Source: a candidate division CSSED10-310 bacterium (GTDB lineage Bacteria > CSSED10-310 > JAFGJC01). From it: 64,000 nucleotides of DNA. The notes beneath the pieces are model-generated. The model was given only the letters and a program-made list of their open reading frames with translations, made no database searches and had not been told where the DNA came from. The stretch is taken from positions 186,001 to 250,000 of the forward strand of contig JAFGLW010000001.1 in NCBI GenBank assembly GCA_016927905.1, in the 5' to 3' direction. This document shows, in pieces, positions 1 through 64,000 of this stretch (within the stretch, counting starts at the first letter, position 1; each line of letters begins with the position of its first letter). The translations under genes were made by a program, and so were the position numbers.

Positions 1-707
1 TGTTTCATGACCCGCTGTTCTGGAAGAGCATCGTCAACACGCTTTATTTCACTGCTGTTTCCGTCCCGGCCAATATGATACTTGCGCTGGTTGTTGCCAT
101 GCTTCTGAACAACAGAATAAAAGGCATCGATGCATACAGGGTCATTTATTTCATACCGGTAATCACATCGATCAATGCGGTCAGTATCGTCTGGAAGCTG
201 ATATACCATCCCAACATGGGTTTGCTGAACAAAATGCTTGAAACGGCTCAAATACCAGGCCAGAGATGGCTCCTGGATCCGCAGTGGGCGATGCTGGCCA
301 TCATTGTCATGAGTGTCTGGAAACATCTTGGATACAATGTCATCATTTTTCTGACGGGTCTGAAGAATATTTCGCCCCATCTATATGAAGCTGCGATGGT
401 GGACGGCGCCAGCCGGTGGCACCGGTTCAGGCATATCACCTGGCCCATGCTTTCACCGGTAACATTCTTCGTCCTGATCATGAGCATCATCGGTTCCTTT
501 CAGGTTTTTGCCCAGATCTACATGATGACCCCCGGCGGCGGACCGATGAACTCCACGACAACCATCGTATTTTACCTATACAAAGTCGGTTTCGGTGATT
601 TTCATTTCGGTTATGCGGCAGCCATAGCCTTCGAGCTTTTCATCATGATTTTTCTGCTCACCCTTCTTCAGAAACTCGTGGTTGAAAAACGGGTTCATTA
701 CCAGTAG
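1..707 (+). CDS. Sugar ABC transporter permease (MalF/UgpA type), 5' truncated by window edge
   Basis: Open frame continues upstream of the ATG at 75 to the window start (FHDPLFWKSIVNTLYFTAVSVPANM...); multiple TM segments; EAAxxDGA-like loop 'YEAAMVDGASRWHRFRHITWPML'. Confidence 0.9.
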   Translation, partial: FHDPLFWKSIVNTLYFTAVSVPANMILALVVAMLLNNRIKGIDAYRVIYFIPVITSINAVSIVWKLIYHPNMGLLNKMLETAQIPGQRWLLDPQWAMLAIIVMSVWKHLGYNVIIFLTGLKNISPHLYEAAMVDGASRWHRFRHITWPMLSPVTFFVLIMSIIGSFQVFAQIYMMTPGGGPMNSTTTIVFYLYKVGFGDFHFGYAAAIAFELFIMIFLLTLLQKLVVEKRVHYQ

Positions 708-717
708 GAGTGTTTCA

Positions 718-1554
718 TTGCACAGCCTTGCCTGGCAGCGGCGATCACAGAGAATGGTGATTCACCTGTTATTGATTCTTGGTTCCGGAGCAATGCTGTT
801 TCCCTTTCTCTGGATGATATCCACCAGTTTAAAGGGACCGGATGAAATTCTCTCGGATTCGCTGGATCTGATCCCGTCATCCCTCCACTGGCAGAACTAC
901 CCACAAGCCTGGAACGCTCAACCGTTCGGGCGGTATTTTCTCAACACCATTTTTGTTGCCTCGGTCACGGTTGCCTGTCAGCTGTTCTTCTCATCCCTGG
1001 CCGCCTATGCATTCGCGTTCTTCAGATTCCCCTTTAAAAGCTTCATATTCATCGCTCTTTTGGGAACCATGATGATCCCCCAGCAGGCGCTGCTGGTTCC
1101 AGACTATGTCATTCTGGCCAGACTGCACTGGCTGGACACCTATCTGGCTCTGATTGTCCCCTGGACGGCCAGTGTATACTCGGTGTTCTTTTTCCGTCAG
1201 TTTTTCATGACGCTCCCAAAAGACCTGTTCGATGCCGCCGTTGTGGATGGCTGTTCCTATGTTGGATTTTATTTCCGGATATTGATGCCGCTTTCAAAAC
1301 CTCCCCTTCTGACTCTCGGGATCTTCAGTTTTCTGGGATCCTGGAATGCTTTCATCTGGCCTTTGATTGTCACGAATTCGACCCATTTGCGTGTTCTGCA
1401 GGTCGGATTGGCTTATTTTTTATCGGAGGCGGGCACGGAATGGGGATTGTTGATGGCGGCGTCGACATTCTCCATCGTTCCCCTGGTCATCGCTTATTTC
1501 TTCGTTCAGAAAAAATTCGTCCAGAGTCAGGCGATGACCGGATTGAAGGAATAG
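718..1554 (+). CDS. Carbohydrate ABC transporter permease (MalG/UgpE type)
   Basis: Multi-TM protein with EAA-like loop 'FDAAVVDGCSYVGFYFRILMPLSKPPL'. The TTG at 718 is preceded by 'taggag', so it is preferred over the ORF-track start at 682, which overlaps the upstream gene. Confidence 0.88.
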   Translation: MHSLAWQRRSQRMVIHLLLILGSGAMLFPFLWMISTSLKGPDEILSDSLDLIPSSLHWQNYPQAWNAQPFGRYFLNTIFVASVTVACQLFFSSLAAYAFAFFRFPFKSFIFIALLGTMMIPQQALLVPDYVILARLHWLDTYLALIVPWTASVYSVFFFRQFFMTLPKDLFDAAVVDGCSYVGFYFRILMPLSKPPLLTLGIFSFLGSWNAFIWPLIVTNSTHLRVLQVGLAYFLSEAGTEWGLLMAASTFSIVPLVIAYFFVQKKFVQSQAMTGLKE

Positions 1555-1558
1555 ACAC

Positions 1559-2911
1559 ATGCGATACCCGCGAACCCGCCGCCTGTTCCGGTTCGTTTCG
1601 ATGCTTGCCATTTTGATCTTCACCGGATGCGGCTCTCTGGGTTCAAATGTGCCCCGGGACCGGATTGTAATTCGGTTCTGGCATGGGATGGGTGGACCTC
1701 TCGGGAAAATCCTGAACGATCTGATTACGGAATACAATCAAATTCAACCGGTGTACTATATCGATGGTATCTGCATGGGCAGTTACGACACCCTGGAAAA
1801 GAAAATCCTTGCTTCGGTAGTCGCCCGTCGCTCGCCGGACATATCCCAGAATTTCGAAGCACTGACCCTGAAACTCAGCCGGGCAGGCAAACTGGCATGT
1901 CTGGACACGTTAATCGAAAGGGAACCCGATCCGGAAGCTTTCAAGAACGACATCATACCGGTCATGCTCCAGAACAACACATTCGACGGGAAACTGTGGT
2001 CATTCCCGTTCAACAAATCCGTCCCGGTGTTGTATTACAACCGAAATATGTTCCAGGCAAACGGTTTAAATCCCGATGAACCTCCGCGGACAATCGACCA
2101 GCTTTGGGAATATTCCAGAAAACTGACCCGGGATGTGGACGGGGACGGCAAATATGATATTCATGGTTTCGCCTTCACCCTGAGAAACCAGTGGAACTGG
2201 GCCTGCCGTCATCTCAGTTATGGTGGCACCGTTCTGAATGAGTTCTCCCGAACCGTGTTCCTGAATGATCCGGCTGCAGTCCGGGCAACCCGATCCTATT
2301 CCGACATGCTCAGGGAAGGGACCGCCCGATTCGCGGCTGGATACGATCATCAGAATGATTGGCTGGCCGGCCGGGTCGCCATGTTTGAAGCCTCGATCGT
2401 ATCCAGAGTCTATCTTCAGGACAAGATCAAATTCAATCACGGCGTCGCGCCGGTACCTTACGGGAATAACCCGGTCGTAATCATTTCCGGTACCAACATC
2501 AATATTTTCGACAACGGCGACCCTGAAAAAATCGAGGGCGCTTGGAATTTCATCAAGTGGTTCACGAGTCCTGAAACCGGAGCGCGATGGTCGATGAAGT
2601 CAACCTATATGCCGGTCCGGAAATCATCACTGGAACTTCTGCGCCAGACTTCGGAATTCAATTCCGACAGGAATTTCGCCGCGCCGTATGAACAACTGGA
2701 ATATGCCACATTCGATCCCAGAATCCCGGAATGGTTCGAGTGCCGGATCAAGATATCGGACGAATTGGAACAGATTTATATCAAGACAACCGAGATGCGC
2801 GAGAAACAGAAGAGCCAACGGGAGTATCTGGAGATGATCACAACCCACATGAACCACATGCAGACCACTGTGACCGGTATTCTGGAAAACTCCCTGGACA
2901 GTCGGTTTTAA
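1559..2911 (+). CDS. Sugar ABC transporter substrate-binding lipoprotein
   Basis: Signal peptide with lipobox IFTGC; extracellular solute-binding family 1 features; follows two permeases. Confidence 0.9.
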   Translation: MRYPRTRRLFRFVSMLAILIFTGCGSLGSNVPRDRIVIRFWHGMGGPLGKILNDLITEYNQIQPVYYIDGICMGSYDTLEKKILASVVARRSPDISQNFEALTLKLSRAGKLACLDTLIEREPDPEAFKNDIIPVMLQNNTFDGKLWSFPFNKSVPVLYYNRNMFQANGLNPDEPPRTIDQLWEYSRKLTRDVDGDGKYDIHGFAFTLRNQWNWACRHLSYGGTVLNEFSRTVFLNDPAAVRATRSYSDMLREGTARFAAGYDHQNDWLAGRVAMFEASIVSRVYLQDKIKFNHGVAPVPYGNNPVVIISGTNINIFDNGDPEKIEGAWNFIKWFTSPETGARWSMKSTYMPVRKSSLELLRQTSEFNSDRNFAAPYEQLEYATFDPRIPEWFECRIKISDELEQIYIKTTEMREKQKSQREYLEMITTHMNHMQTTVTGILENSLDSRF

Positions 2912-2924
2912 TGGAGACAGCGTT

Positions 2925-3938
2925 GTGCCCGCACCGGACGAAAAACTGAAAACACTGATTCGCGAAGCCGGGAAATTCCTGGTGACAACCCACATCCATC
3001 CCGATGGAGATGCCGCCGGATCGAGCACGGCACTGGCGTTATGTCTGAGAAAGAATAATGCATCGGTCGATCTGGTCCTCGCAACGGAAATCGGTGAAAG
3101 ATTCCGCTTCCTCTTCAAGGGGGAAACAGTCCTGTCTCCGGAACAGATGCAGACCTCATACGATGCCGCCTTCATTCTGGATGTCGGATCGGAGGATCGA
3201 ACCGGGTTTCATCAGAAGCTGCGGGAGTTGAACTGTCCGTTGATAAACATCGACCATCATGTCACCAATGAGGGATTCGCCGATTACGACATTCTGGATC
3301 CGGATGCCTCGTCTACCTGTGAACTGCTCTACCGCCTCATGCAGACGTTCGAACTCCCGGTCGATGCCGAGATTGCCTGCAGGCTGTATGTCGGGATACT
3401 GACCGATTCGCGATTTTTCCAGAATGTCAATGTCAGACCGGAAACGTTCCAGACCGCCCGGGAACTGCTGAGCACCGGCCTGGATCACGCGGCGATCGTC
3501 ACCCATCTTACGCAGAGTCGATCCCTATCCGATCTGAAGGTTTTGGGTCTGGGCCTGTCAAACTGCAGGACCCGCGCGAACGGAAAGATAATCTACACGA
3601 TCTACCGGAACGAGGATTTTCTTGGATTAAACGCGGAGGACCGGCATGCCTGGAGTGCAGGGATTTTCAGCCATCTCATATCATTGAAAAGCGCACTGGT
3701 ATCCGCCAGCTTCATTGAATCCGACCGGGGGAAAACATTCTGCGAATTCCGCTCCAAATCGGGATTCGATGTCAGCGTTATTGCAGCGAGATTTGGTGGC
3801 GGAGGCCATCGATCGGCATCCGGCTGTTCTGTATCTCGACCGGTCAGCGAATTTTCCGAGGAAGTTCTGAATCTGCTGGAATCAGAAGTCCGGCAATATC
3901 TCAGGGGAAAACCGGTTGATCTTGATTCCGGTACCTGA
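2925..3938 (+). CDS. nrnA: DHH/DHHA1 family phosphoesterase (NrnA-like oligoribonuclease/PAP phosphatase)
   Basis: GTG start; motifs THIHPDGDAAGSS, NIDHHVTN, C-terminal FGGGGHRSASGC. Confidence 0.85.
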   Translation: MPAPDEKLKTLIREAGKFLVTTHIHPDGDAAGSSTALALCLRKNNASVDLVLATEIGERFRFLFKGETVLSPEQMQTSYDAAFILDVGSEDRTGFHQKLRELNCPLINIDHHVTNEGFADYDILDPDASSTCELLYRLMQTFELPVDAEIACRLYVGILTDSRFFQNVNVRPETFQTARELLSTGLDHAAIVTHLTQSRSLSDLKVLGLGLSNCRTRANGKIIYTIYRNEDFLGLNAEDRHAWSAGIFSHLISLKSALVSASFIESDRGKTFCEFRSKSGFDVSVIAARFGGGGHRSASGCSVSRPVSEFSEEVLNLLESEVRQYLRGKPVDLDSGT

Positions 3939-3996
3939 AATCCATATCATGTCGGCGAGTTTGTTCAACTGCGGATTTCAGAAGGGAAACCATCCG

Positions 3997-4350
3997 ATGA
4001 GTGATCCGAATGCAGCAGAATCGTTACTGGCAGGTGTGTGGAAGCTCGAAGTATTCGAACATGCACTGGATGGAACGATCTACCAATACTCCGATATCCT
4101 GATGTTCTCCAGCCGGTATTATTCTGATTTTCAGGCGGACCGGAGCGATGAAGGTTCGATCCGCTGCCATATGGGAATCTATAAAACCTCCCATAGCACA
4201 ATCACCTTCCAGATTCAGCTCAGTAACGACCCGAAAGCCATCGGAAGCAGCGCCACCGGAATATTTTCCATCGAAGACGGCATCCTGAAGATCACTTTCG
4301 ATCACGGAGCCATGCCGGGAACCTGGGTATACAATCGGCTGAGCGATTGA
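3997..4350 (+). CDS. Small hypothetical protein, possibly lipocalin-like fold
   Basis: ORF in frame with 3916..4350; ATG at 3997 (MSDPNAAESLLAGVWKLEVFEH). Short beta-rich sequence between nrnA-like and selB. Confidence 0.5.
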   Translation: MSDPNAAESLLAGVWKLEVFEHALDGTIYQYSDILMFSSRYYSDFQADRSDEGSIRCHMGIYKTSHSTITFQIQLSNDPKAIGSSATGIFSIEDGILKITFDHGAMPGTWVYNRLSD

Positions 4351-4365
4351 CCGGCCGGAAAAACC

Positions 4366-6270
4366 ATGAAAAATATCATCCTGGGCACTGCAGGTCATAT
4401 CGATCACGGTAAAACGCTCCTGATTAAGTCATTGACCGGGATCAACACGGACAGGCTTCCGGAGGAAATCAGCCGGGGAATCACCATCGAACTCGGATTT
4501 GCCCATCTGGATCTTGACGATTCGATCCGGATCGGGATTGTTGATGTTCCCGGGCATGAAAAATTTATTCACCATATGGTTGCGGGTGTGGGCGGGATCG
4601 ATATGGTCATGCTGGTTATCGCCGCGGATGAAGGGATCATGCCACAGACCCGGGAACACATCGATATATGCGGATTACTGGGGATCCGCAATGGAATCGT
4701 GGTTCTGTCCAAAACCGATCTGGTGGATTCCGAATGGACGGCACTGGTCACCGAAGACGTGGAAAACTACCTGGCACACACGTTTTTAGCCGGCTGCCCG
4801 ATTCTGGGGGTATCTTCCACGGCGGGAACCGGTATCGAATCCTTGAAGAAGGCGCTGTACCGGATGGCTTCAGGACTCACGGAGCGATCAGACGGCGGGA
4901 TTTTCCGCCTGCCCGTTGATCGGGTTTTCACCATGAAGGGATTCGGTACGGTAATAACCGGAACGGTTGTTTCGGGCCGGATCGATTCCGGTTCTGCTGC
5001 CAGCCTGATTCCCTCGGGACCGGATACGAAGATCCGGGGACTTCAGGTCCATGGAATCCAGGTTCAATCGATACGGTCAGGCCAGAGAGCGGCAGCCAAC
5101 CTGCAGGGGGTGGACAAGAACCGGGTGGTCAGGGGAATGGTTCTGTGCAAGCCCGGGGAGGTTCCGCAAACGGATCTGATCGATGCGGAATGCGAGTTGC
5201 TCTCCTCCGCAGCAAAAAGCCTGAAAAACAGAACCAGGATCCGGATTTACAGCGGGACGGCCGAATCAATCGGCCTGATCCTCCTGCTTGACAGGGAAAT
5301 GCTTAAACCGGGGGACCGGTGCATGGCCCAGTTCAGGTTGGAAACCAATATCGCGGTCCTTCCCGGGGACCGATTCCTTCTACGCACCTATTCCCCGCTT
5401 CTAACAATTGGAGGCGGAACGGTCATCGATCCGGAAACCACCCGGCACAGGCGATACGATTCAAGCGTCCTTCAATCACTCCAACATCTCCGCTCACCCG
5501 ATCTCCCGAACCGCCTGGAAACCTGGCTGGATCTTGCCGGGACGGATGGCTTGACAGATCACCAGATCCGGCGGAAATTCCCCGCCGATTACGATCAGGC
5601 TCTCCAAGCCCTGAACCGGCTCCTCCACTCCGATACAGCTATAACACTCCCCGCATCGCCGATTCGATACATATCAGCCGGTCACTGGTCCCGATTCAAA
5701 TCGGATCTTGTCCAGGCGATTGACACCTTTCACCGTCACCAGCCTTTGGCCGCGGCCATGCCGAAAGAGGAACTTCGGACAACCCTCAAACCCAATCCGG
5801 AACCGGTGCTGTTGAACGCTGGCCTGGCAGAATTACAGAATCAGGGGCTGATCGCCGATGTCGGATCGGCTGTCAAGCGCCCGGATTTCAATCCCATGCT
5901 CAGTCCGGAACAGACCAGGCTGATGGAATATCTGATTGACTGGTTCCAAAAAGCCGGTTTTGCCGGTGGTGAATTCAAGGAGATCGAGGTTCCGGAGGGT
6001 TCCACTTCCAGATCACTCCTGAACGTGTTCTCATTCCTGATCGAACAGAAGAAACTTGTTCGGTTGCCCGGTGGCCTGACGTTCGCCTGTAACGTGATGA
6101 GTTCCATGCAGGAAACGATCCGGAAACTCATCATGACCGAGGGATTCATGACGGTGGGCCGTTTCAGGGATGAGCTGGATATCAGCCGGAAACAGGCGGT
6201 GCCTTTGCTGGAACATTTCGATCGCATCGGATTGACCCGGAGAGTACAGGAGAAACGTATTCTGAGATAA
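4366..6270 (+). CDS. selB: Selenocysteine-specific translation elongation factor SelB
   Basis: GTPase motifs GTAGHIDHGKT, RGITIELGFAHL, DVPGHEKFIHHM, SKTDLVD; about 634 aa with C-terminal winged-helix-like region. Confidence 0.95.
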   Translation: MKNIILGTAGHIDHGKTLLIKSLTGINTDRLPEEISRGITIELGFAHLDLDDSIRIGIVDVPGHEKFIHHMVAGVGGIDMVMLVIAADEGIMPQTREHIDICGLLGIRNGIVVLSKTDLVDSEWTALVTEDVENYLAHTFLAGCPILGVSSTAGTGIESLKKALYRMASGLTERSDGGIFRLPVDRVFTMKGFGTVITGTVVSGRIDSGSAASLIPSGPDTKIRGLQVHGIQVQSIRSGQRAAANLQGVDKNRVVRGMVLCKPGEVPQTDLIDAECELLSSAAKSLKNRTRIRIYSGTAESIGLILLLDREMLKPGDRCMAQFRLETNIAVLPGDRFLLRTYSPLLTIGGGTVIDPETTRHRRYDSSVLQSLQHLRSPDLPNRLETWLDLAGTDGLTDHQIRRKFPADYDQALQALNRLLHSDTAITLPASPIRYISAGHWSRFKSDLVQAIDTFHRHQPLAAAMPKEELRTTLKPNPEPVLLNAGLAELQNQGLIADVGSAVKRPDFNPMLSPEQTRLMEYLIDWFQKAGFAGGEFKEIEVPEGSTSRSLLNVFSFLIEQKKLVRLPGGLTFACNVMSSMQETIRKLIMTEGFMTVGRFRDELDISRKQAVPLLEHFDRIGLTRRVQEKRILR

Positions 6271-6284
6271 CCGTCCGATTGATA

Positions 6285-7034
6285 TCAATCCGGCCGCATT
6301 TCTCTCAGAATCCCCCCCGAACGCAGTGAGCCTTCGAAATAGTATTCAAACCCGGTCGAAACCATTGGACCGGTTTCCTCGATGAATTTCCGGATAGGCA
6401 GATCCCGCAGGTCCGGGAAAGTCTCTTCACCGAGGATCTTGCGGATCAATTCGATGGTGGGGCCGGACAGAAGAATTCTCTCCGACTCGGCCCCGCAGCA
6501 GGATTTGCATACTACTCCACCTTCCGGAACGGTAAAATACGCCGATCTCGTTCCGCGGCGTTTCCCGCAGCGGATACAACGATCCAGCGTCGGTTCATAA
6601 CCTGCCAGGGCGAAAAATCTCAACTGGAAAACGCGCAGCCAGAACCGGGAATCGAACAGGCCGGTATCGATCCGGTCCAGCACGTCCACGATCAGGCGAT
6701 ACAACTGCGGATTGGCGTCTCCTTCCGGTGTAAACCGGTCCAGAATCTCCAGTACGCCGTATGCCGCATCCAATCTTTCCAGGTCTGCAACGATCTTCTG
6801 AAACCGACGATTGCATTCCGCACCGTCAATCCGGAACAGCGAGGGATCTTTCCGGGTTTGGATATCCGCCCGAATCAGTTGAAACGGTTCGACGACACCC
6901 GTCCACCTGCTCTTCATTTTCTGAGCGCCACTGCCGACAGCACGAATTCTGCCTTTTTCAAGGGTGTAAAGAACAAAGATCCGGTCGATTTCCCCGAGAG
7001 GGTATTTCCGGAGCAGCAGCCCGTTGATTTCCAT
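6285..7034 (-). CDS. recO: DNA repair protein RecO
   Basis: N-terminal OB-like 'GLLLRKYPLGEIDRIFVLYTLEKGRIRAVGSGAQK'; C4 zinc motif CIRCGK...CKSCC. Confidence 0.88.
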   Translation of the reverse strand: MEINGLLLRKYPLGEIDRIFVLYTLEKGRIRAVGSGAQKMKSRWTGVVEPFQLIRADIQTRKDPSLFRIDGAECNRRFQKIVADLERLDAAYGVLEILDRFTPEGDANPQLYRLIVDVLDRIDTGLFDSRFWLRVFQLRFFALAGYEPTLDRCIRCGKRRGTRSAYFTVPEGGVVCKSCCGAESERILLSGPTIELIRKILGEETFPDLRDLPIRKFIEETGPMVSTGFEYYFEGSLRSGGILREMRPD

Positions 7035-7212
7035 TTTTCAACCTGTCCGAAATCCGGGACGACAACGGATCGTCCGGTTGCACAGCATGCACGAAAAGTG
7101 TATACCAGTGCGGTATTGTTTCCAAGATGGGGAATATGATTGACAGGGTCGAGTACATCTGCTACCAAATCGGGTGTTGTTCCAGCTGGATAAACCGAAA
7201 CAACCGGGGGTA

Positions 7213-7548
7213 ATGTCCATGCAGTGGTTGATCAAAAGTGGAATCCTGCTTGTCGTTGCAGGGCTTGCTGCTTTTTTTTACAAGGATGCCGGTCATGCGC
7301 TTCCCATAAGCCAGCAGATGGATACATATATGATTTTACTCGGCATGTTCCTGATCGTCTTATACTTCGGCATTTACATCGCATTCATTATCTCCGGACA
7401 AACATGGAAAAGATCCCACCAGAATCGGTGTGTCCGCTGCGGGAAAAAAATCCCCAAAGGTGAAATTTACTGTGAGTTTCACCGGATGGAAGTTCAAACG
7501 GAGTATCTGATGGGATTGAGCGATCGCCATCGACCCGAAAAGGAGTGA
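7213..7548 (+). CDS. Small membrane protein (DUF2905-like N-terminus) with C-terminal zinc-ribbon CxxC...C
   Basis: MQWLIKSGILLVVAGLAAFFY plus second TM and CVRCGKKIPKGEIYC; GGGGG-rich RBS upstream of ATG 7213. Confidence 0.65.
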   Translation: MSMQWLIKSGILLVVAGLAAFFYKDAGHALPISQQMDTYMILLGMFLIVLYFGIYIAFIISGQTWKRSHQNRCVRCGKKIPKGEIYCEFHRMEVQTEYLMGLSDRHRPEKE

Positions 7549-7554
7549 TCCCGG

Positions 7555-9009
7555 GTGCTTAAAGACAGGGATTTGATCTCCATCCAGGAAATCCGGGAAT
7601 TGATATTCAAAGCCGATGAAGCACTCACCCGGTTTGGTTCATTCGACCAGAACCGGGTTGACGGAATCGTCCGGGCTCTGTCGAAAGCCGGGGAACAAAA
7701 TGCACTGAATCTGGCGAAAATGGCAGTGGAAGAAACCGGTATCGGTGCGGTCAAAGATAAAACCGTGAAAAACCTGTTCGCATCGATCGATATTTATAAT
7801 TCGGTGAAAGAGATGAAAACCATCGGACTGCTGAAATCCGATCCGGAATCGGGGATCATGGAAGTGGCCATGCCGGTTGGAATTATTTGCGGGATCATTC
7901 CCACCACGAACCCCACATCCACGGTCATAAACAAAAGCATCATCGCCCTGAAAGCCGGCAACGCGATCGTATTCAGCCCCCACCCGAGCGCCAGAAAGTG
8001 CATATATGCGGCGGCGAATCTCATGCATGAGGCTGCGGTGGCTGCCGGAGCACCCCGTGGCATCATCGGCTGCCCGCAGGAAATCACAATGGAATCGACA
8101 CGCGAACTGATGTCGCATCCCAAAACGGCCCTGATTCTCGCCACCGGCGGATCCGCAATGGTTCATGCCGCCTATTCATCGGGCAAACCGGCTCTGGGCG
8201 TGGGACCCGGAAATGTGCCGGCGTATGTCCATTCCAGCGCCGACTTGAAAGATGCGGCCGGCAAGATTATCCAGTCGAAATCATTTGACAACGGTACGAT
8301 CTGCTCGTCCGAGCAGGCAATTATCGCCGACCGCTCCATCGCTCCCGAACTGGAACATCTTCTGGAATCGCTGGGCGCGTTCTTCATGGACGAATCCCAA
8401 TCCCGGAAAATTGCCGGGATTCTTTTCACTCCCCAGGGAACCATGACTCCGCATCTGGTAGGCAGAACCGCCGAAAAAATCGCACTGGAAGCCGGTATCG
8501 ACGTGCCTTCAGGCACGAAAGTCCTCATCGCCCGGCCCAGGGGAATCGGGCCGGATTTCCCGCTGTCACGGGAAAAACTTGCACCCGTTCTGGCCTTTTA
8601 TACAGTGACCGATCATCATGAAGGATGCGACCATTGTATCCGCCTTCTCAATCTCGGCGGGCTGGGCCACAGCCTGGTGATTCATGCGCGCGATGAAGAT
8701 GTCATCATGGAATTCGCCCTCAAAAAACCCGTGTCCAGAATGCTCATCAACGCGCCCTCTTCAACCGGAGCCATCGGCAGCACGACCGCATTGACACCTT
8801 CAATGACACTCGGTTGCGGTTCTATGGGCGGGAATGCCACATCCGACAATGTAACCGCTCACCATCTGATCAATATCAAGCGCATCGCCCGGTATAAACA
8901 AATTCCGCCTTCGCAGATCCCGTCCGAACAAAATCATACCCGGCAAACGATCAAAATGGCGGATCTCCGCCGGATCGTGGAATCCATGGTGAATCAGAAT
9001 CGATCCTGA
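7555..9009 (+). CDS. CoA-acylating aldehyde dehydrogenase (EutE/PduP/AdhE-N-terminal-like)
   Basis: ALDH fold; GIIPTTNPTSTVI, GVGPGNVPAYV, catalytic Cys in SFDNGTICSSEQ, GCGSMGGNATSDNV; lacks a fused iron-ADH domain. Confidence 0.88.
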   Translation: MLKDRDLISIQEIRELIFKADEALTRFGSFDQNRVDGIVRALSKAGEQNALNLAKMAVEETGIGAVKDKTVKNLFASIDIYNSVKEMKTIGLLKSDPESGIMEVAMPVGIICGIIPTTNPTSTVINKSIIALKAGNAIVFSPHPSARKCIYAAANLMHEAAVAAGAPRGIIGCPQEITMESTRELMSHPKTALILATGGSAMVHAAYSSGKPALGVGPGNVPAYVHSSADLKDAAGKIIQSKSFDNGTICSSEQAIIADRSIAPELEHLLESLGAFFMDESQSRKIAGILFTPQGTMTPHLVGRTAEKIALEAGIDVPSGTKVLIARPRGIGPDFPLSREKLAPVLAFYTVTDHHEGCDHCIRLLNLGGLGHSLVIHARDEDVIMEFALKKPVSRMLINAPSSTGAIGSTTALTPSMTLGCGSMGGNATSDNVTAHHLINIKRIARYKQIPPSQIPSEQNHTRQTIKMADLRRIVESMVNQNRS

Positions 9010-9024
9010 TTCCGGTATCACCGA

Positions 9025-9384
9025 TCAGAGTGTTTGAGTCTTGAATGACTGGGCTCCATCCGCTTCCAGGAATATCCGGAAAGTCTCCCCGTCATGAATG
9101 TAAAACTCATCCGGACCCCATTCCAGCGGACAATCGACACAATCGGAATAGAACAGATGATATCCTTCCAGGTCACGGTCGTACACATGCAGTTCCGACC
9201 AGGGATCAACTGTTCCCACATAATGGCGGTCGATGAAGTTTTCGATAGGATACCCGGTGTTGTTGATATAGATGATGTGTTCGACATAATCCCGCCAATA
9301 ATAATCATCGTCGTCGTCGTCGACCCATATACAGCCGGTGAAGCTTAAGGCGATCAGAATAATCGCAAGTGGTTTCCAGTTCAT
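9025..9384 (-). CDS. Small lipoprotein with poly-Asp run after the lipobox
   Basis: Start at 9384 (MNWKPLAIILIALSFTGCIWVDDDDDDYYW) with GGAG RBS; lipobox SFTGC. Confidence 0.65.
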   Translation of the reverse strand: MNWKPLAIILIALSFTGCIWVDDDDDDYYWRDYVEHIIYINNTGYPIENFIDRHYVGTVDPWSELHVYDRDLEGYHLFYSDCVDCPLEWGPDEFYIHDGETFRIFLEADGAQSFKTQTL

Positions 9385-9492
9385 GTCACCATCTCCTTTC
9401 CTTCCTGTCGCAACTGCAAACAAAATGCCAGCAGGATGGTTTTTAACATCGGATTCAAATATATACATTCAGCAGGATTATAAGAGCATGCC

Positions 9493-10536
9493 ATGACCTT
9501 TAAATCCATCCGGGTGTCATTCACAGGGGACAGGGGTGTCCATTGTTCGGTAAAAACATGGAATATCCTGAGCACCTGTCTGGTCCTGATCACCGTATCG
9601 GGATGTGTGTTCCGGGAAACCGAACCGGATCCCGGTGTGCTTCACGACCGTTTGATTAATCTGCTGATCACCGGGAATCTCCCGCTGGGCGATGACAATT
9701 CCAGACTGCGGGGCGAGACGATTGAATTGGGAAATTGGATCCGGAACCAGTTGATCCGGAACCCGGAACAGAGATTCCGGCTTGCAGAGAAACCGCCTGG
9801 AATCCGATCCCTTTCGAGCGACCTTAGATTTTTTCTGTCGCCCGAATGTCATGTCCGAATCCGCCGGTTGCAGGATTTTTTTATCCGGAATCATGCCATT
9901 CCCAGATCTGTTTTTTCCGTTTCCAATCTTGAAGAGGCATTCCTCTCGCCGGCATCCTCCACAGCAATCCGAAAAATCCTGGAACTCAGCCGCGCAAACA
10001 ACCTGTCCGAAACCGGCGGAATCGTCACAATCAGACCGGTGCCCCCTGCGGCGTTTTGGACGGTGATCCCGAGCGATAATGAAAGGCTGTATCTCCGGCT
10101 TGCAGGTCACACAGATTCACCTTCCGATGCCGCCCGGATACTCAAGAAGCAAATCGGAGATCTGCCGTTTTTAAAGGTCAGGGCGGCCAGAACCATCGAT
10201 CTCATCGAATCGGCAGAGCTACCGGATGATCGAAAGCGGTTTCTCCAGGAATTCCTGAATCTTTTTAAAAGCCTATCAAAATACTCATATATTTTGAATC
10301 AGGGGAGCCAGTACGCTGTTCTGGCCGAACAGGATGTGCCCGGCCTTTATCTGGGTCTGTTCCATGTTCATCCCGAAAACAATCCGCCCTCTCCGGAAGA
10401 CCGGATGCAGAGTTTCCTGAAACCGAATGTGGTCATTGTGCCCGGTGATACCGGGTATCTGATACACTATCTTGATTATCGCGCCGGGCCGAATCCGCAG
10501 CCGGTGATTTTTCGTTCGCACCGTACCGGTTTGTAA
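9493..10536 (+). CDS. Hypothetical lipoprotein
   Basis: Long ORF, N-terminal hydrophobic stretch with lipobox-like ITVSGC; no family recognised. Confidence 0.6.
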   Translation: MTFKSIRVSFTGDRGVHCSVKTWNILSTCLVLITVSGCVFRETEPDPGVLHDRLINLLITGNLPLGDDNSRLRGETIELGNWIRNQLIRNPEQRFRLAEKPPGIRSLSSDLRFFLSPECHVRIRRLQDFFIRNHAIPRSVFSVSNLEEAFLSPASSTAIRKILELSRANNLSETGGIVTIRPVPPAAFWTVIPSDNERLYLRLAGHTDSPSDAARILKKQIGDLPFLKVRAARTIDLIESAELPDDRKRFLQEFLNLFKSLSKYSYILNQGSQYAVLAEQDVPGLYLGLFHVHPENNPPSPEDRMQSFLKPNVVIVPGDTGYLIHYLDYRAGPNPQPVIFRSHRTGL

Positions 10537-11560
10537 AACGACGGCGACTCCTGGATACACTCGATGTTAATTCCGTTTTCAAAAATACTTTGCGGGCTTC
10601 GTCCAGAACCCTGTCGACCCTGGGGAAATAACGGCTCGATACATGAAACAACAGCAATTTCCCGGCATTCGCCCGGACCGCGATTTCAGCCGCCTGGCGC
10701 GCCGTCAGATGATGGTATTTCTCAGCCAGATGACGATCTTCTTCCAGAAACGTCGATTCGCATATCAGTATATCCGCGTCTTTCGCGATTCTTGAAATCG
10801 AATCTACGACCGCCGGAGTATGCGCCGTATCGGTCACATAGGCGATTTTCTGCCCCTTCTGGACTTCAACAATCCGTTCCCGCAGCCAGGCCACATCCAT
10901 CCGACGGCCGGAAGGTCCGGTTTCCGCCCAGTGCCGGTCCGGAACATCCAGCGATTCCAGAAATCTCCCCACCCAGGGCCCCGGATGCAGGCCGAGATCC
11001 AGAAGCCTGTCCTTTCTGATCCGGTACCGGTCCAGTTCGGTGAACGAATAAGCCAGACAGGGCGAACCGCCGTGATTGACCTGAACGGCTTTCACCGAGA
11101 AAGATCCCGTTTCTACTGCCGTTTCATCATATCCGTCCCGAACCTCCTCATCCGTTACCTCGAACTTTTCCCGGCAGGCATGGGTGCGGATGAAATGCCC
11201 GGAATCTCCCATTTCATGCACTCTCAGCGTCAGATGCTGATCTTCCGCTCTATCCCAGTCGTAGGCAAACAGCTTGTGGGCGATCCGTCTCGTTATTCCA
11301 GGCGGGCCGTAAATGTTCAACTCGGTATTTTCCCCCAGAAGCGCTCGGATAATGTGATCAAATCCGATAAGGTGATCGATGTGTGCATGGGTGATGAAAA
11401 GGTGTTTCAATTTAAGTATTACTTTAACTTTTCCCCACACCCGCACACCGCAATCGAACAACAGAACACAGCTTTCATTGAGAAAATCGATCATCATGAA
11501 GGGGTCCTGTACCGGAGACGATACCTGGAATCGGAATGAGGATTTCCGGTCTTTGCTCAT
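10433..11560 (-). CDS. rnz: Ribonuclease Z-like metallo-beta-lactamase fold nuclease
   Basis: HAHIDHLIGFD motif, TDTAHTP, ICESTFLEED, HLTARQAAEIA, LLLFHVSSRY: RNase Z signature. Start overlaps upstream rSAM stop by 4 bp. Confidence 0.88.
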   Translation of the reverse strand: MSKDRKSSFRFQVSSPVQDPFMMIDFLNESCVLLFDCGVRVWGKVKVILKLKHLFITHAHIDHLIGFDHIIRALLGENTELNIYGPPGITRRIAHKLFAYDWDRAEDQHLTLRVHEMGDSGHFIRTHACREKFEVTDEEVRDGYDETAVETGSFSVKAVQVNHGGSPCLAYSFTELDRYRIRKDRLLDLGLHPGPWVGRFLESLDVPDRHWAETGPSGRRMDVAWLRERIVEVQKGQKIAYVTDTAHTPAVVDSISRIAKDADILICESTFLEEDRHLAEKYHHLTARQAAEIAVRANAGKLLLFHVSSRYFPRVDRVLDEARKVFLKTELTSSVSRSRRRFTNRYGANEKSPAADSARRDNQDSVSDTRYHRAQ

Positions 11561-12558
11561 CTGCCGTCACCTTTCCGATAGGTCCGAGTCAACGCCGATT
11601 CCGTAATCTCCCATGACATCGTTCTGAATCGGCTTGTTCTCCCGCCTGCCCATGCCTCACAGGACAAGCAGATATCGGGCGGCGTGTACCGGCCCGTCCG
11701 TTGCATCTTGCGATATTTCCGCATTTTTTCACCGTACCACAAGTCGGACAGCGGCGTGTCGAAAACGTTTCCGACGATCGATTCGCTGTTCCAGTCCTCG
11801 CAGCAGACCGGCATAGCGCCGTCCCATTGTATGAAAACGGTGTCAAACAGGTGACGGCAGGGTTTTCTGGGTTCCTTTCTGGAAGTGGAAAGTCTGCGTC
11901 CCCTTCCGACCCGCATGGTCTGTACGATCACTTCATCGACGTGATCCAGCCAGAATTTCACAAACCCATCAATTTCACTGCGGTTTTTCTCCTGCTCAAC
12001 GATCAGGACCCGAATCAGCGGTTTCGCCAGGCCTGCGGATCGACGTGCAGTTACAAGTTCCATGGCGTTCAACTTCACATGGTCCAGCTCATCCTTTCCG
12101 GTGATTCCCCTATAGGTCTCTCCTGTCAGTGCATCGATTGAAAACCCGATTTCATCGATACCGAGCGTCAGGATGCGGCGTATGACATTCCGATCGATCC
12201 GAATTCCGTTTGTGTTCAAACCCACTTTCAACCGGTATTTCGATTTTGCCAGGTCGAGACATTCGATGAACTCGGGATGCAGGCTGGATTCGCCCGCACC
12301 CTGGGGGATGAGAAAATTTCCACCGAGTTTTTTAAACATTTCCAATGTTTTATCATAATTGTTCAGCGTGATGAATCCCTGGGGTCTTGTTACCCGGGAA
12401 TCCCTGGCGTGGGTCGGACACATGCTGCAATTCAGATTGCAGCAGTTGGTGATTTCCAGCTGCATGGACCGGGGTCCGTGCCTGAATAACCTGTTCAATT
12501 GTTCCGGTTTCACAGCTTTCCCCCGAATCAGTAGATCACGACCCCGTTTTGAACACAA
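11557..12558 (-). CDS. Radical SAM protein with SPASM-like C-terminal Cys cluster
   Basis: CNLNCSMC (CxxxCxxC); C-terminal CRHLFDTVFIQWDGAMPVCCEDW...CLSCEAW. Confidence 0.9.
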   Translation of the reverse strand: MCSKRGRDLLIRGKAVKPEQLNRLFRHGPRSMQLEITNCCNLNCSMCPTHARDSRVTRPQGFITLNNYDKTLEMFKKLGGNFLIPQGAGESSLHPEFIECLDLAKSKYRLKVGLNTNGIRIDRNVIRRILTLGIDEIGFSIDALTGETYRGITGKDELDHVKLNAMELVTARRSAGLAKPLIRVLIVEQEKNRSEIDGFVKFWLDHVDEVIVQTMRVGRGRRLSTSRKEPRKPCRHLFDTVFIQWDGAMPVCCEDWNSESIVGNVFDTPLSDLWYGEKMRKYRKMQRTGRYTPPDICLSCEAWAGGRTSRFRTMSWEITESALTRTYRKGDGR

Positions 12559-13577
12559 CGCCGGCAGACGATCCCGTCGATATCGGAATCATTCCCGGCC
12601 ATCAATCTTCTGGCTGCCCGGTAGTTATCCCCATTCCATATTTTCCAGAAATCCCTCCCGTTGCGCCAGATGCCGAAATCGTCTTTCGGATCGATCACCG
12701 CACAGCAGGGGGATACCGATCCGTCCGGATGGATTACCATCGAATCCCACAGTTTTCCGCAAACCGCGGGAGGTTTCTTGAAGGTTCCGGTATGATAATT
12801 ATACCAGCTCAATCCTTCATCCCGGGGGAGCCATTCCCGGTCTCTTTCAAACCGTTCCATGGCGCTGGCTGTAAACATCCGGGCAATGTCGACATAGATG
12901 GGAACAAAAACCACCGAATCCACACCGATTTCGCCCGCCATATGCTGGATATCCGTCAATTCGTTTTCGGTATATCGGTTGAGCAGAACCTGCCATCGTA
13001 TCCTGGGTGCATTCAGATTCAGTTCCCTTTTCCGGTTCACCAGACGTTTCATGTTGTTCATGGCTCGATTGAAATCACCGCCGATTCTGTATTTCCGATA
13101 GGTATTCTCGGTTGCACCATCGATGGAGCAGCCGATTTCGTCGATCCCGGATTGAAGCAGGGCGTCGAGATCGGGTGGCAGCATCTGAAGGTTTGTTGAA
13201 AAACCGATATACATGGATTTATGGCGCCGGGCGTATCGAATGAAGGCTATGGCCTGGGGATGATGCAGCGGTTCTCCCCAGTTTGTGAGTGTCAGGGTCA
13301 CCAGATAGGGACCCAGCCGGTCGATAATGCTTTTGAACAGAGATTCCTCTATCTTTGCTGGTTTCCTGGGTATTTCACCTCTTCCCTGGGCGCATATCGG
13401 GCATTTCAAACCGCAGGTATTGACCAGATCAATCATCAGATGCCGCGGATAGCCCCAAACCAGGTTGGTCTTCATCCGAGCCTGGATATGGACCAGGGCC
13501 GCGTTGATTTTTCTGTGCAGACTCCGGCCCCGAATCAATGGTATGTTCGGATCTTTATTCAACCAGAAAATTTCCAT
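12528..13577 (-). CDS. Radical SAM protein with SPASM-like C-terminal Cys cluster
   Basis: CGLKCPIC (CxxxCxxC); C-terminal CGKLWDSMVIHPDGSVSPCCAV...CRRC; overlaps the next rSAM gene by 31 bp. Confidence 0.9.
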   Translation of the reverse strand: MEIFWLNKDPNIPLIRGRSLHRKINAALVHIQARMKTNLVWGYPRHLMIDLVNTCGLKCPICAQGRGEIPRKPAKIEESLFKSIIDRLGPYLVTLTLTNWGEPLHHPQAIAFIRYARRHKSMYIGFSTNLQMLPPDLDALLQSGIDEIGCSIDGATENTYRKYRIGGDFNRAMNNMKRLVNRKRELNLNAPRIRWQVLLNRYTENELTDIQHMAGEIGVDSVVFVPIYVDIARMFTASAMERFERDREWLPRDEGLSWYNYHTGTFKKPPAVCGKLWDSMVIHPDGSVSPCCAVIDPKDDFGIWRNGRDFWKIWNGDNYRAARRLMAGNDSDIDGIVCRRCVQNGVVIY

Positions 13578-13692
13578 ATTCGGAGCCTTTCCCGATTCCC
13601 TGCGATTGTTCAGGAAAAGAAAATCAAGCTATCATGAGGCTCCGGCAGGGTCAAGGTTACCCGGATCAAACACCGTGAAAAACACCTGTCAC

Positions 13693-13721
13693 TTGAAAAC
13701 AGGGTTTCTTATCTTTATATT
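13693..13721 (+). promoter_or_regulatory. Candidate sigma70-type promoter for 13778 secreted protein gene
   Basis: TTGAAA - 17 nt - TATATT. Confidence 0.45.
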
Positions 13722-13777
13722 TATGTTGATGAAGTATAATTTCTTGCATGAGAGGATATGTTCGGGAGGTTAAAATC

Positions 13778-16528
13778 ATGAAATGTGTTTTCTTGAGGAT
13801 TTGCATTGTGCTGACGGCATGTTCAATCCTTGGCCTCTGGATTGGGTCGACTCCCGCTAATGCCCTGGAAAACAGCGGTTATTACACCTTTGAATTTTTT
13901 GGTGATACCCATCAGGCCAAACCATCGGCATACGGATTCCTTGCGCCCCTGCCCGATGCCAGCATTTGCGCCGGATGGTATGTGACCAACTGGCACTTCC
14001 CGCTGTGGCGGGGATTCAGTTCCCAGAGCAGCACACTGCTGGTCGACAACCGCTACAGCTATCCCTTCGATCTGGGATTTTCATTTAATTTTTACGATTC
14101 CAGATTTGACAAGGCGAAAGCCTCCGATAATTATTTCATGAGTTTCAACCTTACCGAGGAGGCCACGTCACCCTCCGCCAACCAGCGGGTCAACATAATA
14201 ACCTGGCCCGGAAACCCCAGCCCCGCTCTCTTATGGTTCTGGGATGACGGCCGCATCCGCAACGGCGCCGGCCTGACCAACCCGGTGATTTCCTACAAAA
14301 CATATGGGACAACGGTCGGGCTGAGGCATTTCATTCTGGAGTTTTATGAAACGACCCGCGATTATGTCAATGGCGGTGTTACCCATTTTACCGGCTGGAT
14401 CAGGATTTACGAATCAACCAACATCGTCGAATACTGGTATTTCAAAACCATGTCCTCCACCTGCTACTGTGCGGATTGTGAAACGGATGTCGGCCTGACC
14501 GGTATCAGCCTGGGCGGATTGACGCTTCTGGACGAACCCCTGACCAATCCCGAGAACAACCCCGACTGCCTTGGAAACGGCTGGTTCAATTTTGAAAGCT
14601 GGCATCACGGCGGCCGCTCGATTACACAGGGATGCGGAGGCTCGGGAACCATGACCTTGTGGGGCTGCGACACATGTGAAGGCAACTGCATTCCGCCGGT
14701 GCATTACCGTTTTGTACCCGTGACCTATCCGTGGGACGCGGTGGCATACTGGCCCCAGACATTCGAAAACATGACGGAAACCTTGCCGTCCTGGTGGAAT
14801 ATCGTCAATGAAGGACCCAAGTCCAACACCTGGAAATACGTTGAGGATCTTCCTCCGTTGAATCCATACAATTTCACTGGAGACATCATGGTCGCGGAAC
14901 ATGCTTGCTCCGAGGAATTCCTGGTGACACGGTTCATCGACATGTCGGAAGCCGGTTTTTTCCCGGGTCTGACCTTCGATTATGATTTCGATTACGATGG
15001 GCACAATACGGCCCAGGTTCTTGTTTCGATACATGGAAACAACTGGATCCCGGTCTGGTCACATACGGGCTCCAGCACGCATCAGACCGCCATGAATCTC
15101 GCTCTGCCCGCTTCCTCACTGGGCCAGGAATACGTGCAGGTGGCTTTCAAATATACCCGTGACGACATGAATGACCCGTTGAACATTATTCATTCGGCGG
15201 ACATGAGTATCGATCCGGGATATGTGCACGGCGGCATCAATGACGATTGGGAATACGGAACGATCACCCATGGCAATGACATCAATTACGAACATGGGTA
15301 CGGACCCCGCGCGGGTTCGGAAGGAGCGGGCGCGTACTTCTACGGCCATGCAATCGGTTTGGTATCGCCTTACCGGGGCCATTATCTGGAGAATTGTCAG
15401 TCCTATCTGGAAACTCCCATCATCGATATCTCCAACAAAGGTTACGTTGAAGTTCGGTTTCAGCGCTGGCTGGGGGTCCAGCAGTTCATCGCTCCCGGGA
15501 ACGGCGACCGGGCCGCCTTTGAGGTGGAACTGGACGGCAGTGGAATCTGGACAACCGTCTGGGATAACCAGGCGATCAATATGCACTTCTGCGATACCTC
15601 CTGGGTACCGGTCCGATATGATCTCACTCCCTATACAACCGGGCATACCCAGATGAAGATGCGATGGAGTCACACCATTGATGCCGGGTCAACGACCCGG
15701 AGTGTGGGTTGGAACATCGACAACGTCGAGGTTTACGCTCTCGATTATATTCCAGACGGTCATTTCGCCATCGACAATGTGGGATTCTACCGGGAACCGA
15801 CTCCCACACCCACTCCCACCATCACACCCACTACAACCCTGACTCCCACGATTGCACCCACTTTCACCATCACCAGTACACCCACGATCTCGCCGGTCCC
15901 AACGGATACCGGAGCGCCGACTCATACACCCACGCACACTCCGACCGACACCCCATTTTTAACGGCAACACCGACTGCCACGTCAACCAGTCCCGTTTCC
16001 CCGACACCAACGGGCACCATATTACCGACCAATACTCCCCAGATTTCCCAGATGCACTGCACAAATCTCCTGGAACTGACCTGCGAAATGCCGGTGAACG
16101 GATATCCATCGGTTCAGGGCTATGATTATGTCGACGCTTACACCTGTCTTCCCGGCTGGCCGCTGGACGGATATGAGATCGTCTATATGTTCACGGCTCT
16201 CGAAAGCGGCTATCACACGGTGCATCTCTCGGTGCAGGACGGTTTCATGATCCCGCTCATACTGGAAGCCTGCAATGAATTCGAGGAACACTGCTATATG
16301 GAACCATACCAGGTTTCCTGGAATGCGACGGCCGGTACGACATACTGGATATCGGTGGATGGACCGTCATCCATGCAGTCGCCGTCCACATTTTTTACGG
16401 TGGAAGTGCAATGTCCCTTTATCGAACCCATCCCGTCCATGTCCGGACACGGGATCCTGATCCTGGTGATTTCAATCAGCGTGCTGACCGTCGTTTCCGT
16501 TCGGAGGAGGAACAGCCTGAAAACCTAG
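13778..16528 (+). CDS. Large secreted/surface protein with MAM/adhesin-like beta domains, Pro/Thr-rich linker and C-terminal motif-TM-Arg tail
   Basis: Start ATG 13778 with gggagg RBS; signal peptide; PTPTPT linker; C-terminus [33 protein letters not shown]. Confidence 0.8.
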
Positions 16529-16556
16529 GCGTTTATCTTTCCAAAACGGCAACAAC

Positions 16557-17819
16557 TTAGAATAACCACCTCATTCCGATGCGGATGAACATATCCTGCA
16601 CGCGGTGATCTCCTGCAAAAGGGAATGGATAAGAGGAGCCGGTCATGTTCTCCTGAAACATCCGGTTCTGACCGGAGGTTACATCCATCCCGAAACGAAC
16701 GAATCTGATGCAGACACCTCCTGAAAACCCATATCGGGTTCCCGAGGGAAACAGGAGGGAATCCATCGATCCGGATCCGGCGGTTTCCGTTGCGTAAAAC
16801 GCACCGGTTCGAAGCTTGATCCGATCGCTCAGAATAAATTCGAACCCACCATGAAAACTCCAGCAATCCTTCAGGTCGATGGGGAGGTTCAACTCCACAG
16901 GAACGACAGGTTCATGAGGATCTTCATTTTTCAGATCAATGTCGTCCAGTTGGGAATATTGCGTCCATGCGACCTCGGCGAACAGGTCCAGTCGTTCGGT
17001 GGTGATCCAGTGTAATCCCAGCCTGGCTTCCTGGGGAATTGTCACCCGAAGATCCTCGACTTCCGTTTTGAAGTTTGCCCCACCCAGAATATCCGGCAGT
17101 TCGACCGTCAGATCGGTTTTAAAATGATATGCCAGCGGCGGATGGTAGCTCAGGCCGAGTTCAAACCGGTAGCTGGGTGACCAGATCATTCCGGCTGCGG
17201 CCTTGAAGCCAGCCGTATCCCTGAAGTCATATTCCCAGCGGGTATCCAGATGCCCGGGCGATTCCGGGTCATTTTTGATCGGGCTTTCGGAGCGTTCCCA
17301 ACGGGCAAAAGCTGCCCGGTACCCCATGCTGACACCGATGGCAAGGTCCCGAACCGGATGATATCCAATCCCCACATCCAGGGAATTGCCCCAGAAATCG
17401 GTGCTTTCAACCTGATATCTCTGGGAACCCCCCCGGGGGAAATCAAGATTCCGGCTGCTGTCTGTCGACACAAATATGCCGATTCCGAGCAGCCGTGAAT
17501 TCATGTCGAATACGATACCGGCATTGGGTATGACGTCATATCCATAATTCGAGATCGAGTCTTTGAAATCAAACGAAATGACTTTATTTCGGGACCGGCG
17601 AAAACCGATATCAGTTAAAATCAGATTCTGCTCCGCCCGGGTCAGCGCTGCAGGGTTCAGAACAACTTCTGACGGATCTCCCAATCCAACGGTTTCCACA
17701 CCACCCAGCGCGACTGACCGGGAGCTTGGATTGTCCCAATTGAAGAACTGAGCATCGGCCGTGCTGGTCCCGATCAGCATGCATATCAAGGCAAAACGAA
17801 ACAACCCGCTCCATTTCAT
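16557..17819 (-). CDS. Outer-membrane beta-barrel protein, OMPP1/FadL/TodX-like
   Basis: Signal peptide ending TADAQ, NPSSRSVALGGVETVGLGDPSEVVLNPAAL, repeated amphipathic strands, terminal aromatic residue (GMRWLF). Confidence 0.8.
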   Translation of the reverse strand: MKWSGLFRFALICMLIGTSTADAQFFNWDNPSSRSVALGGVETVGLGDPSEVVLNPAALTRAEQNLILTDIGFRRSRNKVISFDFKDSISNYGYDVIPNAGIVFDMNSRLLGIGIFVSTDSSRNLDFPRGGSQRYQVESTDFWGNSLDVGIGYHPVRDLAIGVSMGYRAAFARWERSESPIKNDPESPGHLDTRWEYDFRDTAGFKAAAGMIWSPSYRFELGLSYHPPLAYHFKTDLTVELPDILGGANFKTEVEDLRVTIPQEARLGLHWITTERLDLFAEVAWTQYSQLDDIDLKNEDPHEPVVPVELNLPIDLKDCWSFHGGFEFILSDRIKLRTGAFYATETAGSGSMDSLLFPSGTRYGFSGGVCIRFVRFGMDVTSGQNRMFQENMTGSSYPFPFAGDHRVQDMFIRIGMRWLF

Positions 17820-18083
17820 AAATGCGCCCTCGTTTTCCGTTCCCGGTTCGCCGGTGTTCATGAATCTCCATTTTGTGAGCCTCGAAGTCCCATGTCAACC
17901 TGTCAGACGACCTTTGGATTAAAATCCCGCGCCGGGCTGGTATGCTTCCATTTTGATCGACTGCGATCGGGTCTTGATTTTGCAGACCCGGAATGAAAAC
18001 GGGCTGATTTCCCTTGACTTCAAACAATACAATAAGTTACCTTGTCGATGTCGACGCAACCATGGTTTGAACTGGGGGATAAA

Positions 18084-18599
18084 ATGACACGGCAATGTCT
18101 TTATTGTGAAAAGGAACTCCCAAAAAATACCGCCAGTAATTTCTGCTCCAAGGAATGCTGGAATGAATATAAAAAATTGAAAGCCATGAATATAGACGTC
18201 GACAAACAGGCAACGGTCCTCTTGAAGAAATCCGAAATCCCGATTTTTTCCGATAACAAACAGGAACCTGATGAACCGGATCCGATCGGGGACCTGACCG
18301 GGCGGATAGATGCTCTCGAAAGATCACTCAACGACCGGTTGATCGAATTGAACGATCTGCTCAACACCCGGATTCACTCGGAACAGAAGATTCAACCCCG
18401 GGACGGTGTCTTCGAAGCAGGTGGTGATCTGCGGAAGCGTCTGGAGAAAATGGAGGAAAACCTGACCGAATTCGATCAAACGGTCCAGTCCGTGCTGAAG
18501 ATGGAGGAACGGCTTGCTGCCGTCGAGAAGAAAATACGCCAGATTCAGAATCCCGAACCGAATAAGCGAAGAGGATTTTTCGCCAGGCTGTTCTCGTGA
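18084..18599 (+). CDS. Zinc-ribbon-like N-terminus plus coiled-coil protein, unknown function
   Basis: CLYCEKELPKNTASNFCSKEC followed by heptad-like acidic region; ggggg RBS before ATG 18084. Confidence 0.6.
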   Translation: MTRQCLYCEKELPKNTASNFCSKECWNEYKKLKAMNIDVDKQATVLLKKSEIPIFSDNKQEPDEPDPIGDLTGRIDALERSLNDRLIELNDLLNTRIHSEQKIQPRDGVFEAGGDLRKRLEKMEENLTEFDQTVQSVLKMEERLAAVEKKIRQIQNPEPNKRRGFFARLFS

Positions 18600-18606
18600 T
18601 CCTGAG

Positions 18607-22741
<4,135 letters not shown>

Positions 22742-22870
22742 TCACTCATGCACGACAGAATAGCGGTTTCCCCGCGGAAACACCACATCTTTCTGTCTGT
22801 AAAACTATAGTGCGGCATCGCTGACCTAACTCTCTCGAGTTTCACCAGTGATATCCTGCTCAAGTTGCTA

Positions 22871-22899
22871 TTGACATGAATACCCACAATGTGTAGACT
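22871..22899 (+). promoter_or_regulatory. Promoter candidate for tRNA-fMet
   Basis: TTGACA - 17 nt - TAGACT immediately upstream of the tRNA. Confidence 0.7.
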
Positions 22900-22912
22900 G
22901 CTGGGTTGACGA

Positions 22913-22986
<74 letters not shown>

Positions 22987-22991
22987 TGACA

Positions 22992-23023
22992 AAGGGAGCG
23001 CATCCAGCCGCTCCCTTACTTTT
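22992..23023 (+). terminator. Intrinsic terminator between the two tRNAs
   Basis: AAGGGAGCG / CGCTCCCTT stem followed by T-rich TTACTTTT. Confidence 0.75.
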
Positions 23024-23024
23024 C

Positions 23025-23098
23025 GGCGGAGTAGCTCAGCTGGTCAGAGCACACGGCTCATATCCGTGGCGTCCGGGGTTCAAGTCCCTGCTCCGCCA
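23025..23098 (+). tRNA. tRNA with CAT anticodon, most likely elongator tRNA-Met (tRNA-Ile2 not fully excluded)
   Basis: GGCGGAG TA GCTC AGCTGGTCAGA GC A CACGG CTCATAT CCGTG GCGTC CGGGG TTCAAGT CCCTG CTCCGCC A; acceptor stem resembles GGCGG-type elongator Met tRNAs. Confidence 0.88.
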
Positions 23099-23103
23099 AA
23101 TAC

Positions 23104-23129
23104 AGCGGTTCACAACGAACCGCTTTTTT
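23104..23129 (+). terminator. Intrinsic terminator after second tRNA
   Basis: AGCGGTTC-acaac-GAACCGCT hairpin followed by TTTTTT. Confidence 0.8.
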
Positions 23130-23136
23130 ATCTGCA

Positions 23137-24537
23137 ATGAACGACGTCGGCACCCATCCGGAATCAACCTGTCACCTGCTTGAAAAACAGGTGTTTGAAT
23201 TTATCAATTCCAACAATTTGTGGGATTTCACATTTCGCATCGTTGTGGCGGTATCGGGAGGATGTGATTCAACCGCGCTGTTGCACACTCTGTTCCGGCT
23301 GGCCCGTCATCCCGAAAAATCCTTGATTGTGGCCCATCTGGATCATGCGTACCGGGAAGATTCCGGTGAAGATGCCCGTTTTGTAGCTCAGTTGGCCGCC
23401 TTCCTGGGTCTTGCATTTCGATCGGAACGATTACATGGAAGTATTCCGAAAGGTGTATCCAGGGAATTCTACTGGCGTGAATCCAGATATCGTTTTCTCG
23501 AGAAAATCAGGCGGGAGGAACGGGCCGGCGCAATCGCGACAGCCCATACCGCCGACGACCAGCTTGAAACCGTTCTTTTCCGGCTGATTAAAGGTTGCGG
23601 ACCGCGCGGATTGCTGGGAATCCTTCCCCGAACCGAAAACCGGGTGATCCGGCCGCTGCTCGCATCCAGCAGATCAGCCGTCGTGAACTATCTTCTCGGC
23701 AACGGGTATGCATTTCGGACAGATCCGACAAATCTGGATTGCAGCATTCCCAGGAACCACATCCGGATCAGACTGATTCCCCTGATCGAAGAATTGAATC
23801 CGCGGATCCGCGAATCCGTTCAAAGCTGCATCCAGCTGATCGGAAATGAAGATGAATGGATGAGTTCAATATCCGCCCGGATTTTCGATTCCATATGCGG
23901 GATTGAAGGTTCCGGAATCAGGTTGCCATTTCAGACGGCATCACAGATGCCGGACCCGCTCCTGCGAAGGCTGGTTTTTCATCTTCTTAAAATGATCGGC
24001 GTTCCGGAATATTTCAGGATCGATCAGTCCAAGGTGCGGTCAGTGCTGGATCTATTGACCGGTAAAAAGAAAAACATGCGTCTTTTCCCCGATATCAGGG
24101 GAACCGTCAGAGGGAATTGGATATTCATATATCGGAAACCGGCTGCAGATTACATTTTTTCTCATCCCGTTCATCTCGACGGACCGGGATCGATCGATTT
24201 CGGATCTTATCGAATTCGAGCGCAGATTACGGGAGTTCCCGCCGGTTTTCCGGATCCTTCAAAATCCCTCTATTTGAAGACGGAATGTATGCCGTTCCGG
24301 GTGCGCACCGCCCTGCCCGGGGATCGATTTCAGCATATTGGAATGCACGGAAGCATGAATCTGAAGAAATTCCTGAGCGGAAGAAAGCTGCCCGCAGACC
24401 TGCACACAACGATTCCCCTGATTGTGGATCGGAGAACGAATGCTATTGTGGGAGTGGTCGGTCACGGGGTCAGTGTCCGGGGAGCATTGGATGTTCAGGC
24501 GACGGACGCTGTAAAATTGACGTGGAAACAACGTTGA
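23137..24537 (+). CDS. tilS: tRNA(Ile)-lysidine synthase TilS
   Basis: PP-loop VAVSGGCDSTALLHTL, AHLDHAYRE, ATAHTADDQLETVLFRLIKGCGPRGLLG. Confidence 0.95.
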   Translation: MNDVGTHPESTCHLLEKQVFEFINSNNLWDFTFRIVVAVSGGCDSTALLHTLFRLARHPEKSLIVAHLDHAYREDSGEDARFVAQLAAFLGLAFRSERLHGSIPKGVSREFYWRESRYRFLEKIRREERAGAIATAHTADDQLETVLFRLIKGCGPRGLLGILPRTENRVIRPLLASSRSAVVNYLLGNGYAFRTDPTNLDCSIPRNHIRIRLIPLIEELNPRIRESVQSCIQLIGNEDEWMSSISARIFDSICGIEGSGIRLPFQTASQMPDPLLRRLVFHLLKMIGVPEYFRIDQSKVRSVLDLLTGKKKNMRLFPDIRGTVRGNWIFIYRKPAADYIFSHPVHLDGPGSIDFGSYRIRAQITGVPAGFPDPSKSLYLKTECMPFRVRTALPGDRFQHIGMHGSMNLKKFLSGRKLPADLHTTIPLIVDRRTNAIVGVVGHGVSVRGALDVQATDAVKLTWKQR

Positions 24538-24612
24538 GTAATGTGATAGCCTTATCCGGAACGGATCGCACCTTCTGCGTGAAGGCGGATCTTGAATCGT
24601 TGGAGGTTCAGT

Positions 24613-26493
24613 TTGAATTCCCGTTTTCGTACATTGACCGTGTGGTTGTTTTTGATCATCATCCTCTTTCTGGTATACCAGATGTTCGTTTCGAGTCAGA
24701 AAAACCAGATCGAATTGGAATACAGCCGCTTCCTGGATCAGGTCGAACAGAAGAACGTCTCGGAGGTTGTAATCCGGGGGAAAGAACTGACCGGCAAGTT
24801 CATTCAATCCCCAAGCGGCATTCTGAAGTTTACCACCTACGCGCCGGACGACGACGAACTGGTCAAGATATTGAGAGAGCACGATGTTTTGATCAAGGTG
24901 GAAGATGATAACGAAAATTTCTGGTTGACCGCGATCATTTCCTGGTTGCCGTTTGTCCTGATCATAGCAATCTGGATATTTTTCCTCAGGCAGATGCAGG
25001 GTGGCGGTCGACAGGCGTTATCCTTCGGAAAGAGCCGTGCGAAACTGCTTTCCAACGGCAAGAACAAGGTGACGTTCCAGGATGTGGCCGGAGTGGATGA
25101 AGCCAAGGAGGAACTGCAGGAAATCATCGAGTTCCTGAAGGAACCGCATCGTTTCCGAAAACTGGGCGGCAAGATTCCGAAGGGAGTGCTGCTGGTGGGT
25201 CCTCCGGGAACGGGAAAAACACTTCTGGCTCGGGCGATCGCCGGTGAAGCGGATGTCCCGTTCTTTTCCATAAGCGGATCCGACTTCGTGGAGATGTTCG
25301 TCGGCGTTGGAGCATCGCGGGTCCGGGACCTGTTCGAGCAGGGCAAGAAAAATGCTCCGTGCATCATTTTCATGGACGAGATCGATGCGGTGGGCCGGCA
25401 TCGCGGCGCCGGGCTGGGCGGTGGTCACGATGAACGGGAACAGACTCTCAATCAATTGCTGGTTGAAATGGATGGGTTTGAATCCAACGAAGGTGTCATC
25501 CTGATTTCCGCAACCAACCGACCGGATGTCCTGGATCCCGCTCTCCTTCGCCCGGGACGATTCGATCGACAGGTGGTAGTGGGCCGGCCGGATGTCAAGG
25601 GCAGGGAAGGAATTCTGAAGGTGCACACCCGCAAGATCAAGACATCGCCGAATGTCGACTTAAAAGTGCTGGCCAGGGGTACTCCCGGTTTTTCAGGAGC
25701 CGATCTGGCAAATCTGGTCAATGAAGCGGCATTGCTGGCCGCTCGCGCCGGAAAAGAAATGGTCGAAAATCAGGATTTCGAACTGGCGAAAGATAAGGTG
25801 CTGATGGGTGTTGAACGACGGAGTCTGATTATCTCGGACAAAGAAAAATTTTCCACAGCTCTCCACGAGGCCGGCCATACCCTTGTGGCCAAGCTCCTGC
25901 ACGACACCGATCCGGTTCACAAGGTCACAATCATTCCCAGAGGCAGGGCACTGGGAGTGACCCAGCAGCTGCCCATCGACGAAAAGCACACGTATTCGGA
26001 ATCCTATATCACCAACCGGATTACCATTCTGATGGGCGGCCGGGCAGCCGAAGAATTGATTCTCAAATCTTTCACAACCGGCGCAGCAAATGATATAGCG
26101 GAAGCAACGGATGTTGCGCGGCGGATGGTGACTGAATGGGGTATGAGTCCTAAAATGGGACCCCTGACTTTCGGTAAAAAGGATGAACATATCTTTCTGG
26201 GTCGGGAATTCGCTCAGCAGCAGGATGTCTCCGAAAATACACTTCAGATGATCGATCACGAAGTCCAGAGAATCGTCTCCACTTCATACGAAAAAGCCTA
26301 CGATCTTCTCAAATTGAATATTGACAAATTGAATCTGCTGGCCGAAAAATTACTGGAACTGGAAGTGCTGGACGGATCACAGATCGATGAAATCCTGGGA
26401 TTTAATCTCCAAGCCGATAATGTTGAAACGAGGGAATCCGAAGTCGGAGATCCGGATGTCCCCGATCCGGTTGCAGATGATATTGATGATTAA
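24613..26493 (+). CDS. ftsH: ATP-dependent zinc metalloprotease FtsH
   Basis: [16 protein letters not shown] region, HEAGH zinc motif; two N-terminal TMs. TTG at 24613 preceded by tggagg RBS preferred over 24592. Confidence 0.97.
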
Positions 26494-26517
26494 CCGGATC
26501 AGAGATCATGCAGCAAC

Positions 26518-27327
26518 ATGACACACCGGCCAATCCGCATTATGGGAATCCTCAATGCAACACCCGATTCCTTTTCGGGTGATGGCGCTACCGATACTGA
26601 AATTCTGATCGAACGCGGTCTTCAGATGATCGAAGACGGTGCGGATATCCTGGATGTCGGTGGTGAATCCTCGAGACCGTTCGCCGCTCCGGTATCGCCT
26701 GAAGAGGAACAAAAACGGGTTCTGCCGGTCATTCGGGGTTTATCCAAACGCACGGCTGTGCCTGTTTCGGTGGATACCCGCAACTGGCAGGTCGCGCAGG
26801 CTGCCGTCGATCAGGGAGCGCGCATGGTGAACGATATCACCGGTCTGCATGATCCGGATATGATCCGGGTTGTGGCCGGATCGAACGTCGATGTGGTGGT
26901 GATGCATATGCGGGGCACCCCGGTAACAATGCAGGTCGATCCCAGATACGAGGATGTCATCGCGGAAATAATCTCCTTCCTGAACGCCAGAATCGAACAG
27001 GCGGTCCGATCCGGTGTGATAAAAGACCGGATCATCATCGATCCCGGCCTGGGTTTCGGCAAGAAGCTGGATCACAATATTTCCATTATCAGACATCTTG
27101 ATCGATTCCGATCCATGGGATATCCTGTTTTGGTCGGACCATCGCGAAAATCCTTTATAGGTGAGATTTTGAATCTTCCGGTTCACGACAGACTTGAAGG
27201 AACTCTGGCCGCGGTCGGAGTCTGTATGTTTTTCGGAGCTGATATTATCAGGGTTCACGATGTCAAGGCGGTCGCCCGATATGCAAAAATGCTGGATCGG
27301 CTGATGATTATCCGGCCGGCGGTTTGA
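26518..27327 (+). CDS. folP: Dihydropteroate synthase
   Basis: MGILNATPDSFSGDG, DVGGESSRPF, DPGLGFGK, GPSRKSFIG. Confidence 0.95.
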   Translation: MTHRPIRIMGILNATPDSFSGDGATDTEILIERGLQMIEDGADILDVGGESSRPFAAPVSPEEEQKRVLPVIRGLSKRTAVPVSVDTRNWQVAQAAVDQGARMVNDITGLHDPDMIRVVAGSNVDVVVMHMRGTPVTMQVDPRYEDVIAEIISFLNARIEQAVRSGVIKDRIIIDPGLGFGKKLDHNISIIRHLDRFRSMGYPVLVGPSRKSFIGEILNLPVHDRLEGTLAAVGVCMFFGADIIRVHDVKAVARYAKMLDRLMIIRPAV

Positions 27328-27339
27328 AAGACGGGACGG

Positions 27340-28149
27340 ATGGCTTCTTTTTTGTTCAATATCGGAGATTTTTACATCCGGTTGTGGGATGTCCTGGATA
27401 TCCTGATTGTCGCGTACCTGATTTACCGGGCTTTCGTATTGATCAAGGGAACCTTGACGGTTCAGATTCTGCTGGGCCTTTCCATTTTGTTCCTACTGAT
27501 GAAATTCTCTCAGCAGTACGAATTGATAACACTTCACCGCCTGCTGCTTCAATTCTGGCAAAACTGGGTGCTCCTGGCCATCGTTCTGTTTCAACCTGAA
27601 ATCCGACGGGCTCTGGCTCATATGGGCAGTCAATGGCCTTTCTTCAAACGGCACCGGTTGAAGAAGGAGTCGGTGGTCGAGGAGATCTGCAACGCCGCTG
27701 TCTCATTGGCCGAATCCAGAATCGGAGCGCTGATTGTCCTGGAACGGGAAACCGGCCTGGCCAATATCCGGGAAATGGGCATGAAACTGGATGCACAGGT
27801 GACCAGCGAACTGCTTCGTACTATATTCTACCCCCATTCCCCGCTGCATGACGGAGCGGTCATCATTTACAATCAGCGCATCAACGCCGCCGCCTGTTTT
27901 CTGCCTCTGACCAAAAATCCACTTCTTGCCAGGTCCCTGGGGACCAGGCACCGGGCGGCCATTGGAGTGACTGAAGAAACCGATGCTTTGACCGTCGTGG
28001 TCAGTGAGGAGCGCGGAACGATATCACTCGCCCTGAGGGGAAGTCTGGAAAAGATCACCGATGCGGATCATCTGAAACGCCGTTTGACGCATCTTCTGGA
28101 TCCGCAGTCGGACATACAACCCGTTCAAAAAGAGCATTCGGATGATTGA
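27340..28149 (+). CDS. cdaA: Diadenylate cyclase CdaA (DisA_N domain)
   Basis: Three TM segments; LHDGAVIIYNQRINAAACFLPLT and GTRHRAAIGVTEETDALTVVVSEE. Confidence 0.95.
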   Translation: MASFLFNIGDFYIRLWDVLDILIVAYLIYRAFVLIKGTLTVQILLGLSILFLLMKFSQQYELITLHRLLLQFWQNWVLLAIVLFQPEIRRALAHMGSQWPFFKRHRLKKESVVEEICNAAVSLAESRIGALIVLERETGLANIREMGMKLDAQVTSELLRTIFYPHSPLHDGAVIIYNQRINAAACFLPLTKNPLLARSLGTRHRAAIGVTEETDALTVVVSEERGTISLALRGSLEKITDADHLKRRLTHLLDPQSDIQPVQKEHSDD

Positions 28150-29131
28150 CGCATTGCACAGTCTGGCCAAAAGACTCCTGTCGAACTTCTGGTTGAAGCT
28201 TGGTTCCCTCATCCTCGCCGTCATGATCTGGATCGCTGTCTCCAGCCAGGGCCGTACCGATAAGACCTTCATGCACGTGCCGTACGAACTTCGCAACATA
28301 CCCTTGAACCTCGAAGTCGTGGAGCGAGGCATCAGTTTTGTGCAGGTGACCGTTCGCGGCCCCCAGAATTTATTGTCGTCTCTGACGCCCGAGAATATCA
28401 TTATCCCGATCGAAATACCCGATGAAGTCAATCCCGGAGACATCAGCCTGACCATCAATCCCGGAGCGATCCAATTACCCTACAAAAACCAGATCTCCAT
28501 CCTGCAGGTCTCCCCTTCCGATATCCTCATCCGCCTGGAGGAAACGACTCTTAAGACCGTGTCCATCCAGCCTTTGTTAAAGGGTATTCCGGCACCGGGC
28601 TATGAACTTGCCGGCTGGGAAGTCACGCCTGAAAAAGCCGAAATCAAAGGTCCGGAGGAAATTCTCGGGGCAATATCCCGGATACTGACGGAACCTATTG
28701 ATATTGCGAGCGTCAATCTGACGTTCAATCAGCGTGTCCGTTTGGAAGTGCCAGGCAATCTCGTTCAGATCACCAGCCCGGGGAGGGCCACGGTGACCGT
28801 TCGGATACAGGAAAAAATTATCGAACGGACCTTCCCTGAAATCGAAGTAACCCTCTTGTTGCCTGAACCGGATCCGGGTATCATCATTGATCCATCCATC
28901 ACAACCATCACGTTGAAAGGACCCGAACTGGTCATCGCAACCCTGCAGCACAAGGATGTCGCCGTTGTAGCTGACTGCCGTGATTTGACTCCCGGAATGC
29001 ACGAAATTCCGCTCTCCCTGGCCAATACTCCAGCCCGCATTTCAACATTCGTGACCGATCCGCTTGCCGTGACCGTGACCGTACCGGAAAGTCCCGGGAC
29101 AGATGTCGAACCGGGAGAACGGACTCGATAG
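28142..29131 (+). CDS. YbbR-domain protein (CdaR-like)
   Basis: N-terminal TM with NFWLKLGSLILAVMIWIAV and repeated YbbR-type beta domains; overlaps cdaA. Confidence 0.85.
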   Translation: MIDALHSLAKRLLSNFWLKLGSLILAVMIWIAVSSQGRTDKTFMHVPYELRNIPLNLEVVERGISFVQVTVRGPQNLLSSLTPENIIIPIEIPDEVNPGDISLTINPGAIQLPYKNQISILQVSPSDILIRLEETTLKTVSIQPLLKGIPAPGYELAGWEVTPEKAEIKGPEEILGAISRILTEPIDIASVNLTFNQRVRLEVPGNLVQITSPGRATVTVRIQEKIIERTFPEIEVTLLLPEPDPGIIIDPSITTITLKGPELVIATLQHKDVAVVADCRDLTPGMHEIPLSLANTPARISTFVTDPLAVTVTVPESPGTDVEPGERTR

Positions 29132-29163
29132 CTTTTCTCTGACACTCAGCAAAGGAGTTCCCG

Positions 29164-29892
29164 ATGAAACTCGCAGTGAATGTCGATCATGTCGCCACCA
29201 TCCGACAGGCCCGTCGGACGGATGAACCCGACCCGGTGACGGCGGCTCTCATTGTGGAGCAATCCGGTGCTCACGGGCTGGTCATGCACCTGAGACAGGA
29301 CAGACGCCATATCCAATTGCGCGATGTCGAGCTCGCCCTGAAACTCATCAGAATCCCAGTCAATCTGGAGATGGCCGCAACGCCTGAAATGATTGAAATC
29401 GCCCGATCGCTCGTTCCCCATACCGTCACCTTGGTTCCGGAAAATCCTGAGGAGGTGACTACGGAAGGCGGTTTGAACCTGTCGGGCAATCCCGACCTGT
29501 ACCGGAAAACCGTTCTGGATTTACGGAACCGGATTACAGAAATCAGCATGTTCATCGACCCGGATCCCAGGCAGATCCGGTTATCAAAAGATATCGGAGC
29601 CGACAGTATCGAGTTTCACACAGGGGAGTATGCCGCCGCATCCGATGATCAAACCCGGGCCGGACAACTGGACAGAATCAGGGAATGCGCGCAACTCGCC
29701 CGCCAGCTCGGCATCGGCGTCCGGGCCGGTCACGGTTTAACCTATCTCAATGTGCAGCCCCTGACCCGGATACAGGAGATATCTGAATTTTCAATCGGCC
29801 ATTCAATCGTGGCGCAATCCGTATGGATCGGTCTTTCCCATGCCGTCCGGAAAATGCTCAATCTGGTGTGTTCCCGTGGAGAATCATGGTGA
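29164..29892 (+). CDS. pdxJ: Pyridoxine 5'-phosphate synthase
   Basis: LAVNVDHVATIRQARRTDEPDPV, EFHTGEYA, RAGHGLTY, FSIGHSIVAQSV. Confidence 0.95.
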   Translation: MKLAVNVDHVATIRQARRTDEPDPVTAALIVEQSGAHGLVMHLRQDRRHIQLRDVELALKLIRIPVNLEMAATPEMIEIARSLVPHTVTLVPENPEEVTTEGGLNLSGNPDLYRKTVLDLRNRITEISMFIDPDPRQIRLSKDIGADSIEFHTGEYAAASDDQTRAGQLDRIRECAQLARQLGIGVRAGHGLTYLNVQPLTRIQEISEFSIGHSIVAQSVWIGLSHAVRKMLNLVCSRGESW

Positions 29893-30890
29893 TGATACTG
29901 AAACCGGATGAAGCCCGCAGGCTGGGCGCTTTCGGTCAAAAGCGCATCGTTGTGGTGTCGCCGTCATCGGGACTGAGATCCCAAGCAGCCCGGTTGTTCG
30001 AATCGGGAGCCGTCGATGCCGGGAGACGTTTTGTCTGCATCGACACCCGAAAACACGCCTCGACACCACAGAGGTGGGCCAGCAATCTACTCACCCGCCT
30101 CGGGCTGGAAAAACCATCCGGCAGCCCGTTCCGTCAATTGAAGCAATCGTGCGAATTCCCCGAAGATGCGGTTATATTTCTGGAAAACGGCGAAGATTTC
30201 TTTCTTCTAAGCCGGTATCCCGGGTGCAGGGAATTCCTGCCTTTTTTCTTCAATCATACCGCTTCATGCCGGCAGATGTGGGTGTTCGGCGTGAAATCAG
30301 ACCAGCAGATTCCATGCGAACCGGCCTGCTTCATATACACTCTCGAAGCCTGGGATCCGGTTACGGCTGACCAGTACCTGCAGGAACTGGGTGTGTTCAT
30401 CCCCGGCCCGTTCCTGGAGCACATCGTTCGGCTAACCGGTGGATATCCGGAATATATCTATCTGTTGGCCGGGCTGATATCCGACCTCATGAACCCGCTT
30501 CATCTGGATACCATGGTTGTCCGGGAATTGAGCCGACATGACTCCCCTCTCTCCATGCTTTGCCGGCTTCGATGGCTGGAAATACTGCATCAGGCACGCG
30601 GATATTGCGCTTTGAAAGCTGTTCTGGAGATTTTGGCCTTGTATTCGGATATCCGCCTTTCGGACCTGGCGAAAAAACTGGAAAATTCACCGCCTGCAGT
30701 CAAGGATTACTTGAACGCGCTGATAAAGGTCGGCGCCGTTATCCGGGACGGCTGGAACTACCGGTTGAACGACCCCATGCTGGCCCAATGGCTCAAACTC
30801 GATCATTCCGGTCGGACACTCGAAAAACCGGTCGAAACCGGGCTTTTCGCCCGTTTTCAACCCGACAACAGTGTCATGGAGTTTGATTGA
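29886..30890 (+). CDS. ATPase-like protein with degenerate P-loop and C-terminal winged-helix-like domain
   Basis: ATG at 29886 overlaps pdxJ stop; 'RIVVVSPSSGLRSQAARLF' at the expected Walker A site; 'LSDLAKKLENSPPAVKDYLNALIKVGAVIRDGWNYRLNDPMLAQWL' resembles the C-terminus of archaeal-type/STAND ATPases. Confidence 0.6.
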   Translation: MVMILKPDEARRLGAFGQKRIVVVSPSSGLRSQAARLFESGAVDAGRRFVCIDTRKHASTPQRWASNLLTRLGLEKPSGSPFRQLKQSCEFPEDAVIFLENGEDFFLLSRYPGCREFLPFFFNHTASCRQMWVFGVKSDQQIPCEPACFIYTLEAWDPVTADQYLQELGVFIPGPFLEHIVRLTGGYPEYIYLLAGLISDLMNPLHLDTMVVRELSRHDSPLSMLCRLRWLEILHQARGYCALKAVLEILALYSDIRLSDLAKKLENSPPAVKDYLNALIKVGAVIRDGWNYRLNDPMLAQWLKLDHSGRTLEKPVETGLFARFQPDNSVMEFD

Positions 30891-31175
30891 CGATCCGGAC
30901 CGGTGATTCATGTGGGGCATGGCAGCCACAGCCTGATACTTTTCGTAACATCAATACCCTTCCATTCTGACCGGACCGCCGCCCTGACTGGACATAAACA
31001 CCCACGAACCGCGTTTCCGGTGAATTCATGCAGATCCGGATTCTCCCACCTGATCGTGGCACATATTTTGCTGAGTCACACTCATGAAATGTCGACGACA
31101 TGCCGAACAGTGACCAAGAATGTCGGGAATGAACCGAACGCCACCTATGCAAGAGACTCAAAATATCTGTACTTC

Positions 31176-31205
31176 TTGACTTTTTGGCCTTATTTCAGAT
31201 ATGAT
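31176..31205 (+). promoter_or_regulatory. Promoter candidate for 31270 PilX-like gene
   Basis: TTGACT - 18 nt - TATGAT. Confidence 0.5.
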
Positions 31206-31269
31206 ATCGACAGTTTTGTATGGTGGAAATTGTGGTTTGCCGATTCATTTGAACAGGAGGAATGAGCGT

Positions 31270-34020
31270 ATGGCCCCGAACGATGGGTTTGATAAAGATA
31301 TTTTGAATGCGGAGCGCGGGAGTGCTTTCGTTTTGACACTGTTATTTATATTGCTGCTGACGACCATGAGTACCGGGATATACCTTTATTCGTCTCAACA
31401 AGCGCTTCTGGCGGATACAAACTACACTTCCGTTGCGGCAAGTTACATCGCCGAAGCGGGAATCGAAGCCGGGAAAAGCGCTCTGACTCGTCAGGACATG
31501 ATTCTCGACACCGCAGGCCAGAATCCCAATGGAAGGATCGAAAAGGATGATTTCCCCGTGCACATGCCGGGTCCCGTTCAGGTGGGTACATATGTCGGTT
31601 CGAGTGGAAGGCAGGGCGTTGGCAGTTACACAACCGTCATCGATGCCGCCTTCTCCGACCAAATCGAAATGCAATTTCAACTCAACCGGGATATCAGTTA
31701 CATCTCATCCAACTATGATACCGGAGCCGTTGTACCGCCGGATGTCGGTATCCTGAATAAATTATATTCCTTTGTTGATTGCAAAGTCAGACTGATCCAG
31801 AACCAGGACGAGCTGAATGTTTTCCCGCTGAGCAGTCAAAAAGAAATCCTGTGGCATCTTCAGATCCCCGGAACATCCCGGTACGAATGGTCTTTTGACC
31901 AGACCATGAATCCATTCGCAGGCAGACAGTATGGCCTTGAAATCGGAAGAACACCTTTCGATCTGAGTCAGCCGACTGCTGAGAGAGACTGCTATGGTAA
32001 TCCCCTGGTATTGTTTCCGACCAGCGACGGTGGCGGTGCCATCGACTGCGACAATCCGGAGATCGATCAGGACCGGGTGGGAGGTTTCGCTCTAGCGCTC
32101 GGAAATCACAAGGATCCGAACGGGACTTATCTTGTCCATGTTTACAATCCTTTTCATTATGCGGTGGAAATCAGAGCCGTATACAAAAACATCACCGGGA
32201 TCCAGATATCGGAAACCCTGATCAGTGCCGGATCATGGACTACCACGGATGTGGATCGTTTCGCCGTGATCCAGTTCGATGGAATCCACGCCAATCTGAA
32301 CGCCCCGACCGATCCGCCCTATGATGTGCTGAATCTGACCGCCAAGCGCATCGCAATCGAGGTCGATGCGGCTGGAACGATGATCCCCGGTCAGCCAATT
32401 ACACTCACGGTGTCACGCGGCATGAACACCCCTTTGAGTTTAAGCTACAGAATGAGAACCGTAAAGATGTGGGAAACCTGTTCGGGCGGGGATCCGAATG
32501 CCATCGACTGCTGCTGGTTCCCGGACTGGCCGGGTTCGAATTGCAGTTTGCAGTCTTTCGCAAGCAACATCATCTATCTGGGACCCGCCGCCAATTACGG
32601 CACATATGATCTGAATCCCGATCTGGAGGTTCTGGATCGGGAACATTCCATCCGGGTGGATGAGATGTATACGATCTCTTCGACCGGCAATGTTGAACGG
32701 GCAACCAAAGCCCGGCAGATCATCATGGCACCGCTCAGTTTTCTCGATTACGCCCGTTTCATTGAAGGCAATCTGGTCATCGGCGAGGGAACTTCCTTCA
32801 CCGGGCTGGTATATGCGAGGGGAATGATCGATCTGCGTGCCGACACCGGATCGGACACGGTCGATTTCTATGAAGATGTTTATACGAGCAACATGTTCCG
32901 GGATTTGAACAGTCTCGCAAGATGGTACGGCAACGCCGAACTCAAGACCTTCGCACCGGTGCAGGATTTGCCGGATCTCAATTCGCTTAGAGGATACTAT
33001 CTGAATCTTGTAAATCCCATGAGCGGCGGTTACGGTTACACGTTTCCGGGAGGAACCGAATTGTTCCTGGGCAATTATGATTACCGGAATAAATCCAATA
33101 CTTTTTATGGGTTTTATTTTGTCGATCCCGATCCCCTGGACGGGGACGATGTCGCCCGGTATTATCCTCCGGGCGCTTCCATCCTCCCCGAAGACTCCCA
33201 GTATCCCCTCCCCTATGCACCGACCGGTTCCGGTTATATCGATCTGACTCATCCGACACCATCCGGCAACCGTATTTTCAACGGCGTCATATATGTGAAC
33301 GGGGATTGCACGGTCTGGGGCAAATTGAGTGGAAGATCTTTAACCATTGTCGCGGAAGGGGACATCACGATCAATCGGGAAATCGTCATGGGCTCGGATG
33401 TCGTCGACCTGAATTATCCGCATCGCTGTTACGGCGAAGGATACCCGGTTCACCTCGCTCTCATCTCCGTCAACCCGAACAGCTCGAGCAAGATCATTGT
33501 TTCCCGGTACTGCCCGCGAATCATGAGAATCGAAGCGGCGCTCATGGCGGTGGGCGGCACCTGGCTTGTGGAAGACACTGATTTCGCTCCCGGAGCTTCC
33601 CCCAGCGCTGCCGGAGTTGATCTGGACAATTCGCACCCGTATTACGATATCCGACCCTGCGGCTCGTTCGACACCTGCTGGACCAATGTGGCAAATCCGG
33701 GACCGATCGATCTGAACCAGGACGGCCAGATAACTTCTTCGGTTTACCGTTGGGATGAAAACAATGTAAATGTGACCTGGGGTCACGACTACATCTGGCT
33801 GCTTGACATCAACGGTCCCATCATAACTTCATCCGTTGCCGCCCCATCTCATTTTCAGGTGCGCGGAACGACAAACTACAATGATCCCATTGCGGGCCGG
33901 AGCCGTATCTACCGGTACGATCCATCAATAAAATTCAATCCGCCGCCGTATTTCCCCATACCAAGACACTCCCTGAAAGTTCTGGAATGGTCTACCGCAG
34001 TGGTGGAATTGCCAAGTTAA
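31270..34020 (+). CDS. Large PilX-N-like / pilus-assembly-like membrane-anchored protein
   Basis: ERGSAFVLTLLFILLLTTMSTGIYLYSSQQ...AASYIAEAGIEAGK is PilX/type IV pilin-like; long beta-rich C-terminus; RBS aggagg. Confidence 0.7.
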   Translation: MAPNDGFDKDILNAERGSAFVLTLLFILLLTTMSTGIYLYSSQQALLADTNYTSVAASYIAEAGIEAGKSALTRQDMILDTAGQNPNGRIEKDDFPVHMPGPVQVGTYVGSSGRQGVGSYTTVIDAAFSDQIEMQFQLNRDISYISSNYDTGAVVPPDVGILNKLYSFVDCKVRLIQNQDELNVFPLSSQKEILWHLQIPGTSRYEWSFDQTMNPFAGRQYGLEIGRTPFDLSQPTAERDCYGNPLVLFPTSDGGGAIDCDNPEIDQDRVGGFALALGNHKDPNGTYLVHVYNPFHYAVEIRAVYKNITGIQISETLISAGSWTTTDVDRFAVIQFDGIHANLNAPTDPPYDVLNLTAKRIAIEVDAAGTMIPGQPITLTVSRGMNTPLSLSYRMRTVKMWETCSGGDPNAIDCCWFPDWPGSNCSLQSFASNIIYLGPAANYGTYDLNPDLEVLDREHSIRVDEMYTISSTGNVERATKARQIIMAPLSFLDYARFIEGNLVIGEGTSFTGLVYARGMIDLRADTGSDTVDFYEDVYTSNMFRDLNSLARWYGNAELKTFAPVQDLPDLNSLRGYYLNLVNPMSGGYGYTFPGGTELFLGNYDYRNKSNTFYGFYFVDPDPLDGDDVARYYPPGASILPEDSQYPLPYAPTGSGYIDLTHPTPSGNRIFNGVIYVNGDCTVWGKLSGRSLTIVAEGDITINREIVMGSDVVDLNYPHRCYGEGYPVHLALISVNPNSSSKIIVSRYCPRIMRIEAALMAVGGTWLVEDTDFAPGASPSAAGVDLDNSHPYYDIRPCGSFDTCWTNVANPGPIDLNQDGQITSSVYRWDENNVNVTWGHDYIWLLDINGPIITSSVAAPSHFQVRGTTNYNDPIAGRSRIYRYDPSIKFNPPPYFPIPRHSLKVLEWSTAVVELPS

Positions 34021-34067
34021 TTCCGGAACGATATAATATTTGGAAATGCGCTGAGGAGGGATGATCC

Positions 34068-34556
34068 GTGGCCGCGGGCAGCAAAAAGTTTCGATATACT
34101 CCCATGGAAGTTGCGCAGCAACTCGGGATACCGATATCCAAATTCAACGAGAAGGTCAGTGAAGGTGTTCTTCCGAAGGGTCGAGTCGGAGAGGACGGCA
34201 GAAGGTATTACACCGACAAGGACCTTGAATTTATACGCAGGGAATGGAAATCAAAAACAACCGTCCGGTTTCTCCTGTTTACATTTCCTCTCATTTTGAT
34301 CTGTGTTTTTCTGATTATCGCAGCTTTTCGTGAAATCAGCGAACATTATACGGAGACCCAGGTGAACGCAACACCCACTCCCCAGACCGGTTTCGCCGCT
34401 CCACCCCAGAACATCTGGAAACCGGGAACACCCTGGCCCACCCGGCCACCGGTTGTAACCCCTGTCGACCAGACTTACGGTTATTACCGCAAACACAGCC
34501 GGATGCCGGTACAAAACCGACAGAATATCGAAACGGATACAGAAACGATTGAATGA
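34068..34556 (+). CDS. Membrane-anchored protein with MerR-like HTH
   Basis: YTPMEVAQQLGIPISKFNEKVSEGVLPKGRVGEDGRRYYTDKDLEFIRR then TM FLLFTFPLILICVFLIIAAF and Pro/Thr-rich tail. Confidence 0.65.
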   Translation: MAAGSKKFRYTPMEVAQQLGIPISKFNEKVSEGVLPKGRVGEDGRRYYTDKDLEFIRREWKSKTTVRFLLFTFPLILICVFLIIAAFREISEHYTETQVNATPTPQTGFAAPPQNIWKPGTPWPTRPPVVTPVDQTYGYYRKHSRMPVQNRQNIETDTETIE

Positions 34557-34571
34557 TCTTCCCTCAGCCAT

Positions 34572-35561
34572 ATGATCGAACTCCGTAAAGATCCGATTAC
34601 CGGGCGCTGGGTTATCATCTCAAAGGAACGAGGTAAACGACATCCTGTTGATTCCCGCATGATCACCGATGTTCAGGCCGGGTTCTGCCCCTTCTGTAAA
34701 GGCAATGAAGAACACACCCCGCCTCCCACACTTGTTTATTACGACGATCCGAAAACCGGCGCCTGGTCGCTGAGGGTCGTACCCAACAAGTTTCCAGCAC
34801 TCAGGATCGAGGGCAGCCTCCTGCGCAAAGCCGACGGGATGTATGATAAAATGAGCGGTATCGGTGCTCATGAAGTGATTATCGAAACACCCGATCATGA
34901 GATCATGCTTGCAGATATGCCCGTCCACAGAGTACGGAATGTTCTGCAGGCTTACCGGGATCGAATCCTGGATCTTGCCAGGGATACCCGGTTCCGGTAC
35001 ATCCTGGTTTTCAAAAACCATGGCTATCTTGCCGGAGCTTCCCAGACGCATTCCCACTCCCAACTGATCGCATTGCCCATTATTCCCAGGAGAGTGAGCG
35101 AGGAAATTGACGGATCGACGGATTACTGGAGACATAAACAACGATGCGTATTCTGTGATATCCTGAATCGGGAGATGGAGGATCGCCAGAGATTGATCTG
35201 TGAGAATTCACATTTTGCCGCCATCGCCCCCTATGCGCCACGATGCCCGTTCGAAACCTGGATTTTACCCCGGATACACCGCACAAATTTTGAAATGACT
35301 GGAGACCTTGAGCTGGCATCACTGGCTGAACTTCTGTCTATCGTCCTCAGAAAACTCAATGCGGCCCTGGAAACACCTCCATACAACTATCTCATTCACA
35401 ACGCACCGCTGCATTTTGAAGATCGGGAACAATACCACTGGCATATTGAAATCATGCCGATTGTGACTCATGTCGCCGGTTTCGAATGGGGTTCCGGATT
35501 TTATATCAATCCGACTCCCCCCGAAGAGGCCGCCGCCTTTCTGCGTTCCGTCCGGATCTGA
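34572..35561 (+). CDS. galT: Galactose-1-phosphate uridylyltransferase (HIT-like)
   Basis: MIELRKDPITGRWVIISKER, CPFCKGNEEHTPP, FKNHGYLAGASQTHSHSQLIALP, HWHIEIMP. Confidence 0.9.
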   Translation: MIELRKDPITGRWVIISKERGKRHPVDSRMITDVQAGFCPFCKGNEEHTPPPTLVYYDDPKTGAWSLRVVPNKFPALRIEGSLLRKADGMYDKMSGIGAHEVIIETPDHEIMLADMPVHRVRNVLQAYRDRILDLARDTRFRYILVFKNHGYLAGASQTHSHSQLIALPIIPRRVSEEIDGSTDYWRHKQRCVFCDILNREMEDRQRLICENSHFAAIAPYAPRCPFETWILPRIHRTNFEMTGDLELASLAELLSIVLRKLNAALETPPYNYLIHNAPLHFEDREQYHWHIEIMPIVTHVAGFEWGSGFYINPTPPEEAAAFLRSVRI

Positions 35562-35701
35562 TCGGTGTTTCAGCCTGCAGAAGCTGTTTAACGGTGATTG
35601 TGCATCCGGGTAGCCTCTTGACAAGAGAACCTGTTTTATGATTACGATATCGAGAAACATCGTGAGAATATAACCAGACATCTGCCTTGAAGGAGTCAAA
35701 A

Positions 35702-36709
35702 ATGAACAAGAAAAACAGAGAACCTGATTTCATGCCTGAGGTGGAGAATCTCCAGGAACAGATTGGTGCGCTTCAGCAACGCATCGATCTCGTTATCCAG
35801 AACAAGGAAAAGGTTCGACCCAAGATTTTTGAAAAAGTCAAAGCGGATTACGAGAAGAAACTGGAATCTCTTTTCAATGAATTGAATCCATACAAGGAAA
35901 AAATCGAAATTCAGATCGACTCGTTGCAGGATTCCATCGCCAAGTTGACCGATGAGATCGATTCTCTTGAAGAAGAGCAGGAAGAATTTGAACTGCGTTT
36001 CATCGCCGGCGAGTTTGGAGAGGATGATTACAAACCCAGACAGGAAGAATTCAATTCCATCATCGAAAACAAGAAAGCCGCCATTGAAGAGCGCAGGGAG
36101 GCCAGGGCACGCTACCAGACTCAACTGGCTTTCATCACCGGTGAGCCAGGCCGGGAGGAGGTCGAACCGGAAGCGGTTCCCGAGGAACCTCCCGAAGAAA
36201 TGGAAGAACCTTTAGAATCCCAAGAGGCCGATAACCGGGATTTTCAGGAATATGGCGACATGCAGGTTGACCAGGGAATCGAGCAAAACGTTGAAGAGGA
36301 ATATGAACGGGTTAAACTGGAAGATACTTCCGGCGGATTGTCTGAAACCGACCAGGAGCCTCTCGAACAACGCTCCGAACAGGCCGGAGGTGATGAGTAT
36401 ATCTGGACCAGCAAGCCGGTCCTGGATGTAATCGAAGGGGATTTTGCCGGGGAATCCTATCCCATGGACAAGGACAGAATCACCGTGGGCAGAGGACCCA
36501 ATAACGATATCCAACTTGCGACCGACACCAGCGTATCAAGACACCATTCCCAGTTAACCCGGGAAAATGACTGTTATGTTCTGGTTGATCTGGAAAGCTC
36601 GAACGGAACATCGGTCAACGGCACCAGAATCAACCGAACCTATCTCAAACCCAACGATGAGATCATGATCGGCCAGTCAAAGCTGATTATCCGCCCCTCC
36701 AAAGACTGA
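35702..36709 (+). CDS. Coiled-coil protein with C-terminal FHA domain
   Basis: ITVGRGPNNDIQLATDTSVSRHHSQL...LESSNGTSVNGTRI; aaggag RBS before ATG 35702. Confidence 0.9.
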   Translation: MNKKNREPDFMPEVENLQEQIGALQQRIDLVIQNKEKVRPKIFEKVKADYEKKLESLFNELNPYKEKIEIQIDSLQDSIAKLTDEIDSLEEEQEEFELRFIAGEFGEDDYKPRQEEFNSIIENKKAAIEERREARARYQTQLAFITGEPGREEVEPEAVPEEPPEEMEEPLESQEADNRDFQEYGDMQVDQGIEQNVEEEYERVKLEDTSGGLSETDQEPLEQRSEQAGGDEYIWTSKPVLDVIEGDFAGESYPMDKDRITVGRGPNNDIQLATDTSVSRHHSQLTRENDCYVLVDLESSNGTSVNGTRINRTYLKPNDEIMIGQSKLIIRPSKD

Positions 36710-36723
36710 CATCGGGTTTCCCG

Positions 36724-36763
36724 ACCTTTCACATCGGATCTATCCCGTGTGAAAGGTTTTCTT
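36724..36763 (+). terminator. Intrinsic terminator after FHA gene
   Basis: ACCTTTCACA / TGTGAAAGGT stem followed by TTTTCTT. Confidence 0.75.
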
Positions 36764-36796
36764 CTCGATTGAAATCCGCTTCGAAAGCTGTAATGC

Positions 36797-37399
36797 ATGT
36801 CATTAAACATCTGGCTATTCATAAAGATTTCCGTATTCTTTTTCGGTGTGAGTTTCGCCGCCGCCTATCTGATTCACCGTTTGATATTTATATTCCACAA
36901 ACGATCCCTTATCAGGATATTTCCGGAGGCATTCGATATCTGTTTTTCACTGGTGAACGAATTCTTCGAAATCCTTAAGGGAGCTACACATGAAAACATC
37001 GATCGTTTCCTGGTACAGGTTGTCGCGCGGAAGAAAATCGATCTGCCCGGGACATTTCGCGATCTGCCTGAAAAAGTCGTTCGGGGTGCCTATCATGAGC
37101 TGGTCAAATTTCGAAAACGCCAGGAAGAAGATCCCGGGAAAATTCTGGATCAGATCCGCACAACAATCTACCAGCAATATTTTCAGTCTTATAAACGGAT
37201 CATCCTGTATGAAAGCTTGAACTGGCTTCTGGTTATCATTCCCCTGGCCATCTTGACGGGACTGATAATCCCCCTGGTGTTTTTTTTCCATATGCCCTAT
37301 GTTGTACTCAATTGGCCAGATCTGCTGACGGTGACGGGAATTGTGCTGACTGTCGGCACAGTGGTTGTGACTGTCCGGGATTATTTCCTGCGAGGTTGA
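36797..37399 (+). CDS. Hypothetical membrane protein
   Basis: N-terminal TM and two C-terminal TM segments; stop lies 4 nt before AsnB-like start. Confidence 0.6.
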   Translation: MSLNIWLFIKISVFFFGVSFAAAYLIHRLIFIFHKRSLIRIFPEAFDICFSLVNEFFEILKGATHENIDRFLVQVVARKKIDLPGTFRDLPEKVVRGAYHELVKFRKRQEEDPGKILDQIRTTIYQQYFQSYKRIILYESLNWLLVIIPLAILTGLIIPLVFFFHMPYVVLNWPDLLTVTGIVLTVGTVVVTVRDYFLRG

Positions 37400-37402
37400 C
37401 AC

Positions 37403-39277
37403 ATGAGCCTGATTTTCGGTGTAGTCGGCATAAAGGACACGGACATAGCGGACAGGATGTTCAAAATCATGTCTTTCCGCTCCAATACCGGTACCTGCCG
37501 AACCGTCGGACTGCCCATGGGATTCATCGCCGATGCGGATATGCCGGAATCGGCTTCGGAGCCTGGTTACGCACAGGCGGTTCTGGATGGATACATCGGA
37601 GATGGCCAGAACAAACCCGATTCATCCGGGATCACCATTCTGCACCGAACATTCTCTGAATACGGATCCTCGGGATTTGAACACATCTTCGGTTCGTACG
37701 CCGCGGCGTACTGGGATCCGGAGAATGCCTGTCTGTATCTCGTCCGGGATCCAGCCGGTTCCAGACCGCTGTACTACTCCGTGCGAAACGGCATTCTCAT
37801 ATTCGCTTCGTCACCCAAGGGTATTCTCGCGAGCGGACATGTGGAATCCCGGTTGAATCCGGCAGCTGTTTCACTGTATATGTCCATGATCGGAGTGCCG
37901 GACCCGGTCTGTATCTTCAAACACATCCACGCACTTCAGTCCGGCTGTTTTCTCAGATTTCAAAATGCCGACGCCCAGATTCACAGATACTGGACTCCTC
38001 CATGGATCGGAAGTAATGATGCCCTGCCTCAGGAAGATGAAATGGTTCACGATCTGCGTATCGCCCTGGAATCATCCGTCCGCGACGCCATTCCCGAAAA
38101 TGCCGGATCAACATGTTTTTTTCTCAGTGGAGGAACCGACACGTCGACAGTGGTGGGCCTGACGGCCAGCCAGGGAATTCAACCCATTCACACCTACACG
38201 ATCGGTTACGGCGGGATGGGCGGCGGTTATGCTGATTACAACGAGTTCGACTTTGCCAAGCTCGTATCCGAACGATTTAACACGATACATCGCGAAACGA
38301 CTTTTTCCCCTTTGCATGTGCTCTCCGCACTTCCCCGGATCATCTCCCATCTGGACCAGCCGTCCGGAGATGCGATCAACAGTTTTCTTGTTTCGGGATC
38401 GGTCAATCAAAAGCATTCCGTAGCGCTGACCGGTACGGGAGGTGATGAGATTTTTATTGGAAGTCAATGGTACACCCATCAATTGAAACTCATCCGGCTC
38501 TTGAACAGGTGGAATACGTTGCCGTCACTTTTACGGAATGTTTCATGGACCCTGACCTCTTTCTTCCCCTTCCTGCCGCTCGCTCGAAAACTCAAAGCGC
38601 TGAAAGCCCTTGAAGACGGTGTACCCGCTCAGTACCGGCACATCAAACTGCTGTATGGGGAAGACGAGATGAACAGGTTGTTCACCCCTTCTTTCCGATC
38701 GGATGGCAAGCCAGAGCGGACAGTCGAGGATATCATCAACCTGTATGATGATCAGCAAAGCGGCTGTGACGATCTGAACAGAATGTGCGGATTGCTTCTC
38801 CAGCATGAAGTAACCAACATCCAGCTCCGCGATCTGGATACGATGTGCCACGCAAACCGGTTGGAATCGAGAAGTCCCCTGCTGGATCGCAGGATTCTGG
38901 ATGTTCTGGCCCGTGTCCCTGGTTCGATGAAAGCACCCGATGGAAACTTGCGCCACCTGATGTTCACCGCTCTGCAGGATATTCTACCTTCAGAAACCCT
39001 GTCACGCCGGAAGATGAGTTTCATCGTGCCCATGGATTTATGGGCCAGGCGGGAATTGAAACCGGTCATCGATCGGGCCACGTCACCCGGTGTGCTGAGG
39101 AAACGGGGAATATTCAATCCCGAAGCCGTTGCCAGTGAATACCGGATTTTTTACCGGGACGGAAACCGTCATTCCTTCAAATTATGGCTTATGGTTATGC
39201 TTGAGATTTGGTGCAGGGTTAACATCGATCAGCCGGTCGGAACCTCTCCCCCGGAAAAACTCATCGAAATTTTCTGA
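37403..39277 (+). CDS. Asparagine synthetase B-like protein (Ntn amidotransferase-like plus ATP-PPase domain) lacking N-terminal Cys
   Basis: MSLIFGVVG (aligned with MCGIxGxxG), RDPAGSRPLYY, FFLSGGTDTS PP-loop, TGTGGDEIFIG, RSPLLDRRILD. Confidence 0.88.
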   Translation: MSLIFGVVGIKDTDIADRMFKIMSFRSNTGTCRTVGLPMGFIADADMPESASEPGYAQAVLDGYIGDGQNKPDSSGITILHRTFSEYGSSGFEHIFGSYAAAYWDPENACLYLVRDPAGSRPLYYSVRNGILIFASSPKGILASGHVESRLNPAAVSLYMSMIGVPDPVCIFKHIHALQSGCFLRFQNADAQIHRYWTPPWIGSNDALPQEDEMVHDLRIALESSVRDAIPENAGSTCFFLSGGTDTSTVVGLTASQGIQPIHTYTIGYGGMGGGYADYNEFDFAKLVSERFNTIHRETTFSPLHVLSALPRIISHLDQPSGDAINSFLVSGSVNQKHSVALTGTGGDEIFIGSQWYTHQLKLIRLLNRWNTLPSLLRNVSWTLTSFFPFLPLARKLKALKALEDGVPAQYRHIKLLYGEDEMNRLFTPSFRSDGKPERTVEDIINLYDDQQSGCDDLNRMCGLLLQHEVTNIQLRDLDTMCHANRLESRSPLLDRRILDVLARVPGSMKAPDGNLRHLMFTALQDILPSETLSRRKMSFIVPMDLWARRELKPVIDRATSPGVLRKRGIFNPEAVASEYRIFYRDGNRHSFKLWLMVMLEIWCRVNIDQPVGTSPPEKLIEIF

Positions 39278-39279
39278 TT

Positions 39280-40548
39280 ATGCGTATCCTTCTGCTCAAT
39301 CCCATGCCCCGGGGAAGCCCGGTTCCGACTTTCCCGGTTCTGCCCCTGGGGATCGCGTTGATTGCAGCCATTGCCAGACAAGGCGGCGCGGAAGTGACCG
39401 TTTTTTCCGGTCCGGATCTGAACCGTCGGATCTCAGATTACCTGGTTAACAACCGGCCCGATCTGGTGGGCATTCAGACGTTTGTCAACAATCTGGACAC
39501 GTGTTTTCGTCTGAGCGGATCGATCAAATCCCGTTGTCCTGAAACGGTGATTGTATATGGCGGAGTCCAGGCAACAAATTATCCGGACCGGGCATTTGAA
39601 TCACCCCATCTCGATTGTATTGTACCTGGCGAAGGGGAACTCATTTTTCACAACCTGATCGAAACTTTCGGGAATGGATTTCAGGGTGTTGACGGATTGA
39701 TCTGGCGCGATTCGGATGGTGTTGTCCGACGCAACCCGGGGCACAGGATAGTCGAAAACCTGGACGATCTGCCTCAAATCCCCTATTCTCTGTTTTACGG
39801 GCGGAATGCGGTTACCACCGGACACATCCTGACTCACCGTGGCTGCCCGTTCCATTGCAGCTATTGCCCGCTGCGGTTCAGAGCCGGCTCCACCATCCGG
39901 AAGCATTCACCCGAACGCGTCGTCTCGACGATCGAATACCTCCGTCGTGAGTTCAGGATCCGGCATTTGGAATTTTTCGATGAGAATTTTACCATGCATC
40001 CGGATCTCGTGGAGTCGATCTGCCGAGCCATGGAACCGATGAATTTAACCTGGAACTGCACTGCAAGGATATCCCAGATGAATCCTGAACTGGCTAATAT
40101 CATGGCCCGGTCAGGATGCCGGGAAATTCTGTTCGGAATCGGTTCCGGTGTTCCGAGATTGCAGGAAGTCCTGGGCACTTTCGAAGATCTCGACAAAGCG
40201 CCGGCATTGATCGAAAAAATTCGAAAAGAGGGCATTCGGGTCATTCTGGCTTTTTCCTTGGGAATTCCGGGTGAAACGAAGCTGGAATTCAACCATTCAG
40301 TCAAATATGCTCTCCGGCTGAAAGCGGACAGGGTGCGTTTCGATCCTTCCGCGCCATTGCCCGGGACGCGCCTGCATGAACTTGCCGGACAGGGCGGTCG
40401 TTTTTTAATTTCCACATGGGACGAATATCTGAATCCGGGCCAGATCATCTATCTGCCCGCCGGAAGGCGACCCGGGGAGTTCAAAATGCATTTGTATGCC
40501 GCGAAATTACGAGCGCGGTTTCAGTGTCATTTCATGAAACGCATATGA
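39280..40548 (+). CDS. B12-binding-domain radical SAM protein
   Basis: N-terminal cobalamin-binding-like fold (PLGIALIAAIARQGG...VIVYGGVQATNYP...CIVPGEGE) and CPFHCSYC rSAM motif. Confidence 0.9.
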   Translation: MRILLLNPMPRGSPVPTFPVLPLGIALIAAIARQGGAEVTVFSGPDLNRRISDYLVNNRPDLVGIQTFVNNLDTCFRLSGSIKSRCPETVIVYGGVQATNYPDRAFESPHLDCIVPGEGELIFHNLIETFGNGFQGVDGLIWRDSDGVVRRNPGHRIVENLDDLPQIPYSLFYGRNAVTTGHILTHRGCPFHCSYCPLRFRAGSTIRKHSPERVVSTIEYLRREFRIRHLEFFDENFTMHPDLVESICRAMEPMNLTWNCTARISQMNPELANIMARSGCREILFGIGSGVPRLQEVLGTFEDLDKAPALIEKIRKEGIRVILAFSLGIPGETKLEFNHSVKYALRLKADRVRFDPSAPLPGTRLHELAGQGGRFLISTWDEYLNPGQIIYLPAGRRPGEFKMHLYAAKLRARFQCHFMKRI

Positions 40549-40558
40549 ATGAGGAGAA

Positions 40559-40876
40559 ATGGATATGTCTGAAAAATTGCAGCAGAAAAAGATGAAATTT
40601 CATATCGACCCGCAAAACGAGGGCGGTCAGTATTCCAATATCGCCACGGTCATTCACTCCGAAACGGAATTCCTGGTTGATTTCGGTATGTTTCTGCCCG
40701 GTCGAGATTCAATTCGAATCGCCAGCCGGATTGTCCTGTCCCCCCGCACCGCCAAGCAATTCCTGATCGCTTTGAATCAGAACATTCAGAATTATGAATC
40801 GAAATTTGGCGAGATCCATCTGCCCAAGGGTCCGCCGACAATACACCATCCTTCCATGCCCGACATCGCCCAGTAA
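40559..40876 (+). CDS. DUF3467 family protein
   Basis: GGQYSNIATVIHSETEFLVDFG...RIVLSPRTAKQFLIALNQNIQNYESKFGEI. Confidence 0.8.
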   Translation: MDMSEKLQQKKMKFHIDPQNEGGQYSNIATVIHSETEFLVDFGMFLPGRDSIRIASRIVLSPRTAKQFLIALNQNIQNYESKFGEIHLPKGPPTIHHPSMPDIAQ

Positions 40877-40898
40877 TCGCTTCGGTCAAATCAACTCG

Positions 40899-41762
40899 TC
40901 AGTCAACCGGGATGTATTTCGATATCAGCAGTTTCCACTGCTGTTTCGTATCCCCGGGTATCCGATCGGGATCGGTGATGATCGCGTTGTTTAGAGCCGT
41001 TGCGCAGGCACAATGTCTCTCCCGGGAAATCCGGGGAATCACCCGAACGAGCAGTTCCCGGACTTTCTGGGTATTCGCCCGTATATTCTGCAGAACCGAT
41101 TCGATTTTCACGGTCTCGTTCTCCTTCCACACATCGTAGTCCGTGACCAGAGAGATGATTGCGTAACATATTTCAGCTTCACGGGCCAACTTGGCTTCCG
41201 GCAACGCTGTCATCCCGATGATGGAGGCACCCCACGAACGATGAAGCGCGCTTTCCGCCTTGGTGGAAAACAAAGGTCCCTCCATGCAGACATAGGTACC
41301 GCCCGGATGAACAGTCAGCCCGAGTGTCTTCCCTGTTTCCGAAATCAAGCTGCTCAATTCGCCGCATACCGGATCCGCAAAATTGACGTGAACCGCATAG
41401 GGCTCGAAAAAACTGTTCACCCGGCTCCGGGTTCGATCGATGATCTGATCCGGAATCACGAAATCTCTCGGGTGGATGTCCTCGCGAAGACTTCCCACTG
41501 CGCTGACCGATATGATCCGGGACACTCCCAGATGTTTGAAGGCATAGATGTTCGCCCGGGAATTGACATAGGAAGGATTCACCCGATGTCCCCTGCCATG
41601 CCGGGGCAAAAACGCCACTAAAATACCGCCGATATCCAAAATCGTGATGGCATCGGAGGGATCACCGAATGGTGTGGAAACCGTGACGCTTTCAACCTTT
41701 TTCATTCCCGGAATATCATATAATCCGCTCCCGCCGATCACACCTATTTCAGCCTTGATCAT
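40899..41762 (-). CDS. mtnP: S-methyl-5'-thioadenosine phosphorylase
   Basis: IGVIGGSGLYDI, TPFGDPSD, FLPRHGRGHRVNPS, GGTYVCMEGPLFSTKAES, GMTALPEAKLAREAEICYA. Confidence 0.92.
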   Translation of the reverse strand: MIKAEIGVIGGSGLYDIPGMKKVESVTVSTPFGDPSDAITILDIGGILVAFLPRHGRGHRVNPSYVNSRANIYAFKHLGVSRIISVSAVGSLREDIHPRDFVIPDQIIDRTRSRVNSFFEPYAVHVNFADPVCGELSSLISETGKTLGLTVHPGGTYVCMEGPLFSTKAESALHRSWGASIIGMTALPEAKLAREAEICYAIISLVTDYDVWKENETVKIESVLQNIRANTQKVRELLVRVIPRISRERHCACATALNNAIITDPDRIPGDTKQQWKLLISKYIPVD

Positions 41763-41920
41763 ATCGACCTCCCGCCATCTGACTGTTATACGTCGTTATC
41801 GCTCACGCCTTAGAACCGGTTTCCTGAAATTCGATCACCAAGAGTAACACAGCACATCCGGCTATTCAAACTGGCAAAGCGATCCGGATTGCTATACAGT
41901 AATCATGAGCCGGTGATCGA

Positions 41921-42433
41921 ATGATGGAAACGGTTTATATCGGAGTGGGATCGAACCTGGGGGATCCGCTTGGGAATTGCACACGGGCAATAAGAATGAT
42001 CGGCAACCTCGCACGATGCCATCTGGAAAAGATATCGCATTTTTACATTGCCGAACCGCTGGGATCTGCGTCTCAACCCTGGTACGTCAACGCCGCAATA
42101 GAAGTGAAAACCCGGTTGACACCGTTCCAGATGCTGGATCGATGCAATCGGATTGAAATCGATCTGCTTCGAACCCGGATCGTCCGGTGGGCGCCTCGCA
42201 CAATCGATCTGGATATCCTGCTTTGGAAAAACCGGGTGATCGTCTCCAGAGATCTGTGCATCCCCCACCGACAAATGCAGTTGCGCCGTTTCGTTCTCAA
42301 ACCACTGTGCGACATTTGCCCGGATGAAATACATCCTGTACTTGGATTTTCCATAAAACACCTGCTGCAAATCACTCCGGATCCGCTTAAAATATTTCGA
42401 ATGACCGCGCCCGGGGAGGAATCCTGCAAATGA
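41921..42433 (+). CDS. folK: 2-amino-4-hydroxy-6-hydroxymethyldihydropteridine pyrophosphokinase
   Basis: YIGVGSNLGDPLGNC, PRTIDLDILLW, LCIPHRQMQLRRFVLKPL. Confidence 0.93.
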   Translation: MMETVYIGVGSNLGDPLGNCTRAIRMIGNLARCHLEKISHFYIAEPLGSASQPWYVNAAIEVKTRLTPFQMLDRCNRIEIDLLRTRIVRWAPRTIDLDILLWKNRVIVSRDLCIPHRQMQLRRFVLKPLCDICPDEIHPVLGFSIKHLLQITPDPLKIFRMTAPGEESCK

Positions 42434-43260
42434 AAAAGCGTATCAGAAGCATTCCGGATATCCGGAAATTCAAGGGTGGGGATCCGCTTGTCATGGTGAC
42501 CGCCTATGATTATTCGATGGCCCGCATTCTGGATCGATGCGAAATCGATATCATTCTTATCGGAGACAGCGTGGGCACAACGCAATTGGGATATCCCAAT
42601 ACATTGTCCGTCACCATGTCGGAGATGATCCATCATATTGCTGCGGTTGCCCGCGGGGTCAAACAGACCGTGATCATCGGCGACATGCCATTCGGTTCGT
42701 CTCACATCTCACCAACCGAAACGAGACGGAATGCCGTCGAAATGATCCGGGCGGGAGCACATGGTGTGAAACTCGAGGGAGCTCACGACCCGGACACAAT
42801 AGAATCTCTCGTCAGATCGGGCATCCCGGTCATGGGTCATGTGGGTTTGATTCCCCAGTCGATTCACGCCATGGGCGGATATCGTGTCCAGGGCCGTAAG
42901 GAATCCGATCGAGACCAAATCATGTCGGACGCTCTCCGGCTCCAACAGGCCGGTGTTTTCTCCATCGTGATCGAATGCGTTCCGCCTTCCTGCGCCCGGA
43001 TCGTCACGCATCAACTCGACATTCCGACCATCGGAATCGGAGCCGGCCCGCATTGCGACGGCCAGGTTTTGGTTATCAACGATCTTCTGGGGATGAATCC
43101 GGATTTTTTGCCCGTATTCGTCAAGCAATACGCAGACATACACCGGACGATTTCCGATGCGGTCCGGCAATTCAGTCTGGACGTTCGGAACCGCTCATTT
43201 CCAGACGGCGAACATTCTTATCCGGAGGAGAACGATGGAGATCATCCGGTCAATTCGTGA
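42430..43260 (+). CDS. panB: 3-methyl-2-oxobutanoate hydroxymethyltransferase
   Basis: VMVTAYDYSMARI, DIILIGDSVGTTQLGYPNTLSVT, GHVGLIPQSIHAMGGYRVQGR, IGIGAGPHCDGQVLVINDLLGM. Confidence 0.96.
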   Translation: MKKRIRSIPDIRKFKGGDPLVMVTAYDYSMARILDRCEIDIILIGDSVGTTQLGYPNTLSVTMSEMIHHIAAVARGVKQTVIIGDMPFGSSHISPTETRRNAVEMIRAGAHGVKLEGAHDPDTIESLVRSGIPVMGHVGLIPQSIHAMGGYRVQGRKESDRDQIMSDALRLQQAGVFSIVIECVPPSCARIVTHQLDIPTIGIGAGPHCDGQVLVINDLLGMNPDFLPVFVKQYADIHRTISDAVRQFSLDVRNRSFPDGEHSYPEENDGDHPVNS

Positions 43261-44104
43261 ATACCGCGGGCATATCGGATCGATTCGATCGAACCGTCCC
43301 GGCGTTTCAATCGGATTCGTTCCGACCATGGGTTATCTTCACGAAGGTCACCTGTCTCTGATTGATCGGGCGCGCCGGGAAAATGATCTGGTTGTGGTCA
43401 GTCTGTTCGTAAATCCCAAGCAGTTCGCTCAAAACGAAGATTTTGATTCGTATCCCCGAGATGAAAACAAGGATATCGAACTGTGTCGGATGCGTCAAGT
43501 TGACATCCTGTTTATACCTGGCGAACCGGAGATGTACGAACCGTCGCACCTGACCGTTGTGCATGTAAAATCCATTACGGAAATCATGTGCGGCGGATTT
43601 CGTCCCGGTCATTTTGACGGAGTGACCACGGTGGTGGGGAAACTGTTCCATATCGTTCAGCCGAATCGAGCATATTTCGGTCAGAAAGACGGACAGCAGA
43701 CATGTGTGATTCAGCGGATGACCCGGGATCTCAATTTTGACATCGAGATCATTGTCTGCCCGACCGTGCGGGAACCGAACGGACTGGCGATGAGTTCGCG
43801 GAATGCATATCTCAGCCCGGAAGGCAGAGAAAAAGCCGCCGCCATCTACCGATCGCTTCAAGAAGCAGACCGATCGTTCCGGAAAGGAGAATCGAATGTC
43901 GATCGCCTTATCCGGATTGTTCATCGGGAGCTGAGCCGGGTTCCCGGGATTAAGATTCAGTATATCGAATGCCGCAACACCATCTCATTGAAGGAAATTT
44001 CGGTCATTCGGCACCCCGCTCTCCTGGCGGTTGCCGTATTTCTCGAATCCGTCCGGCTGATCGATAATGTCATTCTCACACCAAAGGAAAGTGAGTCGTC
44101 ATGA
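43235..44104 (+). CDS. panC: Pantothenate synthetase
   Basis: GFVPTMGYLHEGHLSLI, FVNPKQFAQNEDFDSYPRD, YFGQKDGQQ, REPNGLAMSSRNAYLS; ATG 43235 with aggag RBS. Confidence 0.95.
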   Translation: MEIIRSIREYRGHIGSIRSNRPGVSIGFVPTMGYLHEGHLSLIDRARRENDLVVVSLFVNPKQFAQNEDFDSYPRDENKDIELCRMRQVDILFIPGEPEMYEPSHLTVVHVKSITEIMCGGFRPGHFDGVTTVVGKLFHIVQPNRAYFGQKDGQQTCVIQRMTRDLNFDIEIIVCPTVREPNGLAMSSRNAYLSPEGREKAAAIYRSLQEADRSFRKGESNVDRLIRIVHRELSRVPGIKIQYIECRNTISLKEISVIRHPALLAVAVFLESVRLIDNVILTPKESESS

Positions 44105-44844
44105 AATGCAGGGATATCACCGATCATCTTGAAGCCTATCTTCGCTGTTCGGATTTTGACGATTACTGCGTCAACGGAATTCAGGTAGAAGGCCAGACCG
44201 AGATTACCCGGATCGTGACCGGCGTTTCCGTTTCGCAGCGTCTGTTCGAAGCCGCCCGGAAGCATGAAGCCGAGTTGATTATCGTTCATCACGGCCTGTT
44301 CTGGAAGAGTCTTGGGACCCCATTCGCCCTGACCGGCCTGATCCGGAACCGGGTCAGCCAGCTCCTGAAAAACAACCTGAACCTGGCTGCTTACCATCTG
44401 CCCCTGGACGCGCACCCGGTCATCGGAAACAACGCCCGGATCATGGATCTGCTGGGAATATCCGAACGTCACCCGTTCGACATCGGTTTTTGGGGCGAAT
44501 ACTCCAAACCGGTATCCGCTGCCGATTTCCAGGACCGTCTGGCAACCATTCTACCGAACCCCCCAGTTCGTTTTCCTTTCGGCAATCAGCGGATCCGCAG
44601 GATCGCGGTGATTTCGGGAGGTGCTTCGAGAAATATCGAAGACGCCGCCGATACCGGAGCGGATGCATTTGTTACCGGGGAAATATCAGAACAGGCGGTC
44701 CGCATTGCCGAAGAATTGAAGATCAACTGTTTTGCCGCAGGTCATTACAATACGGAGCGCTTCGGACCGATGGCGCTTGCGGAATACATTACTGGAACTC
44801 TTGCCGTTCCCGCTATATTCGTCGACATTCCCAATCCGGTATAG
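44101..44844 (+). CDS. Nif3-like dinuclear metal centre protein
   Basis: NGIQVEG, IVHHGLFW, NLNLAAYHLPLDAHPVIGNN, GGASRNIEDAADTGADAFVTGEISEQ, AGHYNTERFG. Confidence 0.9.
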   Translation: MKCRDITDHLEAYLRCSDFDDYCVNGIQVEGQTEITRIVTGVSVSQRLFEAARKHEAELIIVHHGLFWKSLGTPFALTGLIRNRVSQLLKNNLNLAAYHLPLDAHPVIGNNARIMDLLGISERHPFDIGFWGEYSKPVSAADFQDRLATILPNPPVRFPFGNQRIRRIAVISGGASRNIEDAADTGADAFVTGEISEQAVRIAEELKINCFAAGHYNTERFGPMALAEYITGTLAVPAIFVDIPNPV

Positions 44845-44852
44845 GCCTGCAC

Positions 44853-46121
44853 ATGAAAAAGGAATTCTTCAGCGGCGTCATAGAAGGATTTTACGGACAT
44901 CCGTGGTCCTGGCCCGAGAGGTTCGACCTGATCGATTATCTGGCGGAATGGGATCTGAACACCTATGTTTATGCTCCCAAATTCGATCCGTATCATCGCC
45001 TGTTATGGGACCGGCCTCATCAGCGGGATCAGGAAGAAGGATTCCGGCACCTGATCAGATCGGGACGAAAAAACCGGGTCGATATCGTCTATTCCCTGTC
45101 GCCTGGACTCACACTAGATCCTTACAATCCCGATGATTTTTCGAGATTGACCGCAAAATATGTGGAATTATTCAAGATGGGTATCCGCTCATTCGCTCTC
45201 CTGATGGACGATATCCCTGTTGAAAATGCCGACGCCGCTGGACATGCAGATCTTGCCAACCGTCTGATGAGTATGTTCCATGGAGACGTCAAGCTGTTTT
45301 TCTGCCCGACAATTTACAGCGGATGGCATCTTAAAACGTATCCGGGTGCACAGGATTACCTCGAGATTCTGGGTCAGAATTTAAACCGGGACATCGAAGT
45401 TTTCTGGACCGGTCCAACGGTCGTTTCCAAATCCATCTCCGCAGTGGATCTCGAGCAGATAAACCATACGATTCGCCGGCAGGTCGTTGTCTGGGATAAT
45501 TTCTTCGCGATTGATTATCTTCCTGCAACGAGCCTGTTTACCGGACCGTATCTGAACCGGACGGCGGATCTGGTCGAGCGGTGCAACGGACTGATGATCA
45601 ATCCGTCCCAGCACTTCCGTCTCAGCCTGTTGACGATTGCGGCTTTCGCCGATTACATGAATCCTGACATCACAACCGATCTGCATCAGGCATGGAAACG
45701 GAAAATTCGTGAAACATATACTGAAAACAGCGATGTTCTCGAAACAATTCTGGGATATTTTTATGCTCCATTTTGTTCGTCACCCGAGTGGGAATCGCGT
45801 CTGGAGAGAATAAACCAGGCGATGTGCAGTGAAGATTCCGATGAGGTCTGTGCTGAATTGACGGAGATTCGATGTCGGATCCGGGCTGATGTGAATCTGA
45901 TGCATTTCGGTCTGTTGTGGGACGAGTTGTTCCCCTTTGTCCAGACTCTTGCCGGTGATCTGGATTGCGTAGTAAGACACCTCCGAGCGGGTTCCACGGA
46001 ATCGAATACCGGAATTACGATGCCGTTCCGCGACTCCCGCTGGTCAACGCCCATCATGAACATGATTCACCGTTACTTTAGTGAAAGGACACCGGGAACC
46101 GAACAACATCGAGGGGTTTGA
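44853..46121 (+). CDS. GH84-like O-GlcNAcase/beta-N-acetylglucosaminidase catalytic domain
   Basis: FFSGVIEGFYGHPWSWPERFDLIDYLAEWDLNTYVYAPKFDPYHRLLWDRPH; catalytic DD in FALLMDDIPVE; no signal peptide. ATG at 44853 inside ORF 44490..46121. Confidence 0.85.
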   Translation: MKKEFFSGVIEGFYGHPWSWPERFDLIDYLAEWDLNTYVYAPKFDPYHRLLWDRPHQRDQEEGFRHLIRSGRKNRVDIVYSLSPGLTLDPYNPDDFSRLTAKYVELFKMGIRSFALLMDDIPVENADAAGHADLANRLMSMFHGDVKLFFCPTIYSGWHLKTYPGAQDYLEILGQNLNRDIEVFWTGPTVVSKSISAVDLEQINHTIRRQVVVWDNFFAIDYLPATSLFTGPYLNRTADLVERCNGLMINPSQHFRLSLLTIAAFADYMNPDITTDLHQAWKRKIRETYTENSDVLETILGYFYAPFCSSPEWESRLERINQAMCSEDSDEVCAELTEIRCRIRADVNLMHFGLLWDELFPFVQTLAGDLDCVVRHLRAGSTESNTGITMPFRDSRWSTPIMNMIHRYFSERTPGTEQHRGV

Positions 46122-46123
46122 AG

Positions 46124-47914
46124 ATGAATACTAAATTGTATTGCACAATGATCATCCCGGCATGCATCATCCATCTGTTTCTCGGACCCTTGATTCCAGT
46201 ATGGTCCCAAATTGATTTTACTTTCGAACCGGTCTGGATTTCCGCTGATGCCCGCTGTTCAACCGGCGGTGCCGTGGGAGATGTCGATGGTGATGGTCTC
46301 ATGGATTTCGCCGTTTCCAACGGCAACGACATGGTGGCCGAACCCGAAGTTCTCTATTTTGGAGTATCGGATGGATTTGAGGAAGAACCGCACTGGATTT
46401 CATCCGATCAGGATTTTTCCGGGCATTGCGTTCTGGGTGATCTGAACGGTGACCGGATGCCTGAGTTTATCGTGGCCAATTATATCGGATCCACTCAGGG
46501 GTTTACCGAAACCAGGAGCAAAATTTATTTCAACTCCCCGACAGGCCTGGAAACGGCACCCTCATGGCTGACAGCGGATCTCGACAATACCTTCCGTGTT
46601 GTTCTGGGAGACGTCGACGGCGACGGCGATCTGGATCTGGCCTGCGCCAACGGGGAGGCTTATACGAGCAACCCCCAGCCGAACGAAATCTATTTCAACG
46701 ATTGCGGAGTGATCGATCGATATCCCGGATGGATTTCAGAAGACGTCGATTGTTCCTATGACGTTAAATTCGAGGATTTCGATCGGGATGGAGATCTGGA
46801 TCTGGCTTTTGCGAACTCGAAGAGTCCGACCCGCCTGTACTTGAACTTCGGAAATGGCCTGGAAACAACGGCATCCTGGTCGGCTGAGGAATCCGATAAC
46901 GATAATTCACTGATCTGGGCCGACATCGACGGCGACCTGTGGGTCGATCTGGCGGTCATTACCAACAAACAGCTTCAGGGAAGCGGAAAGATCAAGATAT
47001 TCAGAAACCAATCCGGAGCACTCACCACATATCCCTATTGGACAATCGATGTGCCGGACGATGGCTATGGTTCGGCCCTTCTGGCCGAGGATTTCGATTT
47101 GGACGGAGACCTGGATCTGGCGGCGGGATCCTGGTGGGGATCCGTTGTGATTTATGAAAACGAAGGTTTCGGCCTGGCTTCAAGTCCGGTTTGGGCGAGC
47201 AGTAACATGTTCGTAGTTGAGATGCTGACGTCATTGAAAGCGCCCGTTGGAAGTTTGGGTGTCATACGGGATGTTTTTTCGGTATCAGAATTTTCAAGGG
47301 CGATCCGGATCCCGTCTAAACCCTTGGAAATCAATGTGTCCGTTGATGGGAAACCCAATGTTCCCGCCGATTACTGCTATGACTCCGGAACCGGTTATCT
47401 TACGTTTTCCCGTCCACCGGATCCCGGTTCATCCATCGAGATCTGTTACCCGGCTTATTACGTCCAGTACATTCTGGCGGCAAGCTGGGGGGACGGTAAT
47501 GCACAAGGTGCCAACTACGGTTACGCGAACAATGTTCCCACACCCACTCCGACCCCGCAGGATCCGGCTCTTGATTTGAAATTGAACGCCGAAACGTACA
47601 CGGGCGGCGACCGATTTCTTTGTTACGTGGATATCCACAATCCAAAGGAATCGTTTGAGGTCGATTTCTATGCCCTGCTGGAAGTTCTGGATTCCTTTTA
47701 TTTTTTTCCGACATGGCAGGAAATGCCGGATTATGTCGGTATTCTTCTGACCGGCACCGATACTTTGCGTGTGGAGCTCTTTGATTTCATCATGCCCGAA
47801 CCGATCGGCTTCAGCGGGATCCTGAATTTTTATAGTGCGATTTTTCATCCGGGGACTTATGATTTGATCTGTGACTTCGACTTTGAACAGTGCTTTGTTT
47901 CGGACGGATCCTGA
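46124..47914 (+). CDS. Secreted FG-GAP/VCBS-repeat protein with Pro/Thr linker and C-terminal domain
   Basis: Signal peptide; repeated GDVDGDGxxD units; PTPTPTPQ linker then ~110-aa domain. Confidence 0.85.
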   Translation: MNTKLYCTMIIPACIIHLFLGPLIPVWSQIDFTFEPVWISADARCSTGGAVGDVDGDGLMDFAVSNGNDMVAEPEVLYFGVSDGFEEEPHWISSDQDFSGHCVLGDLNGDRMPEFIVANYIGSTQGFTETRSKIYFNSPTGLETAPSWLTADLDNTFRVVLGDVDGDGDLDLACANGEAYTSNPQPNEIYFNDCGVIDRYPGWISEDVDCSYDVKFEDFDRDGDLDLAFANSKSPTRLYLNFGNGLETTASWSAEESDNDNSLIWADIDGDLWVDLAVITNKQLQGSGKIKIFRNQSGALTTYPYWTIDVPDDGYGSALLAEDFDLDGDLDLAAGSWWGSVVIYENEGFGLASSPVWASSNMFVVEMLTSLKAPVGSLGVIRDVFSVSEFSRAIRIPSKPLEINVSVDGKPNVPADYCYDSGTGYLTFSRPPDPGSSIEICYPAYYVQYILAASWGDGNAQGANYGYANNVPTPTPTPQDPALDLKLNAETYTGGDRFLCYVDIHNPKESFEVDFYALLEVLDSFYFFPTWQEMPDYVGILLTGTDTLRVELFDFIMPEPIGFSGILNFYSAIFHPGTYDLICDFDFEQCFVSDGS

Positions 47915-47929
47915 AAATTCGGTGAAGTC

Positions 47930-48736
47930 ATGAGCCGTCTGGTGAAATCATTTCTGAATGTCAATCATTCCCGTCACGACGGGATTCATCGGGCGGAAAC
48001 AATTCTGGAAAATGTTCGGGCCGGCCGCGTTGTTGATGATCTGGAATCCTGGGTCGAATCGGCTCTGGATCATCCATCCTGGGCAATTCGCAACATAGCG
48101 GTCAAAGTAGTCCGGTTGGCTTCTCTGAAGATTCATGCACACCGATTGTGTAAAATGCTCCTCGACATGAAACAGGTCGGCTTCATCCGCAGAAATGCCG
48201 CCTGTGCGCTGGCCGAGATTGGCGTCGGCTGTCCGGAGACCCTGCAATCGCTGGAGAAAGCGCTGGACGACCCCTACTGGGAGGTCAGAACGGCTTCAGC
48301 CCGGTCGTTGGCTTCTCTGGTTTCACCGGATAGGCGATTGGAGGAAATCCTGATTTCCAGGATATTCAAGGATCCGGGCCATCTGAACCTCAAGCTGCCG
48401 ATCATCTTTCCCGGCAGAATATACCGGGAAAGAAATTTCGAGGTTCGGATGGCCATGACATGGGCTCTGGGAACCTGCGCCGAAACCCCACGATCTCTCC
48501 AGGCAATAAGACTCCTGATTCAGGATGATAACTGGAAAGTCCGAAACACCGCACTGGAAGCGGTCTGTATCATCCGGTTGCAGCGTGTGAAATTGAAATC
48601 TGAAATCGATGCCATTCTGACAAACATCGATCTGTCCAGTACCGATTTTGAACCGGTTTTTCAGATTCGACAGACCTGGAACTGTCTGAACCATTCGATG
48701 GGTTCGAGCGGTAATTCCCGCGCAGGAGGGGATTAA
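47930..48736 (+). CDS. HEAT-repeat-like protein
   Basis: Repeated 'NAACALAEIGV..', 'WEVRTASARSLASL', 'EVRMAMTWALG', 'WKVRNTALEAV' helical repeats. Confidence 0.75.
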   Translation: MSRLVKSFLNVNHSRHDGIHRAETILENVRAGRVVDDLESWVESALDHPSWAIRNIAVKVVRLASLKIHAHRLCKMLLDMKQVGFIRRNAACALAEIGVGCPETLQSLEKALDDPYWEVRTASARSLASLVSPDRRLEEILISRIFKDPGHLNLKLPIIFPGRIYRERNFEVRMAMTWALGTCAETPRSLQAIRLLIQDDNWKVRNTALEAVCIIRLQRVKLKSEIDAILTNIDLSSTDFEPVFQIRQTWNCLNHSMGSSGNSRAGGD

Positions 48737-48738
48737 AC

Positions 48739-49845
48739 GTGCTGTATGCATTGCTGAACTGGCTCCATGAAATTTCTGTAAGTCCCTCCTTTTTCAGACT
48801 GTTCGGTTACATCACATTCCGCTCGATTCTGGCGGCCGTAACCGCGTTTTTTATCTGCCTGATAGTGGGTCCTCCCTTCATCCGTTACTTGAAACGCCTG
48901 CACATCGAAGATATCGCCTGGGGATATGGAATCGTCCAAACTCAGGGGAAAACCGGTACACCGACCATGGGTGGATTCCTGATTTTTTTCGCAATCGGCA
49001 TTTCATCGCTGTTCTGGTGTGATCTGACCAACCGCTATGTTCAGATCCTTTTTTTCGCTGTGATATGGTTCTGCATTCTTGGATTTGTCGATGATTTCCT
49101 GAAATATCGCCACAAATCGAAAACAGGGCTCAAAGCCAAGTACAAACTCATCGCTCAGTGCATGTTCGGGATACTTCTGGGTATCATATATCTCAATCCT
49201 GTTCTATCACCCGTTGAATATGAATTCGCGAGATTGCTTTATTCCCCGTTCCTCAAGACACCGGTTGCCGATCTGGGCCTGGGATACGCCATATTCATAG
49301 CTTTGACCGTCACCGCCATATCCAATTCGGTCAACCTGACGGACGGCCTGGATGGACTGGCGGTTGTACCCTCTTTTTTCGTCGCCGCCGTTTATGGTAT
49401 ATTTGCCTATGTTGTTGGAAATTACATCCTGGCCGATTATTTCTTGTTCGAGTATCTGCCCGGATCGGGTGAAATCGCCATTTTCTGTTCCGCCATCTTC
49501 GGTGCGGGCATGGGTTTTCTGTGGTTCAATTCCTATCCGGCTCAGATTTTCATGGGAGATCTGGGATCGCTGGGACTGGGAGGTATTCTGGCCACCATTG
49601 CAGTTCTCATCAAGCAGGAATTCCTGTTTCTGATTGCGGGAGGGATCTTTGTCGTTGAAGCGGCATCATCGCTTCTGCAGCGATACATCTACATTCCCAT
49701 CAAAGGCCGAAGGCTGCTTTTTCGTGCGCCCCTGCACCACACTTTTCAACATCGCGGTCTTGCGGAAACCAAAGTGGTAGTGCGTTTCTGGATCGTTTCC
49801 GCCATCCTCGCGCTGATATCCCTCAGCGCCCTGAAGATCCGCTGA
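48739..49845 (+). CDS. mraY: Phospho-N-acetylmuramoyl-pentapeptide-transferase
   Basis: GKTGTPTMGGFLIF, GFVDDFLKYR, SNSVNLTDGLDGLAV, FMGDLGSLGLGG, APLHHTFQHRG. Confidence 0.95.
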   Translation: MLYALLNWLHEISVSPSFFRLFGYITFRSILAAVTAFFICLIVGPPFIRYLKRLHIEDIAWGYGIVQTQGKTGTPTMGGFLIFFAIGISSLFWCDLTNRYVQILFFAVIWFCILGFVDDFLKYRHKSKTGLKAKYKLIAQCMFGILLGIIYLNPVLSPVEYEFARLLYSPFLKTPVADLGLGYAIFIALTVTAISNSVNLTDGLDGLAVVPSFFVAAVYGIFAYVVGNYILADYFLFEYLPGSGEIAIFCSAIFGAGMGFLWFNSYPAQIFMGDLGSLGLGGILATIAVLIKQEFLFLIAGGIFVVEAASSLLQRYIYIPIKGRRLLFRAPLHHTFQHRGLAETKVVVRFWIVSAILALISLSALKIR

Positions 49846-49868
49846 ATCGGTATGCAAGGAGACAAGAC

Positions 49869-50426
49869 ATGAACAAGCTCTACATACTCTGCATTTTGGG
49901 ATTGACACTTGCGGTTCTGCTGCCGGTTTCCGCCAGCACCGGAACGCATTCTCTGGGTCTGGGTCTGCATTATTTCTATGCGTTGGGAGACATCGAAGAC
50001 GATCTGGACGGTGATATCGAAGATGCATTCCATCGAGACGGTTTTGCATTCAATGCATCCTACCGCTACAAGCCCAACCGGCTCTTCGGTTATCAGATTG
50101 AAATCCAGGCGCTGCCCAGCGGATATTACGATGCCGAAGAAGCATTTTCACCCCGAGCCTTCATTCTCCTGGGTCATATCGTCTATGCCGGAGTTGGTGT
50201 TGGCTGGAATTATGTGACATGGGAGTCCGAAACCGCTTCGTTGCACGATTATACGGACTGGTCCGATCCATTTTTTTTGATTCGGGGCGGGCTGGATCTG
50301 CCATTCCTTCTTCCCCGGTTGCGGCTGGACCTGAACGCCAGCTATGAAGTGAATCAATGGAACGATATAGATTACTTTGACAGCGATGCGATCACCTTTG
50401 GCATCGGAGCCCGGATCAATCTTTGA
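49869..50426 (+). CDS. Small outer-membrane beta-barrel-like protein
   Basis: Signal peptide then alternating amphipathic strands ending in FGIGARINL. Confidence 0.6.
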   Translation: MNKLYILCILGLTLAVLLPVSASTGTHSLGLGLHYFYALGDIEDDLDGDIEDAFHRDGFAFNASYRYKPNRLFGYQIEIQALPSGYYDAEEAFSPRAFILLGHIVYAGVGVGWNYVTWESETASLHDYTDWSDPFFLIRGGLDLPFLLPRLRLDLNASYEVNQWNDIDYFDSDAITFGIGARINL

Positions 50427-50433
50427 AACTCCG

Positions 50434-51960
50434 TCACTGAAACAGGTGGTTTGACCCGCTGTTTTGTTTTTGAGTTTTTTCCGGCAGTTTGATTCGCGTG
50501 TTCTTTTTCGATCTGTTTCCCGGTTTCTTTATTTCCCTCTGACCGGGTTGAAGGGGTTCGATGGTGGATCCTTCTCCTTGTTTGGCCGGGACCGGTCGTT
50601 TTCTAAGGTCTTTCGGTCCCCGATATTGATCGGATCTCAAGGGCAGGTACCCGTAACCGGAATAACTCCGGACATCTGGTTGCGACCGCTGGATTGACCG
50701 GGAGTGAGAACGATAATCCCGGGAATTATACAGCTGTCTGGCCTGGGATGTGATTTCTTCCGGGGGATTGTTCCGCCACTGGGTCGAATCCGGCATCAGC
50801 TCGAGACCTCTGGAAGATCGGACGGGCACCTGATTGATCAGTTCTTCAATATTCTGCCCGGCTTCAACCGGAATGCCCAATTCCAGACGGCTGTTCTTGG
50901 GAACGGACCCGCTTCGCAGTCTGCCCTCGGCATCCAGATCATCCCGGGGATGAATCGGTACCCAGTGAACGGACCGCCCGTGATAGCGCCAGCTTGCCCA
51001 GTGCGGTCCCCATCTCCAGTGGGGAACCCACATCCAGCCGAACTCAAAATAGTAGGCCCAGTAACCGTAGTGATACGCAGTCCATCCCCACGGTTCATCC
51101 GGAATCCAGGTCCATCCCCACCCCGGAATCCAAGACCAGTAACCGTAATGGTATGGCGTCCACCCGATGGATACGTAAGGCACCCAGCAATACCCGCCGA
51201 GATAGACATTGAAGATCCACCTCCCATGACCGGCCAGGTCTGCGTAAGCACCGCGATGATCATCCGGAATGTAACCTTCCGTGCGATAGGCACCTCCCAG
51301 GAACTTGTCCCGCTCGATAACCCATTCGTCAAATTCGTCTTCCTCCGGCAGATCCATCCTCTCCATTCGATCCGATACGGGATCCGACTGGATCGCTTCA
51401 CCCGCCTGGAATGTATGAATGCGACCCGATTGTTTAAATTCAACCGAACCATCTCTGACATGACATTCCATGAATCCGTTCGAATCCTGAAATATTCTGA
51501 TCAGACCGCTCCGAGGCAGATAAAACCTTCCCGAGTTGACATCCACATAGCGTCTGGATCCGATATCGGCCGGTTCTCTGAACCGGATCGCAAAGTCCCC
51601 GACCCATAATTTTAAACCGGTGATCTGGCTGGTCGCGTTCTCACCAAAACCAAGATCGGTCAGATCCAGCTTGGTGTTATAATAGATCCAGGCGGTATCG
51701 CCATTGTCGATCTGGATTTCCACGGCTCCGTCAGAACCCGATACGAGTCTGTCTCCATCCAGAAACGGATGATTCATCCGGGCTGGCTGCTCATCCATTT
51801 CCGAACTCACCTGAATGGTGACGTCGCCGCTGACGATCGCCATCCGGGCATACCGGATCCCAGACTCCGACGGATTCATGTCTTCGGCATTCGCATGGAA
51901 TACAGAACAGACCATGAAGGCGCAAGCGACCCCGATATTCAGCACATTACGGAATTTCAT
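50434..51960 (-). CDS. FecR-domain protein with Trp/Tyr/Pro-rich DUF6600-like region
   Basis: FecR-like N-terminus; WVPYVSIGWTPYHYGYWSWIPGWGWTWIPDEPWGWTAYHYGYW...; start at 51960 after ggaggaaaggag RBS. Confidence 0.75.
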   Translation of the reverse strand: MKFRNVLNIGVACAFMVCSVFHANAEDMNPSESGIRYARMAIVSGDVTIQVSSEMDEQPARMNHPFLDGDRLVSGSDGAVEIQIDNGDTAWIYYNTKLDLTDLGFGENATSQITGLKLWVGDFAIRFREPADIGSRRYVDVNSGRFYLPRSGLIRIFQDSNGFMECHVRDGSVEFKQSGRIHTFQAGEAIQSDPVSDRMERMDLPEEDEFDEWVIERDKFLGGAYRTEGYIPDDHRGAYADLAGHGRWIFNVYLGGYCWVPYVSIGWTPYHYGYWSWIPGWGWTWIPDEPWGWTAYHYGYWAYYFEFGWMWVPHWRWGPHWASWRYHGRSVHWVPIHPRDDLDAEGRLRSGSVPKNSRLELGIPVEAGQNIEELINQVPVRSSRGLELMPDSTQWRNNPPEEITSQARQLYNSRDYRSHSRSIQRSQPDVRSYSGYGYLPLRSDQYRGPKDLRKRPVPAKQGEGSTIEPLQPGQREIKKPGNRSKKNTRIKLPEKTQKQNSGSNHLFQ

Positions 51961-52117
51961 CTGGACACATCTCCTTTCCTCCAGCCTGAAATCATGCAAA
52001 TACCGAGCCAGCAACATCTTCCGCGCAAATCGATCTCACGTCTCATGAAATGCCGTCTGGATGAATTCTCGACCGGCGGGAATCCTGAATTTGTCATGAA
52101 GATGACCCAGCCGGTGT

Positions 52118-53188
52118 CTACTCCAGAGGACACCGGCCCGCTATCAGGTTTCTAGCTGCCAGGAGTTCGGCCACCAGAATCGAACCCCCCGCTGCACCGC
52201 GAATGGTGTTGTGACCCAGAACCGAAAAGTGATAATCGAGCACGTTGCACGATCTGAGTCTCCCGATCCAGATTGTCATACCGTTTCCCGAATCCCTGTC
52301 CAGTCTGGGCTGGGGCCGGTTGTCGACGCAAGTGTACCGGATTGACCGGGAAGGCAGGGAGGGAAGTTGCAAACCGGCTATCCCGGGAGTGTAATCCTGC
52401 CACGCTGCAATCATTTCTTCCGGTTTGGGCCTTTGTTTCAATCGAACCGAGACCGAAAGGAGGTGACCATCCGTAACTTGAACCCTGTGGCATCGGGCGC
52501 TGATATTCATCCGTTTTGGAACGATCGAATTCCCGCTCAAAGTCCCGAAAATTTTTAATGGTTCGGTCTGTATCTTTTCTTCTTCTCCGGGAATATAAGG
52601 AATAATATTATCGAGAATATCCATAGCGCCCGGTCCCGGATAGCCGGCTCCGGAAAGAGCCTGAAGCGTGGTCACCACGACGTCTTCAAGGCCGAATTTT
52701 GCTTGAAGGGGGGCCAGGGCGAGACTTAGAATAATGGTTGAGCAATTGGGATTGGTTACGATAAAGCCTTCGGAATTCAACCGTTTTTTCTGACTTTCGA
52801 TCAGCGACAGATGTTCTGAATTGATTTCAGGAACAATCAACGGAACATCTTTCACCAACCGGTGTGTGCGCGCATTGGATATGACCGGAGTGCCGAATGA
52901 TGCAAAATCGGTTTCGATTGATCCGGCGACGCCGGCATCCAGTCCCGAGAACACCAGATCAAGTCCTTCAGCCGGCAGGCAGGCTTCAACCGTGAGTCTG
53001 GAGCAGTATTCGGGAATCGGATCGTCCAGATGCCACAAGCAGGCTTCCGGATATGGTTTTCCTTTTGATTTACCGGATGCCATGAGAGAAACCGGTTCAA
53101 ACCAGGGATGCCGGGCAAGCAGGGAAACAAAACGCTGACCCACCGCTCCGGTAGCCCCCAGAATTCCGACTCGATACTGCCGCTTCAT
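52118..53188 (-). CDS. asd: Aspartate-semialdehyde dehydrogenase, archaeal/fungal-like type
   Basis: VGILGATGAVGQRFVSLL, SNARTHR, VPEINSEHL, TNPNCSTIILSLAL, ALSGAGYPG. Confidence 0.9.
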   Translation of the reverse strand: MKRQYRVGILGATGAVGQRFVSLLARHPWFEPVSLMASGKSKGKPYPEACLWHLDDPIPEYCSRLTVEACLPAEGLDLVFSGLDAGVAGSIETDFASFGTPVISNARTHRLVKDVPLIVPEINSEHLSLIESQKKRLNSEGFIVTNPNCSTIILSLALAPLQAKFGLEDVVVTTLQALSGAGYPGPGAMDILDNIIPYIPGEEEKIQTEPLKIFGTLSGNSIVPKRMNISARCHRVQVTDGHLLSVSVRLKQRPKPEEMIAAWQDYTPGIAGLQLPSLPSRSIRYTCVDNRPQPRLDRDSGNGMTIWIGRLRSCNVLDYHFSVLGHNTIRGAAGGSILVAELLAARNLIAGRCPLE

Positions 53189-53206
53189 ATCAGTGATTCT
53201 CCCGCT

Positions 53207-54322
53207 TCAACGCCGTTTCAAGGCTGTACATATCGGACAGATTTGCGCGGCGGTTTTTTCCCATGTATATACGGCTGCTCTCGCGTATCCCAAATCCCGG
53301 AACCGGGCAGCATCCTCTTTGTCTTCCGACAACCGGATCATGGCGTTCGACATATTGACCGGATCGGCGGGATCGATGAGAATCCCGGAATCGCCGACCA
53401 CTTCCGGGATTGATGACCGTTCCGAAGCGATCACCGGACAGCCGGAAGCCATTGCCTCCAGAACCGGCAATCCGAATCCTTCGTACAAGGAAGGATAGAT
53501 CATGAATTCGGCCATGGCATATATTGCACCCAATACATTTTCGGGAATGTAGTTCAATAATCTGACGGAGAATTCCATGTCGTGTCTTTCGGCTCGCTTT
53601 TTGATTTCACGGGCCCGGTGTCCTTCCTTCCCGACAATGATGAGGGGAAGTGGACGCTCCGTTCGTCTTCGATAAACAGCATAGGCATCGAGAAGTGCCA
53701 TGAGATTTTTTCGCGGTTCGATCGATGCAATGGTCAGGATATAGGCGTTCGGCAGAGCCCATTTTTTTCGGATTTCCGCATCCCGGCTCCTGTCCCGATG
53801 CATGAAACCGGGTTGAACGCCGTATGGTACCACTCGCACCTTGGATTCCGCCACGGGGAAGAGTTCGACGATCCGGCCTGCTGCAAATCGGGATGAAGTA
53901 ATGATGGCATCGGCCCTGTGGCAGGAAGATCTGATCATCAGCCGCAGATATTTGACGAATCTGTGGGGGAACGATTCCGGACAGTCAAAAACAGCCATAT
54001 CGTGAATCATGACAACCTGGGGAACGGGAGATTTCAACTGGATTGAATAGAAACCGGGGCTGAAATAAAGATCGAATGATTCGGTTTTCAGCAGTCTGCG
54101 CAGGTTTAAATTTCGATAGAGATCGCCGCTGGGATGGCTGTCGAATGGGACCGGTGCCCGGATGTATTCGACGCTGGGTATGGTTCCCGGATGATCGACA
54201 TACAGCGCACAAACGGTCAGGTGAGGGCAGTAATCCACCAGTGCTTTGAGCAGATTTTCAGCCAGCCTGCCCACCCCGGTTCGTCCGGCGGTTATGAACC
54301 GCGCATCATACAGAATCTTCAT
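53207..54322 (-). CDS. GT4-family glycosyltransferase
   Basis: TIASIEPRKNLMALLDAY, YPSLYEGFGLPVLEAMASGCPVIAS. Confidence 0.9.
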   Translation of the reverse strand: MKILYDARFITAGRTGVGRLAENLLKALVDYCPHLTVCALYVDHPGTIPSVEYIRAPVPFDSHPSGDLYRNLNLRRLLKTESFDLYFSPGFYSIQLKSPVPQVVMIHDMAVFDCPESFPHRFVKYLRLMIRSSCHRADAIITSSRFAAGRIVELFPVAESKVRVVPYGVQPGFMHRDRSRDAEIRKKWALPNAYILTIASIEPRKNLMALLDAYAVYRRRTERPLPLIIVGKEGHRAREIKKRAERHDMEFSVRLLNYIPENVLGAIYAMAEFMIYPSLYEGFGLPVLEAMASGCPVIASERSSIPEVVGDSGILIDPADPVNMSNAMIRLSEDKEDAARFRDLGYARAAVYTWEKTAAQICPICTALKRR

Positions 54323-55458
54323 TCCCGGACGACTTCTTGATATACCTCGAGATGCCGTTTTGCCGCCGCATCCCAGGTATAGCTTCGGGCTTTTTCCAGC
54401 GCAGTCCGGCGGATATCGGCTGTCATTGTTTCATCTTCGATCATCCGGACCAGCTGATGGGACAAACCATCCCTATCTTCCGGATGAAAATAAACGATGG
54501 AATCCCCCAGCATTTCCCGGTGAGCCGGAATGTCACTTGCCAGAACCGGCGCTCCGCAAGCCGCAGCCTCCAGTGGCGGAAAACCGAAACCTTCCTCCCA
54601 GGACGGAAACACGGCCAGATCCGCGCCGTTGTACAGGTCAGTAAGGGTCTCAAATGCCACGTATCCCGGTAAGATCACCTTGTTCTCCAGTTTCAACTGC
54701 CTGATCCGCCGCTCAACGTCTTTCAAACTACCGGCAAACTGCCCGGCAATGATCAGCGGGATATGTGGATGAAGGCGGGAAAACCTGGAAAATGCTTCGA
54801 TGAGGACCGGGTAGTTTTTTCTGGCTTCGATCGTGCCGACCGACAGAATGTAACTGGCGGGATATCCCTGTTTCTGCAGCCTTTGTTTGACCGCTGGGAT
54901 ATCATCAGCCGGCATGAATCTGCGGTGCAATCCATGATGAATAACCCGGATTCTGTCCGGATCGATTGAAAACAGCTGCTGGATGTCCGATTTAACGGTG
55001 TCGCTGACCGCGACAATCCGGTTGGCTCTGGCGAGATTTTGCCGGAGCGTATCTCGGTGATATCTGCCGGAATATCTCGATCCGTAATCCGTGCGCTTGA
55101 TGAACGCCAAATCGTGAACAGTAGCCACGATGCGCTCGATGCCGGAAGGCTGATAGATGAAATTGGGGGAATGAAACAGGTCGTAGGATCTTGTTCCGGA
55201 CAGCCATTCGATTTGGGGCCATTTATATCTGCGCCAGCTCTCCAGGAGAAGCTTGCCGGGTATTCTCCGCCGGACGATCCTGGCATTGGCATTTTCCCGG
55301 ATGAAGCCGCTCGGGGTCGGACCTTTGGCAGCATTCATGAGAAGCGTATATTGTGCTTCCGGATCCAGGGGAATGAGAGCCTCCATAAGATTCCGTGTAT
55401 ACACTCCGATCCCCGTAAGCTCCTTCATCAGGCAACTGGCGTCAATGAGAATCTTCAT
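54319..55458 (-). CDS. GT4-family glycosyltransferase
   Basis: SVGTIEARKNYPVLIEAF, FPSWEEGFGFPPLEAAACGAPVLAS; overlaps the following GT4 gene by 4 bp. Confidence 0.9.
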   Translation of the reverse strand: MKILIDASCLMKELTGIGVYTRNLMEALIPLDPEAQYTLLMNAAKGPTPSGFIRENANARIVRRRIPGKLLLESWRRYKWPQIEWLSGTRSYDLFHSPNFIYQPSGIERIVATVHDLAFIKRTDYGSRYSGRYHRDTLRQNLARANRIVAVSDTVKSDIQQLFSIDPDRIRVIHHGLHRRFMPADDIPAVKQRLQKQGYPASYILSVGTIEARKNYPVLIEAFSRFSRLHPHIPLIIAGQFAGSLKDVERRIRQLKLENKVILPGYVAFETLTDLYNGADLAVFPSWEEGFGFPPLEAAACGAPVLASDIPAHREMLGDSIVYFHPEDRDGLSHQLVRMIEDETMTADIRRTALEKARSYTWDAAAKRHLEVYQEVVRE

Positions 55459-55595
55459 TGTACGGATACCGGCCCGAATCAGTCACGACCGTCAAACCGG
55501 ATCGGGCAGTTGGCATTGTTCACACCCTGATTATATCATCCATCCCGGATATTTCTATGTTCTGCCTTTTCTCGTTGACTCGTGTCCGATCCGGA

Positions 55596-57545
55596 TTATC
55601 TGCTGCGAATTCCCAGTATGAATATGAATGCCGCCAGAAGGATGCCGATGAACAGTGGGGAAGCAGATGGAACATCGATTCCACCTCCGACCGGTTCGGC
55701 AAGGATCGATATGTCATCCACGAAATACTCGACCTGGAGAGCGGTACTGATAAACTGTATATTTGAGAACGAGGTGAATTCGGCGTAATTGGGATCCAGG
55801 GAAATTGAATTGATCTTGGCCGGAGAGGATTCCGGATCGAGATACATGTGGATGCCGGTTTCCGGTCCCTGGTGCACCGTCTCGACGATGACGTGGTGCC
55901 AACCTTGTCCTCGGGGACGGGTGGTATCCACCCAGGCGGTGTTGATCCCGAGAAAGTAGGTTGTGGCATCAGTAATATTGTTCCGGACACCCACCATCCG
56001 GTACACATCAGCATCCGCGCCGTTGTCACCGTAAAGCTGCACCCAGAAGTTTTCCTGTGGATCTTCCGCACCCGGCTGACCAAAGGGATCGTAGAACCAG
56101 AAATCAAGCGATCCGGCCATTTGCTGGGGGTAGTTCATTTCAAGTGTGCCGCCCCGGTCTTTGCTGATCATGAACCGGTATGCCGGATTGGCGGGTCTGT
56201 CCGGAGGGTTTGTATAAACCTCCACACCGGTATGAGCGCTCCAGCCGGGAAAACCCGGATCATCGCATTCGTCTCCGAATCCGGCGAGATTCCAGACCGC
56301 CCAGACATTATCCAGACCGAAATTCCACTCTTCGAACGCGATGGCGAGCTGTTCGTCGGACGCGAACGCAGCAAGTCGTGGATGAGTCGGCGAGATCGAT
56401 TCGTGGGTACCCGGTCGGCTGATCAACTGAATCGGATAGAAACTCGGCAGCGTCATCGGTTCATAAGTCATTGCTGCGTATACCTTGTTGACTCCCGTTA
56501 TATCCAGCGTTGCCCAGGCAAGGTGCAGCTCATCGTTCCGGGCGAAAACCGCATCGATGTTTTCCGGTTCGAACGGCAGCGCATTGGTAACCTGATGGAT
56601 CACCGCCGAGCCTGATTGCCATAAATGCCACGTGGCACCCTGCCAGTCGATGTTGGCTTCCACGATGCACCTGACATCGACGGGGGGAGATAAAAAACCG
56701 TATTCGTAACCGATCCCCACCATGAGATCCCCGACGGCAAAGGAACCGACCGCACAGATCGCTGGATCAGTCGGTGAATTGACCAAATTCGGTTCATTGA
56801 TCTGCCTTTCCCAGGTGAATCCCCCACCGACCGTGACCTTATTAATCGATCGTCTTGCGATTCCATAGGATTGAGCGTCGATAAAATCATATGCGATGTA
56901 GATAAATCCCTCTGCATCGGTGCACAGATCCACATTTGCAAAAGTTTCGGTGCTGACACTTTCGATATCGAAAACATCACTCCACCCGCCGTCGAAGTGC
57001 GCGATTGTGATCTTGTTATTGAATTCATGGATATAAGCAAAATACACGTGATCCGCGTAGGTCGTCACTGCATAATCCTGGGTCGGGTTCAGGGGCAGGG
57101 GATATCCCAGCAGTTCCATCCAGTTGCCGTCATATTCATATATACTCAAATAATTGGGATTGTTCCGGGATACGATGACATCCAGAAAACCCGGCATGGT
57201 TCCCCTGGACCCGATTCTCGGGTAATCCAGACCGTTGTCCACGGTCTCTGTATCCACCGGAACCGAGCTGCCGATAAATACGCCGCCTGTTCCGAACCGG
57301 TGATAAATGTGAGCGAATGCATCGGGAGGTCGCACATCCCGCCAGACAGCCTGCAGATATCCCATATCATTGAAGATAATATCGGGTGATGTCTGCTCCA
57401 GAGGCAGATACACATCTTCAATGATCGGCACGGTCCCGCCGTACATATAGCTCAGAACCGTCACCGGAAACAGGCAGATCAATAAAGCGAACACAACACC
57501 CCGGAAATTGGCCGTGACCAATACGTTACCGGCTGATCTTTTCAT
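55596..57545 (-). CDS. Secreted protein with beta-propeller/LamG-like regions and C-terminal motif-TM-Arg tail
   Basis: Signal peptide from Met at 57545 (MKRSAGNVLVTANF...FALLICLFPVTVLS); C-terminus VPSASPLFIGILLAAFIFILGIRSR. Confidence 0.7.
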   Translation of the reverse strand: MKRSAGNVLVTANFRGVVFALLICLFPVTVLSYMYGGTVPIIEDVYLPLEQTSPDIIFNDMGYLQAVWRDVRPPDAFAHIYHRFGTGGVFIGSSVPVDTETVDNGLDYPRIGSRGTMPGFLDVIVSRNNPNYLSIYEYDGNWMELLGYPLPLNPTQDYAVTTYADHVYFAYIHEFNNKITIAHFDGGWSDVFDIESVSTETFANVDLCTDAEGFIYIAYDFIDAQSYGIARRSINKVTVGGGFTWERQINEPNLVNSPTDPAICAVGSFAVGDLMVGIGYEYGFLSPPVDVRCIVEANIDWQGATWHLWQSGSAVIHQVTNALPFEPENIDAVFARNDELHLAWATLDITGVNKVYAAMTYEPMTLPSFYPIQLISRPGTHESISPTHPRLAAFASDEQLAIAFEEWNFGLDNVWAVWNLAGFGDECDDPGFPGWSAHTGVEVYTNPPDRPANPAYRFMISKDRGGTLEMNYPQQMAGSLDFWFYDPFGQPGAEDPQENFWVQLYGDNGADADVYRMVGVRNNITDATTYFLGINTAWVDTTRPRGQGWHHVIVETVHQGPETGIHMYLDPESSPAKINSISLDPNYAEFTSFSNIQFISTALQVEYFVDDISILAEPVGGGIDVPSASPLFIGILLAAFIFILGIRSR

Positions 57546-57718
57546 GATTGACTCCCCCTTGAGTGCACCCTGATCGGCTTCGATCCGAAACGGGGATCCC
57601 GGTCCGGATCCTGAAGTCGGGTGATTTTTCCGTTGAAACGTCCCGGTACTTCTGCATTCAGTTCGATTTTGCCCTGAAACATTGTTACTTATTATTGTAA
57701 TGAGGATTGATACACCCG

Positions 57719-60700
57719 TCAATCCGCCGGTTTGATATTTAAAAAACGCCGGTATGCGGAAGCTTCTTTTTTCAAACCCATTCGATCGTCAAGATCCACC
57801 AGGTACTGAATCCCGGCCCGGACCTCTTCCTGTGAAAAGAAGACCTTTCGGTGGGACGGTTCCACTTTCTTGTTGATGGAGAGGATTACAGCTATGGCTT
57901 TGCGCAGGGAGCGGCGGGCGTGTCCGGGTCGATTTTCATGGATCAGCGCACGGCCGATAATCACGCAGAACCGCCACTCATAATTCACTTCGCCCCTCTG
58001 TCGGGACAGCTTCAATCCGCCTACAGCTTCTTTCCTCGCTTCCGAATAAGACTTCGATATCAGACAGATCGAGGCATACCGGAGTCTGGATCTGAGAATC
58101 GCATCCATGTCTCCCAGACACTCCGCCTCCTGCATCGCTTTCCGGCCCTCCGCCAATGCCGTTTCCATATCCCCGGTCAATGCGTCAATCCAGGCCAGAT
58201 TGGCCCTGCAGTGAATCTGCAGGGATTTCAATCCGACCTGATCCGCTTCATTGTAGCACTCGTGAAATTTAATCCGGGCTTCCCTTAATTGCCCCTTCAC
58301 CAAAAAGAATTCTCCGAACTGGTGATCCGCACTGACCTTCAACCATCTCTCCCCTGTCTCCTCTGCGATCCCCACGGCTTCCTGATAGCTTCTGAATGCC
58401 GGTTCATCCGCTCCCAGATCGGTCATCAGATTGGCGATATTGATCAGATTGATGGCCACTCCCAGTCGGTCGCCCAGCTCACGTGATATTCTCAGGGATT
58501 CACGGTAGCTTTGAATTGATTTCTCATAATCCCCGCCGGCATAATGATATAAACCCAGGTTCCCCTGAATGGTGGCAATCAGGTAAATGTCGCCGATCCG
58601 CCTGGATATCTCCAGCGCTTCACTGTTACAGGCCATCGCCTTTCTCTTTTCTCCCCGGGCATGATAAATTCCACCCAGGTTTACCAATCCCTTGGCAACC
58701 CTGAATGGATCATCCAGCTTTTTGTATAGATCGATGGATGAATTCAGCCATTTGAATGATTCTTCGTAACGCCCGTAATAGTAGTAGATCATCCCGATAT
58801 TCATGTCACACATCGCCACGCCGGGTTGCAGATCGTTTTTCAACATGTATTTCCGGACGGTGAGATAAACATCGAGAGCTTTCCGGTAATTACCCAGATT
58901 GATGAAAACACCTCCGATATTTCCCATCGTCAGGGCTCTGCGATAACCATTGTCCTTGGTATCCGGCAACAATTCGAGGCATTTCCTGAATGACGCAACA
59001 GCCGAGTCGAATTCGCCACGGTCTTTCTGAATTCCCCCGATGTAATACCAACCGATACCCTGGACCGATGGATCCTTCCCGTCCGCACCTGCCTGGATTA
59101 ATTTCCGGTATTCTTTCAACGCCTGATCAAGGTTCCCGGTCGCCTCGAAACTCAAACCGAGAATCCGATAAGCATCCCGGTACCACCCCGTCAACTGCTC
59201 CCCGGACAAACCCGTTTCAGGTAATAATTCCAGTATGCGACGGCTGTAATTGCGGGCGGATTCATGGATATATTGCGACAGAGCCCTGTCCGCAGATTTG
59301 GAATAGTATTCCACTGCGCTTTGCGCCTGCCTTCCCCGGTCAAAATGGAAGGCGGTCAATTCCCAGTATTCGGATTTTCCCGATCCATGAACGGCCAGAA
59401 TCGCCCGGGCAGCCTGACTGTGAATCCGCACGCGTCTTCTTCCACTTATGCCGTTAAACAAAACACTCCGGACCATGTTGTGCTTGAACCGCAACACCTC
59501 CCCGCCGGATCCCGGAATCTCCTCGATTAGATCCTCCCGCATCGCTTCATCCATGCGATCCAGCAGAATATCCTCATGCATTTCTACCACCCGCATCAGA
59601 ACCGAAAACTCAAAGCGCATCCCCAGAACGGATGCCCGTATCAGAATATTCCGCGTTTCCTCGTTCAATCTGTCCAAACGCCTTGAAATCAACTCCCGAA
59701 TACGGTCCGGTATCGGAATCCCAGTCGATGTCAACGACATGGATCCGCTGACACTGACATATTCACCCGTTTCCACCGCTTCAAAAATCCAGGCATCTCC
59801 CTCTCGAACCAGGATCTTTTCTTCAAGTAAACCTTTAAGTATCTCCTCGATAAAGAACGGATTGCCGCCACTTCCGCTGTAGACCCTTTCGAGCAGTTCC
59901 GGATCCGGTTCTTCGGTTCCAAGCAGCAGTCGGATGAGTTGTTCGGTCTGTTCACGATTCAAAGGATCCAGATCGATCGATTTGATGATGTTCAGTTCTT
60001 TGATTTTATTGATGATTTGGTGAAGCGCCTGATCGGTCTTGATGTCTTCGGAACGAAAAGTCGCCAGGATGGCGATGGGGATTCTTCTGGTTGTTTCTCC
60101 GGCGGAAAGGCTTCGAGCGATATAATGAAGGAATTCGATGCTCAGTTCATCCGCCCAGTGAATATCTTCCAGAACGAGTAAAATTTTGCGATGGTTGGCG
60201 GCATTGACCAGCAGAGACTTGATGGCGTCGAATGTTCTCAGTTTATCCTGCATTGGATCCAGAGCGACGGGTGGAGCTTGCTTCGCCACCCATTCGATTT
60301 CCTCGAAACGGGGGCATATCCGGGACAGGATTTTACCTCGATTTGCCAGAATCAGCTCCGCTTCATCCTTGGATTCGACCCTGAGCCGATCGGCAAGGAT
60401 TTCCAATGGTTGCAGGAAGCCGCCGTACGGAAACCGTTCCACTTCAAGGCACGAACCGCGCAGCACCGAAAATCCCTTGATTCTGGCATTGGCTCCGGCC
60501 TCTTTCATCAGCCTTGTCTTCCCGATCCCGGCCTCACCCTGAATTAGAAATATTGTGTTTGCAGTGGAGTGTATGTTTTCGAAGACCCCGTTGAATTCCG
60601 CAAGCACCGAATCGCGGCCGATCAGATCGGGTACCAGGAGGCCGGGAATGGCTGCCATAGCTGTATCGATCAGATCTTCGGAAACGGTCTCGGCTGTGAT

Positions 60701-61576
60701 TGTCACTTCCATTCCGGCCAGGGAAGGTTCTCTGAAGCGTTTCAAATAATCCATGACCTCCCCGGCCGAGCCAGGACGTCTGGAGGGTTCTTTCTGAAGC
60801 AGGGCCAGTGTGAGTTGTTCCAGGGGTCGCGGGATGTATTGATTGTACACAGACGGCGGAACCGGCGGCTCCTTGATGTGTTTCATGAAGATATCGAGAA
60901 CGCCCGTTCCCTTGAACGGGGTACGGGAAGTCACCATTTCGTATAACACGACACCCAGTGAATACAGATCGGACCGGTGGTCCAGGTCGCGTCCCAGTCC
61001 CTGTTCCGGGGACATGTAGGCAACAGTTCCCACGAACATTCCGGAACGGGTAAGATGTTCCTGAATGATATCCGTTTCCTTGATCAGGCCGAAATCCATC
61101 AGCTTGATATCCCCGGTTTCCGTCAGCATGATATTGGCCGGTTTGAGATCCCGGTGAACGATTCGCAGGGAGTGAATGTATTGAAGCGGCTCGCAGATTC
61201 TGATGAAAAGATCGGCGATTTCCCGGAATTCCTGGTTCTCGGACGGGACCAGGCATCCGGTCAGAATTCTGGCTTCGCGGGACTTCCGCATGAGGGTCTT
61301 GAGATCGCCGCCCCGGATGTATTCCATTGTAAAATATGCACGGTTTTGAAATTCACCCGAATCGAACACTTTGGCGATATTGGGATGTTCCAGCCGGGAC
61401 ATGGACCGGAATTCACGTTTAAACCGGAGCACATTTTGATTGTCGAGGAGGATTTTCAGGGCGAGGGTCTGGTTCCGGGAGGCATCGAGAATTTTGTAAA
61501 CCTCACAGTTGCCGCCCTGGCCCAACTTCTCGATAATCTCATATCGATCCCATTTCGTCCCTGGCTGATAATCCAT
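57719..61576 (-). CDS. Serine/threonine protein kinase fused to AAA/STAND ATPase and TPR repeats (PknK-like architecture)
   Basis: Kinase motifs HRDLKPANIML, DFGLIKE, GTVAYMSPEQ; P-loop IQGEAGIGKTRLMKEA; C-terminal TPRs (GNIGGVFINLGNYRKALD etc.). Confidence 0.92.
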   Translation of the reverse strand: MDYQPGTKWDRYEIIEKLGQGGNCEVYKILDASRNQTLALKILLDNQNVLRFKREFRSMSRLEHPNIAKVFDSGEFQNRAYFTMEYIRGGDLKTLMRKSREARILTGCLVPSENQEFREIADLFIRICEPLQYIHSLRIVHRDLKPANIMLTETGDIKLMDFGLIKETDIIQEHLTRSGMFVGTVAYMSPEQGLGRDLDHRSDLYSLGVVLYEMVTSRTPFKGTGVLDIFMKHIKEPPVPPSVYNQYIPRPLEQLTLALLQKEPSRRPGSAGEVMDYLKRFREPSLAGMEVTITAETVSEDLIDTAMAAIPGLLVPDLIGRDSVLAEFNGVFENIHSTANTIFLIQGEAGIGKTRLMKEAGANARIKGFSVLRGSCLEVERFPYGGFLQPLEILADRLRVESKDEAELILANRGKILSRICPRFEEIEWVAKQAPPVALDPMQDKLRTFDAIKSLLVNAANHRKILLVLEDIHWADELSIEFLHYIARSLSAGETTRRIPIAILATFRSEDIKTDQALHQIINKIKELNIIKSIDLDPLNREQTEQLIRLLLGTEEPDPELLERVYSGSGGNPFFIEEILKGLLEEKILVREGDAWIFEAVETGEYVSVSGSMSLTSTGIPIPDRIRELISRRLDRLNEETRNILIRASVLGMRFEFSVLMRVVEMHEDILLDRMDEAMREDLIEEIPGSGGEVLRFKHNMVRSVLFNGISGRRRVRIHSQAARAILAVHGSGKSEYWELTAFHFDRGRQAQSAVEYYSKSADRALSQYIHESARNYSRRILELLPETGLSGEQLTGWYRDAYRILGLSFEATGNLDQALKEYRKLIQAGADGKDPSVQGIGWYYIGGIQKDRGEFDSAVASFRKCLELLPDTKDNGYRRALTMGNIGGVFINLGNYRKALDVYLTVRKYMLKNDLQPGVAMCDMNIGMIYYYYGRYEESFKWLNSSIDLYKKLDDPFRVAKGLVNLGGIYHARGEKRKAMACNSEALEISRRIGDIYLIATIQGNLGLYHYAGGDYEKSIQSYRESLRISRELGDRLGVAINLINIANLMTDLGADEPAFRSYQEAVGIAEETGERWLKVSADHQFGEFFLVKGQLREARIKFHECYNEADQVGLKSLQIHCRANLAWIDALTGDMETALAEGRKAMQEAECLGDMDAILRSRLRYASICLISKSYSEARKEAVGGLKLSRQRGEVNYEWRFCVIIGRALIHENRPGHARRSLRKAIAVILSINKKVEPSHRKVFFSQEEVRAGIQYLVDLDDRMGLKKEASAYRRFLNIKPAD

Positions 61577-61656
61577 CCTTCCGGCACACTCCCGTTTGAA
61601 TGATCGGCATTTTCGAAGCTAATCTATACCATGCAACTGATCGCATCAACCGGGTT

Positions 61657-61685
61657 TTGATCGGGTGCGGTTAAACTGGTACAAT
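61657..61685 (+). promoter_or_regulatory. Promoter candidate for gpsA
   Basis: TTGATC - 17 nt - TACAAT. Confidence 0.5.
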
Positions 61686-61702
61686 TTCGCTGAAACGGAG
61701 GC

Positions 61703-62770
61703 ATGATGGAGCGCGAGATCAATCAAATATCGGTGGTGGGTGCCGGCAGTTGGGGAACCGCCCTGGCGCTGCTTCTGGGCGAAAAGGGATACCGCGTCAG
61801 ATTATGGGTGTACGAACCCGAGCTCGTCGATGCCATCCGGGAAACTGGCATCAACCGGATGTATCTCCCCGGAATCCGCATACCGGAAGCAGTACAACCC
61901 GATCATTCCCTGAAAAAGGTTCTGGAAGGCTCCGAATTCGTGGTCTGGGTGACTCCCAGCCATACCATCCGGGACGTGTTGGAATCCGCAAAGCGGCACA
62001 TCGAACCCGGATCGATATTTGTGGGCGCCAGCAAAGGGATTGAAAACAATTCCCTGATGCGGGTCAGCGAAATTGTTGGGGATGTTTTAAAGGCGGACAT
62101 GTCGGTTCGGTACGTCACGTTGTCGGGCCCGACATTTGCCCATGAGGTGGTTCGCCGGCATCCGACAACCGCCGTGATCGCCGGGAAAGACCCGGAAGCG
62201 CTGAAAGCGGCACAGCGGGTATTCAATACCCGTTCATTCAGGATCTATCTCAATGACGATGAAGTCGGCGTTGAACTGGGGGGAGCACTGAAAAATGTGA
62301 TCGCCATCGCGGCCGGGATAACAGCCGGGCTGAATCTGGGATCCAATTCCCGGGCAGCCCTGATTACCAGGGGATTGTGGGAGATCGTACGGCTGGGCCG
62401 GGCGATGGGAGCCAATCCGCTGACGTTTCTCGGACTGGCGGGCATGGGCGACCTGATCCTAACCTGTGATGGTACCCGGAGCAGGAATTTCCTGGTGGGG
62501 AAACGCATCGGTGAAGGCGAACCGCTCCGGGCGATTCAGGAAAGCATGCGGATGGTTGCAGAGGGTGTCAAGACAACATTGTCAGCCAGGCAACTGGCTC
62601 AAAAATACAACATCGAAATGCCCATAACCGAGAAAGTGTATGAAGTCCTCTACCATGAAAAATCACCTCATTCAGCAATCGAGGAGCTGATGACACGCAA
62701 ACTTAAGTTCGAATTGTACATGGACAATCTGATTCGGGACGACTCCGGTGACACATCGCCCGTCCATTGA
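61703..62770 (+). CDS. gpsA: NAD(P)H-dependent glycerol-3-phosphate dehydrogenase
   Basis: VVGAGSWGTALALLLGEKGYRVRLW, GASKGIE, LSGPTFAHEV, ELGGALKNVIAIAAGI, GLAGMGDLILTC. Confidence 0.96.
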   Translation: MMEREINQISVVGAGSWGTALALLLGEKGYRVRLWVYEPELVDAIRETGINRMYLPGIRIPEAVQPDHSLKKVLEGSEFVVWVTPSHTIRDVLESAKRHIEPGSIFVGASKGIENNSLMRVSEIVGDVLKADMSVRYVTLSGPTFAHEVVRRHPTTAVIAGKDPEALKAAQRVFNTRSFRIYLNDDEVGVELGGALKNVIAIAAGITAGLNLGSNSRAALITRGLWEIVRLGRAMGANPLTFLGLAGMGDLILTCDGTRSRNFLVGKRIGEGEPLRAIQESMRMVAEGVKTTLSARQLAQKYNIEMPITEKVYEVLYHEKSPHSAIEELMTRKLKFELYMDNLIRDDSGDTSPVH

Positions 62771-63065
62771 AGATCTGCTGGACTCGATTCAGATCCGGAT
62801 CATCCCTTTCGACGCCGAAATCACATCAAACCGCATCAGAGCCTATGTGGAACTGGATATCGGTGGCGTGCTCACAATACGCGGAATCAAGATCATCGAA
62901 ACCCGGCAGGGTGGGATATTTATTGGTTTTCCATCAGTTCGAAAACCCGACGGTACTTACCGTGATCTTGTTCTCATCAATGACAAAGAATTTTTAAGTG
63001 GCTTGCGCAAACGAATTCTGGACCGGTATCATCATTTTACGGATTCTGCGCAAAACGGCGCTTGA
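62748..63065 (+). CDS. spoVG: SpoVG family protein
   Basis: IRAYVELDIGGVLTIRGIKIIETRQGGIFIGFPSVRKPDGTYRDLV...FLSGLRKRILDRY; overlaps gpsA. Confidence 0.85.
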   Translation: MTHRPSIEDLLDSIQIRIIPFDAEITSNRIRAYVELDIGGVLTIRGIKIIETRQGGIFIGFPSVRKPDGTYRDLVLINDKEFLSGLRKRILDRYHHFTDSAQNGA

Positions 63066-63076
63066 AGGAGGATCCA

Positions 63077-64000
63077 ATGAACAGATCCCGGGAACATGAA
63101 CTTCTTCTGGATCAGATTGTCAGCGAAGCCGCGGAACATTTCGATCAAGCGGAACTGTTTGAACTGGATACACGGGAGCTTTCGGGAGGATATCGAGCCG
63201 GTCACCTGCGCCAGCTGGCCGAATCCCGCAATACCGGTATATGCCTTAGAATTCTGAAAGAAGGCCGAATTGCCCAGGCATCCACATCCAATATGGAAGC
63301 GGCCCGCATGCTTGTCGACCGGGTTAAGAATCTGGTCCGGTTCGGAGAGCGTGTTGAATTTGAATTTCCCCAACCATCCGGTACCCCGCATACCTGGCGG
63401 AACGATCCGGCCGAGATCGATATTGATATCATGGATATCGTTTCGTCAGGCCGGGAAATGGTCGACAAGATCAAAGCGTTCGATCCCGGGGTCATTCCAC
63501 ACGCAAGCGCTCAGATGGATGTCACTTCCATTCGAATTCTGAATTCCAACGGAATCGATCAATCCTATTCCGCCAGACGGTGTTCGACGGGTGTCGTCGG
63601 AATATTGGCAAGCGAAGGAAACATCCTTCAGACTTACACTTATCATCTCGGTCGGAGTTTCCCCGATCGACCGGATGAACTGGCGGACCATACTATATGG
63701 TTGCTCAAGATCGGCCGGAAGAACATACCGTTCACCGGATCGGTTCTGCCCATCCTGTTCACTCCGAAAGCGTTTGCGGATATCCTGGCTGCATTCGGCT
63801 CCGGAATATCCGGATCGATGGTATCCAGGGGAATGTCGCCACTGACCGGAAAGATCGGTGAGAAAATTCTGAATCCCGGCGTCACGATCATCGACGACGG
63901 CCGATATCCCGGAGGTTACGGATCTCAGCCTTTTGATGACGAGGGAGTTCCCTGTGAGGAAAAGCACCTTGTTGAAAACGGCGTTTTGAAACGGTTCATA
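63077..64000 (+). CDS. pmbA: PmbA/TldD-family protein, 3' truncated by window edge
   Basis: ORF read manually (absent from ORF track because no stop in window): ATG 63077 after ggagg; MNRSREHELLLDQIVSEAAEHFDQAELFELDTRE...VTIIDDGRYPGGYGSQPFDDEGVPCEEKHLVENGVLKRFI. Confidence 0.88.
   Translation, partial: MNRSREHELLLDQIVSEAAEHFDQAELFELDTRELSGGYRAGHLRQLAESRNTGICLRILKEGRIAQASTSNMEAARMLVDRVKNLVRFGERVEFEFPQPSGTPHTWRNDPAEIDIDIMDIVSSGREMVDKIKAFDPGVIPHASAQMDVTSIRILNSNGIDQSYSARRCSTGVVGILASEGNILQTYTYHLGRSFPDRPDELADHTIWLLKIGRKNIPFTGSVLPILFTPKAFADILAAFGSGISGSMVSRGMSPLTGKIGEKILNPGVTIIDDGRYPGGYGSQPFDDEGVPCEEKHLVENGVLKRFI

Follow-up and report, generated by a model that had tools for sequence, protein, structure and literature searches.

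Cys-less ligases with the AsnB fold are already known in the form of the beta-lactam and carbapenam synthetases and the lasso peptide cyclases. The beta-lactam and carbapenam synthetases have lost the nucleophilic cysteine of the fold and gained a glutamine-free reaction, and lasso cyclases are Cys-poor AsnB relatives. In these well-known cases, the enzymes that had lost the glutaminase site had turned to new chemistry, namely the formation of beta-lactam and carbapenam rings and of lasso peptides. Another AsnB-fold enzyme, the hydroxyamidotransferase TsnB9, delivers a nucleophile other than ammonia; we know of no B12-binding radical SAM partner of this enzyme.

We analyzed a stretch of 64,000 nucleotides (the window) from a genome of the phylum CSSED10-310 (G000; 3.118 Mb assembly, 31 contigs). 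It encodes a Cys-less AsnB-like synthetase of 624 amino acids, P0001 (37403..39277, forward strand), which was assigned on the basis of its open reading frame, an Asn_synthase domain, Cys-less orthologues, and its predicted fold. The protein consists of a degenerate glutaminase-type N-domain and an ATP-PPase synthetase domain. The gene for a B12-binding radical SAM protein of 422 amino acids, P0002 (39280..40548, forward strand), follows directly after the stop codon, as originally predicted, with a gap of 2 nt instead of the proposed 3 nt. After another 10 nt, a DUF3467 gene begins (40559..40876, forward strand), and a gene for an FHA-domain protein (35687..36709, forward strand) lies 5′ of the pair. 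A 200-amino-acid membrane-type protein without family match is encoded at 36797-37399; among the related loci it is present only in the genome of the window, and this lack of conservation ruled it out as a partner of the pair.

Neither P0001 nor P0002 reaches the cut-off of any named NCBIfam subfamily among its matches. The best-scoring model for P0001 is TIGR03108 (223.2 bits, cut-off 816.9), which describes XrtA/PEP-CTERM exopolysaccharide (EPS) amidotransferases. These enzymes and a Cys-bearing paralogue on contig C8 of G000 share the two-domain layout of P0001 and are its neighbors in the tree. In contrast to the P0001 clade, they retain the MCG, RRLxI, NGEIYN, and SDxE-type segments as well as Ser, Tyr, and Gly at positions 247, 354, and 539. 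AsnB itself (1ct9, TIGR01536) shares the fold, the PP-loop, and the conserved Lys segment, but the Glu of its SGEGADE motif is Thr or Leu in the Cys-less clade; P0001 moreover lacks Cys2 and the glutamine-binding residues, and its score of 204.6 bits falls short of the cut-off (267.1). Lasso peptide cyclases (NF033535) are likewise AsnB-type proteins and act as ligases on a carboxylate, and their model matches P0001 with 109.6 bits (cut-off 525).

The structure of P0001 was predicted with a pLDDT of 87 and a pTM of 0.90, and the model matches the structures of TsnB9, AsnB, and beta-lactam synthetase, which makes the assignment to this fold confident. TsnB9 (7ylz) is the best structural match (TM-score 0.71/0.76) at 18% identity. 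Beta-lactam synthetase (1jgt) and carbapenam synthetase (1q15) match structurally at about 17% and 13% identity in the structural alignments and are distant in sequence. P0001 shares with beta-lactam synthetase the AsnB fold devoid of the nucleophilic Cys, and the alignment is too distant for a confident placement of the Tyr-Glu catalytic pair of that enzyme.

Loss of the glutaminase site

The N-terminus of P0001 reads MSLIFGVVG and has no Cys at position 2, in agreement with the original prediction. An in-frame TGA at 37397-37399 is located two codons 5′ of the start, so that no alternative start is able to restore a Met-Cys N-terminus. The Pfam match to GATase_7 is partial (47.7 bits, residues 78-142 only), and the half that carries the nucleophile is missing. 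Orthologues from three further genomes, which are 45% (G002), 46% (G004), and 31% (G005) identical to P0001, begin with MGAIFG, MGALFG, and MANFLG, respectively. A sequencing error, which had been named as a way in which the prediction might fail, or chance can be dismissed as the cause of the missing Cys, since all three assemblies carry the Cys-less orthologue beside a B12-binding radical SAM gene. In this clade, Cys2 has genuinely been lost, and the loss is fixed. The idea that Ser2 serves as the Ntn nucleophile had to be abandoned; residue 2 is Ser, Gly, Gly, and Ala across the orthologues of G000, G002, G004, and G005, and thus Ser, which occurs only in the window protein, is not a conserved nucleophile.

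Next to Cys2, the remaining glutaminase site has been lost as well. Alignment of the four Cys-less proteins with ten Cys-bearing relatives showed that C2, G3, R41, N62, and E64 are replaced in all four. Each of them lacks the Arg of RRLxI, carries an invariant Asp-Gly-Tyr in place of Asn-Gly-Glu, and has a lost or unrecognisable SDxE segment. The eroded half of the pocket comprises residues 1-95 of P0001 (37403..37687, forward strand; C2 to S, R41 to F, N62 to D, and E64 to Y), and it also diverges faster: identity between orthologues is 14-36% in this part versus 34-58% in the remainder, which makes the N-terminal part about half as conserved. Among the columns conserved in the Cys-bearing relatives, the Cys-less clade retains 21 of 75 in the N-domain versus 50 of 83 in the rest of the protein. 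Judged from these substitutions, P0001 is almost certainly dead as a glutaminase, and the expectation that it would have no such activity while its synthetase domain looks functional is borne out at this level.

The synthetase half matches Asn_synthase (PF00733) with 208.3 bits against a gathering cut-off of 21. The motifs reported initially are present, with the PP-loop SGGTDTS at residues 242-248 (38126..38146, forward strand) and GTGGDEIF at residues 344-351, the latter being part of GTGGDEIFIGS (residues 344-354; 38432..38464, forward strand). A third segment, RRKMSFIV, covers residues 535-542 (39005..39028, forward strand). S242, G243, G244, D246, G344, G346, D348, E349, and K537 are invariant across 19 aligned proteins. 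Three clade-specific replacements lie within these same segments and were found in all four clade members, as revealed by a panel of 70 proteins: Ser247 to Thr (Ser in 65 of 66 relatives), Tyr354 to Ser (Tyr in 65 of 66), and Gly539 to Ser (Gly in all 66). Two rows of this panel that appear Cys-less (L007 and L010) contain MCGI 5′ of the chosen frame start. Such a combination of retained motifs and altered constant residues would be expected if the synthetase still works but has changed its nucleophile or acceptor, and not if the gene were decaying, and we infer from the sequence that P0001 is quite probably an active adenylating synthetase.

The Cys-less proteins form a single clade (support 100/100), and the Cys-bearing exopolysaccharide-type amidotransferases of the same phylum are its neighbors, with a support of 97/85 for the joining node, a value for which the bootstrap is not fully settled. 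In a profile search of 386 genomes, the four Cys-less proteins scored above 1050 bits and the next matches at most 421 bits, a gap that in part follows by construction, as the profile was built from these four proteins themselves. The next matches bear the Cys wherever this was checked, and the search revealed no Cys-less relative outside the phylum. Likewise, a second, overlapping sample of 385 genomes contained no further Cys-less relatives at E ≤ 1e-98, and a contig scan of the species genomes, which reaches only loci sharing two short peptide patterns, gave no Cys-less member beyond L045-L047. The known extent of the clade is only four genomes of one phylum. At the locus of the Cys-bearing paralogue in G000, inspection by eye identified a membrane protein resembling a polymerase as well as a flippase-like gene, and the EPS annotation of this locus stems from that reading of the sequences. 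The paralogue is directly followed there by a protein of 449 amino acids without Pfam or NCBIfam match (L036:10583-13878), and the arrangement is similar in G002 (L035) and G003 (L034). The loci of the Cys-bearing paralogue differ from those of the Cys-less clade in having no B12-binding radical SAM partner.

Conserved pairing with a B12-binding radical SAM protein

P0002 combines a B12-binding domain (PF02310, 48.5 bits, cut-off 32.1) with a radical SAM domain (PF04055, 66.6 bits, cut-off 29.5), and the three Cys of its CxxxCxxC motif at residues 189-196 (C189, C193, and C196) are invariant in the four orthologues. The same two domains are found in the ApyD, HpnJ, BchE, and AprD4 subfamilies. 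Of the radical SAM models, that of the RiPP enzyme ApyD scores highest (141.7 bits, cut-off 750), followed by HpnJ (134.9, cut-off 577.6), BchE (104.2, cut-off 481.35), and AprD4 (76.9, cut-off 500).

We found that the B12-binding radical SAM gene adjoins the Cys-less AsnB gene in the same orientation in all four genomes, and the check on conservation of the pairing that had been suggested at the outset thereby came out in its favor. In the most distant of them, G005, the gene order is swapped, and the radical SAM gene is located upstream of the AsnB-like gene rather than downstream. Adjacency is thus retained at 31-46% identity. That it outlasted a change of order, at an identity of about 31%, provides good evidence for a functional link between the two proteins, which quite probably work together. 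In three of the genomes the pair lies within a conserved block made up largely of housekeeping genes, and none of the genomes seen has a recognisable biosynthetic cluster around it. The pair is missing in G006 (87% complete) and G007. Its absence from G001 and G003 carries no weight, as the completeness of these assemblies is 69% and 60%, and a clear copy of the neighboring MTAP gene is missing from them as well.

Radical SAM genes of this kind also occur in other contexts. In G110, a relative of P0002 is encoded beside an FAA hydrolase, an MGDG-synthase-like glycosyltransferase, and a PMT_2-type protein (L138:3295-7976). No accompanying Cys-less AsnB was found in that genome, which implies that the radical SAM protein can act without one. 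In G005, two tandem, mutually similar SPASM radical SAM genes directly follow the pair (L033:10211-12480) and match the model of a tungsten-cofactor oxidoreductase maturase well below its cut-off. Contig C28 of G000 carries tandem B12-binding radical SAM genes (L139:6566-9460, from 314001), one of them 36% identical to P0002, and the two-match pattern is repeated in G002-G005 (L133, L134, L136, and L137). The whole genome of G000 (3.1 Mb) yielded 34 matches to the B12-binding radical SAM query at E ≤ 0.001, some genes being counted twice, which represents a large complement.

The original prediction had extended the grouping to DUF3467. Its two-enzyme core persisted in all four genomes; DUF3467 did not hold as a member. 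The DUF3467 domain itself is clear (PF11950, 81.8 bits, gathering cut-off 25), and its predicted structure is weak (pLDDT 52). Linkage of the pair to both the DUF3467 and the FHA gene in G000, G002, and G004 speaks for a larger unit with these proteins as working partners. In G005, however, both are located on other contigs while the pair persists, and DUF3467 is widespread (135 of 386 genomes) with unrelated neighbors. On these grounds we take the AsnB/radical SAM pair as the unit, regard the two neighbors as probably bystanders, and consider the larger unit highly improbable; DUF3467 as an essential partner was rejected. Within the phylum, DUF3467 also abuts an HpnJ-like B12-binding radical SAM gene in G005 (L124:8385-10137) and an apparent epoxyqueuosine reductase gene (QueG) in G007 (L126:2190-3806). 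As a general marker of cobalamin or Fe-S enzymes it was rejected, because tblastn revealed no B12-binding radical SAM, QueG, or AsnB relative beside it in any of 30 loci sampled elsewhere.

A candidate two-enzyme pathway

A search of the open-access literature returned nothing relevant on a pairing of AsnB with a cobalamin radical SAM enzyme. What is new here is a Cys-less AsnB clade paired with a B12-binding radical SAM protein outside the named subfamilies, an arrangement not described in the literature searched. With the pairing conserved, a modification or biosynthetic pathway, as suggested at the outset, is the natural reading. We propose, at roughly even odds, that the two proteins constitute an undescribed two-enzyme pathway, in which a glutamine-independent adenylating synthetase acts together with the B12-binding radical SAM protein. 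The AsnB-fold protein would no longer hydrolyse glutamine, and its synthetase half would use ATP to adenylate a carboxylate. The acyl-adenylate would then be passed to a nucleophile that does not derive from glutamine bound in the protein's own N-domain, such as an amine on the substrate or on a co-substrate. On the same molecule, the radical SAM protein might carry out a radical step, either a methylation or a C-C/C-H rearrangement.

Alternatively, P0001 might be an amidotransferase that forms the ancestral amide, or asparagine, from dissolved ammonia after dropping only its glutaminase half. The retained synthetase motifs are compatible with this, AsnB with a mutated Cys can still use ammonia, and the anoxic habitat may be rich in it. 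Nevertheless, S247T, Y354S, and G539S affect residues that are otherwise constant in the family, and plain amide synthesis leaves the conserved radical SAM partner unexplained, which renders the use of free ammonia rather unlikely. The altered synthetase residues, together with the eroded N-domain, would also suit a non-catalytic protein that serves as a scaffold or regulator of the radical SAM protein, but the strong constraint on the PP-loop, GxGGDE, and Lys537 in four diverged members makes such a loss of catalysis very unlikely.

Maturation of a ribosomal peptide (RiPP), with P0001 as peptide cyclase or ligase and P0002 modifying the precursor, could draw on the Cys-poor lasso cyclases and the NF033535 match of P0001, on ApyD as the top radical SAM model for P0002, and on the SPASM genes behind the pair in G005. 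Yet all model scores are far below their cut-offs, and no protease or transporter was recognised adjoining the pair. The search for a nearby precursor peptide suggested originally revealed none conserved across the four genomes, as all conserved small open reading frames overlap large genes. We therefore attach little probability to a RiPP pathway.

Returning to the proposed two-enzyme pathway, the relationship of the clade to Cys-bearing amidotransferases of the phylum's exopolysaccharide loci makes a building block of an envelope glycan or lipid the likeliest class of substrate, although this is a guess that may well be wrong. More tentatively still, P0001 might add another type to the Cys-less ligases with the AsnB fold, different from the beta-lactam, carbapenam, lasso, and macrolactam enzymes, which joins or cyclises a non-peptide substrate that a cobalamin radical SAM enzyme alters as well, and the pair might then belong to an undescribed pathway for a metabolite or an envelope component.

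Overall, members of a single uncultured phylum have a fixed glutaminase loss that goes together with a cobalamin radical SAM protein, and the two proteins offer enzyme discovery a specific pair that can be tested. In addition, the switched residues D62, T247, S354, and S539 represent a defined set for asking how the AsnB fold changes its nucleophile or acceptor.
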